Of a stretch of DNA of 64,000 nucleotides, positions 1 to 64,000 are shown one piece after another. The notes under the pieces are model-generated. The model had not been told where the DNA came from, did no database searches, and saw only the letters and a list, made by a program, of their open reading frames with translations. The translations under genes were made by a program, and so were the position numbers. Positions within the stretch are counted from its first letter, which is position 1. The number at the start of each line of letters is the position of its first letter. The stretch is from contig JAVZEV010000002.1 of NCBI GenBank assembly GCA_038873195.1, forward strand, positions 1-64,000, read 5' to 3'. This DNA is from Candidatus Bathyarchaeia archaeon. Lineage in GTDB: Archaea; Thermoproteota; Bathyarchaeia; Bathyarchaeales; Bathycorpusculaceae.

Positions 1-894
1 TGCTATAGCGCCTATTGCCATTGTAACTGAAAGAACAGCAGGCAATGCTGCTGTAATTGCTGCCACAGTTAAAACCAAAGCAAATTGGAGTATCTCAAGA
101 ATACTTTCATGGCGGAAAAGTGCTACAAAAAAGATGACAGCCACCAATATCATGGCGAGAACTATTAAATAATCGCCAATCTTGATTATGGCTTTCTGAA
201 AGTGGCTTTGAGTTTTAGCCTCTTCTACAAGCCTAGCAGTCTTACCAAAATATGTATTCATGCCAGTGGAAACCACCAGAGCATTCATCTCTCCATGCCT
301 TACTATGGAACCCGCATACCCAACGTCCCCGACATGCTTTTCTACCGGCAGAGATTCGCCTGTCAATGCCGATTCGTCCACAAGCAAATAGTCGCCCTCA
401 AAAAGTTTGATGTCAGCTGGGACTATATCACCTAAGCGTACACGCACAACATCGCCTGGCACAAGTTCCCTAGCTGGAATTTCACGCCATTTGCCATCAC
501 GCAAAACTCGCGCTTTCGGCGCAAGCTTCTGTTTCAACATTTCAATAGCATTGCCTGCCTTATGCTCCTGCCAGAAACCAACCACTGCATTAACCATAAG
601 AAGCACGAAAATAATTCCAAAATCAATCCAGTGTTGGATAAACGCCGACACAACAACTGCCGCTTCAATCATCCATGGAATAGGACCCCAAAAATAGCCT
701 AAAAACTTTACAATTGGATTAACTTTTTTCTCAGGAATCTCGTTAGAGCCAAACTGTTGAAGCCTTTTCTCCGCCTCTGAAGTGGTAAGGCCGTTCTCGT
801 TTGAAGAAAGTCTCCTGAATAATTCCGTTACAGAGAGCTTCTTAGCCTCTTCTGCGCCAGTAAAAGCCGAGCTTTCGTTTTTATGAGACTTCAT
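1..894 (-). CDS. P-type H+-ATPase, plasma-membrane type (N-terminal part, cut by window edge)
   Basis: The first 298 codons of a P-type cation ATPase read on the minus strand and run off the window start. The N-terminal cation-ATPase domain (about residues 10-75) is followed by two membrane segments, then the actuator domain with the TGES motif inside SALTGES, then a membrane pair ending in PAVLSVTMAIGA. That last string is characteristic of the P-type IIIA proton pumps, which export H+ using ATP. The phosphorylated DKTGT motif lies outside the window. The start is ATG at 894. The function call is by family resemblance; no neighbour confirms the ion. Confidence 0.85.
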   Translation of the reverse strand, partial: MKSHKNESSAFTGAEEAKKLSVTELFRRLSSNENGLTTSEAEKRLQQFGSNEIPEKKVNPIVKFLGYFWGPIPWMIEAAVVVSAFIQHWIDFGIIFVLLMVNAVVGFWQEHKAGNAIEMLKQKLAPKARVLRDGKWREIPARELVPGDVVRVRLGDIVPADIKLFEGDYLLVDESALTGESLPVEKHVGDVGYAGSIVRHGEMNALVVSTGMNTYFGKTARLVEEAKTQSHFQKAIIKIGDYLIVLAMILVAVIFFVALFRHESILEILQFALVLTVAAITAALPAVLSVTMAIGAIA

Positions 895-1019
895 GTTTGA
901 TGCACTTCCGCTAAACTTTTGTCTCTTGATATTTAAGGTTGTTTTGGTCATGCACTAGCCTGACAATAATTAGGCGTAGAGAAATTTTGGGCGATAAATA
1001 AAGGCTTGCACTCTTATGT

Positions 1020-1415
1020 TTATGTGATTTCCAATGTCAGTCTTTCTCCTTCATGATTGTATGCTGCAACATTTCTACTATCTGCAAATGGAAAGCCTAT
1101 GATCATTAGTATTTTTCCCCAAAAATGGTTCAAATCGGCTGGTGAAGGCGTCAAGTTTCCTGATGGATGAGAATGTACTGTTCCAATAATGGAAAAATCC
1201 ATGGGCAACATGTGTGTTGGGATATTGGCGAAGCCTTGTCCATACGTAGCTAATGGAGGCACGATTAAATCAGTAATTTTAATGGTGTCTTTGCTTCTTT
1301 CACCGCGAAGCAATAAAATGCTCTCCTTTGGATAAAGTAATTTTGCATTTTCTAAAATTGCCTTCATTAATGTTTGGCTAATCGAAACGGTTGTACGAGG
1401 CTTCATATAAAACAC
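1020..1415 (-). CDS. JAB/MPN (JAMM) domain metalloprotease-like protein
   Basis: This 131-residue protein is a single JAB/MPN domain. The JAMM zinc signature is intact: H81, H83, P84, S91 and D94 in HSHPSGNLTPSPADL, with a glutamate at 31 or 39 as possible general base. JAMM proteins in archaea remove ubiquitin-like modifiers (SAMPs) or act in sulfur transfer; which of these applies is not visible here. No E1 or SAMP gene is adjacent. ATG codons at 1415 and 1406 are both possible starts. The gene stands alone between the proton pump and the divergent ABC exporter. Confidence 0.8.
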   Translation of the reverse strand: MFYMKPRTTVSISQTLMKAILENAKLLYPKESILLLRGERSKDTIKITDLIVPPLATYGQGFANIPTHMLPMDFSIIGTVHSHPSGNLTPSPADLNHFWGKILMIIGFPFADSRNVAAYNHEGERLTLEIT

Positions 1416-1506
1416 TCATTAACGCGCAATTATTTTTACCTGTTGTTTCTGTAAAGTTTTTAAGCAAGTGTTGGCAAGCTAATTGGTTGCTTTCGAGGGA
1501 TAGTGA

Positions 1507-2505
1507 ATGGATTTTGCGGTTCAAGTTAACAGTCTTGTTAAGGTTTATGATGAAAAGGTGAAAGCCTTAGACGGTGTTAACTTGAATGTGGAGCCTGGAG
1601 AGGCATTTGCGTTGCTTGGTCCCAATGGCGCTGGAAAAACCACGCTTATAAGAATTTTGACAACACAGCTTAAGCCTACCGCTGGAGAAGCGTATGTCTT
1701 CGGGTTAAATGTTGTCCGTAATGGTGGCAAGGTTAGAAGGTTAATAAGTTATGTTCCTCAGGAGATGAGTGTCTGGACAGACATTAGCGGTTATGAGAAT
1801 CTTCTAGTGTATGCAAAAATTTTCGACATACCCGGTCACGAAAGAGGTAAGATAATTGATGAAGTTTTGGAAAATATGGGTTTAACCCAAGTGAAAAACG
1901 AACTTGTTAGGACATATTCTGGCGGGATGATAAGAAGGCTTGAAATAGCCTGCGCCATGCTCATTAAGCCCAAAATTATGTTTTTGGACGAGCCAACTAT
2001 TGGCTTAGATCCTGCCGCCCGAGAAGTTGTTTGGGAAAGACTCGGCGTTTTCAAGAAGGAGTACGGCGTAACCATATTCTTTAATACACATTATATGGAT
2101 GAAGCTGACTTATACGCGGATGACATAGCCATAATTAATCAAGGAAAAATAGTGGCAAGAGGCACAAGCGAAGAATTAAAACACTCCTTGGGCGGCGAAA
2201 CTATCGCATTTACACTTGAAAAGACCACCCTTAAACCTGAATTAGTTGAAGAATTTCGGAAATTAAGTTTTGTAAAGGACGTTTTTGTGGAGAATGGAAG
2301 TTTAAGCGTGTTTGTTGATGATGCTGAATCCACGTTGCCAAGTCTAATGACTGCCTTGAAAGGTAAGGGCATATCTGTAAGGAAGGTTTCTATAACTAAG
2401 CCAACTTTGGACGATGTTTTCCTTAAATATGTTGGGACACGGCTTGAGGAGAAGGGTAGAATCAGCGATGTTACGCATATGCGTTACATGATTAGGAAGG
2501 GATAA
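1507..2505 (+). CDS. ABC-2 type exporter, ATP-binding protein (DrrA-like)
   Basis: This 332-residue ABC ATPase powers the membrane protein encoded next. Walker A GPNGAGKT is at 38-45, the SGGM signature at about 138-141, and Walker B with LDEPT at about 159-164, followed by the H-loop in NTHYMDEA. The extra C-terminal domain of about 110 residues is typical of DrrA/CcmA-like export ATPases. Only 3 bp separate it from the permease gene, so the two are translationally coupled. The substrate (drug, lipid or polysaccharide) cannot be deduced. Confidence 0.9.
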   Translation: MDFAVQVNSLVKVYDEKVKALDGVNLNVEPGEAFALLGPNGAGKTTLIRILTTQLKPTAGEAYVFGLNVVRNGGKVRRLISYVPQEMSVWTDISGYENLLVYAKIFDIPGHERGKIIDEVLENMGLTQVKNELVRTYSGGMIRRLEIACAMLIKPKIMFLDEPTIGLDPAAREVVWERLGVFKKEYGVTIFFNTHYMDEADLYADDIAIINQGKIVARGTSEELKHSLGGETIAFTLEKTTLKPELVEEFRKLSFVKDVFVENGSLSVFVDDAESTLPSLMTALKGKGISVRKVSITKPTLDDVFLKYVGTRLEEKGRISDVTHMRYMIRKG

Positions 2506-2508
2506 GGC

Positions 2509-3273
2509 ATGATGGAAGGCTTTAAAAATATGCTGGTTATGATTGAGCTGGAATTGAGGAGACTACGCCATGACAGGACGGAAATCTACTTTAGAGCTGT
2601 TCAACCAATCCTTTGGATAGTCATTTACGGTCCTGTGATGAGCAGTGTTAGGGCTATACCGACCGGCGGAGTGCCATACACAGACTTCATAACGCCGGGG
2701 GTTATGATTCAAACAACAACTTTCGTCAGCATATTCTATGGGCTGATGATGGTTTGGGAGAGGGACTCCGGCATATTGAAGAAGTTGCTCGTCACTCCAG
2801 CTTCAAGGTATTCCATGGTGATAGGCCGATCCATGGCTTCAGGCGTGAGAGCACTATTCCAAGCCCTAATAATTCTGCCCATAGCCCTCATAATTGGTGT
2901 GCAGTTTATACCAAACCCAGCCTACTTCATCCTAGCCTTCACAATAATATTCTTTGCCTCAGGCGGATTCGCAGCCATATCCATACTCGTGGCCTCCTTC
3001 ATGAAAACCAGAGAACGATTTATGGGCATAGGCCAAGCCATAATTATGCCCCTATTCTTTGCAAGCAACGCCCTATACCCCATCCAAATGATGCCGCCGA
3101 TCCTAAGAGAATTTTCAACGTTCAACCCGCTAAGCTACGTTGTCGATGCAGTAAGAGGGCTGCTAATCACTGGAGACCTTTCAAATCTTCTAATAGATTT
3201 GGTCGCAATCGCTATTTTCGATGCTGTGCTATTCATTTTGGCGTCAATAAGCTTCAAGCGCATTATAGAATGA
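2509..3273 (+). CDS. ABC-2 type exporter, permease
   Basis: This 254-residue integral membrane protein of the ABC-2 permease family has about six hydrophobic segments. It has the typical internal region with GILKKLLVTPASR before the third segment, and a C-terminal FNPLSYVVDAVRG motif characteristic of DrrB-like permeases. It follows its ATPase with 3 bp between stop and start, forming a two-gene exporter. ATG codons at 2509 and 2512 are equivalent candidate starts. The substrate is unknown. Confidence 0.9.
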   Translation: MMEGFKNMLVMIELELRRLRHDRTEIYFRAVQPILWIVIYGPVMSSVRAIPTGGVPYTDFITPGVMIQTTTFVSIFYGLMMVWERDSGILKKLLVTPASRYSMVIGRSMASGVRALFQALIILPIALIIGVQFIPNPAYFILAFTIIFFASGGFAAISILVASFMKTRERFMGIGQAIIMPLFFASNALYPIQMMPPILREFSTFNPLSYVVDAVRGLLITGDLSNLLIDLVAIAIFDAVLFILASISFKRIIE

Positions 3274-3348
3274 TAATAACAAAGCAATACATGACTGTTT
3301 TTATTTCAGCTTAGAAATGTAATATTGGGAGATGGAAAGCGAAGGAAA

Positions 3349-5949
3349 ATGTTTAAACAAAACAGAAAGAATCTTGTTGCAAGTAAGGTTAAGAGTTGGA
3401 CTTTACCAAGCGATGATGAGCTTTTAAGCATACCCATCGATGAACTTCTAGCCCGTTTAAATACGTCCTCGTCTGGGCTTTCTTCTGAGGAAGCAGAAGA
3501 ACGCTTAAGAATATTCGGTTTTAACGAGCTTGCTAAAAGGCGAAAACGAGCTGCCATTGTTGAATTTCTCTCCCATTTTCGAAGCCCATTAGTAATCATA
3601 TTACTGATCGCTGGCTTGATTTCTGGCTTCTTCGGAGAAACAATAAACGCTCTCATCATACTTTCAATAGTGCTTCTAAGCGTGATACTTGACTTTTATC
3701 AGGAATCAAAAGCTGAAAGAGCCGCTGAAATGCTTAAGGAAAAAGTGACCACAACTGCGACTGTGCTGAGAGATGGCGTTAAACAAGAAGTTAAGCTTTC
3801 CGAAATAGTTCCAGGCGATATAGTGTATCTTGCAGCCGGAGATATTGTGCCTGCGGATGCGCGATTGATTACCGCAAAGGACTTGTTTGTTAATCAGTCA
3901 GCATTAACAGGCGAAGCTTTTCCCGTCGAGAAAACGACTTCGCCATTGAAGACAAAAACCATGACAATTACGGAATGGTCCAATTACATTTTTATGGGTA
4001 CATCAGTCGTAAGCGGAACAGCAACGGCTGTTGCGTTAAAAACTGGAAACTCTACAGAGTACGGGAAAATAGCCAAAAAACTTGTTGCAAGAGAACCTAT
4101 AACAGAGTTTGAGAGAGGGCTTAGACGATTCGGCTTCATGATTATGGAAATCACGTTTCTTCTTGTTTTATTTGTCTTTTTCGTAAACGCGCTTTACAAG
4201 CGTGGTGTATTGGAGTCCCTTCTTTTTGCGGTGGCTTTGGCGGTAGGTTTGACACCTGAACTCTTGCCAATGATAATGACTGTAAACCTTTCAAAAGGCG
4301 CACTTGCAATGTCGAGAAAAGGCGTCATTGTAAAACGTTTAGAATCCATCCAGAACTTTGGAAGCATGGATGTACTATGCACCGACAAAACTGGCACATT
4401 AACGGAGAACAAAATAAAACTTGTGCTGCATATTGATATGGAAGGAAGCGACGACGAAAAAGTGCTTTTGTACTCTTTTTTGAACAGTTACTATGAAACT
4501 GGGCTGAAAAGCCCGCTTGATGAAGCCATCCTCAGACATAAAGGTATCAGAGATATAAATGCACGGGCATACCAGAAAGTGGATGAAATTCCATTTGACT
4601 TTGCGCGTAAACGAGTTTCGGTTGTTGTTGAGCATGAAGACCAACGATTTTTAATTGCTAAAGGTGCGCCAGAAGAGATCGTTAAAGTATGTTCACGATG
4701 CGAGCTAAAAGATAAGATATATGATTTGACGAGTGATTTGCTGAATAAGATTGAACAGAGATATTATGAGTTGAGCTCCGATGGGTATAGGGTTTTAGGA
4801 GTATCTTACAAACTGGTCAACGAAAAGAAGGATACGTACTCCGTGAACGACGAAAGCGATATGGTGTTTTTAGGCTTCGTGGCATTTCTTGACCCGCCAA
4901 AGGAAACCGCAAAAGAGTCTCTACAGCTGTTAAGAAAAGCAGGAATAGAATTGAAAATTCTGACAGGCGACAATGAGCTTGTTACAAGAAAAACCTGTGA
5001 ACAATTGGGCTTTGAAGTTAAAGGAGTTGTTCTGGGAAGCGATATAGCTCATATGCAAGATGATGCTCTTGCGAGGGTTGTAGAAGAGGCAAACATTTTT
5101 GCAAGGGTTACGCCTGCCCAAAAAGATAGGATAATAGGTGCATTAAAGAATAATGGTCACGTTGTTGGTTATCTTGGAGATGGTATTAACGATGCGCCTT
5201 CTTTGAAGACGGCGGATGTAGGTATTTCCGTTGATAATGCGGTTGATGTTGCAAAAGAATCTGCGGACATAATACTTCTTGAGAAGAGGTTAAAGGTTCT
5301 ACATAATGGCGTACTAGAAGGACGGAAAACTTTTGATAACACCCTAAAGTATGTGATGATGGGGACAAGTTCAAATTTCGGGAACATGTTTAGTGTAGCA
5401 GTTGCATCACTCTTTTTGCCTTTTCTCCCCATGCTTGCTATACAGATACTGTTAAACAACCTTCTTTATGACTTGTCCGAGTTAACAATACCAACCGATA
5501 ACGTTGATCAAGAAGCTGTTGAAAAGCCAAGAAAATGGGACATTTCTTTTATAAGGAAATTTATGGTTATCTTGGGACCTGTAAGTTCCATCTTTGATTT
5601 TATGACATTCTTTATAATGTTACATGTTTTTAAAGCTACGGAACCGTTATTCCAAACAGCGTGGTTCATCGAATCTCTATGCACTCAGACATTAGTTGTT
5701 TTCATTATAAGAACTAGAAAAACACCGTTTTATGGGAGCAGACCAAGCACTCTTTTACTCTTGAGCAGTTTAAGCGTCGTCGCCATTGCACTGCTGTTGC
5801 CATTTACACCAATAGGTAACATTTTTGGATTCGTAACCCCACCGCCATCATTCTTCGCGTTCCTAGTGGCCTTGACTGTTTCTTACTTGTTATTGGTAGA
5901 CCTGATCAAGAGCGTGTTCTATAAGATGTTTGTGCATTATCCAGATTAG
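3349..5949 (+). CDS. mgtA: Mg2+-importing P-type ATPase (MgtA-like)
   Basis: This is a full-length P-type IIIB ATPase (866 residues from this start). It has an N-terminal cation-ATPase domain, the actuator domain with LTGEAFPVEK, the phosphorylated aspartate in DKTGTLTEN (D346), TGDN near 539, the hinge motif GDGINDAPS at 610-618, and a C-terminal membrane domain with about six segments. The family imports Mg2+ down its electrical gradient at the expense of ATP. I chose ATG 3349; an in-frame TTG at 3325 would add eight residues. It is the second P-type III ATPase in the window and is not linked to the first. Confidence 0.88.
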   Translation: MFKQNRKNLVASKVKSWTLPSDDELLSIPIDELLARLNTSSSGLSSEEAEERLRIFGFNELAKRRKRAAIVEFLSHFRSPLVIILLIAGLISGFFGETINALIILSIVLLSVILDFYQESKAERAAEMLKEKVTTTATVLRDGVKQEVKLSEIVPGDIVYLAAGDIVPADARLITAKDLFVNQSALTGEAFPVEKTTSPLKTKTMTITEWSNYIFMGTSVVSGTATAVALKTGNSTEYGKIAKKLVAREPITEFERGLRRFGFMIMEITFLLVLFVFFVNALYKRGVLESLLFAVALAVGLTPELLPMIMTVNLSKGALAMSRKGVIVKRLESIQNFGSMDVLCTDKTGTLTENKIKLVLHIDMEGSDDEKVLLYSFLNSYYETGLKSPLDEAILRHKGIRDINARAYQKVDEIPFDFARKRVSVVVEHEDQRFLIAKGAPEEIVKVCSRCELKDKIYDLTSDLLNKIEQRYYELSSDGYRVLGVSYKLVNEKKDTYSVNDESDMVFLGFVAFLDPPKETAKESLQLLRKAGIELKILTGDNELVTRKTCEQLGFEVKGVVLGSDIAHMQDDALARVVEEANIFARVTPAQKDRIIGALKNNGHVVGYLGDGINDAPSLKTADVGISVDNAVDVAKESADIILLEKRLKVLHNGVLEGRKTFDNTLKYVMMGTSSNFGNMFSVAVASLFLPFLPMLAIQILLNNLLYDLSELTIPTDNVDQEAVEKPRKWDISFIRKFMVILGPVSSIFDFMTFFIMLHVFKATEPLFQTAWFIESLCTQTLVVFIIRTRKTPFYGSRPSTLLLLSSLSVVAIALLLPFTPIGNIFGFVTPPPSFFAFLVALTVSYLLLVDLIKSVFYKMFVHYPD

Positions 5950-5980
5950 TCGGCATAAAAATGACGCTACGCGGATAAGA

Positions 5981-5988
5981 TATATAAA
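5981..5988 (+). promoter_or_regulatory. TATA box upstream of the 6035 gene
   Basis: TATATAAA lies just after the mgtA stop. Transcription would begin roughly 25 bp later, near 6013, shortly before the ATG at 6035. This suggests that the next gene has its own promoter rather than relying on mgtA read-through. Confidence 0.5.
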
Positions 5989-6034
5989 GTGCCCACCGCA
6001 ATTGGTTAGCGTACTCGTTAGAAGGAATAAAGCC

Positions 6035-6541
6035 ATGTCAGAAGCAATTCTTGTTTTAAAAGTTGAGAATCCGCATTTTACTGTTCGACTTTATGAGAAT
6101 TTGCTGAGAGTAGATTTGAAAGGAAGTTTGAAGAGCGAGCTAGAAGAGGCTCTTGAAAACAAACCAATTCTTAAAGAAACGCTCGGCGGATTACTAAGCA
6201 TATTTGTTCCATTACACATACGCCTAAGCGACATAGATTCTGTGCAAATGAACGACGCTGGAAAGGTAACGATAAACCTTCCATATCATCGGAATATCGT
6301 AATCCCGCTTGAAAGGAAACACGCAGAAGAATTCGTAAACAAGCTCAATCAGTTGATTCAAAAAGTGAAAGACCGTGAAATCAGAGAACGGACAATGAAG
6401 AAAAGGGCTAAAAGAAAAACGAAGAAAAAACCGAGTGGAGTTCCCCCGAGTTCCTATTTGACTATTCCGTATTATTTTCCTACAGAACAAGTTGACATCG
6501 TCGACAAGTTGAAGCGAAAGAAAAGGAAAGTGAAAAAATGA
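6035..6541 (+). CDS. Conserved-looking hypothetical protein with basic C-terminus
   Basis: I do not recognise this 168-residue protein. A globular N-terminal part of about 115 residues is followed by a strongly basic segment containing KKRAKRKTKKK and a tail ending in KLKRKKRKVKK, as in many nucleic-acid-binding archaeal proteins. The ATG at 6035 is preceded by GAAGGA at 6021 and by a TATA box at 5981. A longer frame starting at 5930 would overlap mgtA and begins with low-quality sequence, so I rejected it. Nucleic-acid binding is inference from charge only. Confidence 0.7.
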   Translation: MSEAILVLKVENPHFTVRLYENLLRVDLKGSLKSELEEALENKPILKETLGGLLSIFVPLHIRLSDIDSVQMNDAGKVTINLPYHRNIVIPLERKHAEEFVNKLNQLIQKVKDREIRERTMKKRAKRKTKKKPSGVPPSSYLTIPYYFPTEQVDIVDKLKRKKRKVKK

Positions 6542-6555
6542 AAGCTTCTAAAAAG

Positions 6556-6623
6556 TGTTGACATGCGAAGTTTAATAATGTAACAATTGTCAGTGTTGAA
6601 AGTGTCAACATTCACTTTATATT
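6556..6623 (+). promoter_or_regulatory. Inverted repeat and TATA box upstream of the zinc-ribbon gene
   Basis: TGTTGACA at 6556-6563 and its exact reverse complement TGTCAACA at 6603-6610 flank a further partial copy (TGTCAGTGTTGA). Immediately after is TTTATATT, a TATA-like box at 6616-6623. Paired half-sites directly upstream of a TATA box suggest an operator for an activator or repressor of the gene at 6709. Confidence 0.4.
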
Positions 6624-6708
6624 AATGAGCGATTAATTTTTCTAAGAAATATGCAGTTGAGAGGTAGTTGTAATAAGGGAATGGTTCTATTATTAACAGG
6701 TGAGCGTG

Positions 6709-7704
6709 ATGACTTTGTATTGTCCTAAATGTGGTGCACAACTTCCAGATGATGCAATATTCTGTATCAAGTGTGGAACTAGGATTTCTGCTTTACCTAT
6801 GCCGCAGGCTCCATCAACGCCTGTTATCGCCTCTTTAGAAGCTAAGTCGCTTAGGTGTCCTCACTGTGGTGCTCCAATTACGCCGAAATTCGGTGAGATG
6901 GTCATAAGCTGTGAGTACTGTGGAACTGCCGTAATATTGGGGAGCGAAGGTTGGAGAGGCATACATAAGCAGACAATGCTTCCGCTTAAGCTTGCAGAAC
7001 AAGACAAGGTGGTTGCTGAAATTCGCAGCTTAATGGATAGAGGGTTACTGCATAGACACTTTTACGAAGGATCAAGGCTGGAGGAAATGAGCTTAAGCTT
7101 TGTTCCATACTGGATTGTCTCAGTTTCAACAAGAACTTCGGTAATAGCTAGTGACATAGCAGTTCAAGCTGGAGAAATTGCAACAACAGCAGCTCTTTTC
7201 GGCGTTATGGGGTCAGCGATGAGCGGCAGAAGACGTGGAGTAGGCATAGCTGGGCCTCTTCTTGCAGGAGCAATGCTTGGCACTATGATGGGACCCGGCC
7301 AAGCGGGTGCAAAAAGAGCCTATCAAATGGACAATAATTACAACATAGCCATTGTAGCTGTCAAAGCATTTAACGAATATCAGCCAAAAAGCTATCAATT
7401 CAACTTGCATGAGAGAATGCTGTTTGATGTTTCTAAAATTCCAAAAAGCGTAAAAATTTTGAACGGAGACGTAGGCGAAGAAGCAGCAAAATATCAGGCG
7501 AAAACTCTTGCAGACCAACTGCAATCAGAGAAGGCACATGCACAGTACCATATGATCCAACAACTTCACACAGATGTGGATGTTACAGAAACTGAACTGC
7601 TTTATGCGCCGATATGGTTCGCTCAATACGACCATAAAGGCAACAAGATAATCCTAGTCATTGATGGCAACTCAGGCGGCGTAATCAACAGCATAGGCTT
7701 ATAA
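6709..7704 (+). CDS. Double zinc-ribbon protein with glycine-rich central segment
   Basis: This 331-residue protein has two N-terminal zinc ribbons. The first is CPKCG...CIKCG and the second CPHCG...CEYCG. A globular middle part follows, then a glycine-rich hydrophobic stretch (around residues 165-205, with repeated GxxxG spacing) and a C-terminal domain. The ATG at 6709 has GGTGA at the right distance; an upstream in-frame GTG at 6700 overlaps that ribosome-binding site. The glycine-rich hydrophobic stretch could be membrane-associated. I know no function; zinc-ribbon proteins of this type occur widely in archaea. Confidence 0.75.
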   Translation: MTLYCPKCGAQLPDDAIFCIKCGTRISALPMPQAPSTPVIASLEAKSLRCPHCGAPITPKFGEMVISCEYCGTAVILGSEGWRGIHKQTMLPLKLAEQDKVVAEIRSLMDRGLLHRHFYEGSRLEEMSLSFVPYWIVSVSTRTSVIASDIAVQAGEIATTAALFGVMGSAMSGRRRGVGIAGPLLAGAMLGTMMGPGQAGAKRAYQMDNNYNIAIVAVKAFNEYQPKSYQFNLHERMLFDVSKIPKSVKILNGDVGEEAAKYQAKTLADQLQSEKAHAQYHMIQQLHTDVDVTETELLYAPIWFAQYDHKGNKIILVIDGNSGGVINSIGL

Positions 7705-7721
7705 TTTGACAGAGAAGCAAC

Positions 7722-8459
7722 ATGTTTATGAATCCTTTCGAACGTTTAATTTGCATTGAGGATATATTATTGAGCAAGAAAACCATTTATTGTCCTCACA
7801 CTTATGGCATTTTTATAATTTTGTTGCTGTTTCTTGTTTTAGTCGTCGGCTTAGTTTTTGTTGGCGCTGTAGGCCTTGCCTTTCGTCAAGTTGGATTTAG
7901 CTCGCAAGTGACCGTGCTGATTTTGGTGACTACCTTTTTTGGAAGTTACGTGAACATTCCATTGTTGAAGCTTAAGGCTGTGATTCCAATTGTCAGAGAG
8001 GAATACGTAAGTTTTTTCGGCATAGTCTTTAGGATTCCACAGTTTGAGTATGGAGAAACAACCACGCTTGTTGCCATAAACATGGGCGGCGCAATAATCC
8101 CCACGTTAGTATCCTTCTACCTGCTCTGGAAGCTGCCATCAGTCACACTCTACGCTTTAATTGGAATAGTAATCGTTGCAATAGTAACACATTTGCTTGC
8201 CAAACCAGTTAAAGGACTAGGCATAGCCACACCAGCTTTCATTCCACCATTAACAGCAGCGTTAGCAGCCTACATTCTGCCCTCTGACGCACCCACCATA
8301 GTAGCTTACGTTTCAGGGGTGATAGGCACATTAATAGGAGCAGACATAACCAACCTGCATAAAATTCCAAAACTCGGAGCAAAAATAGCAAGCATAGGCG
8401 GAGCAGGAACATTCGACGGAATCTTCCTAAGCGGAATAATAGCCGCCCTACTCGTCTAA
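7722..8459 (+). CDS. DUF1614 family membrane protein
   Basis: This 245-residue, very hydrophobic protein has about seven membrane segments. It matches DUF1614 by the string FGSYVNIPLL after the second segment and by the glycine-rich end IASIGGAGTFDGIFLSG. The family has no established function; members are often small-molecule transporter-like. The gene begins 17 bp after the zinc-ribbon gene, so co-transcription is likely. A TTG at 7770 is an alternative start that would place the first hydrophobic helix nearer the N-terminus. Confidence 0.8.
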   Translation: MFMNPFERLICIEDILLSKKTIYCPHTYGIFIILLLFLVLVVGLVFVGAVGLAFRQVGFSSQVTVLILVTTFFGSYVNIPLLKLKAVIPIVREEYVSFFGIVFRIPQFEYGETTTLVAINMGGAIIPTLVSFYLLWKLPSVTLYALIGIVIVAIVTHLLAKPVKGLGIATPAFIPPLTAALAAYILPSDAPTIVAYVSGVIGTLIGADITNLHKIPKLGAKIASIGGAGTFDGIFLSGIIAALLV

Positions 8460-8738
8460 AACTTATGCCAAACATCGCACACATCCGTTAGTGTCTCTTA
8501 GCAGAAAACTATGTAGAGGCTAAAGCGGAAACTCGAAACTAACTCGGGTCACATGCCCTTCATAGAAAGGAGTGAATATACAAAAACGACAGCGACAAAC
8601 TGACCTTGAAAGAATGCACGGTTAATTAAATTATGGAGATTCTTAATGCGAACAGAAGTGCACCTTACCTGATCTACGGTTTCACAATAAAAATAAAAGT
8701 GGGGGAGTTGATGCTGTGCTACGTTATTTGTTCTTGAG

Positions 8739-9434
8739 CTAAATTGGAATGCAGAATATGCTTACGCTTGCGTCTCCGTAAGCATTGACGTTTGCGGATC
8801 CAAGGGCGTTTCGTCCATTGATTAACTTGGCGCTTGCTGATGCCTTGTATGTTCCTGGGTTAAGGACATAAAGCTCTATATTTAACTGAGATGAACCGAA
8901 TGCGCTAGAGGCGCTTCCTGAAGTCACATACCGACCTGACGCGTCATACAGCACTACTGTTCCCGCTGTGAGCTCCGCTGTTGAGTAGAGTATTGCGGTC
9001 ACCTTTATTCCTCTAACAGCTTGAATATAAGACTGACCTAACTTGGTTGAATAGAGTGTTCCATAGCCGTAGGGATTATCGTAATACGTAGCTATAGCAT
9101 AGATGTACCCAGACGTTTCATATGATGGTGCTTTTACTTGGAAAGTCAACGCTCTTGAGTTTCCGGGAGATAATGTACCTATGTTTGTAGGGTTACTGCC
9201 CCATGCTACAGAGAACCCACTGGGAACATACAGCCTAACCGATGTATAGTATGCTGGTGAAGACCCATAATTGTTAATATACACGGTTACACTGAATACT
9301 TGGTTTCGAGGAACCTTGCTAGGTCCTGTGGTGTAACCATACACTCCCGGCCATGCAAATGCGTTTGGAATCAGCAATATTGACATGGAAACGAGTGCAA
9401 CAGCCAACAATCCTATATTTTTAATTTTTTTCAC
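8739..9434 (-). CDS. Secreted protein with Ig-like/CARDB-type domain
   Basis: This 231-residue protein starts with a clear signal peptide: KKIK, then a hydrophobic core of about 17 residues, ending in NAFA with cleavage likely before WPG. The mature part has a CARDB/NEW3-like beta-sandwich pattern (VTVYINNYGSSPA, then SPGNSRALTFQV) and is rich in Tyr, Ser and Gly, as in archaeal surface proteins. There is no evident C-terminal anchor. It is the last of three minus-strand genes, starting 2 bp after the 9437 gene. An envelope role is inference. Confidence 0.75.
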   Translation of the reverse strand: MKKIKNIGLLAVALVSMSILLIPNAFAWPGVYGYTTGPSKVPRNQVFSVTVYINNYGSSPAYYTSVRLYVPSGFSVAWGSNPTNIGTLSPGNSRALTFQVKAPSYETSGYIYAIATYYDNPYGYGTLYSTKLGQSYIQAVRGIKVTAILYSTAELTAGTVVLYDASGRYVTSGSASSAFGSSQLNIELYVLNPGTYKASASAKLINGRNALGSANVNAYGDASVSIFCIPI

Positions 9435-9436
9435 AA

Positions 9437-9910
9437 CTATCCCTCCAATTTTTCATTTACCTCCCAACTCACCGGAACTATGTCCGGCAGAGGCCAGGAT
9501 TTTGACGCCTCACTTTGAAGAGCGGGTTTTAGAATTGGTAGAGCCGAGAAGATTGCATGTATCAATTTCGCTAACTCTCTGTCTGCCATGTTTTCAAGCA
9601 AGGGAAGGAAAGCGTTATCAGTAAATACATCAACAGTCACTTTTGGAAATCCAGTTAAATTGTCATCCGCCCAGAAACAGATTTCTACAGAGTACTTGAG
9701 CCTACTTGCATGCATTTTTATTTGATCTTTTGTGGCTTGAAGCGAAAAGCCAAGTTCTGTGATAACCGGGGACAAATTTTCTAGGTTTTGTTGTAGCCAG
9801 TTAAATTCGCTTCTGGTCAACAAAGCTTCCTTTGTTATACGAATGTGGTTATATAGGTAGTCCTGATCACCTTCTTTTTGTTTGAAATCATTTAGCGAGG
9901 TACACTTCAT
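9437..9910 (-). CDS. Hypothetical protein
   Basis: I do not recognise this 157-residue soluble protein. It is acidic and probably mixed alpha/beta, with no signal peptide, metal motif or repeated element. Its stop lies 2 bp before the start of the secreted-protein gene and it begins 33 bp after the 9944 gene, so the three are probably one transcript. Tight coupling to a secreted protein suggests a shared role, but nothing in the sequence says what. Confidence 0.6.
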   Translation of the reverse strand: MKCTSLNDFKQKEGDQDYLYNHIRITKEALLTRSEFNWLQQNLENLSPVITELGFSLQATKDQIKMHASRLKYSVEICFWADDNLTGFPKVTVDVFTDNAFLPLLENMADRELAKLIHAIFSALPILKPALQSEASKSWPLPDIVPVSWEVNEKLEG

Positions 9911-9943
9911 ACAGTAATCCCTTCTAAGTTACAGGCCCTTTAT

Positions 9944-10273
9944 CTACGTAATATATTTGCAAGCTTCTGTGGTGCCGATTAGGGCATCTATTTCTTCCAT
10001 AGCTATCTCTACAAAATCCTCGAGACTACGCAGTTGTTTAGCTATACCTGTGATGATTATCAAATCATTGTAGAAATCGATGAAGTAGCAAAGTACTGGA
10101 TTTTTTTTCACAAATTTTAGAATTATCCCGTCTTCCTTGTCTCGCACCTCATGGAATGTTAGCTCTGCAGCTATCTTCCTTATAGCATCCATTTTTACTG
10201 AAACGTAGTTCTTCTCAGACTCATCAAGACTGTAATAGATTTTTGCTATAAACCCCACGTTTATTTTACTCAT
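9944..10273 (-). CDS. Hypothetical protein, first gene of a three-gene operon
   Basis: I do not recognise this 109-residue protein. It has a YYSLDESEKNYVSVKMDAIRKIA stretch with helical character near the N-terminus, then two predicted strands. A TATA-like element reads on the minus strand near 10309-10317. The region between it and the divergent 10508 gene (10274-10507) is AT-rich and contains no other gene that I can see. Confidence 0.55.
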   Translation of the reverse strand: MSKINVGFIAKIYYSLDESEKNYVSVKMDAIRKIAAELTFHEVRDKEDGIILKFVKKNPVLCYFIDFYNDLIIITGIAKQLRSLEDFVEIAMEEIDALIGTTEACKYIT

Positions 10274-10507
10274 TTTTCCTTCCTCAAAAAACCACTATTT
10301 TTGATTTGAACTATAAACATATGCGCAACCTGGAGCAGATGTGGATAACATTTCTTATAGGACGTAAAGAAATTTCGGTTAAGGAAAAAAAGAAGTCGTA
10401 AACTGAGACAAAAAGTTGGACAAAATAACAAAATGTAATGTAATTCAACTCAACGTGGCTTCAAAACTGATTAAATGCTTACCCTTATGATTGTATAGTG
10501 AATAAAG

Positions 10508-10939
10508 ATGTCTCGTAGCAAATCAAAAGCATTATTCATCTACTTAGATGTTAACAATCTTTCCGAACTGAAAGGGAATCTGAAATCTGTTGTTGCTGCA
10601 GACGAAGAAGAAGCTAAAAGACACGTTTTGAAGGCCAAAAAGTTTAGTTACGTGATTATTTTGCGTGTCGTCAAATCCATCGATGGTACCTATGTTAGGC
10701 TACCTTTCGGTCAAGAGATGGGTCCAATGAACTCAATGCTGGACTATCTTGAGAGGTTAGGTTTTGAAGTTGGAGCATACAGCTTCAACGAAGATTCTTT
10801 TTTCTATAGATGTGTCTATACAAATGACTACGGTCCTAAGAAGACAGATATAAAAATTTATGAGATTATAGCTCCTTCAATAGAATCACTTAGAGCATGT
10901 CATCAATTCCTCAAGAAGCACTTTGGTGATAAACGATGA
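10508..10939 (+). CDS. Hypothetical protein coupled to the HTH-GHMP kinase
   Basis: I do not recognise this 143-residue protein. It has an alternating strand/helix pattern (ALFIYLDV...; FSYVIILRVV; ...IKIYEIIAPS) that could be a small alpha/beta fold such as a ferredoxin-like or ACT-like sensor; that is a guess from the pattern only. Its stop overlaps the start of the next gene by 4 bp (ATGA), so the two are translationally coupled and probably functional partners. Confidence 0.6.
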   Translation: MSRSKSKALFIYLDVNNLSELKGNLKSVVAADEEEAKRHVLKAKKFSYVIILRVVKSIDGTYVRLPFGQEMGPMNSMLDYLERLGFEVGAYSFNEDSFFYRCVYTNDYGPKKTDIKIYEIIAPSIESLRACHQFLKKHFGDKR

Positions 10940-12648
10940 ATGAGAATAAGAGTGAAACCCTCAAGATTGATTATTTTGCATCTTTAAGCAGAGGAAATAG
11001 AATTCTTAAGGTATTGCATGATATTCCAAGTGAGAAAGTTTCACGTGGAGGGTGCTCAAAACAAGAAATAGAAGAACGTATAGCGGAATACACCAAAGAG
11101 CTGTTTGCTAAAGGTCTGGTGTCAACGGGTAAGGGGAGGGGTTATGTAAGGTCGCTTGATAAAGAGCTTAACAATTTGAAGGAAGCAGGCCTGGTGCTTG
11201 AGCAGAACACTGACGGCACACGTCTATACAAACTAAGCATTGACTCCTTGTTTTACATTCACGGTATGTATTCGACTATTTCAGATTTTAAAACCGTTAC
11301 AAAAAAAGACATCGAACAGCCACGCTTTTTGACACCATCCACTCCAGGAGCCATTCTTTTAGATGAAATAGTTCTGGCTCCAGCTTCTATTACACTTATC
11401 GGTGAACACGGTGTATTATTGGGTCGACCAGCTGTGGCTCTTCCAATACCTATCTTTCTGGCTATTCATGCAACGGTATCTAAATACACCGGACCTACTG
11501 TAGTCCATTGCTTTGCGCCCGACCTCGATTTTTCATGCAAAACATATGCTGAATTGAGCTGTTTCCCCGGGCTTCCTGTCCCTATCTATAGGATTTCCGA
11601 CAGCTCATTCCGATTTAAGTTGTTGCAAGTTGAACGCTTATTTATAAGTAAACTAAAAAAAGTTCATAAAGAAGGCTATTACATCGTTCTACAGATACGA
11701 AGTCAAATTCCTCCATGTGTTGGTTTAGGAAGTAGCGGGGCGTTATGCGCAGCACTTGCAATATTGCTTGACCGAATTATAAATCCAGAGGAGACTAATC
11801 CTCTAATTTGGCGGAAAGAAAATCCAGATCGGTTGTTGAAAGGCGAAGTCTCTCAGTTTAATAAGATATTTCTTAATGCGGTGGAATTTGAAAGAGAAAT
11901 CCATGGGAAAACATCCGGAGTTGGGCCGTTCGCAAGTCTAGTGGGCGATGATTGTTTCACACCTATCTGGTACGAACTGGGTAGCGGATTAAGTAACAAA
12001 GAAACCTTTGTAATGAACGAAATACTTGATCAAAAAAAGGATGAAGATGAGGTCAAATTGAATTTAAAATGTATGAAAGGTTCTGCTAAAGCCCAAGAAT
12101 ACCTGAGTAATGAAATGGGACTGGCTGCAGTTTACACGACTCAGAGTCGCCGAGACATAAAGGCAACTCTTAGCGATGATGAATTTATAAAAGCCCTAAA
12201 AAGAGGTGACTGTCGTAGAGATTTCGTCGCGACCACTAAGAAACTATGGAAAAACTTGTGTGTTGAACATGAGAGCAGACGAGCAGATGACATGGAAGAT
12301 GTTATCACATGCATCAATTTGTTCGGTGAATACGAGGAAGGATATCTAAAGATGCTAAGAAATGAAAGCGAAGCAATCGCTAGAGAATTAATATATCGAT
12401 TGCGCGGGGCTGGTCTAGGAGCAAAGTATACTGGTGCAGGTTTTGGCGGGGACATAATTCTGATCGGTTCGAAAGAAAAGTTGAAAACCATGCTGATCCC
12501 AAATTATTATCCCGTACACTACACTAACATAACCCTAACTTACCAATCGCCTGAAATTGATTGGCGTGCCTGTCCAAAAATAGTCCAGAAAAATGACTTT
12601 GCAAGTAATCTCTTGCCAAAATTTTTAAACCGTGCGGTGCGAACTTAG
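10936..12648 (+). CDS. Winged-helix / GHMP-family small-molecule kinase fusion protein
   Basis: This 570-residue protein joins two parts. Residues about 10-110 look like a winged helix-turn-helix, with a tail running into LFYIHG. Residues about 130-560 are a GHMP kinase: IGEHGVLLGRPAVALP corresponds to the N-terminal substrate/GEH motif, PCVGLGSSGALCAAL is the phosphate-binding GLGSS loop, and TGAGFGGD near the C-terminus is the third GHMP motif. The family phosphorylates sugars, mevalonate or homoserine; the substrate is unknown. The three motifs are intact, so it may be active. At 570 residues it is much longer than the 327-residue mevalonate kinase at 34129. It could be a regulator that senses a metabolite through a kinase fold. 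Confidence 0.75.
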   Translation: MNENKSETLKIDYFASLSRGNRILKVLHDIPSEKVSRGGCSKQEIEERIAEYTKELFAKGLVSTGKGRGYVRSLDKELNNLKEAGLVLEQNTDGTRLYKLSIDSLFYIHGMYSTISDFKTVTKKDIEQPRFLTPSTPGAILLDEIVLAPASITLIGEHGVLLGRPAVALPIPIFLAIHATVSKYTGPTVVHCFAPDLDFSCKTYAELSCFPGLPVPIYRISDSSFRFKLLQVERLFISKLKKVHKEGYYIVLQIRSQIPPCVGLGSSGALCAALAILLDRIINPEETNPLIWRKENPDRLLKGEVSQFNKIFLNAVEFEREIHGKTSGVGPFASLVGDDCFTPIWYELGSGLSNKETFVMNEILDQKKDEDEVKLNLKCMKGSAKAQEYLSNEMGLAAVYTTQSRRDIKATLSDDEFIKALKRGDCRRDFVATTKKLWKNLCVEHESRRADDMEDVITCINLFGEYEEGYLKMLRNESEAIARELIYRLRGAGLGAKYTGAGFGGDIILIGSKEKLKTMLIPNYYPVHYTNITLTYQSPEIDWRACPKIVQKNDFASNLLPKFLNRAVRT

Positions 12649-12745
12649 AGTACCATTAGATTGCTAGTAAATACCAAAAAGTAAGATTTGCAAAATAGAT
12701 TAAAATGTAGATATTTAAACCATTTGAAGAGTTGAAATTCCACAA

Positions 12746-13267
12746 AGAAATTAGCAATAATTAATACCGAGTACTTGTCGTTGACTTCATATTTGAAGAT
12801 TAGCAGAGTTGGCATATCTCGTAACGAGCCGTTTCTAGAGTTGCTGCTGGTAAGCGCGCGCATACGAGACCATTATTAACGAATCTTCTTCAGAAGGTAG
12901 AGTAGTTGACATATCCGTTAAATATTATCTTTGGCGCGGAAGAGATATTGATCTATACTGGGATGTGCCAGCTCTCTGGTTTAGCATTAATGACGAAGAA
13001 AGAACAGAAGTAAAAAAGTGCCTTAGACTTTACAGAGCATTGAAATTATTGAATAAAGATATAATAGATTTAGCATATGATAAATATCAAACAACGAAAA
13101 CTCCTATCACGGCCTTAGATTTTAGATAAGGGCAAACGCATAAATACTCTAAGATAATCCAAAAAATTGAGCAAGATTTACAAAGGAAGTATGATGAATC
13201 ATTAGGCAGTTTAGATAACAAAATTGCTGAGAAGATCAGAGGGATTTTAGAAAAACTTGAACTTTGA
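12746..13267 (+). pseudogene. Decayed gene of unknown family beside the CRISPR array
   Basis: Three protein-like stretches follow one another on the plus strand with no usable start. The first, from about 12746, ends in a stop near 12872 after FLELLLVSAR. A second frame, open from 12854, reads through GRDIDLYWDVPALWFS to a TAA at 13127-13129. The same frame continues after that TAA to TGA at 13265-13267 with a charged, helical stretch ending KIRGILEKLEL. One frame change and one in-frame stop point to a degraded gene. I cannot name the family. The remainder of 12649-12745 holds nothing clear. Confidence 0.45.
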
Positions 13268-13495
13268 AAACTTCACTCCAGAGACCTAGGTTGAAGTAGT
13301 GTTTTGCCTTTAAAAATTGTGTCATTCAAAATTTAAAAGGAATTTTAAGTATGCAATAATAGATTTAGCTTACCTAACGATGACCGTTATTGAAAATTGC
13401 GAATCCCTATAGTTAACCTGCAACCCCTATAAACTTTAATGGCATCATGCAATGTTCAGTTAGTCGCTGTTAACAGAACAGTGTCAATTAAATTT

Positions 13496-14688
13496 CTTTC
13501 AATTCCCTTTATTGGGATTTTTGTTCTGCATCGACATGTTTCAAGAAAATCTTCCTTTATAATTTTGGTGGCTTTCAATTCCCTTTATTGGGATTTTTGT
13601 TCTGCATCTTGATGCTAAGACTTTGAGGTTGCAAGTTTTAAAGTACTTTCAATTCCCTTTATTGGGATTTTTGTTCTGCATCTGAGGTTGACAATGCGAA
13701 TATTACTTTTCATTGTGTGTTCTTTCAATTCCCTTTATTGGGATTTTTGTTCTGCATCCACGAACAAGACCCAGACGGAACAGTTAGAAAGATGCTTATG
13801 AGAACTTTCAATTCCCTTTATTGGGATTTTTGTTCTGCATCCACGAACAAGACCCAGACGGAACAGTTAGAAAGATGCTTATGAGAACTTTCAATTCCCT
13901 TTATTGGGATTTTTGTTCTGCATCTAGTTCCCACGCTTGCATCATGGGTTCGATTCCTTTTTCGCTTTCAATTCCCTTTATTGGGATTTTTGTTCTGCAT
14001 CCTGTTATTACGTTAACGCTCCGGGGAGTGGAATTTCCAAACTTTCAATTCCCTTTATTGGGATTTTTGTTCTGCATCTAACGGGCTTGTTTGGTCTCCA
14101 ACTACAAAACTGCTTATGGAACTTTCAATTCCCTTTATTGGGATTTTTGTTCTGCATCCTTCTTTGGTGTCCATAAAGGTTTCATCGGAGAAGAAAACTT
14201 TCAATTCCCTTTATTGGGATTTTTGTTCTGCATCTTTACATAGCGACTTAAGAGAAACCTACGGCATCCTACTTTCAATTCCCTTTATTGGGATTTTTGT
14301 TCTGCATCTAGGTGGAGTTTGCTGTTCCGTTAACGCTTGGTTTTGTTCTTTCAATTCCCTTTATTGGGATTTTTGTTCTGCATCAATATAATGTAAAAAA
14401 AGATTATAGAGAATAAAGGAGGCTTTCAATTCCCTTTATTGGGATTTTTGTTCTGCATCCAAGTGGAACAAGACGAAAGCTTACTTGAACTTTAAATGGG
14501 CTTTCAATTCCCTTTATTGGGATTTTTGTTCTGCATCTTTACTGGCGAAATCCTGTTCAATCTGTCTTGCAACGTCTTTCAATTCCCTTTATTGGGATTT
14601 TTGTTCTGCATCGATAAATCTGGTTGATACAATTAACACAATAAACACGATCTTTCAATTCCCTTTATTGGGATTTTTGTTCTGCATC
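13496..14688 (-). CRISPR. CRISPR array: 16 repeats of 37 bp, 15 spacers
   Basis: Sixteen identical 37-bp repeats start at 13496, 13572, 13646, 13722, 13805, 13888, 13965, 14042, 14122, 14198, 14272, 14348, 14423, 14501, 14576 and 14652. On the plus strand each begins CTTTCAATTCCC and ends GTTCTGCATC. Spacers are 37-46 bp. Read on the minus strand the repeat ends in ATTGAAAG, the 8-nt crRNA 5' handle known from archaeal type I-A/I-B/III arrays, so transcription is probably minus-strand with the leader on the cas side. Spacers 4 and 5 are identical. No degenerate terminal repeat is seen to confirm the direction. Confidence 0.97.
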
Positions 14689-14823
14689 CGTAGGCTTATT
14701 TTGGCGGTTTTGTTGTTTGAGGCTGTTTTTAGGTTTAGTTTTAATATGTATTTTCGATTATTATTAGGATGCAATTTGATTTATAAAGATAATCGAAATA
14801 GGCTTTTTAATGGTTGGATAAGG
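14689..14823. promoter_or_regulatory. Probable CRISPR leader / bidirectional promoter
   Basis: This 135-bp AT-rich stretch separates the last repeat from csa1. TTTATAAA at 14780-14787 is a symmetric TATA box that could drive csa1 (plus; start 14824) or the array (minus; first repeat at 14688). The reading frame remains open here by chance, but the peptide has no Csa1 character, so I treat it as leader. Confidence 0.5.
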
Positions 14824-15711
14824 TTGTATTTCCTGTCTGATGTTGAGCATAAGTATTTGCTTTATCAGCTTTTGCCCACCGCCCGAGATGTTGGTGTCAG
14901 CAAAGAGTTGCGTGGTTGGAGTTGGCATCAGCCTCCATTAAAGCCCTATTACGATAATGTTAAGCTGCCCATGTACGCCGTATGCTCCAAGTATTGTCCT
15001 ACAAACCGTGATGTGTATCTGCGTTATGTGGAGAAGATATCGCCTATTCCTAGTGGTAAAGTGGCTTTGGGCAAAATTCTCCATGGAGTTGTCAGCGACT
15101 GTTTAAGAGCATTTGCTCAACGACGCAACATCGATTTTGAATCTTGGTGGCAAACTATTCGATGGTCTGAAATCAATGAAAAGCCTGAAAACTTGAAGGA
15201 GCCTTCCAGAAAAGTTTGGGATTTTCTACAAAAAATCTGTGAAGCACGTTTAGCTGAGTTTTCCAGTAGACAGCCATACGCCTCCGAACTTGACTTGATA
15301 GCGTCTGCTGTTCCATTTCTGGTTGAGCACAAAATTTCTGGAGAGTTGCTTGGCTTAAGCGGTATACTCAGCTTGGACTGTTATGATTATTTGAAGGCTT
15401 TAATGTTCGATTTAAAAGTGGCAAGTGAACCGCAGGAATGGCATAGGCTTTCGCCAGTGGGCTACGCTCTTGTCTTCGAAAGTGTCCACGAGGTTCCAGT
15501 AGACGTTTGCTGCAACGTTTACCTTGATGTCAAAGACGGAAAGGTCTTTGTGCGTAGAGATCTATTTTTTGCAAGCGATGAATTGCGACAATGGTGGATC
15601 GAAGAGCGCGACAGAAAGCTCGAGATTGTAGCGGAAGGAAAAGATCCTGGCAAACCCAATCGTTCTCAATGTCCAGTGGATTGCATGTACTTCAAGTTTT
15701 GCTATGAATAG
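14824..15711 (+). CDS. csa1: CRISPR-associated Csa1 (Cas4-like nuclease, adaptation)
   Basis: This protein (about 295 residues) matches Csa1, a Cas4-related protein of subtype I-A adaptation modules that helps process and orient prespacers. It has the family start LYFLSDVEHKYLL, then ELRGWSWHQPPLKPYYD, the Cys pair in CSKYCPTNRDVYL, and the C-terminal CPVDCMYFKFCYE expected to complete an Fe-S cluster. I place the start at TTG 14824; an in-frame ATG at about 14746 is possible, but the sequence before 14824 is not family-like and is close to the array. cas1 follows within 20 bp. Confidence 0.85.
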   Translation: MYFLSDVEHKYLLYQLLPTARDVGVSKELRGWSWHQPPLKPYYDNVKLPMYAVCSKYCPTNRDVYLRYVEKISPIPSGKVALGKILHGVVSDCLRAFAQRRNIDFESWWQTIRWSEINEKPENLKEPSRKVWDFLQKICEARLAEFSSRQPYASELDLIASAVPFLVEHKISGELLGLSGILSLDCYDYLKALMFDLKVASEPQEWHRLSPVGYALVFESVHEVPVDVCCNVYLDVKDGKVFVRRDLFFASDELRQWWIEERDRKLEIVAEGKDPGKPNRSQCPVDCMYFKFCYE

Positions 15712-15728
15712 ACATGGTGGGTGGTTTT

Positions 15729-16763
15729 ATGAGGATTTTCTTGGATGATTTTGGCATTTTCTTGGGGAGGAAGAGGAACCGCTTTATCGTGAAAAAGAAA
15801 GGTGAGGTTAAGGAAATAGTCGCAGATGACGTTGACTCTATAATTTGCTGCTCGTCCGGTGTAGCATTTTCGGCAAGCGCATTGGACTTGGCAATTAAGA
15901 ACAACATTCAAGTTGTCTTCGCCCGTTACGGCGGTTGGCCATACGCCGTTTTAATGCCTGCTTCAATGACGGGTTCTGTTAGAGCCCGAAGAGAACAGTT
16001 CACAGCCTACAACGATGAAAGAGGCTTCATTTTAGCCAAAAAGTTTGTTTCTGGAAAGCTTACCAATCAAGCGAACTTGTTAAAGTTAATGGCTAAAAAT
16101 AGACGCCAAACAGATCCCACGCTTTCCGAAAAGCTTTACGAGGCAGGTAAAGCCATAGATCAAATCAACATGAAAGTTGACAAGGAGCATGGTTTAAGAA
16201 TTGATGATGAACGGCAAGACTTGATGAACTTTGAGGCTGAGGGCGCACGTTTCTATTGGGAAGCTATACGCCAGATACTTCCATCTGAGTTGGGCTTTAC
16301 TGGACGCGAAACAAGAGGCGCCCGCGATCCCTTCAACGCCATGCTGAATTTCGGCTATCAAACAATCCTTTTTCCGGAAGTTTGGAAAGCTGTAAGCTAT
16401 GCTGGCTTAGACTTTTATGCAGGTTATTTACATGCTGATAGGCCGGGTAAGCCCTCGCTTGTTTTGGATTTAATGGAGGAGTTTCGGCAACAGGTTGTAG
16501 ATAGAACTCTTATTGGTTTGATAACGAAGAATGTGATTAAGCCTGGCGAGATTGTTGTTGCCGAGGCTTTTGAAGAGGACAGAGTTTTAAGCAGAGAGGC
16601 GATTAAAACTTTGCTTACGAGTTTTCAGGAACGCTTGGATACAGAGGTTATGTTTGACGGGCAAAGGAGCTCCATCAAAGGCTTTATTCACCATCAAGCA
16701 CGGCGTGTGGCACGTTTTCTTTTACGTGAGGCTGATTACGCACCGTTTACTCTGGGATGGTGA
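15729..16763 (+). CDS. cas1: CRISPR integrase Cas1
   Basis: Cas1 (about 344 residues) is the metal-dependent integrase that inserts new spacers as a complex with Cas2. The N-terminal beta domain begins RIFLDDFGIFLGRKRNRF. The catalytic glutamate is in MNFEAEGARFYW, the histidine in YAGYLHADRPGKPS, and the third acidic residue in DLMEEFRQ. The ATG at 15729 has GGTGG just upstream; ATG 15714 would include that site in the coding region. It lies in the csa1-cas1-cas2 operon. Confidence 0.95.
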   Translation: MRIFLDDFGIFLGRKRNRFIVKKKGEVKEIVADDVDSIICCSSGVAFSASALDLAIKNNIQVVFARYGGWPYAVLMPASMTGSVRARREQFTAYNDERGFILAKKFVSGKLTNQANLLKLMAKNRRQTDPTLSEKLYEAGKAIDQINMKVDKEHGLRIDDERQDLMNFEAEGARFYWEAIRQILPSELGFTGRETRGARDPFNAMLNFGYQTILFPEVWKAVSYAGLDFYAGYLHADRPGKPSLVLDLMEEFRQQVVDRTLIGLITKNVIKPGEIVVAEAFEEDRVLSREAIKTLLTSFQERLDTEVMFDGQRSSIKGFIHHQARRVARFLLREADYAPFTLGW

Positions 16764-16769
16764 AACGAA

Positions 16770-17060
16770 ATGCGCTACTTGGTGATTTATGATATTACGG
16801 ATGATAATTTGCGGGCTTTAATTGCTGAAACGCTGAAGGATTATGGGTTGCAACGTATTCAATACAGCGCATTCATTGGTAGTCTGCGCCGCGACGAATT
16901 AAACAGCCTTATTGTGGACTTAAAGAATCTGATTAAGGATTTGGTTGAAAATGTTCAGCTTTATCCCCTCTGCGACACTTGTTTTAAGGGAAGACGGGAA
17001 GTTGGTAAACCTAAAAAGTACGAATTAAAGGAAGAGAAAGAGAAGGTGGCTTATTTTTGA
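16770..17060 (+). CDS. cas2: CRISPR-associated Cas2
   Basis: Cas2 (96 residues) is the ferredoxin-fold dimer that scaffolds the Cas1 integrase. The N-terminal YLVIYDITDDNLR carries the conserved first-strand aspartate, and the IQYSAFIG stretch is typical. A C-terminal extension is charged (KKYELKEEKEKV) and contains a CDTC pair near residue 70. It starts 6 bp after cas1, so it is in the same transcript. Confidence 0.95.
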   Translation: MRYLVIYDITDDNLRALIAETLKDYGLQRIQYSAFIGSLRRDELNSLIVDLKNLIKDLVENVQLYPLCDTCFKGRREVGKPKKYELKEEKEKVAYF

Positions 17061-17103
17061 AATGCGCAACTCTTATGTATGCGTTTGGTATCTTTTGTTT
17101 ACG

Positions 17104-17436
17104 GTGACGAGGTTGGCCCTTAAGCCTTTAGCTGTGAGAATTCCAGAGAAGATAGAGAGGGAAATTCAGGAGGTGGTTGAGCAGGAGGGTTTGGATAAGG
17201 CCACTGTTGTTAGGACTCTTCTTGAGTTGGGTATTGGTGAATGGCGTAAGCAAACAGCCCTTGAGTTGCTGCGTGATGGGAAGGTGACCTTTGCTAAGGC
17301 TGCTGAAATGGCTAAGCTTTCGCTTTGGGAGTTCGCCGACCTACTAAAGCAGCGCAACATCGAATGGGTTAGATATTCGCCCCAGGAAATTGAGAGAGAG
17401 TTTAAGGAAGCGTCTGCGGCGGTAAAGTGGAAATGA
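17104..17436 (+). CDS. UPF0175 family antitoxin-like protein
   Basis: This small helical protein (about 110 residues) of the UPF0175 family starts with a ribbon-helix-helix-like segment (VRIPEKIEREIQEVV) followed by LLELGIGEWRKQTAL and the family core KAAEMAKLSLWEFADLL. UPF0175 proteins are commonly paired with DUF3368 PIN toxins, as here: its stop overlaps the next start (ATGA). The start is uncertain; the frame is open from ATG 17062, but the residues before GTG 17104 are not family-like. Its position between cas2 and cas4 is unusual. Confidence 0.8.
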   Translation: MTRLALKPLAVRIPEKIEREIQEVVEQEGLDKATVVRTLLELGIGEWRKQTALELLRDGKVTFAKAAEMAKLSLWEFADLLKQRNIEWVRYSPQEIEREFKEASAAVKWK

Positions 17437-17963
17437 AGTTGCTTGTGTTCAATTCCACTCCGTTAATTTACATAACGAAAATTGGATTAAGCCGAATTTT
17501 TGAAGAGTTAAAAGGAGAGAAATTAACTTCTCCAAGTGTTAAACGTGAGGTTGTGGATGAAGGCAAGCGTAAGGGCGTTGCAGACGCCATGGTTTTAGAA
17601 AGGTTATTTCAAAAAGACGTTTTCAAAGTTGTAAAACCTAAAGACACAAGTCTCCTAGAGACTTTTTTGCAAACAAGGGGGCTTCATGTGACTGACGCTG
17701 AAGTTTTAGTCATAGCGAAGGAACGCGACGGAATCGCCATAATCGATGATGAAGTTGCAAGGAAAACAGCTAAAATCTATGGGATAACCTACGCAGGAAC
17801 ACCATATGTTTTGGTTAAGGCGTTTTCTCAAGGGCTCATTACAAAGGAAAAGGCGAAACAAGCAATAAACGATATGATTTTTGCTGGGTGGAGATGTAGC
17901 GTTGAAACTTATGCGAAAATTATGGAAAGTCTAGAAAAGATGGGAAAGAATGAGCAAGACTGA
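17433..17963 (+). CDS. DUF3368 PIN-domain toxin (probable RNase)
   Basis: This 176-residue PIN-domain protein is related to DUF3368. It has the first acidic-strand region LLVFNSTPLIYITKIG, the middle acidic residue in HVTDAEVLVIAKE, and the third in AIIDDEVARKTA. In the first motif the usual Asp is replaced by Asn (FNSTPL), a variation known in this subgroup. PIN toxins cleave RNA and are neutralised by the partner encoded upstream. ATG 17433 overlaps the antitoxin stop by 4 bp, and the 3' end overlaps cas4 by 14 bp, so the pair is translationally embedded in the cas operon. Confidence 0.85.
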   Translation: MKLLVFNSTPLIYITKIGLSRIFEELKGEKLTSPSVKREVVDEGKRKGVADAMVLERLFQKDVFKVVKPKDTSLLETFLQTRGLHVTDAEVLVIAKERDGIAIIDDEVARKTAKIYGITYAGTPYVLVKAFSQGLITKEKAKQAINDMIFAGWRCSVETYAKIMESLEKMGKNEQD

Positions 17964-18594
17964 AAAACGGCAGAATTTGCCAATCTCAGATATCGCTGAG
18001 CCTTTGGTTTCGGTTACTGATGTTAAGCATTATGTTTATTGTCCACGGCTTGTGTATTTTGATCGGGTTTTGCATGCTCAGCCTGTTTTTGGCTCTCAGC
18101 AGGAAGAAAGCCAAGAACTGCATATGGAGTACGTGCGCAAAGAGCTTAGGCGAAAGGATGCGGTTTATTATTCGCCTGAATTTGTTGGCGCCGAGAAGCT
18201 TCTTTTCGTTCCACTTATTTCAAAAAGCCTTCAGCTTCATGGCGTAGTAGACTGTATAATAAGGACGGTTAAGGGCGAGTATGTTCCAGTCGAGTATAAG
18301 AACATGAACTCTGATAGGGGAAAAGCCTACATGGACCATAAGTACCAGCTTGTGGCTTATGCCTTTCTTGTGGAGGAAAACCTTGGCACTGTGGTTAAAC
18401 GTGGTTTTGTGAATTATATTCCTGAACAGTTAATTTTAAAGTTTGAGATAACGCCTACTATGAAAAGTTATGTGAAGATGGTTGTTGGGCACATTAAAAG
18501 GATAATTAGGAAGGAGAAGCTTCCGCTCGTGAGAGTAGCCCAAAACAAATGCCAAGGCGGATGCGGACACAAACAAACATGCCAGCAATCCTAA
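17950..18594 (+). CDS. cas4: CRISPR-associated nuclease Cas4
   Basis: Cas4 (214 residues) is a RecB-like exonuclease that trims prespacers and reads the PAM. It has the N-terminal Cys in YVYCPRLVYFDR, the PD-(D/E)XK core as LHGVVDCI ... VPVEYKN, and three C-terminal Cys in KCQGGCGHKQTC, which with the first form the 4Fe-4S site. It overlaps the PIN gene by 14 bp. With csa1 it gives the locus two Cas4-family proteins. It converges with the cas3 helicase, sharing 4 bp at the 3' ends. Confidence 0.93.
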   Translation: MSKTEKRQNLPISDIAEPLVSVTDVKHYVYCPRLVYFDRVLHAQPVFGSQQEESQELHMEYVRKELRRKDAVYYSPEFVGAEKLLFVPLISKSLQLHGVVDCIIRTVKGEYVPVEYKNMNSDRGKAYMDHKYQLVAYAFLVEENLGTVVKRGFVNYIPEQLILKFEITPTMKSYVKMVVGHIKRIIRKEKLPLVRVAQNKCQGGCGHKQTCQQS

Positions 18595-20353
18595 TTTACA
18601 CGCTTTTTAGTCACGTAGTACCCAAGTTCAACATTATCAACTCTGACAGATGTTTCCATGTTTATTTTCTTAAAGATAAAAATTTTAGGCGGAAAAACCA
18701 AGCCACGATTTACGAGATGTTTCTTATTAAGATATAGATAAACTCTTCTCGAATACAATGATTGTCTACTAAGCCTCGGGTATATATTTTCATCAGGATC
18801 AAGCTTCTTCCATAAGCCATCGTCGTAAACCATTACGATAAAGTTGATGTCTTCTCTACGCTCTCTAGTAGCGAAAATATCATAACCGGTTTTCAAACGC
18901 AAATAACTTTGGGGCAATTGCTCTTCTTCAGTTTCTTTCGGAAAATTCAATCTTTTTGTATTTTGGACAAAAAATACGTCTAATGTAGGGGGTGCTTCTC
19001 GAGTATAGGGTATTCCTTCAAGCCATGCGTCAACGTAACTAACATCCATTCCATGCACAAACTTGATGATATTACTCAATCTGGCATCCAATTCGGAATC
19101 TATTTTAGGTATTTCCTTCATTTGGGATTTGAATTTGGCGATGTCAAGTTCAGTAACTACTCGTTCTTCCAGAAAACTTTGTAGCAGTTTTTCATATTCC
19201 GTCAGATTGACAAGCTCGGATTTTTCACATTTTCTATTTAAAGTTTCCATATTGCCGAATACTATGACCTTACCTCGTTTCGCACTTGCAAAGCGACGCA
19301 CTCTCCCTAACAGCTGAATAAGTGAGAACGGATCAGTTATTTCAATAAACATGCAGTCAGCGTTTAGATCACATCCTTCCTTTATGGCATGAGTTGTAAC
19401 GAGAAAGTAACCTTTTGCTTGTTCATCCAATGATTTGATTTTTCTATATCTAAATCTCTTGGCATCACGAAGAAGGCGTCCGTGATAGAAAAAACAATTC
19501 TCATATAGTTGGTTCAAACACCAACGGTAGAATTCAAAAGCATCACTTATATAGGTAAATACTGCGATAATTTTCCTTCCATTCGAGACTTCGCTTTGAA
19601 CAGTCTCTTTCAGGTTCAGAAATCCTTCTTTGCTTTCAGTTTTAATGTTTAGATCTGGCCTGTATTGTAAAGTTTTTTCCAAGGTCTTATCAGGTTCGGT
19701 TTCAATTATGGGTTTTATATCGATGAGTTGCATCCCTAACTTACTGACCAATGATTCCTTCAAAGCAGTGGGCATTGTTGCACTCATCACGTATGTTCCG
19801 ATTTTCTTATTCTTCAACAGTTTAACTATTCTATAGAATAATGTGAACCCCACAGAGTCAAGAGAATGGCATTCATCAAAGCAAACATGGCAGTTTTTCT
19901 CGACGCGCCATGGGTAAAGATAAGCCCATCTCCAATCACCATAGCCCATAACTCTATAAATAAACTCATCATAAGTGGTAAGCACAATGTTTGCATCATA
20001 TGTATGTGTTTGAATACGCTCTAATCTGTTATCTGGATGAAACGTGACTTTTTCCTTTCTTTCACCTGTGTCAATAATATACGATAAACTTTCTTGAGTT
20101 TGCTCACTCAGCTTACTTAGCAACCTTTCAATTCTTATCTCTAAATCTTCAGTTAACGAGATGGTAGGTTCATTGAAAATCAGAGTTTTGCCTAGTGCTA
20201 ATGTAGGTGCTAAAACAGAAAGAGTCTTTCCGCCAGCTGTAGGAATATCAATTAATATTGGAAAGTTACCTTCAAATGTTTGCTCAGCAACAATTTTTTG
20301 GTATTCATAAATCCTCTCCTTAAGTATTCCACTTGCGGCATAGACATCTTCAT
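18591..20353 (-). CDS. cas3: Cas3 helicase part (cas3'), N-terminus not connected to a canonical start
   Basis: This is a superfamily-2 helicase with a Q-motif-like IYEYQ, Walker A IPTAGGKT, DECH box in CFDECHSLDS, motif III MSATMP and motif VI QLLGRVRR. It unwinds DNA after target recognition by Cascade. In its frame no ATG, GTG or TTG occurs between an upstream TGA and the TTG at 20123, which is downstream of Walker A. The ATG at 20351-20353, overlapping the HD gene's stop (ATGA), is one base out of frame. Removing one T from the TTAT there would fuse HD and helicase in one protein. So it is a frameshifted or recoded cas3, or it uses a non-canonical start. The coordinates reach to that ATG. 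Confidence 0.8.
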
Positions 20354-21009
20354 AATTCGTCTTGAATCACCACAGAGAATTCTTCATCAAACGAACACTT
20401 TTGAATCTCCTCTGAAAGATACCTGAAATTGCGAAGCTTAATTTCACTGAATTTATGCCTTAGCTCAATCGATTTTTGGTTGAAAGGATAAGGTGATAGT
20501 TTCGCAACAATCTCTTTTTTTGGCTTATAGAATATTGAAATTCCTAAGATGCTGAGTGCTTTAGATGTCAAAGTAAATGATGACCCAATTAACGCACTAT
20601 CCAACTTATCACAAAATTGCAGAATGAACAAATCATCTGCAAATGCTTTCTTTTCTCTTTCCTCTATAAGCTTGTTTATGGATAGTATAATGTCCGCAAC
20701 CGAAAAAGCATGATGTAATCGTACAAGCCTTTGTACATATAGATCTTGATGTGAAAAATTCTTTGCGTGACCACGAAAACTGGGAATCACAGTGTTATCT
20801 TTCATAAATAATGTGAAAAAATTCGGTTTCATGTCATCGTGATGAGAAGCAGCATAAAGTAGTTTATCTCTTATTCCTGCTTGGATGTACCTATCGTTCC
20901 AATTTTCTACAAGATTCTTGACATTTTCTTCATGCGAAGTAAGGCTGAAAACATAAATCTTATCTCTTAACTGGAGTAATCTGGCCACATTAGCCCTCAA
21001 GTAAGGCAT
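20350..21009 (-). CDS. Cas3 HD nuclease part (cas3'')
   Basis: This 219-residue HD-domain protein has H26 (SHEENV), the HHDD cluster at 56-59, H100-H101 (RLHHAFS) and D135 (FCDKLDS), giving the H...HD...H...D pattern of a metal-dependent HD nuclease. In type I systems this domain degrades the target strand. It begins 20 bp inside the end of cas5 and ends exactly where the helicase ORF would start. In subtype I-D the HD domain is instead part of Cas10d, so a stand-alone copy beside the helicase is I-A-like. Confidence 0.82.
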   Translation of the reverse strand: MPYLRANVARLLQLRDKIYVFSLTSHEENVKNLVENWNDRYIQAGIRDKLLYAASHHDDMKPNFFTLFMKDNTVIPSFRGHAKNFSHQDLYVQRLVRLHHAFSVADIILSINKLIEEREKKAFADDLFILQFCDKLDSALIGSSFTLTSKALSILGISIFYKPKKEIVAKLSPYPFNQKSIELRHKFSEIKLRNFRYLSEEIQKCSFDEEFSVVIQDEL

Positions 21010-21793
21010 TTAACCATGCCTCTCCACCCAGTTCCTTGATAACTGAAAGGGATATAGGAATCCCATCAGCATCAACATATCTGGTCTTATATGGCTTCTT
21101 AGGGAAACTAATAGCAAAATTTTTGAATCCATAAGCAACTCCATTGCTAATAAGATGTGAATAGCATTTCAAAATGACTCTGTCGATGTTCTGTGGCACA
21201 TTACTCTCTACATCATAAGGTTGGGGGATAATTTCGTCTTCTTTAGTATTTAGATTTAAAGAACACACCTTTTTATTTTCTATATACGCATAACCATTCT
21301 TGCCAATTTTACAGCCGTAGTTTTCAATATTGTCGAATTCATCGAGGCTTTTCGTCAAAACATAGCCTATCATTTCGTCCACCAGCATATAATCCCACAT
21401 ATGCGGTTGGTATTCTGCAAGATCCGGTAAGGCCAATTTTGTTGCCGCTGAACCATAATCAAATAACTGGCTAAATCTATTATGTAAAAATGAGCGAGGT
21501 CCTTGCCTATATGCTGTGTGAACACTTAACTCTTTTCCATGCTGAACGAATGCTCCCAACGGAAGATGTTTAGTATAGTCCAATGTGTAATATTGGTATC
21601 CTTTATCGCTGTAGACTGGTGTGAACGAATCATCTTTTAGCATTTTTGAGTCAAGTATTCGCCTGATGAAACCTGATAAAGTAGAGGGTGGTATGAATCT
21701 AATGCCACGAATAACCGATTGATGCCAAGGAAATTCTCTGATGGTGAATGGTCCACTAAATTTGAGTGCCAAAAATAAGAGATGCATTTCCAT
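20990..21793 (-). CDS. cas5: Cas5-type Cascade subunit (Csc1-like)
   Basis: This 267-residue protein starts with a Cas5 RAMP pattern: LLFLALKFSGPFTIREF as the first strand and loop, then FIPPSTLSGFIRRIL as the helix. Cas5 holds the crRNA 5' handle in Cascade. The position directly after the Csc2-like cas7 gene corresponds to csc1 in subtype I-D. I recognise the fold family but not the subtype with certainty. It follows cas7 by 12 bp and overlaps the HD gene by 20 bp. Confidence 0.75.
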   Translation of the reverse strand: MEMHLLFLALKFSGPFTIREFPWHQSVIRGIRFIPPSTLSGFIRRILDSKMLKDDSFTPVYSDKGYQYYTLDYTKHLPLGAFVQHGKELSVHTAYRQGPRSFLHNRFSQLFDYGSAATKLALPDLAEYQPHMWDYMLVDEMIGYVLTKSLDEFDNIENYGCKIGKNGYAYIENKKVCSLNLNTKEDEIIPQPYDVESNVPQNIDRVILKCYSHLISNGVAYGFKNFAISFPKKPYKTRYVDADGIPISLSVIKELGGEAWLNALLEG

Positions 21794-21805
21794 ACCTAAT
21801 TTTGG

Positions 21806-22987
21806 TCATAATTGAGCGCTTTGTTGAAGTTTTTGGAAGCCTTTTTCACTTAGTTCTTTCAAGCGAACATAAGCCTTTTCACCATAATATCGAATGAAAT
21901 GCTTTGATTCAATTTTTCCATCGTTATACTGCCCAGCCTTTACATTGAGCGCTTTTATTCTAAAATCCTTTATCGCTTCTTCCACACTATTTATTAGCGC
22001 AGAGACTACTGGTCTATCTCCTTGAGGTATTAAGTATTCGTCAATAACAATCATTGGCTCTGTCTTTTCGCTTTCTTCATTGAACTTGTTGTAGTGAAAG
22101 TTGAATCCCTTAGGATGCCCCGCACCATATCTGGGTAAAGAGTTAAGAAAAGCATAGGCTGCTAATCCTATTTCGTCTTCATCAACAAAAAACATGTGGT
22201 AATAGGTTGGAAATAACAAGGACGGCTGTCCATACTGTTTCTTAAATGGTGTAGAAACATCTTCCACGCTTTCGATGGCGCTGCTCGTTGACAATCGCTG
22301 TTTCCATTCCGGTGGAAGTGGCTGAATAGCCACTCCCCCTCCATATTCAATACGACTGGTAATGCTGAGAGGTCTCTTTTCTTCTTCTATTCGCAACTCT
22401 ATGGACTTTCTCAAATTCTCCAAAATACCTTTCTTTGCGTCTATTTCTTCTTTAGTAACACCTTCCTTTGATTTTCCTTTAAGCAAACTATCAATTCCTC
22501 CCCTTAATGTTTCAAGTTTTATCTGATTCTTTCCCTCAACTTTTCCAAGAAGTTTTTTAAACAATGGCTTTTCTGATGTTGGGAGATCTAGTTCGTCCAT
22601 AATCTTGTTTATGAAGTCTTCATCAGATTGGCCTTCTTCCCTCGATATGAATGTTCCTCTCCTTTCTGTTGAAATGCCGCCATAAAGTCTGCAAACCGCG
22701 CAAACTCTACACGTTCTGGGCAACCCGCAACCTACTACGTCTTGATATTGTCTTTCGCCATTTTTAGTCATGACTTTAGTCCATAAGAGCGTTCTTCTGT
22801 CAACACCTCTCCTTTTTGTAGGAGAAAAATAGACTTTTTCTACACCATTCTCTTTGCTGCCGTTTGACACCCACACAGTCTCTATGGGCATTTTGTTCAC
22901 ACCCGGGATATTTCCAAAGAAAATTTCTTGAGAGGCTTCCAGCAAGGCGTAAATATCACAAAATCTTTTTCCAGTAACCTGGCTCAT
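21806..22987 (-). CDS. cas7: Cas7-type Cascade backbone subunit (Csc2-like)
   Basis: This 393-residue protein forms the helical crRNA-binding backbone. A cysteine cluster at C87, C93, C96 and C99 (CGLPRTCRVCAVCRLYGG) resembles the CxxCxxCxxYG motif of subtype I-D Csc2, and a later FPTYYHMFFVDE / LPRYGAGHPKG region also fits. An extra charged helical insertion (about residues 120-190, rich in Lys and Glu) is not something I know from Csc2. Its start overlaps the large-subunit stop by 4 bp. Subtype I-A Csa2 does not fit, which sets this effector apart from the I-A-like adaptation genes. Confidence 0.75.
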   Translation of the reverse strand: MSQVTGKRFCDIYALLEASQEIFFGNIPGVNKMPIETVWVSNGSKENGVEKVYFSPTKRRGVDRRTLLWTKVMTKNGERQYQDVVGCGLPRTCRVCAVCRLYGGISTERRGTFISREEGQSDEDFINKIMDELDLPTSEKPLFKKLLGKVEGKNQIKLETLRGGIDSLLKGKSKEGVTKEEIDAKKGILENLRKSIELRIEEEKRPLSITSRIEYGGGVAIQPLPPEWKQRLSTSSAIESVEDVSTPFKKQYGQPSLLFPTYYHMFFVDEDEIGLAAYAFLNSLPRYGAGHPKGFNFHYNKFNEESEKTEPMIVIDEYLIPQGDRPVVSALINSVEEAIKDFRIKALNVKAGQYNDGKIESKHFIRYYGEKAYVRLKELSEKGFQKLQQSAQL

Positions 22988-24762
22988 CTTTTTTCTCTCC
23001 TTATTTCTGCAGGAAATCTTGATAACAATTCATACATAACTCCTTCTTTGAATCTTTCGTCATTTAATTTTTTTGCGTTTGCTAACGACAGAACATGTTG
23101 AAAAGCTCTTCTGATGTCGTCTATGTAAATCTCAATGTAATTTCGATTGCTTTCCATCTTCTCTCTTTTATCAACGTCTATCCCAAGCTTTTTCATATAC
23201 TCCACAAGGCATTTATAGCTTGCAGCATTTTTGTCTCTATAATAAAATCTTGCCGTGTCTCCTGCATTTTTTACCAATTCATACTCGAAAGAAGTAGTGA
23301 AGTCGAGGTCAAAGGCAATTTTAGTAGGCTTATCAGTTTTCCTCAAAAACGCCTCAAGCAATCCTGCTAATCCTAAGCACAGATCATATTCTTCCCTTTT
23401 TTCCATTTCGCATATCTCCAAGAGTGTGTTTATATAACTTTCATGGATGTAATTATAATTATGCTTAGAAATATTTTTAATATAAACATAATAAGCATGA
23501 AAAGGCCGATTAGACAAGGCAAGGTCGATTATTTCCCATATTGCATTTCTTTTTTCTCTCACGGGAAAAGGAAGATGAAGTTGGGCAAGTAGTACGGCAA
23601 TTTTTCCATCAAATTTTTCTTTTCCATCAGGTGTATGAAGATACCACTCTCCACTTATATATTCATTCTCCATCACTTTCCTTTTCTCAAAGGGTTGGTT
23701 ACTAAGGTAGTTTGACAGTTTCCAATAGGCGTAATATTGTTTTGCCTTTTCATAGAGGAAAGCTTTCTCAGTCCACTCGGTGGCTCTTATCAATTTAAGA
23801 CGCCCAACGCCAAAAACCTCTTTTTCTGAAAGGTCTATGAAGGCTTGCCAAGAAAATCTGCTATCAATTCTCTCCAAGACAAGTAAGGCAAAAGATGGAT
23901 AGATTGGGGAGAACTTCCACGAGGAAGAGCAAAGTTTACAGACTTTTACGTGCGACTTTCCACTGGGTACATCTGTTTGTGTTCGATAATCAGTTTTGGT
24001 ACCAATTGCTTTTGTAGCATCTAAAGCTTCATTTTCGTCAACGACTGCGCCACAATAGTAGCATACAATTTTCTTTGAAGCCTTGGTTCCACATCTTTGA
24101 CACTTATTTGCCTCAACAATTGAATGACAATTTTCGCAGATGCGAAAAGAAGTCTCGGCTCGGTCACCTGCTACTGGAACTTGTAGCTCTACACATTTTA
24201 GTGGAGGAGCAATTTTGTCAAAAATATTATTGTTTAGTCTTTCGACTATATCCTCAGCAAATCTTAACCTTTTATTCTTCACCGAACGAGTAGCTTGAAA
24301 TAATCCCTTCCTTTCCAAACAACTATTAAATATGTCCAGCGTTTCTGATACTTTCTTCCTAAGATAATCTTTAGATATTTTTTGAATAATTCTCTCAGCC
24401 TCACTGCTGGTAACAAACCCGTCAGAGAGTAGAAGCAAAGCCAACGTACACACAGCGTCATCCTCATTTACGACGGTGACGGCCAGTTCTCCCGCGCCCA
24501 TTCCTTTCTTCAAATAGACTGTACGGAGGAAAATCTTCAAAGTTGTTTCAAATTTCTCTTTAAAAAACGTTTTCAGAAACTCATTCCAAGTCAATTCTGC
24601 ATTGGCAGAATCTAACCGCACATCATTATTGCTAAGCTTATAATCATACCGCTCTTCTTCCAAAAACGCCAGAAAAAGATCCTTAAGCATAAGATAGTTT
24701 AGCGAGAGCCTTTCATCTAATACTTCTGGAAATGAAATGACTGCGCTTGATTTTGAACTCAT
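22984..24762 (-). CDS. Large Cascade subunit, Cas8/Cas10d-like with four CxxC pairs, subtype unclear
   Basis: This 592-residue protein occupies the slot of csc3/cas10d before csc2-like cas7. It has four CxxC pairs: C209/C212, C221/C224, C234/C237 and C275/C278, enough for two zinc sites. I see no HD signature at the N-terminus and no GGDD-like palm motif; the N- and C-terminal parts look largely helical. It is shorter than the usual Cas10d. It may be a reduced Cas10d that lost its HD domain, or a separate Cas8 family. It presumably recognises the PAM. The ATG at 24762 is preceded by AGGAG at a longer than usual distance. The sequence is visibly more AT-rich than cas6. Confidence 0.65.
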   Translation of the reverse strand: MSSKSSAVISFPEVLDERLSLNYLMLKDLFLAFLEEERYDYKLSNNDVRLDSANAELTWNEFLKTFFKEKFETTLKIFLRTVYLKKGMGAGELAVTVVNEDDAVCTLALLLLSDGFVTSSEAERIIQKISKDYLRKKVSETLDIFNSCLERKGLFQATRSVKNKRLRFAEDIVERLNNNIFDKIAPPLKCVELQVPVAGDRAETSFRICENCHSIVEANKCQRCGTKASKKIVCYYCGAVVDENEALDATKAIGTKTDYRTQTDVPSGKSHVKVCKLCSSSWKFSPIYPSFALLVLERIDSRFSWQAFIDLSEKEVFGVGRLKLIRATEWTEKAFLYEKAKQYYAYWKLSNYLSNQPFEKRKVMENEYISGEWYLHTPDGKEKFDGKIAVLLAQLHLPFPVREKRNAIWEIIDLALSNRPFHAYYVYIKNISKHNYNYIHESYINTLLEICEMEKREEYDLCLGLAGLLEAFLRKTDKPTKIAFDLDFTTSFEYELVKNAGDTARFYYRDKNAASYKCLVEYMKKLGIDVDKREKMESNRNYIEIYIDDIRRAFQHVLSLANAKKLNDERFKEGVMYELLSRFPAEIRREKR

Positions 24763-24840
24763 TCACAGTCACTTTACTCCTAGTAATTAATCAACATATT
24801 AATCTTGTTGCGAAAACACTTAAAGCAAACAGAAGTATTG

Positions 24841-25668
24841 TTAAGAGAGTTTAGAGGTAAATTTTGTTACGCCGTATCCTGCTGTTTTGTTTCCTCCTAT
24901 GTTTGAGTATTCCGCGTATTTAGCCAGCATAACCGTCACCCTATTCCATTCACTTTCCAAACCCCCCATCTCATAAGCACACCATCCAGTAAACCCCAAA
25001 GCCTTCTTATCACGCATAACAGCCAACCTTGTACCAAGCCTATACCCACAAACCCCAACATTTTTCGCCAACCACTCCTTATAAGCCAAAAACTCCTTTT
25101 TACCAAAATGTCTACCGTCACTAAACTTGTTCCAAATACGCATCAGCCCAGAAAATACTCTTACCGCATCAGGGAACATCCAACGATAACTGCTACCCAA
25201 ACAAGGCAAATAAGTAGGCGTCTGAAAAACAAGCCTAAAACGCTCAACAGCTTCAGCTTCACGCTCCAAATCCCCATAGCTTTTGCTCTTAATACTTAAA
25301 GAAGCTATGCGAAAAACAGCGTCAAAAATCATAACGCTGTTCTGCCTCTCAAAAAACCTCAACATATAATTAGCCAAGTTATCACTTAAAAACCTAAAAC
25401 CCAAACGACAAGGATGAGCAGGATCCAAAACAAGACCATTCTCAACCCGTGAAATACTCTTGAAACGCAATGGCGTAACGCTGTAAGGCTTAGAAATATT
25501 CAACTCATGCAAAACACCAGCCGCCTTAGGATCCACTCGCCTAACAACATGCAACAACAAACCCCTAGCCACATGCCCAGTGAAAAACGGCAAAACAATG
25601 CTCTTCTCACCATACAACTCCAAACCAACCTCAACAGGCAACCCAATCACTCCCACAACGGGATTCAC
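24841..25668 (-). CDS. cas6: CRISPR RNA endonuclease Cas6
   Basis: Cas6 (275 residues) cleaves precursor crRNA in the repeats. The N-terminal RAMP fold includes PFFTGHVARGLLLHVV, the central part has PTYLPCLGSSYRW, and the C-terminus has the glycine-rich loop NIGGNKTAGYGV characteristic of Cas6. A histidine in the TGHVARG region is a candidate for catalysis. It is the first gene of the minus-strand effector run, 78 bp ahead of the large subunit, and has its own promoter. Its base composition is more GC-rich than the genes that follow. Confidence 0.87.
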   Translation of the reverse strand: MNPVVGVIGLPVEVGLELYGEKSIVLPFFTGHVARGLLLHVVRRVDPKAAGVLHELNISKPYSVTPLRFKSISRVENGLVLDPAHPCRLGFRFLSDNLANYMLRFFERQNSVMIFDAVFRIASLSIKSKSYGDLEREAEAVERFRLVFQTPTYLPCLGSSYRWMFPDAVRVFSGLMRIWNKFSDGRHFGKKEFLAYKEWLAKNVGVCGYRLGTRLAVMRDKKALGFTGWCAYEMGGLESEWNRVTVMLAKYAEYSNIGGNKTAGYGVTKFTSKLS

Positions 25669-25713
25669 ATATTACTCTTACATCAAATTACATACCATAA
25701 ACACTAATTAAAA

Positions 25714-25751
25714 CTTTAAAGAGTAGCCTCTGTTAATTGCAGTTAACAGAG
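25714..25751 (-). promoter_or_regulatory. cas6 promoter with 9-bp inverted repeat
   Basis: CTCTGTTAA at 25728-25736 and TTAACAGAG at 25743-25751 form a perfect 9-bp inverted repeat with a 6-bp spacer. Just inside it, toward cas6, is CTTTAAAG (25714-25721), a possible TATA box. This is a plausible operator for the effector operon; no csa3-type regulator gene is in the window. A related GTTAACAGA occurs at about 13470 near the far end of the array. The rest of 25752-26017 holds no gene I can support. Confidence 0.45.
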
Positions 25752-25907
25752 AAAAAGCAAGTTTCAAGATTTTAGAATAGAAAAAGAGGGGATGCGCGGG
25801 AGAAATCACCAATCTATTCCTTGATACGATTTATGACTTATTATACAGCCTTATAGATTAATCATGGCGACTTATTTGCGGTTTCTGGCATATGCGTTTC
25901 TGTGTGC

Positions 25908-25944
25908 TCTTTTTGTGTCTAGCCCCCCCTTATTTATAGGTTGA
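25908..25944. repeat. 37-bp element, copy 1 (C-run plus TATA)
   Basis: A run of T, then GTGTCTAG, a run of seven C, TTATTTATAGG and TTGA. Nearly the same sequence occurs at 63468-63505. It could be a shared promoter (the TATA reads in either direction) or a relic of a small repeat. Copy 1 precedes the acetyltransferase gene on the plus strand. Confidence 0.5.
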
Positions 25945-26017
25945 ACTTTTCCTTGTGCGAAAAATGTTGCGTTGTCTGGGGCAAACTTCATTAGGTCTTT
26001 TTATAACGCATATAGCA

Positions 26018-26911
26018 ATGAAGAAAATGAGCGGAAACCCGCGGATTTGCGTTCGAAGAGCGCGTGCTTCAGACCGTGCAGCAGTATTCAAAATTTGTGA
26101 GAAAACATGGAGTTGGGGAGATTACATACCGAAAGTTTGGGACCGATGGTTAAAGGATAAGAATGGCAGAGTGTTTGTCGCAACTATCAATAGAATTCCC
26201 GTCGGCATCGCTCAGTTAAGCATTGACAAGCCACATGAAGTATGGCTTAGAGGCGCAAGAACAGACCCAAACTATAGGCGAATGGGCGTCGCCACTGCCA
26301 TAACTGAAAAATGCTTAGAATATGCCAAGCGAAAAGGCGTGAAAGTGGCGAGGCTAGTAACAGAAGCAGACAACATAGCTGCACAAGCGGTACTACGAAA
26401 ACTTGGATTCCAACCAGTGGCAGAATTTGCTGAAATGACAACCGAAAACATAACTCAAGCCGAAAGCAAAGGCGTTAAATGGGCTGAAAAAGATGAAACC
26501 GAAGCCATATGGGCTTATTTGCAGACTTCAGAAATCTACCGAAGAGCCGCCGGCTTATACACAATCCTTTATCAATGGTTTTCGCTGGAAAAACAAGACC
26601 TTGAACGTTTCATTACGCAACAAAAGGCAATCATACACAAAAACAGAGAAGAAAAAGTGGACGGTTTAATGTTAGTTGACGATGTCACAGCACGAGAATG
26701 GCGTGAAAACTCGATACAAACATGCTATATGGACGGCGACCACGAAACCGTGTTGGATATGACAAAATTTCTCAAAAACCACTGCTGCATGTTAGGCGTC
26801 AAAAAGATTTACGCGTTCACGCCTAATTGCAAGCCGGTAACTGCAGCATTGGAGAAGCTTGGTTTCAAAATGCCAGATGCAATATCAATAGTTTACGAAA
26901 AGAAACTATAG
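26018..26911 (+). CDS. GNAT family N-acetyltransferase
   Basis: This protein (about 297 residues) has an N-terminal GNAT acetyltransferase domain. The acetyl-CoA loop is RRMGVATAITEKCLEYAK around residue 85, followed by VARLVTEADNIAAQAVLRKLGF, which is the diagnostic last part of the fold. A second region (about 150-297) ends with a similar pattern, AALEKLGFKMPD, suggesting a degenerate second GNAT domain. The substrate is unknown. Starts at 26018 or 26027 fit a TATA-like TTTTATAA near 25999; a longer frame from GTG 25955 adds low-quality sequence. Confidence 0.8.
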   Translation: MKKMSGNPRICVRRARASDRAAVFKICEKTWSWGDYIPKVWDRWLKDKNGRVFVATINRIPVGIAQLSIDKPHEVWLRGARTDPNYRRMGVATAITEKCLEYAKRKGVKVARLVTEADNIAAQAVLRKLGFQPVAEFAEMTTENITQAESKGVKWAEKDETEAIWAYLQTSEIYRRAAGLYTILYQWFSLEKQDLERFITQQKAIIHKNREEKVDGLMLVDDVTAREWRENSIQTCYMDGDHETVLDMTKFLKNHCCMLGVKKIYAFTPNCKPVTAALEKLGFKMPDAISIVYEKKL

Positions 26912-26921
26912 AGGCAAACGG

Positions 26922-27263
26922 CTAGGAAGAAACGTGCCTTATGAAAGTTTCAGGCGTGTACTGCAATATTCCACGAGCTTGATACGCAAATCCTTTAGCA
27001 ACCAAAACTTTCAAAATTTTTTCTGGACACAAACGTTGCTGTATCAAAAGTTCTAAGGCATGTGTATAATTACGGTTAAGCTCTCTAACGGCTAACACTT
27101 GCTGTTTGCTCGATAACGCATAGTCTTTACATTCAACAAGATAAGCCAAACTCATATCAGGCTTAACCGCCAAAACATCACAATGATTTCTACGCGTAAA
27201 AACAATGTAACCCTTCTTCCGAAACGCTTCAGCAACCGTGTCTTCAAGAACAGTGCCACTCAT
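26922..27263 (-). CDS. Small PD-(D/E)XK nuclease-like protein
   Basis: This 113-residue protein has a restriction-endonuclease fold pattern: an N-terminal helix (VLEDTVAEAFRKKGY), then NHCDVLAVKP with the catalytic Asp, then LAYLVECKDYAL with ExK. It resembles archaeal Mrr/resolvase-like single-domain proteins. It may be a DNA-repair nuclease or an orphan restriction-type protein; nothing nearby decides. It converges with the acetyltransferase gene. Confidence 0.65.
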   Translation of the reverse strand: MSGTVLEDTVAEAFRKKGYIVFTRRNHCDVLAVKPDMSLAYLVECKDYALSSKQQVLAVRELNRNYTHALELLIQQRLCPEKILKVLVAKGFAYQARGILQYTPETFIRHVSS

Positions 27264-27395
27264 TGCAATCCACGCCTATAAACCATGAATCATAGATTGC
27301 CCTATTCAAGCATTCTTCTACTTTTTTACTAGATGGATTATCATTCAATACAAACACACCTTAAGAGACACAACCTTCAGAAATCACCAGTAAGG

Positions 27396-27404
27396 TTTAA
27401 ATAA
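27396..27404 (+). promoter_or_regulatory. TATA box of the ribosomal operon
   Basis: TTTAAATAA lies 52 bp before the rps13 start, so transcription is expected to begin near 27425. It is the only clear promoter before the long plus-strand run that begins here. Confidence 0.5.
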
Positions 27405-27455
27405 ATTATGACTTATTTCCGTAGTTAGCTTCAAACAATAAACGGACGGCAATAA

Positions 27456-27932
27456 ATGTCACAAGAATTTCGCCACATACTCAGAATCATAGACAAAGAC
27501 GTAGACGGCACTCTCAAAGTGCCATACGCTGTATCAAAAGTTAAAGGAATAAGCCTGAGCCTCGCAAACGCAATCTTGAAAAAAGCAGGCGTAAACCCGG
27601 AAAAAAGAGCTGGCTTCCTAACAGAAGCAGAAGTTGAAAAAATAGAAGAAATAATAAAAGAACCAACAAAATTCGGACTTCCAAACTGGCTCCTAAACAG
27701 AAGAAAAGACCAAGAAACAGGAAAAGACATGCACTTAATCAGCGCAGACCTCGTCCTAAAAACCAAAATGGATATAGAACAAATGAAAGAGATAAAATCA
27801 TGGCGCGGATACCGCCATGCTTATGGACTGAAAGTACGCGGGCAAAGAACAAAAACCACAGGAAGATCAGGAAAAGCCTTAGGAGTCAAGAAGAAAGCAC
27901 TCGTGAGACCGCCATCTGAAGAAGGAAAGTAG
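27456..27932 (+). CDS. rps13: Ribosomal protein uS13
   Basis: Small-subunit head protein uS13 (158 residues, archaeal length). It is recognised by the N-terminal FRHILRI, the helix-hairpin-helix region [14 protein letters not shown], and the C-terminal [21 protein letters not shown] that contacts the P-site tRNA. It is the first gene of the conserved archaeal order uS13-uS4-uS11-Rpo3 and is followed by uS4 after 2 bp. Confidence 0.97.
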
Positions 27933-27934
27933 CC

Positions 27935-28498
27935 ATGGGAGACCCGAAGAAACAAAAAAAGAAATATGAAACTCCACGTTTTCCATGGAGAACTGACATT
28001 CTCCAAGAGGAACTCAAACTTTTAGGTCAGTATGGTTTACGAAATAAGCATGAACTGTGGCGACATAAAACATCATTATCAAAGTTTAGAAGCATAGCTC
28101 GTTCGCTAATAGGTAAGTCGCCTGAAGAACGCAAAAAAATGGAAGAAGAACTTCTCACGCGTCTGAAGAAGCTAGGCGTTCTCCATGAAACTGCAGTGCT
28201 AGATGACGTTTTAGACTTAACAATCGAAGATATCCTTGAACGAAGATTACAAACAATCATTTTCCGTAAAGGCTTAGCCAAAACAATCCATCAAGCTCGG
28301 CAATTAATAACTCATGGACACATAACCGTAGGAAAACGAAGAGTCACCGTACCAAGTTATCTGGTGACAAAAGAAGAAGAAAACCAAATTGTATACACGC
28401 CCAAAAGTCCACTTGCAAATCCAAGTCATCCCATGCGGCAAACAATAGCCGTCGTAACGACATCACAAACAAAAACAGAAACTGAGGAAGAAACATGA
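27935..28498 (+). CDS. rps4: Ribosomal protein uS4
   Basis: Small-subunit assembly protein uS4 (187 residues). It begins [18 protein letters not shown], typical of archaeal uS4, and carries the S4 RNA-binding domain around residues 105-165 ([20 protein letters not shown]). The stop overlaps the uS11 start by 4 bp (ATGA), giving translational coupling. Confidence 0.97.
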
Positions 28499-28899
28499 GC
28501 AGCACAAGCAAAAAAACCGAAAGATGGGCAGTAGTTCACATTTACAGCTCCTACAACAACACAATGGTGCACGTAACAGACATTTCAGGCGCAGAAACAA
28601 TATCCAGAACATCCGGCGGAATGTTCGTAAAAGCAGATAGAATGGGCTCATCACCCTACGCAGCCATGAGAGCAGCCACCGCAGCAGCAGAAATAGCCAA
28701 AGACAAAGGAATAACAGCAATACACATCAAAGTAAGAGCCCCAGGCGGGTCAGGTCCAAGAACTCCCGGTCCGGGCGCGCAGGCAGCCATTAGAGCTTTA
28801 GCGAGAGCAGGTTTTCGCATAGGACGTATAGAGGAAGTCACGCCTATACCACATGATGGCACACGCAGACCCGGCGGCAGAAGAGGAAGAAGAGTCTAG
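28495..28899 (+). CDS. rps11: Ribosomal protein uS11
   Basis: Small-subunit platform protein uS11 (134 residues), which contacts the 3' end of 16S rRNA. Recognised by [17 protein letters not shown], by [14 protein letters not shown], and by the basic C-terminus [18 protein letters not shown]. It is followed by a 104-bp gap before rpo3. Confidence 0.97.
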
Positions 28900-29003
28900 C
28901 AAATTCACGTTTTCCATGTATTAATAGAAAAATTGAAATAATGCACCAGTATTCTATTGAACGGCACAGCAGTTATCATATTCATCACGGAGTGTTCAAA
29001 TAA

Positions 29004-29828
29004 GTGGAAATAGAAGTGCTTGAAAAAGACGATAAAAGCATGCGTCTGCTTATTCGCGGAGCGGACGTGCCGTTCATGAATGCTTTACGAAGAATAGTAA
29101 TTGCAGAAGTTCCGTCCATGGCTGTTGACGAAGTTGTAATCCTTGAAAATTCTTCCATATTACAAGACGAAACAATAGCCCACAGGATTGGACTCATACC
29201 GCTTAAGACCGACCTGGATAGTTACAACCTACCAGAAGAATGTCCCTGCAAAAGCGAGTTCGGATGCAACCTCTGCAGAGTCACTTTCACATTAGATGCA
29301 GAAGCAAAAGAAGGAACAAGAACAGTTTATTCTGGCGAGTTAGTCTCAGAAAACCCCAATGTAACCCCAGTAAGTGGAAATATTCCAATAATAAAACTTG
29401 CAAAAGGACAGAAGCTAAGGCTTGAGGCTTACGCAAGACTTGGAAAAGGAAAAAACCACGCAAAATGGCAACCGGTTTCCATGTGCGCATACAAGTATTA
29501 TCCCAAAATAGAAATTTCCAGTAAAAATTGTGACGCGTGTGGGAAATGCGTGGAAATCTGTCCGAGAAAAGTCTTTGTTAAAACTGACGATAAAATAAAA
29601 GTTCGCGATTTAATGGCTTGTACCCTTTGCCAAGACTGTGTCGAAGCTTGTCCACAAAACCCTAAAGCGATAAAAGTTGGTTGGGAAGAAAACAACTTCA
29701 TATTCAGCCTCGAATCTACTGGTGCACTTCCGCCAGAGAGGATTGTGGCAGAAGCAGTGAAAACATTGGATAAACAGCTAAATGAGCTTGAGAACCATAT
29801 TAAGGTGAAAAATGATGAAGAGAACTGA
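29004..29828 (+). CDS. rpoD: RNA polymerase subunit Rpo3 (RpoD) with two ferredoxin clusters
   Basis: This 274-residue alpha-like subunit forms the assembly platform with Rpo11, Rpo10 and Rpo12. The N-terminal dimerisation domain has NALRRIVIAEVPSMAVDEV. A ferredoxin-like domain is inserted, with C176, C179, C182, C186 (CDACGKCVEIC) and C206, C209, C212, C216 (CTLCQDCVEAC), so both 4Fe-4S sites have all four cysteines. Many archaea keep only one site or none. The start is GTG 29004 and the C-terminus overlaps the eL18 gene. Confidence 0.95.
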   Translation: MEIEVLEKDDKSMRLLIRGADVPFMNALRRIVIAEVPSMAVDEVVILENSSILQDETIAHRIGLIPLKTDLDSYNLPEECPCKSEFGCNLCRVTFTLDAEAKEGTRTVYSGELVSENPNVTPVSGNIPIIKLAKGQKLRLEAYARLGKGKNHAKWQPVSMCAYKYYPKIEISSKNCDACGKCVEICPRKVFVKTDDKIKVRDLMACTLCQDCVEACPQNPKAIKVGWEENNFIFSLESTGALPPERIVAEAVKTLDKQLNELENHIKVKNDEEN

Positions 29829-30177
29829 AATGACAAATCCTGAACTTATAGCGCTTATTCGTTTTCTGAGAAAACAAAGCAGGGAAAAGAACGCGCGTAT
29901 CTGGAGAGACATCGCCGAACGCCTACAGAAGCCCAAGAGAAAACGCATAAGCGTAAACCTCAGCCGCTTAAACAGATACACACAAAAGAACGAAATAGTC
30001 GCAGTTCCAGGCAAAGTATTGGGCGCAGGAGAAATAGACCATCCTTTAACTGTAGCGGCATTTTCTTTCTCTGCAAAAGCCAAAGAAAAAATCACAGCCG
30101 TAAAAGGCAAATGTTTATCGTTTCCCGAAATCATCGAGAAAAATCCTAAAGGCACAAATGTCAAGATAATTGGGTGA
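29812..30177 (+). CDS. rpl18e: Ribosomal protein eL18
   Basis: Large-subunit protein eL18 (121 residues), in its usual archaeal place after rpo3. Recognised by NPELIALIRFLRKQSRE and VPGKVLGAGEIDHPLTVAAFSFS. Two adjacent ATG codons (29812, 29815) can serve as start; both lie inside the end of rpo3. Confidence 0.95.
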   Translation: MMKRTEMTNPELIALIRFLRKQSREKNARIWRDIAERLQKPKRKRISVNLSRLNRYTQKNEIVAVPGKVLGAGEIDHPLTVAAFSFSAKAKEKITAVKGKCLSFPEIIEKNPKGTNVKIIG

Positions 30178-30181
30178 TAAA

Positions 30182-30622
30182 ATGCAAACAACAAAACCAC
30201 TCACCATAATTAACGCTGAAGAACTTATTCTAGGCAGAATGGCAAGCGTCATTGCAAAGCGCTTATTGAACGGCGAGGAAATAGTAATCGTTAACGCTGA
30301 AAAGGCGGTACTCTCTGGGAAAAAGAAAAGCAAAGTAGCAGAAGCCAAAGAATTCTTGAAAGTAGGAAGCCCGAAAATGGGTCCGTTTCACCCTCGAAGA
30401 CCCGACAGAATAGTGAGAAGAACAGTGCGAGGAATGCTTCCTTACAAACAGCCAAAAGGCAAACAAGCATATAAGCGACTCAGAGTTTTCATAGGGCTAC
30501 CAGAAGAATTCAAAAACCAGAAAATGGAAACAATAGAAACCGCCCAAGCCAACAAACTAGCTTGCCCATACTTCACAATAGGCGAATTCGCGAAAGAGTT
30601 AGGATGGAACCCTGGTGAATAA
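30182..30622 (+). CDS. rpl13: Ribosomal protein uL13
   Basis: Large-subunit assembly protein uL13 (about 146 residues). Recognised by [20 protein letters not shown], by [12 protein letters not shown], and by [20 protein letters not shown] start it at ATG 30182, which has GGTGAT just upstream; the in-frame TTG at 30170 would include this ribosome-binding site. The site overlaps the eL18 stop, so the two genes are coupled. Confidence 0.96.
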
Positions 30623-30624
30623 TA

Positions 30625-31035
30625 ATGCCAGCAAAAAAAGTTTTGGTTGTTAGCGGTAAAAGAAAAACAGCAGTAGCAAGAGCCGTCGTTAAACCAGGCA
30701 TAGGAAGAATACGCATAAACAAAACCCCCATAGAAATATTTGAACCAAAAATTGCAAAAGAAAAAATTATGGAACCACTTTTACAAGCAGGAGACAACGT
30801 CTGGAAACAATTAGACATCGACATAAAAGTTTCAGGAGGAGGCTACATGGGACAAGCAGAAGCCGCAAGAATGGCCATCTCCAACGCACTGCTAAAATGG
30901 ACAAAAAGCACACATTTACGCTCACTATTTACCGAATATGATAGAACCATGATTGTTGGAGACGCAAGAAGAAAAGAACCTAAAAAATTCGGAGGACCAG
31001 GAGCGCGGGCAAGAGATCAAAAGAGCTACAGGTAA
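30625..31035 (+). CDS. rps9: Ribosomal protein uS9
   Basis: Small-subunit protein uS9 (136 residues); its C-terminal tail reaches the P-site tRNA. Recognised by [24 protein letters not shown], by [21 protein letters not shown], and by the terminal [21 protein letters not shown]. It follows uL13 by 2 bp. Confidence 0.97.
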
Positions 31036-31049
31036 AGGAGCCAAAATGA

Positions 31050-31280
31050 ATGATTATACCAGTTAGATGTTTCACCTGCGGAAAATTAATCGGCGACAAA
31101 TGGGAAGAGTTTGCACGAAGAGTAAAAGCAGGAGAAAGCGCAGGCGAAGTTTTAGACAGTTTGGGAGTAAAAAGGTACTGCTGCAGACGCATGCTACTTT
31201 CACACGTAGAAATCATCGACGAAGTCCTACGATTCTACGAAGAAGCAGAAAAACGCAAAGAAGCAAGAAACTACTACTAA
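31050..31280 (+). CDS. rpoN: RNA polymerase subunit Rpo10 (RpoN)
   Basis: Rpo10 (76 residues) is the zinc-binding subunit that joins the Rpo3/Rpo11 platform. It shows the family's opening [17 protein letters not shown] and the paired cysteines in [13 protein letters not shown] good GGAG ribosome-binding site lies 9 bp upstream. In many archaea rpoK follows; here enolase follows directly after 22 bp, so Rpo6 (RpoK) must be encoded elsewhere. Confidence 0.96.
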
Positions 31281-31302
31281 ACAAAAGAAAAAAGGGAAAA
31301 AC

Positions 31303-32556
31303 ATGTCAGCAATTATTGAAGACATACTCGCAAGAAAAGTCTTCAACAGCCGCGGAGAAGAAACAATAGAAGTTGACGTAATAACAGCCTCCGGCTTCGG
31401 AAGAGCCGCAGCACCAGCAGGAGAAAGCCGCGGAAAAGCCGAAGTAGTTTATTACCCACAAGGCGGAGTAGACCAAGCAATAAAAAAAGTTGAAGAACTC
31501 ATAGCGCCTGAACTCGTCGGGTTAAATGCGGCTTTTCAAGAAGAAATCGACAAAACACTACATGAAATTGACAGCTCCAGAGATTTCAGAGCAATAGGCG
31601 GAAACACCGCCTTTGCAATTTCCCTTGCCAATGCTGAAGCAGCAGCAAACTCGAATGGAGCACTTCTTTTCCAATATTTAGGAGGACACATCGCTAACGA
31701 GCTACCTTACCCGCTTGGAAACACAATAAGCGGTGGAAAACACACAAAAGGGAAAAGCCCCGACATACAAGAGTTTCTAGCTCTCCCATTCGGAGCTGAA
31801 ACCTTTTTTGAGGCTGCCTTGGCTAATGCTCAAATTCACAGAAGAATAGGCGCCATTTTGAAGAAGAAAGATAAACTTTTCAGCGGCGGAAGAAGCGACG
31901 AAGGCGCCTGGGTTGCAAACATTAAAAATTTAGACGCGCTTGAAGTTTTGGCTAGAGTCTGCGAAGAAGTTGGAGAGGAAGTAGGTTTTGAATGCGGCTT
32001 TGGCGTTGATGTTGCAGCTTCTTCATTATGGAACAGCAAAGAAAAAGTTTACGTTTACGAAAGAGAAAAGAAAAAAAGAAACACGGGCGAGCAACTGGAA
32101 TATATTTTGGAATTAATTAGAAAGTATCATTTGGTTTATGTTGAAGACCCCTTTCATGAAGAGGACTATGAGGGTTTTGCAGAGCTTATAAAGAAAGTGA
32201 AAAACTGCTTGATTTGCGGCGACGACCTTTTTGTCACAAACACCGAGAGACTAACGCGTGGAATAAAAATGCGTGCTGCAAACGCGGTTATAATTAAGGT
32301 GAATCAGGTTGGCACGCTTACTGACGCTTGGGAAACCGTTGAAGCTGCAAAAAGAAACGGATACACACCAGTAATGTCGCATCGTTCAGGCGACACTTGC
32401 GATTGGCATATTGCCCATCTGGCGGTGGCTTTTAAGTGTCCAGTGATAAAGACTGGAATTGTGGAAGGGGCGAGAATTGCAAAAATCAATGAGTTAATAA
32501 GGATAGAAGAGTTTTTAGGAGACAGAGCCAAGATGGCTAGTCTCCAGATACTTTGA
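31303..32556 (+). CDS. eno: Enolase (phosphopyruvate hydratase)
   Basis: Enolase (417 residues) interconverts 2-phosphoglycerate and phosphoenolpyruvate in glycolysis and gluconeogenesis. It shows an N-terminal [21 protein letters not shown], the metal-ligand glutamate in VEDPFHEED, the aspartate in CGDDLFVTN, the catalytic lysine in [13 protein letters not shown], and SHRSGDT. It is a divergent archaeal form. Location between rpo10 and uS2 is conserved in several archaea. Confidence 0.95.
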
Positions 32557-32563
32557 GAGGGAC

Positions 32564-33262
32564 ATGAATTTGCCAGAAGATGAAGAAATTAAAGAAGCTG
32601 AAGAAAAAGAAAAATCAGAGGAAGAAACTGCAGCAGCGGTTCCAGAAGAGGAGCTTCTGTTACCACGAGACACGCTGCTTTCAGCGGGAATTCACATTGG
32701 AACGAGAATGAAAACCGGCGACATGGAACAGTTCATTTACCGTGTTAGACCAGACGGCTTATTCGTCTTGGACGTGAAAAAAACAGATGACCGCATAAGA
32801 GTTGCCGCCAAATTCCTTGCAAGATTTGAACCGTCAAAAATTGCGGCAGCCGCAGCTAGATTATATGCGCAGGAGCCTGTTAAGAAATTCTGCGAAGTAA
32901 TCAAAGCCACGCCCGTGATTGGTCGTTTCATTCCAGGATTGTTGTCAAATCCATTGTATCCGAACCGCATTGAACCTGAAGTGCTTGTCGTTTCCGACCC
33001 AAGAGCTGATTTTCAAGCCGTTAGAGAAGCATCTTCCGTTGGCATTCCTGTAGTGGCTTTATGCAGCACAGATAATGAATTTTCGGATGTGGACTTTGTT
33101 ATTCCAACAAACAATAAGGGTAGAAGAGCCTTAGCGGTTATTTACTGGCTTTTGGCAAGGCAAATATTACGTGAAAGAGGAGAATTGCCTCCAGACAAAG
33201 ATTTACCTGTAACGATTGATGATTTCGAAGCTAAGATTTTGAAGGAAGAGGAGGAAACTTAG
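32564..33262 (+). CDS. rps2: Ribosomal protein uS2
   Basis: Small-subunit protein uS2 (232 residues). An acidic N-terminal extension of about 30 residues (rich in Glu and Lys) precedes the core, recognised by [21 protein letters not shown], by [16 protein letters not shown] and by [15 protein letters not shown]. It starts 7 bp after enolase. Confidence 0.96.
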
Positions 33263-33267
33263 CAGAG

Positions 33268-34119
33268 ATGGCGAAGATTCGGCGTCCAACGCAAGCTGGA
33301 GCCTTCTATGAAGGAAACGCCGAATCCTTGAGAAAACAGATAGAGCAGTGTTTTTTGCATAAGTTGGGACCGGGAAAACTGCCCAGAGTGGGTGAAGTTG
33401 GTCCGAGACGCATCATTGGTTTGGTTTGTCCTCATGCGGGTTACATGTTTTCTGGTCCGGTAGCAGCTCATGCCTATTATAAGCTGGCTTTGGATGGTAA
33501 ACCGGACATTGTTATTCTTTTTGGTCCGAATCATACTAGTTATGGCAGCGCCTTAGCCGTTATGAATGATGGTGTTTGGCGTACGCCTTTAGGTGATGTT
33601 GAAGTAGATGGTGAAACAGCCAACCGTATTGTGCGTGAATCGCGCATAGTTGATGTTGACGATTCCGCTCATCAGTTTGAACATTCAATTGAGGTTCAGC
33701 TTCCATTTCTCCAATATCTTTACGGTTCAAGCTTCAAAATTGTGCCCATTTGCTTTTTGATGCAAGATTTGCCCTCTGCGAGAGAAGTTGGACAAGCTGT
33801 GGCTAAGGTTTTAGCCGAGAAAAACGCGGTGGTAATTGCGTCTTCGGACATGACACATTATGAGCGGCAGGAAAAAGCGGCTAAAAATGATGGGTTGGCT
33901 CTAGAAGCCGTCGAAGCAATGGATGAAGCTAAATTTTATTCAATTATAGAAGCCTACAATATTAGCGCGTGTGGATACGGTCCAATATCAGCTTTAATTG
34001 CAGCAGCGAAAATTTTGGGGGCAAAAGAGGCAAAATTATTATGCTATAAGACTAGTGGAGATATAATTGGCGACTACTCAAGTGTCGTTGGGTATGCTGC
34101 CGTCTCCTTCACAAAATAG
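33268..34119 (+). CDS. MEMO1 family protein
   Basis: This 283-residue protein is of the MEMO family, an enzyme fold related to class III extradiol dioxygenases. It shows RPTQAGAFYEGN at the start, VCPHAGYMFSGPVAAH, LFGPNHTSYG, HSIEVQLPFLQYL and ASSDMTHYE. The His residues and Cys corresponding to the metal site are present. The activity is not established in archaea; the gene regularly sits between uS2 and mevalonate kinase, as here. Confidence 0.93.
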   Translation: MAKIRRPTQAGAFYEGNAESLRKQIEQCFLHKLGPGKLPRVGEVGPRRIIGLVCPHAGYMFSGPVAAHAYYKLALDGKPDIVILFGPNHTSYGSALAVMNDGVWRTPLGDVEVDGETANRIVRESRIVDVDDSAHQFEHSIEVQLPFLQYLYGSSFKIVPICFLMQDLPSAREVGQAVAKVLAEKNAVVIASSDMTHYERQEKAAKNDGLALEAVEAMDEAKFYSIIEAYNISACGYGPISALIAAAKILGAKEAKLLCYKTSGDIIGDYSSVVGYAAVSFTK

Positions 34120-34128
34120 TGGTGTAGA

Positions 34129-35112
34129 ATGGGGGTTGTTGCCTCTGCTCCCGCGAAGATAATACTCTTCGGAGAGCACTTTGTCGTCTACGGCGAACCA
34201 GCAATAGTACTAGCCATCGATAAAAGAGCCTACGCCGAAGCAGAACAACGCGACGACAAACGTCTTTGCCTGCACTCTGTAAACTTAAACCTAGCTGGTT
34301 ACTTCGAGAATGGAACCTTCAAGATTGAGCAAGGCGACGCAAAAGAGGCAAAATCAAAGTTTGAGCCGATTAGGTTTGCTGTGGCAAAAGTTTTAGAAAA
34401 ATATGGAGAAAATGTTGGGCTAAACATCAAAATCAACTCGACAGTTCCGGTTGCTGCAGGGTTAGGTTCTTCAGCAGCCGTAGTTGCAGCCGTCACAGCA
34501 GCGGTAGGCGCACTTTTGAATGTTAAAATGTCTAAGGAAGATGTTTTCCGAACTACTTTTGAATCTGAGAAAATTGTGCATGGCACACCATCCGGAATCG
34601 ACCCTGCAATTTCAACTTTCGGCGGAACACTTCTTTTTCAAATGGACACCGGTTTTAAACCATTAGAAGTTAAAGCGGATATCCCGCTTGTTATTGGAGA
34701 CACGGGAGTTGAAAGGTCTACGCGCGCTCAAGTGGAAAAAGTGCGGAGCATAAAAGAGAAGTATCCACAAATCGTAGAGCCAGTAATGTTGGCAGCGCGT
34801 GAAATTGTCTTGCGAGCCATAGACGCCTTAAAAGAAAATGACTTAGAAACTCTTGGAGAAATGATGAACATCAATCACGCGTTGCTTTACGGTGTCGGAG
34901 TTTCAGACGAATCATTAGAATGGCTCGTGAATGCGGCACGAAAAGCTGGAGCTTTAGGTGCAAAGTTGACCGGAGCAGGCGGCGGAGGATGCATGATAGC
35001 ACTAGCAAAAAATGAAAATCTTGAACGCGTTTTTGAGGCTATTCAGAGAGTTGGCGGAAGACCTTTCATGGCAAGAAAAACCGACGAAGGGGTGAAGATT
35101 GAGCGAACCTAA
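34129..35112 (+). CDS. mvk: Mevalonate kinase
   Basis: Mevalonate kinase (327 residues) is a GHMP kinase that makes mevalonate 5-phosphate for archaeal lipid synthesis. It has SAPAKIILFGEHFVVYGEPA, the phosphate loop PVAAGLGSSAAVVAAV, HGTPSGIDPAIS and the C-terminal KLTGAGGGGCM. It is the first of four consecutive isoprenoid genes and overlaps isopentenyl phosphate kinase by 14 bp. Confidence 0.95.
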   Translation: MGVVASAPAKIILFGEHFVVYGEPAIVLAIDKRAYAEAEQRDDKRLCLHSVNLNLAGYFENGTFKIEQGDAKEAKSKFEPIRFAVAKVLEKYGENVGLNIKINSTVPVAAGLGSSAAVVAAVTAAVGALLNVKMSKEDVFRTTFESEKIVHGTPSGIDPAISTFGGTLLFQMDTGFKPLEVKADIPLVIGDTGVERSTRAQVEKVRSIKEKYPQIVEPVMLAAREIVLRAIDALKENDLETLGEMMNINHALLYGVGVSDESLEWLVNAARKAGALGAKLTGAGGGGCMIALAKNENLERVFEAIQRVGGRPFMARKTDEGVKIERT

Positions 35113-35899
35113 ACCGACAATTTTGAAAATAGGCGGTTCAGTAATAACCGACAAAAATGGAGAACTAGCAGCACGAACACAAGACATAGCGCGTCTAGCA
35201 GAAGAAATACAGAACGCAAATGTCAAAAATCTGATAATTGTTCACGGCGGCGGAAGCTTTGGGCACCCAGTAGCGCAAAAATACTCCATAAACATGGGAT
35301 TCAAAGAAGAAAACCAGAAAGTTGGTTTTGCAGAAACGCATCACATGATGACGGTGCTTAATGGCTTGCTGATGGATGCATTAATCTGGCGTGGCATCCC
35401 GGCAGTAAGCGTTACACCATCCTCATGCATAATGACCAAAAAGGGCAGAATTCAATGTTTCGAAAAAGCACCACTAACGTCTTTATTGAAAATGGGTTTC
35501 TTGCCCGTCATGTATGGCGACGCAGTTCTCGACACAGAAATGGGCTTCGCAATATTATCAGGCGACCAGCTTATCTCGCATATCGCTGTAGATTTTAACG
35601 CAGAACGAATCATAGTCGGAGTTGACGTTGACGGTTTATACGACAACGACCCTAAAATCGACAAAAACGCCAAAATTTTCACACGTCTAACATTGAATGA
35701 ACTCAAAAAACTTCAAGACAAACTAGGCAAATCCACAGGTCGCGATGTCACAGGAGGCATGTTCGGCAAAATAGTTGAGCTCATATCCGCCGTCGAAAAA
35801 GGAATACCAATAACAATTGTAAATGCCACAAAACCAAATTATGTTTACAAAGCTCTAAAAAAAGAGAAGGTGCAAGGCACCTTAATAGAGAAGGAATAA
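35099..35899 (+). CDS. ipk: Isopentenyl phosphate kinase
   Basis: This 266-residue amino acid kinase-fold enzyme makes isopentenyl diphosphate from isopentenyl phosphate, the last step of the archaeal mevalonate pathway. It shows LKIGGSVITDK at the start, VHGGGSFGH with the conserved His, and DVTGGMFGKI. It begins with TTG 35099, preceded by GGGGTGA. The presence of IPK implies the modified archaeal pathway. Confidence 0.93.
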   Translation: MSEPKPTILKIGGSVITDKNGELAARTQDIARLAEEIQNANVKNLIIVHGGGSFGHPVAQKYSINMGFKEENQKVGFAETHHMMTVLNGLLMDALIWRGIPAVSVTPSSCIMTKKGRIQCFEKAPLTSLLKMGFLPVMYGDAVLDTEMGFAILSGDQLISHIAVDFNAERIIVGVDVDGLYDNDPKIDKNAKIFTRLTLNELKKLQDKLGKSTGRDVTGGMFGKIVELISAVEKGIPITIVNATKPNYVYKALKKEKVQGTLIEKE

Positions 35900-35901
35900 A
35901 T

Positions 35902-37005
35902 TTGACTAAGGAAACGAGAAAACGCAAAGCAGAACACATCAAAATTGCCTTAAATGAGAACGTTCAAGCCAAAAGAGCCACAACAGGCTTCGAAGACGTC
36001 TTCTTTATCCACAAGGCTCTACCAGAAATTGACAAACAAAAAATAAACTTGTCAACAACCGTTTTTGGTCACAAGTTTGCTGCGCCAATCATCGTAGGAG
36101 CCATAACAGGCGGAACCCCAGAAGCAACAAAAATCAACGCAAACTTAGCCCAAGCCGTCGAAGAGTTAGGCTTAGGAATGGGCGTCGGAAGCCAACGGGC
36201 CGCCATAGAAGATAAAAAACTTGAACAAACCTTCAAAATAACAAGAAAAAAAGCTCCAACAGCCTTTCTGATAGCAAACATAGGCGGAGTACAACTCGCT
36301 CACGGATATAGCCTAAAAGAAGCCAAAAAAGCCATTGAAATGATTGACGCAGACGCTCTAGCAATACACTTAAACCCATTACAAGAGGCTGTTCAGCCAG
36401 AAGGACAAACCAACTTCAGAGGCGTAATCGAAAAAATAGGCGAAATCGCAAAAGGACTAGACAAACCGGTCATTGTTAAAGAAACGGGCGCTGGCATAGC
36501 CGCAGAAGAAGCGAAAAGACTTGAAGCATTAGGCGTTAAGGGTATAGACGTGAGCGGCGCTGGAGGCACAAGCTTCGCGGCAGTTGAATATTACCGAGCG
36601 AAAGGACGAAAAAACAGTTTCCAACGTAGGCTAGGCGATGTTTTCTGGGACTGGGGCATCCCAACAGCCGTAAGCATCGTTGAAGTTTCCCAATCCGTCC
36701 ACATTCCAGTTATTGCTTCTGGAGGAATACGGGAAGGGTTAGATGTTGCGAAGGCATTGGCTTTGGGCGCAAGCCTTGCAAGCCTCTCACAGCCAATTCT
36801 TGAAACAGCAGTTAAGGGCTTAAAGGAAACAAAAGATGCACTTTCGCTTCTGATGGAAGAATTGAGAAATTGCATGTTTCTCGTAGGCGCAGACTCCATT
36901 CATTCTCTGCGAGAAAAACCATTAATTTTAGTGGGTAAAACGGCTGAATGGTTAAAACTGAGAGGATTCAACATAGAAAGTTACGCGCGGAGAGGAAGGA
37001 GCTAA
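35902..37005 (+). CDS. fni: Isopentenyl-diphosphate delta-isomerase, type 2
   Basis: Type 2 IDI (367 residues) is the FMN-dependent enzyme that interconverts IPP and DMAPP. Recognised by RKAEHIKIALNENVQ, the FMN-site PIIVGAITGGTPEATKIN, GVGSQRAAI, HLNPLQEAVQPEGQTNF and SGGIREGLDVAKALALGA. The start is TTG 35902 with GAAGGA upstream, 2 bp after IPK. Confidence 0.96.
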   Translation: MTKETRKRKAEHIKIALNENVQAKRATTGFEDVFFIHKALPEIDKQKINLSTTVFGHKFAAPIIVGAITGGTPEATKINANLAQAVEELGLGMGVGSQRAAIEDKKLEQTFKITRKKAPTAFLIANIGGVQLAHGYSLKEAKKAIEMIDADALAIHLNPLQEAVQPEGQTNFRGVIEKIGEIAKGLDKPVIVKETGAGIAAEEAKRLEALGVKGIDVSGAGGTSFAAVEYYRAKGRKNSFQRRLGDVFWDWGIPTAVSIVEVSQSVHIPVIASGGIREGLDVAKALALGASLASLSQPILETAVKGLKETKDALSLLMEELRNCMFLVGADSIHSLREKPLILVGKTAEWLKLRGFNIESYARRGRS

Positions 37006-37011
37006 AAGAAT

Positions 37012-38082
37012 TTGGATATTGAAAAATTCCTCGAAGAGAAAGCTGCGCTGATAGATAAAACTATTGAAAAGTACATTCCAAGAAAATTTTCTAAGGACTC
37101 AGCTGTTTTTAGGCTCAACCCGCCAAACTACGCATACAATTTAGACGCTTTAAACAAGGCAGTAGCCGAACCCATCTGGGAGTTTCTCGACAGAGGCGGA
37201 AAACGATGGCGTCCAGCCTTGTTCTTGTTAATATGCGAAGCCTTAGGCAAAAAATCAGAAGACTTCGTTGATTTCGCCATAATTCCAGAAGTAGTTCACA
37301 ACGGAACATTAATGGTAGACGACATAGAAGACGCATCCGAACTCCGAAGAGGAAAACCATGCACATACAAAATCTACGGATTAGACATTGCCATAAACGC
37401 TGGAAACTCCATGTATTACCTGCCACTTCTGCCACTAATTGAGAAAAAAGCAAAAGTGCCTCCTCAAAAACTTTGCAAAGTTTGCCAAATCTACGTGCAA
37501 GAAATGATAAGCCTCAGCCTCGGTCAAGCAATGGACATAGCTTGGCATAGAGGCTTAGCAAACGCCGATGAACTAGGCGAGAAAGACTACTTGCAAATGT
37601 GCGCTTATAAGACTGGAACATTAGCTAGAATGGCTGCAAAAATGGCTGCTGTATTGGCGGATGCAAACGAGGAGCTTGTTGAAAAACTTGGCTTTTTTGC
37701 TGAAAGCATAGGCGTAGCATTCCAGATACAAGATGACATTTTAGACTTAACAAGCGGAGAATTTGCAAAAAAGAAAGGCAGACGCGGACAAGACATAACA
37801 GAAGGAAAAAGGTCGCTCATAGTGATTCACACATTAAAAGTCGCCAACACCAAAGACAAAAACAGACTCATCGAAATCCTCAACATGCACACTTCCAACC
37901 AGAAACTCATAGAAGAAGCCATAGCAATAATGGAAAAATACGACTCAATAAATTACGCAAAAAACCTCGCAAAAGAAATGGTTAAGGAAAGCTGGAAAAA
38001 AGTTGAAAAACTTCTACCAGCTTCCGACGCAAAAGAAAAACTGAACGCCTTTGCAAAATTCTTAATTGAAAGGAAACTCTAG
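37012..38082 (+). CDS. Prenyl diphosphate synthase (GGPP/FPP type)
   Basis: This 356-residue polyprenyl synthase condenses IPP with allylic diphosphates. The first Asp-rich motif is MVDDIEDASELRRG and the second QIQDDILDLTSGEF. The GGKRWRPALFLL helix is present. The short DDxxD spacing fits a short-chain synthase making the C20 chain for membrane lipids, but chain length is inference. The start is TTG 37012. Confidence 0.92.
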   Translation: MDIEKFLEEKAALIDKTIEKYIPRKFSKDSAVFRLNPPNYAYNLDALNKAVAEPIWEFLDRGGKRWRPALFLLICEALGKKSEDFVDFAIIPEVVHNGTLMVDDIEDASELRRGKPCTYKIYGLDIAINAGNSMYYLPLLPLIEKKAKVPPQKLCKVCQIYVQEMISLSLGQAMDIAWHRGLANADELGEKDYLQMCAYKTGTLARMAAKMAAVLADANEELVEKLGFFAESIGVAFQIQDDILDLTSGEFAKKKGRRGQDITEGKRSLIVIHTLKVANTKDKNRLIEILNMHTSNQKLIEEAIAIMEKYDSINYAKNLAKEMVKESWKKVEKLLPASDAKEKLNAFAKFLIERKL

Positions 38083-39859
38083 TTCTAAAAGAGCGTTAAA
38101 ACCTTTGGTACTCAAAGAGAACACTGAATTGAGGGAGATAATTCGAAAGGCTGCTTTACTAAATGCCATTAGGCATTATGGCAAGGCACAAGCAGGACCA
38201 GTTATTGGAAAAATTCTAGGCGAAAAACCAGAACTGAAAGGCAAAATTAAAGAGTTATCCACCATCATCAATGAAGTTATCCAAGAAGTTAATAGCCTAT
38301 CCTTTGCTGAGCAGAAGCGTATCGTCGAAGAGAAATGGCCGGAAGCTCTTGTGAAAGAGAAGGTAGAAGAGGAAAAGCGTCTTCCACCATTGCCAAACGT
38401 CGACAAATATGCAATGGTTGTTACGCGTTTTTCGCCGAATCCAGACTGTGTTATACATTTGGGTTCAGCAAGAGCGATTATACTTTGCCACGAATACGCA
38501 CGTATGTATAAAGGCAAATTTATTCTGCGCTTTGAGGACACAGACCCAAAACTTAAGCGTCCCGTTTTGGAGTTTTATGAGCGCATCAGAGAAGATTTAG
38601 TTTGGCTTGAATGCAAACCAGATGAAGAGTACATCCAAAGCGATAGGATACCTATTTACTACGAGCACGCGGAAAAATTGCTGAGAGAAGGCAACGCTTA
38701 CGTCTGCACGTGCCAGCCAGAAACGTTTCGAAAGAAAATCCTAGCCAACAAGCCTTGTGAATGTCGCAATTTGCCGCCAGAAGAACACCTCACAAGATGG
38801 CAACGCATGCTCAGAGGCAATTATGAAGAAGGCGAGGCAGTGCTTCGAGTGAAAACCGATTTGAACCATCCAAACCCAGCAGTTAGAGACTGGCCTGCAG
38901 CCCGCGTTATAGACACTGAAAAGTATCCGCATCCGCGTGTTGGAAGCAAATATCGTGTTTGGCCTCTGTACAATCTGGCTTGCGGTGTAGACGACCACTT
39001 AATGGGCGTAACCCATATAATCCGCGGAAAGGAACATTTAACAAACCAAGCTCGACAGGAGTATCTCTACAAGCATTTGGGATGGAAATATCCAGAAACA
39101 ATACATTATGGCAGGTTAAAGATAACTGGAGCCTCTCTAAGCAAGTCAAAGATTGTTCAGGGAATGCGAGAAGGCATTTACAAGAGCTGGGATGACCCGC
39201 GACTTGCAACTTTCGCAGCGCTAAGAAAACGTGGAATAACGCCGGACGCAATCAAGAAAATGATAATTGATGTTGGACCTAAAACTTCTGATGTAATTCT
39301 GAGCTGGGAAAACCTCTATGCATATAACCGCAAAATCTTAGACCCAACAGTTAACCGCTACTTCTTTGTGCACAATCCAATAGAGTTAACCGTGAAGCAT
39401 ATTCCAAAAACTTTCAAAGCAAAGCTTCACTTGCATCCTGACAAGCCTGAAAAGGGAAGCAGAGAATATATAGTAAAGCCGGAAGGCGAAGCGCATTCTG
39501 CAAGCTTCTGGGTTTCCAAGAAAGATGTGGAAGCCTCAACCGTTGGAAGCCTTATTCGCCTCATGGAGCTTTTTAACATAGAGATTGAAAAGAGGGATGC
39601 ATATTCTGTTGATGCGTTGTTTGTCAGCGAATCCTACGAAGAAGCGAGAAAAGTTAAGGCTCCGCTCATTCATTGGATACTCGTGGGAGAAGACATGCCC
39701 TGCCAAGTAGTGATGCCAGACGCTTCGGTTGCCGAAGGAATCGCCGAGAGCATTTGCAAACAGCTAAAGCCCAACACTCTAATACAGTTTGAAAGATTTG
39801 GCTTTGTTAGAATCGACAAAGTTAACACGAAGTTAACAGCATACTACGCTCACAAATAG
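38066..39859 (+). CDS. gltX: Glutamyl-tRNA synthetase
   Basis: Archaeal GluRS (up to 597 residues), a class I enzyme related to GlnRS. It has TRFSPNPDCVIHLGSARA containing the HIGH-type motif, RFEDTDPK, and the KMSKS equivalent in TGASLSKSK, followed by a beta-barrel anticodon domain. As in most archaea it probably charges tRNA-Glu and tRNA-Gln. The TTG at 38066 overlaps the prenyl synthase by 17 bp; TTG 38105 is an alternative start. Confidence 0.94.
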   Translation: MKGNSSSKRALKPLVLKENTELREIIRKAALLNAIRHYGKAQAGPVIGKILGEKPELKGKIKELSTIINEVIQEVNSLSFAEQKRIVEEKWPEALVKEKVEEEKRLPPLPNVDKYAMVVTRFSPNPDCVIHLGSARAIILCHEYARMYKGKFILRFEDTDPKLKRPVLEFYERIREDLVWLECKPDEEYIQSDRIPIYYEHAEKLLREGNAYVCTCQPETFRKKILANKPCECRNLPPEEHLTRWQRMLRGNYEEGEAVLRVKTDLNHPNPAVRDWPAARVIDTEKYPHPRVGSKYRVWPLYNLACGVDDHLMGVTHIIRGKEHLTNQARQEYLYKHLGWKYPETIHYGRLKITGASLSKSKIVQGMREGIYKSWDDPRLATFAALRKRGITPDAIKKMIIDVGPKTSDVILSWENLYAYNRKILDPTVNRYFFVHNPIELTVKHIPKTFKAKLHLHPDKPEKGSREYIVKPEGEAHSASFWVSKKDVEASTVGSLIRLMELFNIEIEKRDAYSVDALFVSESYEEARKVKAPLIHWILVGEDMPCQVVMPDASVAEGIAESICKQLKPNTLIQFERFGFVRIDKVNTKLTAYYAHK

Positions 39860-39875
39860 CTAGAGGAGAAAAAAC

Positions 39876-40181
39876 ATGCGAAAACAAGACAAAGTAATAA
39901 TCTGGCCAGCCTATTTCGATTCAACAAAAACAAGAAAGGAAGGAAGACGGGTTCCTCAAAACTTAGCTGTGCCGTCTCCAAAAATCTTAGAGATAAAGGA
40001 TGCTGCAGAAAAAATTGGCTTAGAATACGAGCTTGTTTTGGATGCTGGTTATCCTAAAACGCCATTTTTACCAAAATCGGGCATGATGCTTATCAAGAAG
40101 AAGGAAGCAAAACAGAAGGTAATTGTGAAAATTGCGAAACAGCTTTTGAAAATTCGAAGCTCGACTCCTACGGCAAAATAG
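39876..40181 (+). CDS. srp19: Signal recognition particle protein SRP19
   Basis: SRP19 (101 residues) binds SRP RNA and prepares it for SRP54. It opens VIIWPAYFDSTKTRKEGRRVP, diagnostic of the family, and includes the KTPFLPKSGMMLI segment. It starts 16 bp after gltX and is the last gene of the long plus-strand run; it converges with eS8. Confidence 0.95.
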   Translation: MRKQDKVIIWPAYFDSTKTRKEGRRVPQNLAVPSPKILEIKDAAEKIGLEYELVLDAGYPKTPFLPKSGMMLIKKKEAKQKVIVKIAKQLLKIRSSTPTAK

Positions 40182-40188
40182 GCGTGTG

Positions 40189-40587
40189 TTAGCTCTTTTC
40201 TTCTTCGCTGATTAATATGGCGTTAACTACACCGTTTTGTCCAGGACGAGAAGTGACACGCGCCAAACCCAACGAAGTTTCTATGACGGCACTTTTAGTT
40301 ATGACGCCTCTACGGTCGTAATCGATGTTTGTGGGATTTTTAACGACTCGTATAATTTCAACTTTTTTTGTTTTTCCACTTTTAGGGTCGGTTACACACG
40401 CATACTTGTCGCTTAAAATCTTAACTTTTAAGTTTCCGCCTCTTCCTCTGGAGATTTTGCGTTTAGGCTCACCTACAATTGTTTCTACTGGAAATGAGCC
40501 TTGTTCAAACTTCCGTTTTCCTCTGTAGGCTCTTTTTCTGCCTCCCGATGGCTTTTTCTTGTGCAGATCACCATGCCAAACTGACAT
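40189..40587 (-). CDS. rps8e: Ribosomal protein eS8
   Basis: Small-subunit protein eS8 (132 residues), specific to archaea and eukaryotes. Recognised by WHGDLHKKKPSGGRKRAYRGKRK and RGRGGNLKVKILSDKYACV. Its basic N-terminus binds rRNA. It lies between two oppositely placed operons and is likely monocistronic. Confidence 0.95.
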   Translation of the reverse strand: MSVWHGDLHKKKPSGGRKRAYRGKRKFEQGSFPVETIVGEPKRKISRGRGGNLKVKILSDKYACVTDPKSGKTKKVEIIRVVKNPTNIDYDRRGVITKSAVIETSLGLARVTSRPGQNGVVNAILISEEEKS

Positions 40588-40657
40588 GCTTATTTCCCTA
40601 TTCTTTCAGTTTAAGTGTTCACTATCAACATTTATTTTGCATATAAACCTATCCATT

Positions 40658-41257
40658 TCAGGTTTGGGGAGTTTCTTGTTTTGAAAAATCTTCAAAAACA
40701 TGTTTTAACTCTTTTTTCATAGTTGCAGTGTCGTGGCTCAATCCGAAGTAGTCTGCAAAGTATTCTGTGGTTTTTAGAACCCATGACCGCCCGCTTCTTT
40801 CGCTGGCAATTAAGCCCATCTCCTTCAACAGTTTAATGTGTCCGTAGGCGTGGTGACCGCGGACATCGACGACTCGTTTCTGTGAGACAGGTTGCCTATA
40901 AGCTATGTAAGAGAGTGTTTTTAATGGGCCAGTGGAAAGCAAGGGTCTGTTAACAAGTCTTCTAACAAGAGGTGTGAATTCTGCTTTTAGTTGTAGAACG
41001 TATCGTTCGTCTTTTAGCTCCAGAATTTCCAGAGCGGTGTTTCTGTTTGCATAATCCTGCATTATATTTTTCACTAGTTTTCTAACCTTGTTTTTGGAAC
41101 GAGTTTTTAAAACCGAACACAATTCGTTTAGGTCTAAGGGGCGACCTGCAACGTATAAGGCAGCTTCTACCAAGGACAAGTCACGCTGCATTTTTTCTGC
41201 AGTTTGCTGTTGAAGACTCGTATCTAAATTAACTGCTTGCTTCTCGGTTTTCTGCAA
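40658..41257 (-). CDS. scpB: Condensin subunit ScpB
   Basis: ScpB (199 residues) is the winged-helix kleisin-associated subunit of the SMC complex. It shows VEAALYVAGRPLDLNELCSVL and the second wing with YIAYRQPVSQKRVVDVRG / YGHIKLLKEMGLI. It overlaps scpA by 29 bp and lies last in smc-scpA-scpB, so the complex is made from one operon. Confidence 0.9.
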   Translation of the reverse strand: MQKTEKQAVNLDTSLQQQTAEKMQRDLSLVEAALYVAGRPLDLNELCSVLKTRSKNKVRKLVKNIMQDYANRNTALEILELKDERYVLQLKAEFTPLVRRLVNRPLLSTGPLKTLSYIAYRQPVSQKRVVDVRGHHAYGHIKLLKEMGLIASERSGRSWVLKTTEYFADYFGLSHDTATMKKELKHVFEDFSKQETPQT

Positions 41258-41930
41258 TGTTCAAATCTCCAACAGTTATGTATATCTCTTCAGTTTGTTC
41301 ATCTTGCCACAATTTTATTTTTCCTTCCTGCGCCAAAAACAGCAAAAGTATGAATGTGCGAATGGCTTCTAGCCGTCCGATACCTTTGATTAAGGTTGAA
41401 AATTCTATTATGCCCGCACCTTTGACTCTTTCAGAAAGCGAAGTGTAAAGTTTTTCCATTTGCAATTCGATTTCCATTAGGTAAATATCCAGTTGTGGAA
41501 GAATTTCTGATGGTGTTGGCAGAATGGGTTCTGCTGCAGCTTTTTCAAGGTGTATTAGTTTTTCGCCTTTTAAGACGTCATCCAGAACTTCAAGCAGATG
41601 CTTAATGGTTGTTGATGTTAACTCGTGTCTAAGTGGCAAAAACAAGGGTGGGGGCAAAAAGTCTTGTGGAGGTTTAGGCGGCGGTGGTGGTTCCTCAAGT
41701 TTTAGCAGAAGCTTTGACTTCATCAAATATATAAGGGCTGAAGAGTCGAGAGCTACGCCTGAAGCTCTAAAATCCACTTGTCCAACCCTTTCCATTTCTT
41801 CAAGAAATGTGGTAAGTAAATAGGAAATGTTGATGTTCCAAGGTGTTAACTTTTCAAGTTTGTGAAATTCGAATAGAATGTTCCATGGGGGACGCATGTA
41901 AAAGGGCTTTTTGAGTGTTGCAGAAGCCAT
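41229..41930 (-). CDS. scpA: Kleisin subunit ScpA
   Basis: ScpA (233 residues) bridges the SMC heads. The N-terminal region WNINISYLLTTFLEEMERV resembles the kleisin helix that binds the SMC neck, and the C-terminal part (TFILLLFLAQEGKIKLWQDEQTEEIYI) is a winged helix. A proline-rich linker (EEPPPPPKPPQDFLPPPL) lies near residue 80. The start codon overlaps the smc stop by one base (TAATG). Confidence 0.87.
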   Translation of the reverse strand: MASATLKKPFYMRPPWNILFEFHKLEKLTPWNINISYLLTTFLEEMERVGQVDFRASGVALDSSALIYLMKSKLLLKLEEPPPPPKPPQDFLPPPLFLPLRHELTSTTIKHLLEVLDDVLKGEKLIHLEKAAAEPILPTPSEILPQLDIYLMEIELQMEKLYTSLSERVKGAGIIEFSTLIKGIGRLEAIRTFILLLFLAQEGKIKLWQDEQTEEIYITVGDLNIAENREASS

Positions 41931-44900
41931 TAGCTTGGCACCTCTAAGAATTTGGCTGAAATGACATTTGAGACTCCATTGCGTCCGTAAACACCGTAAA
42001 CTTTCTGCGCTTTGTTTACCATTTCAGGCTTTAGAGTGATGACTATGAATTGGGTTTTTTCGGATTCTTCCAATAAAACGTCTGCAAGTTTTGAGACGTG
42101 GAAAGCATCAAGATGCGCGTCTATTTCGTCGAGTATGTAGAAGGCTGCTGGAGTAAACTCTTTCAAAGCGAATATAAAGGCGACCGCTGCGACCGAACGT
42201 TCGCCACCACTGGCTCCGCTTACAACTATGGAAGGTTTGTTGGGAAACTGAACAATCATGTCGATGCCGCCGGAGAAGGGCTCATCTGGATTCTCGAGTT
42301 TCAGTGTGGCGTTTCCGCCTCCTGTTAGTTTTGCGAAGTACTTTCCAAGGTTGCTATTGATTTTTTCGAAGGCATCTATGAATACTTTGCGTTTTTTGCG
42401 TTCTATCTCATCCATAAACTGTACTATGGCTTGTTTTTCTCTTTCCAACTCGTTTAATCTCATGGAAAGTTCTTTGTAACGTGAGATTTGTTCTGCGTAA
42501 TGCGAAAGGGCAAGTTGGTTTACTGCGCCTATTCGTTCGAGTTCAAGCTGCATCATTCTTATTGATGTTTCAGCTTCTGCGACTTGCGAGGGCGTCACTG
42601 TTAATGGTTGTTCATAACCTAACTGTCTAAGCTGGTTTCTGTATTGTTCAAGCTGTAACAGAGATGTTTGAATGGTTAGCTGAAGCTGATTCAACAAGCG
42701 GTCAGCTTGCTCATACTCTGAATCAAGCTTACGCAGTTCTTTATCTATATCATCAATTTGAGCGGTGAAATTCTTAGCTTCTTCCCTTGCTGACAAAACA
42801 CTCTTTGAAAGTTCAACACGGTTCTTTTCCAGCTCCGTCAACTCATGCTTAAGCGATTCCCGCTCTTGCAATGCACCTTCTACTTCTTTCTCAACTCTCC
42901 TAAGCTGCTGTTCAACCTTTGCAAGCTGGATTTTTGCGTTTTGGTATCCAACTCTTAAAACGTTATCAAATTGTGACTGCAAAGTTGAAGTTTCCGTTTG
43001 TATTGTGCCTAGTTTCTGCCTTAAAGTGATTATTTCTTCTGCAAGTTTCTCTCTTTTAACTTCCATCTCTTGAATGTGCGACGGGTCAGTTTTCCGTCTT
43101 AGGGAAGCCAATTCTTTCTGAAGCTTTCTCATCTCTTTCTGAATGCTGCTTTGTTCAGCCTTGTGCAGCCACATCTGTGTCTTTTCATTTTCAACCTCTT
43201 TCTCAAGCCGTCCAATGATATGTTCTACTCGCTTAACATTCGATTTTGTTCTTCTCATGCTTCTTTTAACCCTAGCTATCTCTCTGTCAAGCGTTGTAAT
43301 AGCCTCTGATAAGCGAGTAATTTCAACACGTGTTCTATCAATTTCATCCTCGAAAGTTGTTATGTCGCTGCCTCGCCTCGAAAGATGCTGCTGAAGAGCA
43401 CTCACAGCTTCTTCAAGGCTTTTGATTGCAGATTCGCTTGGGATGATTGTGGAAAAATCAATTGGCGCACGGTAATAACCGCTTTCGAAGGCACCGCCCA
43501 CTTCGTAAAGGTCTCCGTTGACTGTTACTACACGGTAGCCTTCATTGGATAAGGCAAAGGCGGTTTTGTCATCTGAAGCTATGAGCGTGTCGCCTAAGAC
43601 AAAGTTAACTGCTGGCTCATAATGCTTCTCGCATTTCACAAAAAACGGGGCAGCACCATTCACGCCTTCCCTTTCTGGAACTTTTGAAACCTTAGGCTTC
43701 AACGCACCTTCAAGCGGAATTATCTTTATTCGCCCCAGCTTCATCCTCCTCAAAGTTTCCGTGCACGTAAACGCAGCATCAAAATCCTTCACAACTATCG
43801 CATCAAGCCATCCAGCCGCTGCCGCTTCAATCGCCTGTTTATAGGCTTTGTCAATCTTAATTAGATTGCGTAGTCTGCCATACACGCCTGAAATTACGCC
43901 AAGGTCGCCAAGCTCTTCTATGCTTTTAAGAGCTTTTTCTTCCGAAGCCACAGTTTCCGCGAGTTCTTTTTGCGTTACAAACTCAATAACTGCTTCGCGT
44001 GCTGAGTCAGCTATCTTTCCAGCTTCAGCAATTTCGCGTTCCACAGCTTCTTTTTGGGCTATTCGTCGTTCGAGTGCGCGTTCAAGATTTTTCAGTTGAG
44101 TTTTCTGTTCTTTTTGCACTTTTTCAAGTTCAGTTAATGATTTTTCAAGTTCACTGAGTGTCGCGGCGAATCTTTCTCTGCGTTCTTTCAAGTCTTTGAG
44201 TCGTCTTGCGCGTAGTTTGATGGCTGTGTGGCTTTTCACCTGTTCAGACCTTAAGTAGGTTAACCTTTTGTAATTGCTTTCAAGTTTCTGTTCTATTTCA
44301 TGGATTCTTTTGCTGTTTTCTCCAAGATTTTCCCATAGTTGGGCGGTTTCCTTTGCTAACGTGTCATGCTCTGCTTGCTTTGCGGTTATCTGGTTCAGAA
44401 TTTCTTCATATTCAGTTTTTAGCCGTTTTATTTTCAAGCGGTTTTCGCGGATTTCATCTCGGATGGTTTGGTATTGTTTAAGATTGTTCTCTCTTATCCG
44501 TTTTAGACCTTCCAAACTTGTTTTTCCAGAACTTATCTTGGTTGTTAACTCCGTTAATTTCGATTTTAATTCGCCAATTTTTATCTGAACCCTTAAAACT
44601 TGTGAGCCACCTTCTTCGACAAGTTCTGAACTTAGCTTACGCCATTCTCCTTCAATTTCTCTTCTTTTTGACCTACGCTCTTCACGTAACTGCCTTAACT
44701 TTTCAACCATGCTTCTGAGCTTGTCTGCTTGTGAAGAAGTTTCTTTTGTTTTTTCCTGTATCTGCGCCATATCATGCGAAAGTTTAACAGCTTCAAACTT
44801 TTTTATTTCATTCTGAATAAAACTGAACCGTAATAACTCGTTGCGTTCCCTTTCTAGGTCGTCTACGCGCTTTTGCACTTCGTCTATTCTGCCCATAGCT

Positions 44901-45481
44901 GTGCGAATTGAGACGTCAGCCGCGCGTAGTTTCTCCTCCGCCTCAGCCTTCTCAGCATCATACTGGGCAATTCCAACCAAATCCTCAATGATTTTCCTAC
45001 GCTCTGGCGGAGAAATGTCTGTTAAGCGAGTTATTGTGCCTTGCAAGATTATGTTTTGGCTGGTTGAGCTTATTCCAGCCATTAGTAGAATTTCCAGAAT
45101 CTGCGCACGGGAGATTCTTCTTCCATTAAGTCTGTAAACGCTTTGTCCGTTTCTGTAAACTTCCCGTGAGACAGTGACTGTTGTTGTGTCAACTGGCATG
45201 CGCCCGTCCGAGTTGTCAAACTGAATTATTACCTTAGCCATCTTCGCTTTTTCTAATCCAGCCTTTTCAGAACCGTGAAAAATTAGTTTAGCCGCATTTT
45301 CTGCACGGAGGCGTCTGGTGCTTAACTCGCCCAAAGCGAAAAGAACTGCGTCAACAATGTTTGTTTTTCCGCTTCCGTTCGGTCCCGTGATTGCCGTGAA
45401 GCCTCTATCTAGAGTTACTTTAACGGTTTGCGGACCGAACGATTTGAAACCTTTAACTTCGATTTTTTTAATGTAGGGCAT
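41930..45481 (-). CDS. smc: Chromosome segregation protein SMC
   Basis: SMC (1183 residues) is the chromosome-organising ATPase. It has Walker A GPNGSGKT at 33-40, two long coiled coils (about 170-500 and 680-1020), the hinge around YGRLRNLIKIDKAYKQAIEAA (about 525-640), the signature SGASGGERSVAAVAF and Walker B with ILDEIDAHLD. It is full-length. Clustering with scpA and scpB makes a complete condensin operon. Confidence 0.96.
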   Translation of the reverse strand: MPYIKKIEVKGFKSFGPQTVKVTLDRGFTAITGPNGSGKTNIVDAVLFALGELSTRRLRAENAAKLIFHGSEKAGLEKAKMAKVIIQFDNSDGRMPVDTTTVTVSREVYRNGQSVYRLNGRRISRAQILEILLMAGISSTSQNIILQGTITRLTDISPPERRKIIEDLVGIAQYDAEKAEAEEKLRAADVSIRTAMGRIDEVQKRVDDLERERNELLRFSFIQNEIKKFEAVKLSHDMAQIQEKTKETSSQADKLRSMVEKLRQLREERRSKRREIEGEWRKLSSELVEEGGSQVLRVQIKIGELKSKLTELTTKISSGKTSLEGLKRIRENNLKQYQTIRDEIRENRLKIKRLKTEYEEILNQITAKQAEHDTLAKETAQLWENLGENSKRIHEIEQKLESNYKRLTYLRSEQVKSHTAIKLRARRLKDLKERRERFAATLSELEKSLTELEKVQKEQKTQLKNLERALERRIAQKEAVEREIAEAGKIADSAREAVIEFVTQKELAETVASEEKALKSIEELGDLGVISGVYGRLRNLIKIDKAYKQAIEAAAAGWLDAIVVKDFDAAFTCTETLRRMKLGRIKIIPLEGALKPKVSKVPEREGVNGAAPFFVKCEKHYEPAVNFVLGDTLIASDDKTAFALSNEGYRVVTVNGDLYEVGGAFESGYYRAPIDFSTIIPSESAIKSLEEAVSALQQHLSRRGSDITTFEDEIDRTRVEITRLSEAITTLDREIARVKRSMRRTKSNVKRVEHIIGRLEKEVENEKTQMWLHKAEQSSIQKEMRKLQKELASLRRKTDPSHIQEMEVKREKLAEEIITLRQKLGTIQTETSTLQSQFDNVLRVGYQNAKIQLAKVEQQLRRVEKEVEGALQERESLKHELTELEKNRVELSKSVLSAREEAKNFTAQIDDIDKELRKLDSEYEQADRLLNQLQLTIQTSLLQLEQYRNQLRQLGYEQPLTVTPSQVAEAETSIRMMQLELERIGAVNQLALSHYAEQISRYKELSMRLNELEREKQAIVQFMDEIERKKRKVFIDAFEKINSNLGKYFAKLTGGGNATLKLENPDEPFSGGIDMIVQFPNKPSIVVSGASGGERSVAAVAFIFALKEFTPAAFYILDEIDAHLDAFHVSKLADVLLEESEKTQFIVITLKPEMVNKAQKVYGVYGRNGVSNVISAKFLEVPS

Positions 45482-45600
45482 CTAGTTTGCGCCCTCACCC
45501 TCACGGGAAGATAGAGCATTCTTATTATAGAGACTTCTGTAAGATTTTTCTATAAAAAGATTACATTCCAATGTTTTAACGGTTATGCACGGTTTAAAGG

Positions 45601-46119
45601 CTATTTTTCAGCTTTTACTCCATACTTTGTAGCCATTTTCTTTACAAACTCTTTAAGGCGCTCGTCTTCGCCATACACAAGCAAGTAGCCATCGTTTTGA
45701 AGTTTACAGGATAGGTTTGATTCTTGAGCTAACGTCTTCAATTTTTCAATGGGCAACTCGGCTGAAGGCTTAACTCGAATCCACCTTTGTTCTCTCGGCA
45801 ATCCAGGAACGAATCTTGTTTCTTCCTCCTCCAAGTCGGGCATGCGCACGCTGGCTTCGTCTAAACGTTTAAGCCATTCATCCGCGTATTCAACTCCGAA
45901 TTTTTTCTGTCCTTCAGAGATAAGGTAAGATTCAACATTACCAAGATATTCCTCGATTTTCTGCATAGTCTCTCCACGATATGGGTCAGCCTTCAAAATT
46001 TTAATCATGGTCCTAGCAGATTTTAGGTTATCCATAACATCCACTGGAATTGAGATACCTTTTTTTCGGAATTCCATAATCATTTCTTCCAGAACTTTCC
46101 ACACAGCCAAATATCCCAT
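45601..46119 (-). CDS. Conserved archaeal protein (DUF2096-like)
   Basis: This 172-residue soluble protein has an N-terminal helical part (WKVLEEMIMEFRKKGISIPVDVMDNLKSARTMI) and a C-terminal alpha/beta part around RWIRVKPSAELPIEKLK. It resembles archaeal DUF2096, whose function is unknown; the match is from memory of the N-terminal pattern. It is monocistronic as far as I can see. Confidence 0.65.
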   Translation of the reverse strand: MGYLAVWKVLEEMIMEFRKKGISIPVDVMDNLKSARTMIKILKADPYRGETMQKIEEYLGNVESYLISEGQKKFGVEYADEWLKRLDEASVRMPDLEEEETRFVPGLPREQRWIRVKPSAELPIEKLKTLAQESNLSCKLQNDGYLLVYGEDERLKEFVKKMATKYGVKAEK

Positions 46120-46179
46120 ACTGTCAATTCACCATTCTCTGAATTAGCATCGAAACTATAAAGGGTTATCACAAAATGG

Positions 46180-46676
46180 TTAATTTTTGGCTGGGTCAAC
46201 GTGAATTACGCAGTGTTGACATCCTGTTTCACGACTGATTTTTTCTTTACCTCTTCTGCAATGCGATCTGCTTCTTCTATTGGCGTGCCCCTTGCAACTT
46301 CTATGTGAAAGCCGGTGTGAATAATGTTAGGTCCAACGTATTCAGCCTTCAAATCATGAACGCCCAGTACGCCTTTCACGGATTTGGCTGTGGATTCTAT
46401 TTTTTCCATAAACTGTCTCTCGGGTGCTCTGCCTATCAAATAGTGAACGTTGTCTTTAAAGAGGTATATGCCGCTTAATGCGATTACCGTGGCTACGATA
46501 ATAGAGGCTACAGGGTCAGCTAAGTGGTATCCTTGACCTACAAGAATTACCGCAATCAACGCGGCTACGTAAGAAAACTCATCCTTAAGAAGCGCAATCA
46601 ACTGCGCTTTAACCGAAGCTCCTTTTGTTTTTACCCTCAAAATGTTCTTTTCGTTGCGTCTACTTAAAAGATTTAA
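46180..46676 (-). pseudogene. Cation diffusion facilitator (CDF) remnant, truncated and frameshifted
   Basis: The C-terminal half of a CDF-family metal exporter is visible: KGASVKAQLIALLKDEFSY, two membrane helices (ADPVASIIVATVIALSGIYL) and the cytoplasmic domain (VKGVLGVHDLKAEYVGPN). The N-terminal membrane helices are missing; the frame opens after a stop near 46676. At the other end the frame stops early at 46206, but the next frame carries the expected family tail GCQHCVIHVDPA and ends at 46180. A single-base shift near 46220 explains this. The gene is almost certainly non-functional, or the shift is an assembly error. Confidence 0.8.
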
Positions 46677-46708
46677 TACTTAAGAGCAAAGTGTAGTGTG
46701 TGATTTGG

Positions 46709-47056
46709 ATGATAAAGATAAAAAGAGTTTATGATACGCCCTCAAGGGAAGATGGTTACAGAATCCTTGTAGATAGATTATGGCCGAGAGGATTATCAAA
46801 AGAAAAGGCCAAAGTTGACTTGTGGTTGAAAGAAATTGCGCCTAGTGACGAGTTACGAAAAAGGTTTTGTCATGACCCTGCGAAATGGGAAGAATTTAAA
46901 GAAAAATACGCTGAAGAGTTAAAAGGCAAGAGGGATTTGCTCCTTAAGATTAAACTGCTTGAGAAAGAAAAGGAAACTGTTACACTTCTTTATGCTACAA
47001 AGAACGAAGAACAAAATAACGCAGTCGCATTGAGTGGCGTATTGAAAAGTGTGTAA
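46709..47056 (+). CDS. DUF488 family protein
   Basis: This 115-residue protein belongs to DUF488. It shows [25 protein letters not shown], the family hallmark, then [16 protein letters not shown] and [16 protein letters not shown] near the C-terminus. The biochemical function is not known. I prefer ATG 46709 to the in-frame GTG at 46700. It converges with the iron permease gene with only a few bp between. Confidence 0.87.
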
Positions 47057-47059
47057 ACT

Positions 47060-47899
47060 TTAAGCCTTCACTATGTTTTTTCTGTAAACCCACATCACAA
47101 GAGGGAGTGCTATCGCCAAATAGGAAATGTGAACGATTATTCTTGCCCATTCTGCGCTTACCGTATAACCGAACAACACTGCAAATATAGAGCCTATTAC
47201 GCCTTTATGATGAAGTGGGCTGTCCGCGGGAATGTTCAAAGCATACGCTGATTCGCTTAGCCAACCAGCTTTGAAACCAGTTTCTTCATAATATTCCAAA
47301 AGTTCATGCGTGCCATAGCCGGCTAAGCCGCCCGCGAGCAGAATTAACATTACGCTTGTTAAATAGAAGAATCTTTGCAGGTTAATTTTCATGCCAGCTA
47401 CGAAAATGCCGTAAGCCAACAGAACAGCGGTTAAGATTCCTAAAAGCATTCCAGTCAGCGTCGCTATTGCATCGTTTAATAGAAACGGTGTAAGAAAAAG
47501 GACGGTTTCGAAACCTTCTCTGAAAACCACGATAAATCCAAGGGAAGATAATCCGATTATGGCGCTTCGTGATGCTGCACGTTCAACATGTTTCTCCGTT
47601 TCTTCACGAATGTGTCTGCCCTTAACAGCCATCCAATAAATCATGAAGGACAAAACTGCAACGGCGATAAATGCTGCCAATGCTTCAAATAGTAGCCTAA
47701 AAGTGTCTGGAAGAATGCCATATGTAAACCAAACAATCACGCTTATACTAAGGCTGGCGACTACGGCTGAGGATATTCCATACCACACGTAACGCGTCAA
47801 ACCATGTCTACCGCTTCTAGCTAGATAAGACAATATTATTGCGGCTATTAGCGCCGCTTCAAGGGTTTCTCTAAAAGTTATTAGGTATTGTCCAAACAT
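47060..47899 (-). CDS. FTR1-family iron permease
   Basis: This 279-residue membrane protein of the iron/lead permease family has seven hydrophobic segments. Two REXXE motifs that bind ferric iron are present: FRETLEAALIAA at the N-terminus and FREGFETVLFL in the fourth segment. It takes up iron, in bacteria together with a periplasmic partner that is not seen here. It starts next to the regulator gene, with which it abuts by one base, so iron uptake is probably under that regulator's control. Confidence 0.9.
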   Translation of the reverse strand: MFGQYLITFRETLEAALIAAIILSYLARSGRHGLTRYVWYGISSAVVASLSISVIVWFTYGILPDTFRLLFEALAAFIAVAVLSFMIYWMAVKGRHIREETEKHVERAASRSAIIGLSSLGFIVVFREGFETVLFLTPFLLNDAIATLTGMLLGILTAVLLAYGIFVAGMKINLQRFFYLTSVMLILLAGGLAGYGTHELLEYYEETGFKAGWLSESAYALNIPADSPLHHKGVIGSIFAVLFGYTVSAEWARIIVHISYLAIALPLVMWVYRKNIVKA

Positions 47900-48298
47900 T
47901 TACATGCACTTCAACGCATCTGTGAGTAGGCATAATTCACATTTTTCGATATCAATTGCGGGGTCAAGGGTCTTGTGCATTTGACACAGCAAGCCTTTGA
48001 AACGTATTGTTTTGCAGATTTCGCAGAATGCTTGAATGAAGCTTTTACGGGATAAATCACCTTTTGCTAAGGCTTCTGCCAGATTTTCTATTAGTTTTGT
48101 TATTTCTGGGTCGTTTTCTAGGTTTATGGCTTTGCCGCGCATTTTTCTTTCGTATAGGCTTATGGCGGGTTGGCTTATTCCTAGTCGTTTAGCTGCTTCT
48201 GTCTGTGTTAGGTTATACTTTGTTGTGAGTGTTTTGGCTATCATGGCGCGGACTGGGGGTAATAGGCATTTTACTGCTACTTCGCAGGGAAGCGACAT
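47900..48298 (-). CDS. HTH regulator with Cys-rich C-terminal domain
   Basis: This 132-residue predicted DNA-binding protein has a helix-turn-helix (LTQTEAAKRLGISQPAISLYE, about residues 30-50) followed by a domain with six cysteines (CEICKTIRFKGLLCQ ... CELCLLTDALKC). The cysteines could bind a metal or an Fe-S cluster and act as an iron or redox sensor. It lies directly before the iron permease and divergent from the flavodiiron protein, with a perfect palindrome in between that I propose as its operator. Confidence 0.8.
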   Translation of the reverse strand: MSLPCEVAVKCLLPPVRAMIAKTLTTKYNLTQTEAAKRLGISQPAISLYERKMRGKAINLENDPEITKLIENLAEALAKGDLSRKSFIQAFCEICKTIRFKGLLCQMHKTLDPAIDIEKCELCLLTDALKCM

Positions 48299-48332
48299 TT
48301 ATGTTGTCTCCGGATAGTATTGTGTAGAAAGG

Positions 48333-48360
48333 CATAAATATACTTTATTACAATTGTAAT
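48333..48360 (+). promoter_or_regulatory. Flavodiiron promoter with 14-bp perfect palindrome
   Basis: ATAAATATA at 48334-48342 is a TATA box, and ATTACAATTGTAAT at 48347-48360 is a perfect palindrome located between it and the ATG at 48367. A palindrome at the expected transcription start is a classic repressor site. The divergent HTH gene starts at 48298. Confidence 0.6.
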
Positions 48361-48366
48361 ATTAAA

Positions 48367-49569
48367 ATGAGGGAACACAACATGAAATGGAGAAACATAA
48401 CCAAACTTTCAGAAAACGTTTACTGGGTCGGCGCAAGAGACTGGAACCGCAGACTTTTCGACGCATTAATTCCACTACCAAAAGGAACAAGCTACAACGC
48501 CTACTTAGTAATAGGCAAAAACAAAACGGCATTAATCGATACGGTAAACCCAGGCTTTGAGAAAGAACTAGAAGAAAAAATACGCATGGTTGTAGACCCA
48601 AGCGAAATTGACTATGTAGTAATGAACCATGCAGAACCAGATCATGCAGGCACAATACCATATATTATGGGACTTAACCATAAAGCTAAACTGGTGACAA
48701 CAAGCAAAGGCGCCAAAATGGCCCAAACATTCTACAAAGTCCCAGAAGAACGAATAATAACGGTTAAAGACCAAGAAACCATCGATTTAGGCGGCAAAAC
48801 CTTACGTTTTATAGAAGCACCAATGCTTCACTGGCCAGAAACAATGTTCACGTATCTGCAAGAGGATAAAATTCTGTTTCCATGCGACTTTTTCGGTTCA
48901 CACTTGGCAAAGGGACAATATGACGATGAAGTGGAAGACTTGCTTGTTCACGCTCAGAGATATTGGGGTGAAATAATGATGCCTTTTGCCGTTATGGCTA
49001 AAAGAGCGTTAGAAAAAATAAAGGATTTAGAAATTAAGATGATTGCGCCAAGCCATGGACCAATCCATAGAAATCCCGAACGCATACGAAATGCCTATTA
49101 TAAGTGGGCAAACGGAGAAACAAAACAAAAAGCAATCATTGTTTACGTAACTATGTGGAACAGCACAGAAAAAATGATTCAATCAATCGCGGACACTTTA
49201 GCGTCCGAAGGCATCGAAATCGCACTGTATAATTTAACATTAAGCGATATTGGAGATGTCGCTAAAGATTTGGTAGACTCGAAAGCCATAGTGTTAGGCG
49301 CACCCACAGTTTTAGGCGGTGCACACCCATTAGCCGTTTACGCCACTTATTTGGTGAAAGCCTTAAAACCGCCACTCAAATTCGCCGTCGTTCTAAGCTC
49401 TTATGGGTGGGGCGGAGGCGCAATAAAGCAAGTTCAAGAAGTTCTCGGTCCATCAAAAATAGAAGTTGTCGGCGCGTTAGAAGTTAACGGTCCACCAACA
49501 GAGAATGATATCAGTAAAATAGTTGAACTGGGTAAAACTCTTGCTGGAAAGATTAAGGAGACGCCGTGA
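48367..49569 (+). CDS. fprA: Flavodiiron protein (A-type flavoprotein, O2/NO reductase)
   Basis: This 400-residue protein has a metallo-beta-lactamase-like diiron domain (HAEPDHAG as the HxExDH motif, and a distal His in MLHWPETMFTY and SHGPIHR) followed by a C-terminal flavodoxin domain (IIVYVTMWNSTEKM for FMN binding). The family reduces O2 to water or NO to N2O in anaerobes. The start has TATA and a palindrome upstream. The stop overlaps the next start (TGATG), so it is coupled to the DUF438 protein. Confidence 0.95.
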   Translation: MREHNMKWRNITKLSENVYWVGARDWNRRLFDALIPLPKGTSYNAYLVIGKNKTALIDTVNPGFEKELEEKIRMVVDPSEIDYVVMNHAEPDHAGTIPYIMGLNHKAKLVTTSKGAKMAQTFYKVPEERIITVKDQETIDLGGKTLRFIEAPMLHWPETMFTYLQEDKILFPCDFFGSHLAKGQYDDEVEDLLVHAQRYWGEIMMPFAVMAKRALEKIKDLEIKMIAPSHGPIHRNPERIRNAYYKWANGETKQKAIIVYVTMWNSTEKMIQSIADTLASEGIEIALYNLTLSDIGDVAKDLVDSKAIVLGAPTVLGGAHPLAVYATYLVKALKPPLKFAVVLSSYGWGGGAIKQVQEVLGPSKIEVVGALEVNGPPTENDISKIVELGKTLAGKIKETP

Positions 49570-50795
49570 TGAGCGAAATAGCCGAGAACAAGAAGAAAAT
49601 GCTGAAAGAAATAATCACGCAGTTGCATGCGGGTGTTCCGCCTCAACAAGTAAAAGAGAGATTTAAACAATTTTTAGGAAGCATAAGCTCAGAAGAAATT
49701 GCTAAAATTGAAAATGAACTTCTTAAAGAAGGCATGCCAAGAGAGGAAATTCAACGCCTATGCGATGTTCACCTTGCAGTTTTTAGGGAACAGTTAGAAA
49801 AGCAGAAGCCAGAGATTCCTCCAGAACGTCCGATTGGAATTCTATTAGAAGAACATAAAATTATGTTGCAACTCGCAGAAAAACTCGCTTCTGTTACAAA
49901 CAAGATTAAGCAGATAAACGACAAAAATTACGTTGGAGACGCAATCCACCAACTGCAACACATAGCAAGAGACTTCACAGACTCAGAAAAACATTACTTA
50001 CGCGAAGAAAACGTGCTCTTCCCAGTCATAGAAAAACATGGAATCACTGAGCCACCAACAATAATGTGGATGGAGCACAACCAGATAAGAGAGAAAAAGA
50101 AACAACTCAGCAACCTAGTCGGAAAATACGACAACACAGATTTTCAAGACTTTAAGAAACAGCTCGTAGAAGCTTCTGCTGCATTAAACGAAATTCTCCC
50201 AAGCCACTTTTTCAAAGAAAACAACATACTATTTCCAACCGCAATTAAAATTATTACAACCGAAGAATGGACAGATATCAGGCGCGAGTTTGATGAAATT
50301 GGATACTGCTGTTTCACACCGCCACACATTATAGCAGCACCAAAACTCGAAGAAACAAAAAAAGAAGAAGTATTAGCACATGAGGGCGTACTACAATTTG
50401 AAACTGGCTCTCTCTCAAAAGACGAAACCGAAGCCATTTTAAACGCGCTTCCAATAGACATATCATTCGTCGACGCAAACGACACCGTGAAATACTTCAA
50501 CAAAGCAGAAAAAAGAATATTTATCCGCACAAAAGCCGTCATTGGACGCAAAGTTCAGCTCTGCCACCCACAAAAAAGCGTCCACATAGTAAACAAAATC
50601 CTAGAAGCCTTCAAAACAGGCAAAAAGGACATGGCGGAATTCTGGATTACAATGGATAACCGCCTAATACACATAAGATACTTCGCTGTGAGAGATCAAA
50701 ACGGAAAATACCTCGGAACAATAGAAGTAACACAGGACTTAACAGACATAAAGAAAATTGAAGGAGAAAAAAGACTTCTAGACTGGAAGGAATGA
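49569..50795 (+). CDS. DUF438 / hemerythrin-like / PAS sensor protein
   Basis: This 408-residue protein has three parts: DUF438 (about 1-80), a hemerythrin HHE domain (LLEEHKIMLQ, later EKHYLREENVLFP and WMEHNQIREKKKQ, SHFFKENNILFP), and a C-terminal PAS domain (about 290-400; FVDANDTVKYFNKAEKRIF). The hemerythrin fold binds O2 or NO at a diiron site; the PAS may sense redox or a ligand. No kinase or output domain is visible. It is coupled to the flavodiiron gene, suggesting a shared role in oxygen or NO handling. Confidence 0.85.
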   Translation: MSEIAENKKKMLKEIITQLHAGVPPQQVKERFKQFLGSISSEEIAKIENELLKEGMPREEIQRLCDVHLAVFREQLEKQKPEIPPERPIGILLEEHKIMLQLAEKLASVTNKIKQINDKNYVGDAIHQLQHIARDFTDSEKHYLREENVLFPVIEKHGITEPPTIMWMEHNQIREKKKQLSNLVGKYDNTDFQDFKKQLVEASAALNEILPSHFFKENNILFPTAIKIITTEEWTDIRREFDEIGYCCFTPPHIIAAPKLEETKKEEVLAHEGVLQFETGSLSKDETEAILNALPIDISFVDANDTVKYFNKAEKRIFIRTKAVIGRKVQLCHPQKSVHIVNKILEAFKTGKKDMAEFWITMDNRLIHIRYFAVRDQNGKYLGTIEVTQDLTDIKKIEGEKRLLDWKE

Positions 50796-50841
50796 AAAAT
50801 CTTCAAAAAAACATGTAGAATTTTGGTGCATCATTCAAAAA

Positions 50842-51157
50842 GGCTGGCGTGTTGGCTGTAACCCGCCTTCTGTTCCGTGGCATTTGACTAATCGGGCTAC
50901 CCGCGCCTTGGGTAGATTCCGCATCAGCGTCTGTTTGCCCTTTCCACTTGCAGGACGGCCGTTTCACCGCTTCCAGCCCAGCATTCTCAACAACTTAGTA
51001 TGCATCATCGGCACTTGCGGGGTGGACGTTTCGTTTCTGCTCCGTTGCCAAGGCTCTCGCCTTACATCCTTGCGGATGTTGCAATTCTACGTGTGGGCGG
51101 AGTTTCCTCAAGCCTTCTGTTACGAGGCTCGAAAGCCACTCACCAACTCGCCAGCCC
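50842..51157 (-). ncRNA. rnpB: RNase P RNA
   Basis: On the minus strand the P1 arms GGCTGGCGAGTTGG (51156-51143) and CCAACACGCCAGCC (50855-50842) pair. Near the 5' side is GAGGAAACTCCGCCC, the CR-I region of archaeal RNase P RNA, and near the 3' end is ACAGAAGGCGGGTTA, the CR-V region. Together these make the assignment secure. Length is about 316 nt. The RNA processes the 5' ends of tRNAs. Open frames over this region are chance. Confidence 0.92.
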
Positions 51158-51250
51158 AAAATATGAAAGGTAAACACTGCTCAATAAGAATTTTGGAAAC
51201 CTTAATTTTGTTAAGTCTATACCTTAATTGCGTTAGCGAGTGGCTAGGGC

Positions 51251-51838
51251 ATGTTTAAGCGTGTTATTTTAGTGACGGGAACTCCATGCGTTGGAAAAAC
51301 TTCAGTCGCGCGCTTGCTTACTTCCAAGCTTGGTGCCTTGTACATTAATTTGACCGAGTTAGCTACACGTGAAAATCTTGTTTCTGGAAAGGATGAACAG
51401 CGAAACTCCATAATTGTTGACGAAAGCAAGATGCGACGGAAAATTGATGAAATCGTTAAGAGTTCCGATAAAGATAACGTCATCATTGATGGACATTACG
51501 CTGTGAACGTTACTCCTAAAGAGCTTATAACTCATGCTTTTGTTTTGAGGCGGGACCCTGTTGAACTACGTGCTTTCATGGAGAAATGCGGTTTTTCCAA
51601 CCGCAAACTGTGGGAGAATTTAGCGGCTGAAATTTTGGATGTTTGTTTGGTTGACGCTTTAAACGTGCTTGGAAAGGATAAGGTTTGCGAGTTAAATGTG
51701 TCTGGTAAAAGCGTAGAAGAGATTGCGGAGGAAATCATAGAAGTTTTGGAAAAACGCAAAAAATGCCGCGTGGGCATTGTGGATTGGATAGGAAAGTTAG
51801 AAAGTGAAGGCTTGCTGAGTGAGTTTCTGAAAATTTGA
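51251..51838 (+). CDS. AK6/Fap7-family adenylate kinase-like protein
   Basis: This 195-residue protein has the P-loop TGTPCVGKTSVARLL at residues 8-22, then NVIIDGHYAVNVTP and LRRDPVELRAFMEKCGF, which match the Fap7/AK6 family. Eukaryotic members act in 18S rRNA maturation together with uS11; archaeal members are thought to act likewise. It lies just after the RNase P RNA gene, divergent. Confidence 0.85.
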   Translation: MFKRVILVTGTPCVGKTSVARLLTSKLGALYINLTELATRENLVSGKDEQRNSIIVDESKMRRKIDEIVKSSDKDNVIIDGHYAVNVTPKELITHAFVLRRDPVELRAFMEKCGFSNRKLWENLAAEILDVCLVDALNVLGKDKVCELNVSGKSVEEIAEEIIEVLEKRKKCRVGIVDWIGKLESEGLLSEFLKI

Positions 51839-51843
51839 TGTTT

Positions 51844-52203
51844 TCATCTCAAACTAAGAGCGATTTGTTGTCTTGTTAGCAGTGTGACTTTTCTTCTGTT
51901 TGCGTAAGCTTTTGCGTGGTCGCTGAAGTTTTCTCCAATCAAAATTGGATTTGACAAACCTGCGTCTTCGGAAGCCTTGTCCAAGTTTATTACAACATTT
52001 ATGCCTATCGTTCGGTTCCAGTCTCTTATCCAAACTCCTTGGGCGGTGCGTCCTTTTTGGACGATTAGGTCGAATTTTCTTGAGATTCCACTGTAGCCTT
52101 CGAGAGCGGTTGTTTCTTGTATTTTGTAGCCTGCTTTTGTGAAATAGCGCATTGCAAGCTTGGCTAGGTCAGATGGCGTTTTTGTCTTCTCTTCGCTGTT
52201 CAT
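51844..52203 (-). CDS. Restriction-endonuclease-fold-like hypothetical protein
   Basis: This 119-residue protein has an N-terminal helix (SDLAKLAMRYFTKAGYKI) and a FDLIVQKG strand that recalls the PD-(D/E)XK fold. The usual ExK pair is not visible; the corresponding strand reads GVWIRDWNRTIG. It may be an inactive or divergent member. Function unknown. Confidence 0.6.
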   Translation of the reverse strand: MNSEEKTKTPSDLAKLAMRYFTKAGYKIQETTALEGYSGISRKFDLIVQKGRTAQGVWIRDWNRTIGINVVINLDKASEDAGLSNPILIGENFSDHAKAYANRRKVTLLTRQQIALSLR

Positions 52204-52268
52204 TTGTTTTCCTCGTGTATTAAGCGTTATTTAGTTGTGTGTGGAAAAGGTTTTCGGATGGTGCCATT

Positions 52269-52463
52269 ATGGAGTCGTTCTTAATAGTTGTTTGCGGTAG
52301 TTGTGGAGGATTTTTGCTGGCTAAGGCTGAGCAAAAAACGAGGACATGCCCATACTGTGGCTCTAAAGTCGAGTTGAAAAAAGCTAAGAAAGTGGCTTCA
52401 GCGAAAAATGCCTACGAGGCGTCAGCAATTCTGCGCAAGATAAAAGGTGCTAAGCGCCAATAG
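52269..52463 (+). CDS. Zinc-ribbon protein (DUF1922-like)
   Basis: This small protein (64 residues) has one zinc ribbon, CGSCGGFLLA...CPYCGSKVEL, followed by a basic helical tail. It resembles the archaeal DUF1922 family; function unknown. ATG 52269 has GGTG just upstream, while the longer frame from 52239 adds unrelated residues. Its 3' end overlaps the convergent ZIP gene by 14 bp. Confidence 0.75.
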   Translation: MESFLIVVCGSCGGFLLAKAEQKTRTCPYCGSKVELKKAKKVASAKNAYEASAILRKIKGAKRQ

Positions 52464-53187
52464 CAATTTTAAGGTAAGCCATCAACACTATTCCCAATAG
52501 AATGACTATTAACTGAACTAGTGATTCAGAGGCACGGAATTTTTTGTGAAGTTCAGGCATTAGGTCTGTGGCCGCGACATAGATGAAGCCGCCTGCAGCA
52601 AAGGGAACCAGCATAGCGGTTACGTCATGAAGATAAATCAAAAAGTAAGTTATCAATGCGCCTAAAATTGCTGTTATGGCGGAGATAAAGTTGTACGTCA
52701 GCGCCTTCTTTTTGCTTAGACCCCCATAAACAAGCACACCAAAATCGCCTATCTCTTGCGGAATTTCGTGGAAAATTACAGCCAGTGTTGTGGCAAAGCC
52801 TAAGTCGAAACGAAACATGAACGTGGCGGCTATTACTGCTCCGTCAATAAAATTGTGAATCCCGTCTCCAATAAGATTAAGGTATACAAACATGTGCACT
52901 GGGCATTCTTCTTCGTGACAGTGGCGCCAATAAAAGAACTTTTCTAGGGCAAAGAAGACGACGATGCCGAGGATTACATAGTAAAAAGTGCTTGTTCCAT
53001 TTGCTTCGTAAGCTTCCGGCAGTAAATGCAAGAATGCTCCGCCTAATAGAGTGCCTGAGGAAAAACCTACCAGCGCCATTAGGATACGTTTTAAGAAACC
53101 CTCTTTTGAACCTATGAAAATTATTCCTGCAAATGCTATTAGGCTTACAGTGGTTACTGAAGCTAAAATAGCAGCTAAATCGTTCAT
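52450..53187 (-). CDS. ZIP family metal transporter
   Basis: This 245-residue membrane protein of the ZIP family has eight predicted helices. Diagnostic are DGIHNFIDGAVIAATFMF (helix IV with the metal-binding HN..D) and FHEIPQEIGDFGVLVYGG (helix V HEIPQE). ZIP proteins import Zn2+ or Fe2+. A HCHEEECPVH segment before helix IV may bind metal. Its start overlaps the stop of the tRNA thiolase gene by 4 bp. Confidence 0.92.
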   Translation of the reverse strand: MNDLAAILASVTTVSLIAFAGIIFIGSKEGFLKRILMALVGFSSGTLLGGAFLHLLPEAYEANGTSTFYYVILGIVVFFALEKFFYWRHCHEEECPVHMFVYLNLIGDGIHNFIDGAVIAATFMFRFDLGFATTLAVIFHEIPQEIGDFGVLVYGGLSKKKALTYNFISAITAILGALITYFLIYLHDVTAMLVPFAAGGFIYVAATDLMPELHKKFRASESLVQLIVILLGIVLMAYLKIAIGA

Positions 53188-54176
53188 TGCTTTTTGTTCA
53201 AACTCCTCTTGTTTATATGAATATCGGTCTTTTTGCGTATCTGCTTAAGCATCTGGCAGGTTCTGCACACTTTTTCGGTTGTTGGCTCTCCACATTCACT
53301 GCATTCGCTTAATCCTTCTTTCTCTGCCATAGCTTCCAATGCCGGTCGGATTTTTTCGATAGATTTAAAAATTGTGAATTTTATTCCAGCATGCCTCTCT
53401 TCCATTCTATTTAGCATTACTCGAACGTCGTTTCTTAGCGCTTCAGAAGCGTATGGACATGGAACACTTTGAAACTTTACCTTTTTAACATACGCATATA
53501 GAGCTGTTTCTTTTTCTGGAATTTCGCAGAAGGGTTTTACACGTTGTACAAGTTTCGGGTATGCTTCGTCCGTGACTGGTTTTTCTCGGGCTATACGCAA
53601 AACGTCACCATGAAAGACGTTTAACAGAATTGTTTGTGTTTCATCATCCAGTGTATGAGCGGTTACAAGTTTGTCGACTTTGAGTTTTCTAGCTACCGTG
53701 TTTAATGCTCTTCTTCGCATTACACCGCAAAAGGCGCATGGTGTGGGTCCGCTGTTACCTCTTAATTTTAAATGCTTAACAATTTCGTCAAGTGTGCAAC
53801 CGAAAAGTTTTTGGAAAGAAACTACGTGATGTTTGATGCCAAGTTTTCTGCAGTTTTCAGCGGCTATTTTCAAAGCTTCGTCACGGTAACCTTTGATTCC
53901 TTCGTCCACCGTAACCGCAACAAGCGAAGCCTTCGGATATTGCCGCTCCAATTTAGCCAAAATATGAAGAAGACTCACGCTGTCTTTTCCGCCGGAAACA
54001 GCCACCGCTATTTTATCATTAAAATTGAGCATTTGGTATTTGGCGATGGTTGCTTTCACTTTTGTCTCGATTGATTCAGTGAAGCATTTTTTGCAGAGTT
54101 TCTCTCCAGAGTAAGGTCTTGAGAAAAAAGCTTCTTTGCGGTTACAGGCAGTGCAGATAATTGTATTGGCGGTCAC
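53184..54176 (-). CDS. ttuA: tRNA 2-thiolation PP-loop ATPase (TtuA/Ncs6 family)
   Basis: This 330-residue protein belongs to the TtcA/TtuA/Ncs6 family that thiolates tRNA. It has an N-terminal zinc finger (CTACNRKEAF ... CKKC), the PP-loop SGGKDSVSLL, the catalytic/Fe-S cysteines in PTPCAFCGVMRRRAL and the later CPYASEALRND, and a C-terminal zinc finger (CSECGEPTTEKVCRTC). Archaeal members use a ubiquitin-like sulfur carrier; none is adjacent. It is transcribed before the ZIP transporter. Confidence 0.88.
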   Translation of the reverse strand: MTANTIICTACNRKEAFFSRPYSGEKLCKKCFTESIETKVKATIAKYQMLNFNDKIAVAVSGGKDSVSLLHILAKLERQYPKASLVAVTVDEGIKGYRDEALKIAAENCRKLGIKHHVVSFQKLFGCTLDEIVKHLKLRGNSGPTPCAFCGVMRRRALNTVARKLKVDKLVTAHTLDDETQTILLNVFHGDVLRIAREKPVTDEAYPKLVQRVKPFCEIPEKETALYAYVKKVKFQSVPCPYASEALRNDVRVMLNRMEERHAGIKFTIFKSIEKIRPALEAMAEKEGLSECSECGEPTTEKVCRTCQMLKQIRKKTDIHINKRSLNKKQ

Positions 54177-54194
54177 GGTTGTTTCACATATTAG

Positions 54195-54800
54195 TTAACT
54201 GAATTCTGCTTTAAACATGTTGTAGACGAGTAAGCCAACGTAGCCTAAAGCTGTGAAAACTGTGAACCATTCAAATATTGGATTGCGATAAACTAACACG
54301 AAAAGCAAGTTAATTGCAGCTACTATAAAGCCATAGAAAGCTATTGGTTTCATGTATTTGGGATGGGTAAACAACGCCCCGCCTAGCAGAACAAGAACTA
54401 TTAGGTTAAGAAAGAAGAAAATGGAAGACCACAAACTGTGAAGACTGCTGTAATCCTCGGAGAAGACGCCAATCATAATCAGAGAGAAAGCGGCAAGAAA
54501 CCCTGCTATCTGCGTACCTATTAACAAGGTTTTTCGCCACTTTTCATCCGTATACCACTTGTATAAACCGCCAAAAAATGGGAAAAGTGCTATTCCCGTG
54601 AGAACACAGCCAATATTGTATAGGATTGCACCTGATGGGTTATAAGTTGAATTTCCTAAATCGCTAAGCCAATTGTCGACTGGATTGTAAGGCGTCGGGA
54701 AGAGAGCCCACGAGGAAAACGTGAATATGCAATAAAGAAGGATGACTGGTATACCTGCGATACAACTCAATGGCAACTTTGAAAGATTCAATTTTCGCAT
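54195..54800 (-). CDS. DUF998 family membrane protein
   Basis: This 201-residue protein has six hydrophobic segments. WLSDLGNSTYNPSGAILYNIGCVL is the DUF998 signature after the first helix. The family is uncharacterised. It starts 18 bp before the ttuA gene in the same direction and could be co-transcribed. Confidence 0.85.
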   Translation of the reverse strand: MRKLNLSKLPLSCIAGIPVILLYCIFTFSSWALFPTPYNPVDNWLSDLGNSTYNPSGAILYNIGCVLTGIALFPFFGGLYKWYTDEKWRKTLLIGTQIAGFLAAFSLIMIGVFSEDYSSLHSLWSSIFFFLNLIVLVLLGGALFTHPKYMKPIAFYGFIVAAINLLFVLVYRNPIFEWFTVFTALGYVGLLVYNMFKAEFS

Positions 54801-54920
54801 TCAACTCCTAATCTGCAAATATGCTTGCTGTTCATATTTTGTTGCCTTTTCGCTTATAATAATTATCAGCAAATTACTAAAATAAATAAAGAGACTTGTC
54901 GTTTAAAAAGAGGCAAAACA

Positions 54921-55628
54921 ATGACTACTAAACCTGAAAGACACGTAGAGTACCGAGAAATAGTTTATGACGCTGAACGTTGGAGTCTACTCAAAGAGTT
55001 TAGGCAAAAAGCCACGCAGTTAATGGAGGCTTTAGAAAGTTTTCATTTGGAATCCGTGGTGCATGGAAGCATTGCACGCGGAGACGTGAACAAGAAAAGC
55101 GATGTTGACGTTTTCATTCCCTCTCAAGTTTCATCTTTCACCGTGGAAACAGCGCTGGAAAAGAGGGGTATACCAGTTAATAGGCGCGTGGTTGTGCAAG
55201 CCACGCCAACATACGCCATGAAAGCCTACATCGAAATAGACGAAAACACGAGCGTCTCGTTTCCTTTAATGAAAATGCGCACAGTAGAGAGAGAATTTTA
55301 CAAATTCGGCGGTGAGGCATCACTAGAAAACTTGAAAGATAACATGCGAGTTTGCGGTGTGGATAAACGTTTGATGCTCATTGAACCTACCAAAGAAGGA
55401 CACAGAGAAATTATCATTATTGGGCGAGAGGAACAAATTGCCAAACTGCTTGGCATATCTGTTGAAACTGTTTTGGACCGCGTTCATGCTTTGCTGAGAA
55501 GAGATGAAGTAGGTAGAACAGGAGTTTTTATTGAAAAAGAACTTTCAAGCGACGAAACTTTTGAGATGGCTTTGAAAAGACTTGCGGACCAGAATCCCGC
55601 AGTTCGTAGGCGAATGAAATCTGTCTAG
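54921..55628 (+). CDS. Nucleotidyltransferase-domain protein
   Basis: This 235-residue protein carries a polymerase-beta-like nucleotidyltransferase domain: VVHGSIARGDVNKKSDVDVFI shows the GS...DxD motif. The C-terminal part (LLGISVETVLDRVHALLRRDEVGRTG) is helical. Members adenylate tRNA, antibiotics or toxins; the target is unknown. ATG 54921 has AGAGG upstream; the longer frame from 54825 includes a non-homologous N-terminus. Its 3' end meets pelota. Confidence 0.75.
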   Translation: MTTKPERHVEYREIVYDAERWSLLKEFRQKATQLMEALESFHLESVVHGSIARGDVNKKSDVDVFIPSQVSSFTVETALEKRGIPVNRRVVVQATPTYAMKAYIEIDENTSVSFPLMKMRTVEREFYKFGGEASLENLKDNMRVCGVDKRLMLIEPTKEGHREIIIIGREEQIAKLLGISVETVLDRVHALLRRDEVGRTGVFIEKELSSDETFEMALKRLADQNPAVRRRMKSV

Positions 55629-56704
55629 TGTATTGCAAACCGTAGTAGAGCAGCTATTCCTCCCAATGCTAAAAGTTTTTCACCAGCCTCATGCTCTGTG
55701 CTTAAGACAATTATGCTTCCGCCTTTTTGTTCAACACTTTTCATTAAATCTTCAATTAACAAGCGATTTTCGTCTGAAGATTCACGCAGCATCGTGTCAG
55801 CCAAGACGAGTTTTTCAACAGCGCTCATTTCCACTGCTTTACAAACTTCTGTAAGACCATAGGTAACATTTCCTTCACCTTTTCCAAGCCTTTTCAGAAT
55901 TTCTTCCATAACTTCCGCTTCTTCCAAAATTCGAAACCGCTTCATAGTTTTCAGCAAAACGCCTGAACGCAGAGCTTCATGTATTCCTGCCACACCGCCA
56001 TTGTTGACGTTTTTCACATCCACAACTGATTTAGCAACATCGGCCGCTTCATTTCTCAAGAATTTTGCAAACTCGTCTTTCACAAAACCAACACCAATAA
56101 TTGCAATTGGACCGTGTAAGGCTGTCCATATTTGGCGTAGGCTGTCTAACGCTTTCTGAAAGTATTCCTTTGTTGCAGCGGTTCGTTTTTCCGCTTCAAG
56201 CTTTCCGGGAAGCTTCACACTTTGCTCTACTTTCACTTCTACGCCGTACTGGGCGGTAACGGCTATTGCGTAGCCTTCGTCGTCGATGGCAACGATTATT
56301 ATTGGTTTTTCAGAGGTTCGGCTTGCTCTCTCTAACCTCTCAAGATGATGCCTTGCCCATTCCTTCTTCACGATGGTCAACGGCTTGTTTAATGCAATGT
56401 TCAGTGTATGGTGCGCGCCGTTTGGAATTATCTCTGGCGCTTCGCATATGGTTCCATGAATCCTAAGTCTGCCCAAAAGTTTGTTCCATGAGACAGAATC
56501 AACCTTCACGCCTAAGAATACTGATACTCGTTCGCCACGTTTAGGTCTCGCGTATCCTCCCTCGTCGGGCTTGATTTCTCGTGAAGTATAAGCATAAACC
56601 CTATCATTTTTGTAGATGAGGTTGTATAAATGCCAAAAATCATCAAAAGTTTCAGGAATAACCTTAACAAAGCCTTTTTTCAGGTTTTTTTCTAAGATTT
56701 TCAA
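55625..56704 (-). CDS. pelA: Pelota, mRNA surveillance protein
   Basis: Pelota (359 residues) is the eRF1 paralogue that rescues stalled ribosomes with an ABCE1 partner. It opens with FVKVIPETFDDFWHLYNLIYKNDRVYAYTSRE, typical of domain 1, followed by domain 2 (PIIIVAIDDEGYAIA) and domain 3 (VEKLVLADTMLRE). There is no GGQ motif, as expected for pelota. It is convergent with the nucleotidyltransferase. Confidence 0.95.
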   Translation of the reverse strand: MKILEKNLKKGFVKVIPETFDDFWHLYNLIYKNDRVYAYTSREIKPDEGGYARPKRGERVSVFLGVKVDSVSWNKLLGRLRIHGTICEAPEIIPNGAHHTLNIALNKPLTIVKKEWARHHLERLERASRTSEKPIIIVAIDDEGYAIAVTAQYGVEVKVEQSVKLPGKLEAEKRTAATKEYFQKALDSLRQIWTALHGPIAIIGVGFVKDEFAKFLRNEAADVAKSVVDVKNVNNGGVAGIHEALRSGVLLKTMKRFRILEEAEVMEEILKRLGKGEGNVTYGLTEVCKAVEMSAVEKLVLADTMLRESSDENRLLIEDLMKSVEQKGGSIIVLSTEHEAGEKLLALGGIAALLRFAIH

Positions 56705-56815
56705 AATCGCTTAGCCTCTTCGCCTTGTTTGGTTACGTGTACTAATCAGAGTTTTCTTATTAAAAAGTGTGAATGATGATTTGAAGATTTTGCAGACAGC
56801 GAAATGGAGTGTGTT

Positions 56816-57877
56816 TTATGTTGGTGGGGGCGGTGGTGGAGGCGGCGGAACAGCTGGTTTCGGTGGTTGTGTGGAAAGTTGTTTGACCGAAACGGCAATG
56901 GTTAAGGCCGCTGCTATTAGAATTATTATTCCTGATATGCCGAGTATTAGGAAACCGAAGAACATTACCCAGAGAGTAGCCATTATAGAGCCAGTATAAG
57001 GTAGGATTTTGCTGAGCAGCGAAACTGTTGAAAAGTTGAAGTACAAAAGACCTACAGAAAATAATATGCCTCCAACAGACAAGATAACTCCTACAATTGA
57101 ACGTTTAGCTTCACCTTCTCGTGCTAAAAATGCAAAGAGAAGAGCGCAAATCGACGCCATCATCAACGTTACCGTCTCAAGAGTTGCCTCGGACAAAAGT
57201 ATTCCAGGGAGAGGAGGCAAAGAAACTAACAAGATTGGAGTTCCATAGGGAACGGTGCCTATTGTGTGTAGTATATTGGAATAAGCAGCGTAAGAGTCCC
57301 GTAATGGCGCGTATGCAACAATGTATATTAGAATGATGGAGACCAACATGAGAATTGCACCGACGAGTTTTGAATCGGTTTGTTTGCCGCAGTAAGCCCT
57401 AAAACCTATCAACAACAAAATTGCTCCAACAACCACGATTATCGGATACGTCAATGAAGATGTGGGGTAATAACCGTATGGAGCATAGGCACTTGCCGCT
57501 CCGCTAACTAGGATTATGCTACCTATTCCAACGAATAAAATTATGCAAGAGAACGCTGAAACTGAAGATGAAATTGCATCAAGGCTTATGCCAAAATCCC
57601 TTGCAGATTTAGCATTTCTTATTACTGCTCCGCCCAATATAGCGCCAAAAATCACCGCTATCAAGTAGCAGACTAGTCCTGCTATGAGCCAAGGTTGAAT
57701 GTAGGGCATTATAAGCGACCACATGGAAGGTGGAATTCGCGCTAGAGATTCTATCACTACAACGATTATCCCAATAAAGGTTAACAAATATCCGGCACCG
57801 AAAACAAGTGCAGCATAGTATCCAGCAGTTCTGGCTTGTTTCTCCAAAGATGAAACAGTGCTAACTTCTTCAGTCAT
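56816..57877 (-). CDS. Multi-spanning membrane protein with proline tail (DUF973-like)
   Basis: This 353-residue membrane protein has about nine or ten hydrophobic segments and a C-terminal cytoplasmic tail with a run of nine prolines. The pattern, starting SSLEKQARTAGYYAALVFGAGYLL, resembles DUF973 proteins of archaea; function unknown. ATG 57877 has GGAGG at a good distance, so I prefer it to the upstream ATG at 57934. Confidence 0.75.
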   Translation of the reverse strand: MTEEVSTVSSLEKQARTAGYYAALVFGAGYLLTFIGIIVVVIESLARIPPSMWSLIMPYIQPWLIAGLVCYLIAVIFGAILGGAVIRNAKSARDFGISLDAISSSVSAFSCIILFVGIGSIILVSGAASAYAPYGYYPTSSLTYPIIVVVGAILLLIGFRAYCGKQTDSKLVGAILMLVSIILIYIVAYAPLRDSYAAYSNILHTIGTVPYGTPILLVSLPPLPGILLSEATLETVTLMMASICALLFAFLAREGEAKRSIVGVILSVGGILFSVGLLYFNFSTVSLLSKILPYTGSIMATLWVMFFGFLILGISGIIILIAAALTIAVSVKQLSTQPPKPAVPPPPPPPPPT

Positions 57878-57999
57878 GCAGTCCTCCACCAGACTGCTAC
57901 TTTGTCCGTTACTGCTTAAAAATTTTCTCAACAAACAGTAAAGTTGTATTTTATAAGCAACTTTTTATCTACTTATTAACGGTCGTAAGGGATTTGGCA

Positions 58000-60384
58000 A
58001 TGAAAATCGCGTTTTGGCTTTTAGATTTGAACTATGAACTTCGCAATAACACGCCTGAAATTTGGCTCTGGGGCATTGATGATTCTGAAAATCGCGTGCT
58101 CGTTATTGACAGAAATTTTGTTGCTTATTTCTATGCTGTTGTTGAAGAGGGGGTGAATCCGAAAAAGGTTGTTGAAGAAATTGAGAAAGAGACTCATGCA
58201 TCCATTGCTAAACTTGAGGTTGCTGAACGCAAGTTTTTTGGAAAGCCAATTAAAGCCGTGAAAGTTTACTGCAAAAACCCTGACGATATAATAAAATATG
58301 CTAAGGTTTTTCGAAAGCTCGAAGGCGTAAAAGATTGCTTCGAAGACGACATTCGCAGTTCTATGCGCTACTTAATTGACAATAATATTGCTCCGTGCGG
58401 TTGGCATGAAGTAGAAGTAGACGAAGAAAAGAACACGCTTCATGTTCAAGCTGACAAGGTTTATACAGCAAAATCTTCTCCTAAACTCATAGAGAAAACA
58501 GAAATTCCTCAACTAAGAATTCTGGGTTCCTCGACGATATGTTATAGTCGTGAAGGTTCACCTAAACCCGACAAAAACCCTGTAATCATTATTTCAACTG
58601 CAACAAACAGCGGCGAGGAAAGACAGTTTTTGGCGGATGAAAATAAAAATGATAAACAAGCTCTACAAGCCTTCTTAAATTATGTGCGAAATTATGACCC
58701 AGACATTATTGTGGGTTACGGCACAAACACGAAAGATTGGCAATATCTCAATGAAAGATGCAAAAAGCTTGGATTGCGATTAACCGTTGATAGAGTTGGA
58801 ACTGAACCTCACACAAGTGTTTATGGACACGTTTCGTTAACTGGAAGAATCAACATAGACCTATCGGATTACGCAGACGAGTTTCCAGAAGTTAAGGTTA
58901 AGACTTTGGAGAATCTAGCGGATTATCTGGGAGTTATGAAGCTTGAAAACCGCACATTAATCGACGAAATAGACTTTGCGGATTACTGGGACAACAAAGA
59001 CAAGCGTGAAATTTTAAAAAAGTTCTCTTCTGACAACACCCGTTGCGTTATGGGAATAACCGAAGCCATATTAGACTTTGCAATGCAGCTTTCAAATCTT
59101 GTAGGCTTACCATTAGACCACGTGGGAACTGCGGCTGTGGGCTTCCGCGTCGAATGGTTCTTGATAAAACATGCCCAAAAAATCGGCGAACTCGTGCCCA
59201 GAAGAATTGAACAGCCATATAGACCCTACGCAGGTGCGATAGTGCTTAAGCCAGAACCTGGACTGCACGAGAACATTGCAGTATTAGATTTTAAGGCTAT
59301 GTATCCAAACTTGATGATAACTTATAATTTGTCTCCAGACACGTATGTACCGCCGAAAGAGCCAATTCCAAAAACTGGAGTTTATGAAGCGCCTGAAGTT
59401 AAGCATCGATTCAGAAAAGAACCGGCAGGCTTCTATAAGGAAGTATTATCATATCTTATTAGCGTGCGGGACGAAGTTCGCAAAAGAATGAAAACTTTGA
59501 ATCCTAAAAGTGTTGAATACCGTGTTTTGGACGCGCGGCAAAAGGCAGTGAAGGTAATAACTAACGCTTCTTACGGGTATGCTGGTTGGATAGGTGCAAG
59601 ATGGTATGTTAAGCCCGTGGCTGAAGCTGCAACTGCATGGGGAAGATACACAATACTTAACGCGGTAGATTTGGCAAAAAAGATTGGTTTAAGGGTTATC
59701 TACGGCGACACAGACAGCATGTTCGTAAAGTACGAGCCAGAAAAAGTGGAAAAGCTTTCACGGGAAATTGAGGAAAAGTTTGGGTTAGAAATCAAACCAG
59801 ACAAGATTTACGTGCGCATTTTCTTTACAGAAGCCAAAAAACGTTATGCTGGGCTTCTGCCTGATGAGCGTCTTGATATTGTGGGTTTGGAAGTTATACG
59901 TGGAGATTGGGCTGCCATAGCTAAAAAAGTGCAGGAGAAGGTTTTGGAAATAATCCTTAAAGAGCAGTCTCCAAAGAAGGCAGCCGCTTTTGTGCAACAG
60001 TGTATTTGTGAACTTCGCCAGAAACAAGTGCCATTTCGCGACCTTATAATTTGGAAAACGCTGACAAAACCTGCAGAAGAGTATGAGATTAAGGCTTCTC
60101 ATGTGGAAGCAGCGAAAATTTTGAAGGAAAAGGGTTGGGAGCTTGCGGTTGGCGATAAAATAGGTTATGTGGTTGTGGTTGGGACTGGACGTTTATATGA
60201 GAGGGTCAAACCGTACATTTTTGCTTCTTATGACGAAATAGATGTGGATTATTATGTGTCAAAACAGGTTGTGCCTGCTGCTGCCAGAATTCTCGAGAGT
60301 TTTGGCATAACCGAGGAACAGTTGCTAACGTCAAGTGTTGGAGAAAAGGAGACTCGAAAACTCACGGACTTTTTCGGCAGTTAA
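58000..60384 (+). CDS. polB: Family B DNA polymerase, exonuclease site apparently degenerate
   Basis: This 794-residue family B polymerase has motif A in DFKAMYPNLM, motif B in KVITNASYGY and motif C as YGDTDS, so polymerase activity is expected. In the exonuclease domain, Exo I (normally FDIE) reads SSTIC at about 177-181, losing both carboxylates; Exo II (GYGTNTKDW, D246) and Exo III (FSSDNTRC) keep an Asp. Proofreading is therefore probably absent or weak. I start at ATG 58000, preceded by AGGGA; a TTG at 57994 is also in frame. It converges with dnaG. Confidence 0.9.
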   Translation: MKIAFWLLDLNYELRNNTPEIWLWGIDDSENRVLVIDRNFVAYFYAVVEEGVNPKKVVEEIEKETHASIAKLEVAERKFFGKPIKAVKVYCKNPDDIIKYAKVFRKLEGVKDCFEDDIRSSMRYLIDNNIAPCGWHEVEVDEEKNTLHVQADKVYTAKSSPKLIEKTEIPQLRILGSSTICYSREGSPKPDKNPVIIISTATNSGEERQFLADENKNDKQALQAFLNYVRNYDPDIIVGYGTNTKDWQYLNERCKKLGLRLTVDRVGTEPHTSVYGHVSLTGRINIDLSDYADEFPEVKVKTLENLADYLGVMKLENRTLIDEIDFADYWDNKDKREILKKFSSDNTRCVMGITEAILDFAMQLSNLVGLPLDHVGTAAVGFRVEWFLIKHAQKIGELVPRRIEQPYRPYAGAIVLKPEPGLHENIAVLDFKAMYPNLMITYNLSPDTYVPPKEPIPKTGVYEAPEVKHRFRKEPAGFYKEVLSYLISVRDEVRKRMKTLNPKSVEYRVLDARQKAVKVITNASYGYAGWIGARWYVKPVAEAATAWGRYTILNAVDLAKKIGLRVIYGDTDSMFVKYEPEKVEKLSREIEEKFGLEIKPDKIYVRIFFTEAKKRYAGLLPDERLDIVGLEVIRGDWAAIAKKVQEKVLEIILKEQSPKKAAAFVQQCICELRQKQVPFRDLIIWKTLTKPAEEYEIKASHVEAAKILKEKGWELAVGDKIGYVVVVGTGRLYERVKPYIFASYDEIDVDYYVSKQVVPAAARILESFGITEEQLLTSSVGEKETRKLTDFFGS

Positions 60385-61526
60385 GCTTCTTTGATTTCTG
60401 AAAAGGTCATTAATTGAACGTTTAATGGTGATTTCACAGCTTCTGATATGCGCGATGCGATTATGTTTTTTACGTTTTTTTCGCTTGCCATGTCGACGAT
60501 TCTCTGTGTTATGATGCCGTCGAAGACTACTGTGTCCACTCCTTCCATTTGCTGAAGTTTTTCAGCTAGTTGGCTTACTGGCAATCGTTCTATTTGTTCT
60601 AGCTTTTCGTTGAGAAGCACAGCTTCCAATGTGCCTTCTAATTCCTTCGCAATTTGAGCTATCTCTTTAGGAACTTCAATCTTTGGTTTCTCTCTTTTCG
60701 GGGGCTTGTATACTTCCTCTATAGGAACTTTTGCTTCTAAAGCATCAAAAATTTCTTTACAGTTTAATTCTTCAACTTCTTTGCCTCTCGGCGCTCTGGC
60801 AACGTATTTTACGTTTGCAACTTGCAAGAGTTCCTTTAGGATTAGGTCTCCGCCTCTGTCGCCATCTAAGAAGGCTGTGGATTCTTTTTCTCTGGTTAGT
60901 TTTTTGATTGTTTCTGGAACTTTTGCTCCTTCTAGGGCTATGACGTTGAGTAGTCCGCATCGCATTAGGTTTATTACGTCTGCTCTTCCTTCTACAACGA
61001 TTATTTCTTTGGAGCTGTCGACTTCTGGTCCTGCGGATAATTCGTCTGGTCCGTACTTTTCGACTTTGGCTATTTTGAGGGTTTCTGCGATTTCTTTGAA
61101 TACTTCGTCCACGGATGGCATGGATTCGATGGTCCATTTGTGGAGAATTTCTTTGGCTCTGTCGATTATTACTTTTCTTCTTGCTTCTCTTACGTCTTCG
61201 ATTTTTTCGAGTGTTACTTTTGCGGCGCATGGTCCGACTCTGTTTATGCTTTCTATGCTTGCGGCGATTAGGGCTGTGGAGACGCGGTCCATGCTTGTTG
61301 GGATTGTTATGCTGCCTGTGGTTTTGTCGTTTTTTGAGTGTAATTCGATTTCGATTCTTCCGATTCTGCCTGATTTTTGCAGTTCTCTGAGGTCGAGTTC
61401 TGGTCCGAAAAGTCCTTCTGTCTGTCCGAAAACTGCTCCTATAACGTCTGGTTTTTCAACTACTCCTTCTATTTCGAATTTTGCATGTATAACATACTTT
61501 ATGGTAAACGTTTGTGATGAACCCGT
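60381..61526 (-). CDS. dnaG: Archaeal DnaG-like primase, probable ACG start
   Basis: Archaeal DnaG has a TOPRIM domain (IIVVEGRADVINL; AFLDGDRGGD) and acts in RNA processing with the exosome. The family's N-terminus, IKYVIHAKFEIEGVVEKPDV ... GQTEGLFGPELDLRELQ, lies in frame upstream of the first ATG at 61292. Between a TAA and that region there is no ATG, GTG or TTG. A perfect GGAGGTG at 61540-61534 sits 7 nt before ACG 61526, which I propose as start, giving 381 residues. A single-base error is the alternative. It overlaps polB by 4 bp. Confidence 0.85.
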   Translation of the reverse strand, partial: TGSSQTFTIKYVIHAKFEIEGVVEKPDVIGAVFGQTEGLFGPELDLRELQKSGRIGRIEIELHSKNDKTTGSITIPTSMDRVSTALIAASIESINRVGPCAAKVTLEKIEDVREARRKVIIDRAKEILHKWTIESMPSVDEVFKEIAETLKIAKVEKYGPDELSAGPEVDSSKEIIVVEGRADVINLMRCGLLNVIALEGAKVPETIKKLTREKESTAFLDGDRGGDLILKELLQVANVKYVARAPRGKEVEELNCKEIFDALEAKVPIEEVYKPPKREKPKIEVPKEIAQIAKELEGTLEAVLLNEKLEQIERLPVSQLAEKLQQMEGVDTVVFDGIITQRIVDMASEKNVKNIIASRISEAVKSPLNVQLMTFSEIKEA

Positions 61527-61630
61527 AAACGTGCACCTCCAGATTATTTTATGTGAGGGTTAGTTTCACCGTGTTATGAGAGAATCTTGCTCTCAATTCA
61601 CGAGATTATTATTCTAACTCTTTATTAGTT

Positions 61631-62047
61631 TTATGAATTACAAATCTTGCTCTTTAATGTTTCCATGTAAGCTGTTAGGCTTTCAACATCTTTTATGTCT
61701 CTGCCTACGAGGCTTAATAGCGCATTTCGATATTCAGTGTTAATTTTTATTCTGGTTTTTTCAAGTATCTGTGTTAGGCGTTTGGTCCATTCTTCTCCGC
61801 GTCTGTCGAAATCTAACATCAGAATAACTTCTCGTGTTCCACATTTTTCTATTTCTGAAACTACGTCTAGGAGTGTTTTTCCGCCGGTTTTTGCTGAGAG
61901 TATTTTTCCTTGGATGCCCATGTTTCTTAATGCTTCAATGTCTTTTTTGCCTTCCACGACTATTGGGGTTCCTTTCGCTGATTCTTCAGCTAGGCATGAC
62001 AGAATTTGCAGAATTTTCTCTTCTTTTTCTTTGAGGCGTGTTGACAA
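61631..62047 (-). CDS. Small TOPRIM-domain protein (UPF0292-like)
   Basis: This 138-residue protein carries one TOPRIM domain: IVVEGKKDIEALRNMG with the catalytic Glu and VILMLDFDRRGEEW with the DxD. It resembles archaeal UPF0292 proteins of unknown function. The start is TTG 62047, with AGGT upstream, just 5 bp after the TyrRS stop, so it is co-transcribed with tyrS. The longer open frame in front is an artefact of TyrRS codon use. Confidence 0.75.
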   Translation of the reverse strand: MSTRLKEKEEKILQILSCLAEESAKGTPIVVEGKKDIEALRNMGIQGKILSAKTGGKTLLDVVSEIEKCGTREVILMLDFDRRGEEWTKRLTQILEKTRIKINTEYRNALLSLVGRDIKDVESLTAYMETLKSKICNS

Positions 62048-62052
62048 GATGT

Positions 62053-63129
62053 TTACCTTGTTATTTGAGCTTCTTTCAGCACTTCTAAGTGTTCTTTTGC
62101 TTGTTTGTTGGTTTCGAAGTATTTTCTGATGGGGCTGATGATTTTGGAGAGTTCTTCTGCTACTGCGTTTTTGAGGTCTTGCGGGTGCAGTTTGCCTTGT
62201 GCGTAGGCTTTTTCTAGTTCCTCGTAGTTTTCGAATTCTATTGTGCCGCCGAATTTTGTTGGGCGTTCTATTTTGAATGTTTTTGTTTCGTGGAATACTA
62301 CGTGTTTGGCTATGTCTAAAATGGGGTTCATGTCTACTTGTTTTTCTGGGCACCATGCTTTGCGTAGTTTTTCTTTTATTTGTTGGTCTGTGTCGTGGAT
62401 GAATATGGCGGTCCATGGTTTGGATTTGCTCATTTTGCTTGCGATGACTTGTTCGAGTTTGTCTTTGGTTTTGAGTTTGACTGGTTCTGCTATGCCCATG
62501 AGCACATGGTGGTGAACTGCGACTGGTTTGGTCCAGCCCATTTTTGGGAAGATTTCTCTTGCGAGCACGTGGGCTTTTCTTTGGTCCATTCCCCCGTGTG
62601 GTATGTCGGCGCCTATTTCTTTCACGTCCACTGCTTGCATTGGCGCGTAGAAATACTGGGATAAATCGAGTTTTTCGTTTTCGCTTCTTCCCATTATTGT
62701 TAGGCAACGGAGGCTTCTGCTGAGCGTCATGTGCTTCGCGAATTTTAGTAGGTTTCGCCAGTACTCGTCGTTGTTGTGGTAAAGTTCTGAGCCTACGACG
62801 ATTTTTGCTCCGGGGCAGAAGAATTTGAAGGCTTCAGCGTAGTATTTGGATGCGGAGAGGATTTTGTTCCAGTCGCCGCCGAACTTGTTGTTTATGAAGC
62901 TGTGCCAGTCGGCGAGGTAGACTTGACATTTTATTCCTGCTTTTAGGAAGTCGTTTATTTTGAAGCCGGAGATTATTAGGTTTCCTAAATGTAGCAAGCC
63001 GGAAATCTCAAAGCCTTGATAGTGTCCGGGGTGCTCGTTTGTTTGTAAAAGTTGTCTTAGTTCTTTTTCTGTTAGGATTTCTTCTGTTGGCGGCTTTTTG
63101 ATTAGGTCGATTTTTGTTTCTATGTCCAA
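62053..63129 (-). CDS. tyrS: Tyrosyl-tRNA synthetase
   Basis: TyrRS (358 residues) is a class I enzyme of archaeal length. HYQGFEISGLLHLGNLIISG holds the HIGH-type motif (HLGN), AMQAVDVKEIGADIPHGGMDQRK the tyrosine-pocket region, and ASKMSKSKPWTAIF the KMSKS loop. It is followed by the TOPRIM gene after 5 bp. Confidence 0.93.
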   Translation of the reverse strand: MDIETKIDLIKKPPTEEILTEKELRQLLQTNEHPGHYQGFEISGLLHLGNLIISGFKINDFLKAGIKCQVYLADWHSFINNKFGGDWNKILSASKYYAEAFKFFCPGAKIVVGSELYHNNDEYWRNLLKFAKHMTLSRSLRCLTIMGRSENEKLDLSQYFYAPMQAVDVKEIGADIPHGGMDQRKAHVLAREIFPKMGWTKPVAVHHHVLMGIAEPVKLKTKDKLEQVIASKMSKSKPWTAIFIHDTDQQIKEKLRKAWCPEKQVDMNPILDIAKHVVFHETKTFKIERPTKFGGTIEFENYEELEKAYAQGKLHPQDLKNAVAEELSKIISPIRKYFETNKQAKEHLEVLKEAQITR

Positions 63130-63181
63130 TCTTTATCAACTTCTAACTTTCTATGCGGAAGAGAGACTTAAAAGTTGTTTC

Positions 63182-63415
63182 GCGGGCGTTTGTTTCCCAC
63201 GTAACCTATCACTTAACTTCACTGTGGAGCGTTGCGCTCCTCTAGGTTAAGCTCTCTCGGCGTGGGATTTTTGCGCCCGCGCCCACCGTGTCCCATGTTT
63301 GGGTAAACCCTTCGTCATTGGCTTGTTGCCTTTGTTGGGTCCGTCTTCATGGATTTGCCGGTGGGATTTGGGAAGCTCCAGACTTTGTCATCGCCCATGG
63401 ATTAGGTGGGTTTTT
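63182..63415. other. Structured intergenic element: candidate ncRNA or leaderless small ORF
   Basis: On the plus strand GCGGGCG (63182-63188) pairs with CGCCCGC (63274-63280), CCCACG (63196-63201) with CGTGGG (63261-63266), TAACCTA (63202-63208) with TAGGTTA (63243-63249) and GGAGCG with CGCTCC around a 3-nt loop at 63232. CCCACC (63282-63287) can pair with GGTGGG (63360-63365), and a T5 run ends the element at 63415. The minus strand instead contains a 27-codon frame (63398-63315, starting MGDDKVWSFPNP). I recognise no RNA family. Confidence 0.4.
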
Positions 63416-63467
63416 GAAAAGTTAAACATTACTGTCTACTGATGAGTGGTTGTTGGAAAAAATAGGT

Positions 63468-63505
63468 TCTTTTTTGTGACTAGACCCCCCTTATAAATAG
63501 GTTGA
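63468..63505. repeat. 37-bp element, copy 2 (C-run plus TATA)
   Basis: A T-run, GTGACTAG, ACCCCCC, TTATAAATAGG and TTGA: the same order as 25908-25944 with only a few differences. Here no plus-strand gene follows; on the minus strand it precedes the structured element and tyrS. It lies 50 bp past the end of pheT. Its purpose is unclear. Confidence 0.5.
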
Positions 63506-63554
63506 CCCGTTAGTCTACTCTCTTCCAAGGTAATGTGTTATAGGCTATATTTCA

Positions 63555-64000
63555 TTATTTTCTTATTAGTGGTTCTAGGTCTATTTCGAATGCTGCTGTT
63601 GGGTTTTCAAGTTCAAAGTTGTTTAGGACTTGCGGGTGAATCTCGCCTAAAACGCCCAGCTGTTTGCCGTTGATGATTATGGCGGCGGTTCTGCCTTCTA
63701 AGAAGCTTGGGTGTTTAGCCTCTTTTATTTGCCATTTCAATCCCAAATTCGCAAGAAAAGCCTCAACAATTGATTTTATCTCGGTGAAGTTCGCTGTGGA
63801 ATGTGAAGCGACTGCAGCTACGTGAAGTCTCCTTTCGCACATGGTTTCTGTTCGCTTGTTTATTTTTCCAACATCCGATGCCTCGAACAATCGCTGTGGA
63901 AAGCTTTCGCTTTTGTTGTCAGCCAAATTTTTCATCAGTCCAGGCAATAGGGATTGCCGCATTATTGTATAGTCCATGGAGACTGGATTGGCAAGTTTTA
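63555..64000 (-). CDS. pheT: Phenylalanyl-tRNA synthetase beta subunit, C-terminal end (cut by window edge)
   Basis: The last 147 codons of pheT lie here and continue past the window end. The segment RQSLLPGLMKNLADN and the later GKQLGVLGEIHPQVLNNFEL are diagnostic of the B6-B7 catalytic-like module of the beta subunit. An ATG at 63977 is not the true start, as the frame continues upstream (LANPVS). It would aminoacylate tRNA-Phe with a PheS partner outside the window. Confidence 0.95.
   Translation of the reverse strand, partial: KLANPVSMDYTIMRQSLLPGLMKNLADNKSESFPQRLFEASDVGKINKRTETMCERRLHVAAVASHSTANFTEIKSIVEAFLANLGLKWQIKEAKHPSFLEGRTAAIIINGKQLGVLGEIHPQVLNNFELENPTAAFEIDLEPLIRK

Follow-up and report, generated by a model that had tools for sequence, protein, structure and literature searches.

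Within the 64,000-nucleotide stretch of the Candidatus Bathyarchaeia archaeon contig that was analysed here (the window), which also encodes an archaeal RNase P RNA, two overlapping genes were followed up. The first encodes a protein of 143 amino acids, the second a protein of 570 amino acids in which, as read from its sequence, a GHMP domain of the mevalonate kinase (MVK) type stands behind an N-terminal extension of about 140 residues of probable winged-helix type. The features are the following:

10508..10939, plus strand: 143-aa coupled partner without known family (open reading frame, in-frame codon bias of 0.134 bits/codon)
10936..12648, plus strand: 570-aa fusion of a winged-helix-like N-terminus and a mevalonate-kinase-like GHMP domain (open reading frame, profile and fold matches)
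10990..11235, plus strand: probable winged-helix-like segment, residues 19-100 (HTH_54, PadR profile, predicted helices and strands)
11371..12495, plus strand: GHMP domain of mevalonate kinase type, residues 146-520 (PF00288, TIGR00549, hhalign, Foldseek)
11386..11388, plus strand: codon of Ser151, at the catalytic-Lys position of MVK (alignment to 28 MVKs and profile alignment)
11923..11925, plus strand: codon of Gly330, at the catalytic-Asp position of MVK (alignment to 28 MVKs and profile alignment)
34129..35112, plus strand: ordinary MVK of the genome, outside the pair and given for context (GHMP N and C domains; aligned as L002)

As originally predicted, the 143-residue gene lies directly upstream of the fusion gene, and the two frames, both on the plus strand, share a 4-bp ATGA. 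Such an overlap is the usual sign of translational coupling. The codon usage of both frames is coding-like (0.134 bits/codon for the shorter and 0.113 for the longer one) and all other frames have a negative score; since the in-frame usage resembles that of the core genes of the window, both are probably real genes. The ordinary MVK, encoded 22 kb from the pair, scores above them with 0.353 bits/codon; its GHMP N and C domains were recognised at 1.6e-20 and 3.3e-19, respectively, and its catalytic Lys and Asp are intact. Due to the presence of this separate, normal enzyme in the genome, the fusion protein would be free for another role.

The fusion belongs to the GHMP kinase superfamily, as judged by the match to PF00288 (GHMP_kinases_N, Pfam; 9.4e-8, above cut-off) together with the GLGSS motif, and its C-terminal GHMP domain (PF08544) reaches 14.2 bits, below the cut-off of 21. 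The NCBIfam mevalonate kinase model TIGR00549 was matched at 1.3e-19 with 70.8 bits, missing the equivalog cut-off of 163, whereas the homoserine kinase models gave a weak match of 8.2e-4. In the PDB sequence search the best matches were solved mevalonate kinases, and hhalign aligned the fusion with 28 archaeal MVKs at 99.1% probability across residues 146-338. When the predicted model was submitted to Foldseek, rat and archaeal MVK were found at the top (E 1e-12), followed by galactokinases. An insert containing EETNPL, situated before the HGxxSG motif, looks more like the longer mammalian MVKs than the archaeal ones in the alignments.

The kinase motifs had been described as intact, which is true for GEH (residues 156-158), GLGSS (263-267), TGAGFGG (499-505, of the TGAGxGG type) and the Mg-binding Glu, but not for the catalytic pair. 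Ser151 and Gly330 occupy the positions where the catalytic Lys and Asp stand in 28/28 archaeal MVKs, and an independent profile alignment placed both residues in the same register as the multiple alignment. We regarded an MVK column as conserved if the same residue was present in at least 27 of the 28 archaeal enzymes. The fusion keeps 34 of the 71 columns selected in this way and differs in 37, among them the catalytic pair and substrate-pocket positions as aligned; past residue 340, where large insertions make the alignment uncertain, no claim is made about the substrate pocket. Ser266/267 and Glu319, which correspond to the Mg2+ site of rat MVK, are kept, together with His158 and Ser327. 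Gly, on the other hand, is found at the catalytic-Asp position in no GHMP family compared. A functional MVK is expected to pass the TIGR00549 equivalog cut-off and to possess both the catalytic Lys and Asp; the fusion does neither, and judging from these residues it is likely a catalytically dead enzyme.

The consequences of such replacements are documented for human MVK: substitution of the Asp decreased kcat more than 40,000-fold and left Km and Kd almost unchanged, and substitution of the Lys decreased kcat about 56-fold and weakened the binding 16- to 56-fold (PMC6283576). Since Km and Kd of the Asp mutant hardly changed, the loss of this residue need not abolish binding. The ligand, however, may not be mevalonate, because many further MVK-conserved columns differ, including the aligned pocket positions.

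The main competing explanation is an active GHMP kinase that phosphorylates some small molecule directly, without the Lys and Asp, in the manner proposed for homoserine kinase; the N-terminus would then serve regulation or dimerisation, or else the entire protein would be a trigger enzyme. Homoserine kinase is indeed an active member of the superfamily without an ionisable side chain equivalent to the Asp of MVK, and a direct-phosphorylation mechanism was proposed for it (PMC6283576). The preserved Mg site and glycine-rich motifs of the fusion, as well as its weak match to the homoserine kinase model, are consistent with this explanation. Nevertheless, the domain resembles MVK much more strongly, a family with strictly conserved Asp and Lys; the Gly at its Asp position is without parallel in the families compared, and no metabolic genes were found in the immediate neighbourhood of the pair. 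We consider an active kinase unlikely, although it deserves serious attention.

The evidence for the DNA-binding-like domain proposed at the N-terminus of the fusion is suggestive only: the extension exists and carries weak winged-helix signals, but these stay below the family cut-offs. The domain search detected HTH_54 over residues 43-107 (E=0.021, below cut-off), but no family was matched above cut-off by residues 1-140 in the profile searches. When a PadR profile was made from 30 domains found in related genomes, residues 75-90 aligned with it in recognition-helix register, at a score that 2 of 150 shuffled sequences equalled. Structure prediction yielded a topology suitable for a winged helix, helix-helix-helix-hairpin (helices at 19-28, 42-58 and 69-80, strands at 89-91 and 95-97), but with low model confidence (pLDDT about 30-54). 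The three weak signals agree with each other, and a winged helix is the probable fold of this segment; it did not match an ordinary kinase extension.

We tentatively propose that the 570-aa protein is a one-component, ligand-sensing, non-catalytic MVK-like regulator, a reading to which we would give somewhat less than an even chance. It is favoured by the binding residues being kept while those of the chemistry are lost, by the spare normal MVK and by the winged-helix-like N-terminus. More specifically, and more doubtfully, it might be a prokaryotic one-component transcription factor, in which a dead MVK-type GHMP sensor is fused to a winged helix and accompanied by a small coupled partner. 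In the GHMP domain the scaffold for ligand, nucleotide and Mg2+ appears largely preserved, and the Lys/Asp pair responsible for the chemistry is lost; the domain would bind ATP and a small molecule (mevalonate, another polyol or an amino alcohol), DNA binding by the winged-helix-like N-terminus would depend on whether the domain is open or closed, and the 143-aa coupled protein would act with the fusion as partner or effector. It should be stressed that we infer the winged helix, the ligand binding, the DNA binding and the role of the partner alike.

Several points speak against a regulator. The N-terminus belongs to no family above cut-off and its predicted model is of low confidence; 37 of the 71 MVK-conserved columns are changed, aligned pocket positions among them; by analogy with human MVK, substitution of the Lys could also have weakened the binding; and no homologs were found that would show co-conservation or a shared genomic context. 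Among the three readings offered in the original prediction, a sugar-kinase-type regulator nonetheless fits best, and an enzyme with its own repressor has been weakened by the loss of the catalytic Lys and Asp. If the regulator reading is true, the GHMP fold, which in prokaryotes mainly serves metabolic enzymes, would also be used by a transcription regulator to sense its ligand, and the archaeon could monitor an isoprenoid precursor, or a polyol related to one, directly. The protein is a single-genome orphan as yet, and its main value lies in the clear and cheap test it permits, binding versus turnover.

The fusion is rare: among the collections searched it occurs in one genome so far. Ordinary MVKs were its only homologs in the relatives, in 257 genomes of the class (Bathyarchaeia), in 398 phylum-wide genomes and in 400 and 229 genomes of two other classes, which amounts to about 1000 genomes of the phylum beyond the class. 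No homolog was revealed by two genome-wide pattern scans, first with native and then with motif patterns, which require near-exact motifs; the patterns of the second scan were set with synthetic variant rows. These rows, in alignments A1 and A2, served only to steer degenerate patterns and are not biological evidence, and nothing but the negative scans depends on them; A2 steered poorly, one of its search patterns falling within the N-terminus. A match to residues 293-379 in one genome (G494) lay on the EF-1alpha gene and was regarded as chance. Neither protein of the pair was found in phages, plasmids or viral contigs, the latter being searched using the native proteins as well as motif-degenerate alignments. 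The genome-context survey found no second copy of the pair in the genomes searched, and it is absent as a known enzyme system from these collections. The literature search returned no described GHMP/HTH regulator, an absence that is weak evidence.

The partner protein is similarly isolated. No homologs were detected in 251 class genomes, nor any meaningful match in Pfam, NCBIfam, PADLOC or PHROGs, and its single-sequence model (pLDDT 46.6) was too poor for use. All fold matches were insignificant, including AcrIF9 (E about 0.5), which we disbelieve; a weak match in another genome (G041, E 0.005) was rejected, being located in an unrelated neighbourhood without a GHMP gene.

Upstream of the pair two divergent genes were recognized on the minus strand, 9944-10273 (109 aa) and 9437-9910 (157 aa), which had no homologs in 60 relatives; together with the pair they make up an island of four genes without homologs found. 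Downstream the stretch is untidy: a coding-like fragment lies at 12857-13129 (0.232 bits/codon, no clear start), another short frame comes next at 13130-13267, and 12857-13267 is possibly the remnant of a disrupted gene. The fusion could be regarded as a decaying or recently acquired paralogue without present function in a variable island by the CRISPR locus, in line with its occurrence in a single genome, the possible remnant nearby and a codon score well under that of the native MVK. However, 570 codons have stayed open with a positive in-frame codon bias, and the changes spare the residues of the nucleotide and Mg sites and of motif 3; we hold this explanation to be improbable.

The island adjoins a CRISPR locus, as had been noted before: an array of 16 repeats extends from 13497 to about 14688, with Csa1, Cas1 and later Cas4 downstream. 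At 13723-13888 a repeat-spacer unit is duplicated, giving two adjacent identical 47-nt spacers, and no spacer had a convincing match in the window outside its own array. Inside the cas cluster, between cas2 and cas4 (17062-17963), stands a toxin-antitoxin-like pair consisting of a 124-aa putative antitoxin, assigned by reading, and a 178-aa DUF3368, PIN-like protein; it is not a chance insertion, since the same arrangement is present in a relative of the genus (G001, L049 8160-8672).

The tie of the island's pair to CRISPR or defence is proximity and nothing else, and the proposal of a metabolite-sensing defence protein has lost ground, having position in its favour and no further finding. A mobile-element or conflict module beside CRISPR, such as a pair of genes for a toxin and antitoxin or for metabolite-sensing defence, seems to us quite improbable: the ATGA-coupled small gene, the neighbours lacking homologs in relatives, the CRISPR adjacency and the absence of the partner from 250 other class genomes would suit it, but the PADLOC defence models gave no match up to E=1 and PHROGs no meaningful one, phages, plasmids and viral contigs contained nothing of the kind, and no second copy was found that could show recurrence in defence islands.

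At the beginning of the window, 427-7704 shows 96.7% identity over 7.3 kb to a contig end of a genome of the same family and another genus (G044:C2). The identity stops sharply at 7704, at a gene end, and related genomes elsewhere are at about 70-75%. Either the segment was transferred horizontally not long ago, or one of the two assemblies has a contig end that is chimeric or was misbinned.

Compared with known systems, the fusion resembles archaeal and eukaryotic MVK in its GHMP domain, in the GEH, GLGSS and TGAGxGG motifs, in the Ser and Glu of the Mg site and in its best sequence and fold matches; it differs in Ser151 and Gly330, in the N-terminal extension of about 140 residues and in the sub-cut-off TIGR00549 score. 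With homoserine kinase it shares the condition of a GHMP protein without the catalytic Asp, but its sequence match to that enzyme is much weaker than to MVK, and we know of no homoserine kinase with an N-terminal domain of this kind. In yeast, the GHMP protein KlGal1 switches transcription without kinase activity (PMC7556753). The fusion is like the Gal1/Gal3 inducers in that a GHMP protein is proposed to control transcription independently of catalysis; unlike the fusion, these are eukaryotic proteins of the galactokinase type which act via the repressor Gal80 and have no fused DNA-binding domain. To our knowledge no regulator has been characterised in which a dead MVK-type GHMP sensor is fused to a winged helix. 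In archaeal RbkR (a riboflavin kinase/regulator fusion) and in bacterial BirA and NadR, an enzyme domain acting on a small molecule is joined to a DNA-binding domain; their enzyme folds are unrelated to that of the fusion and are catalytically active.
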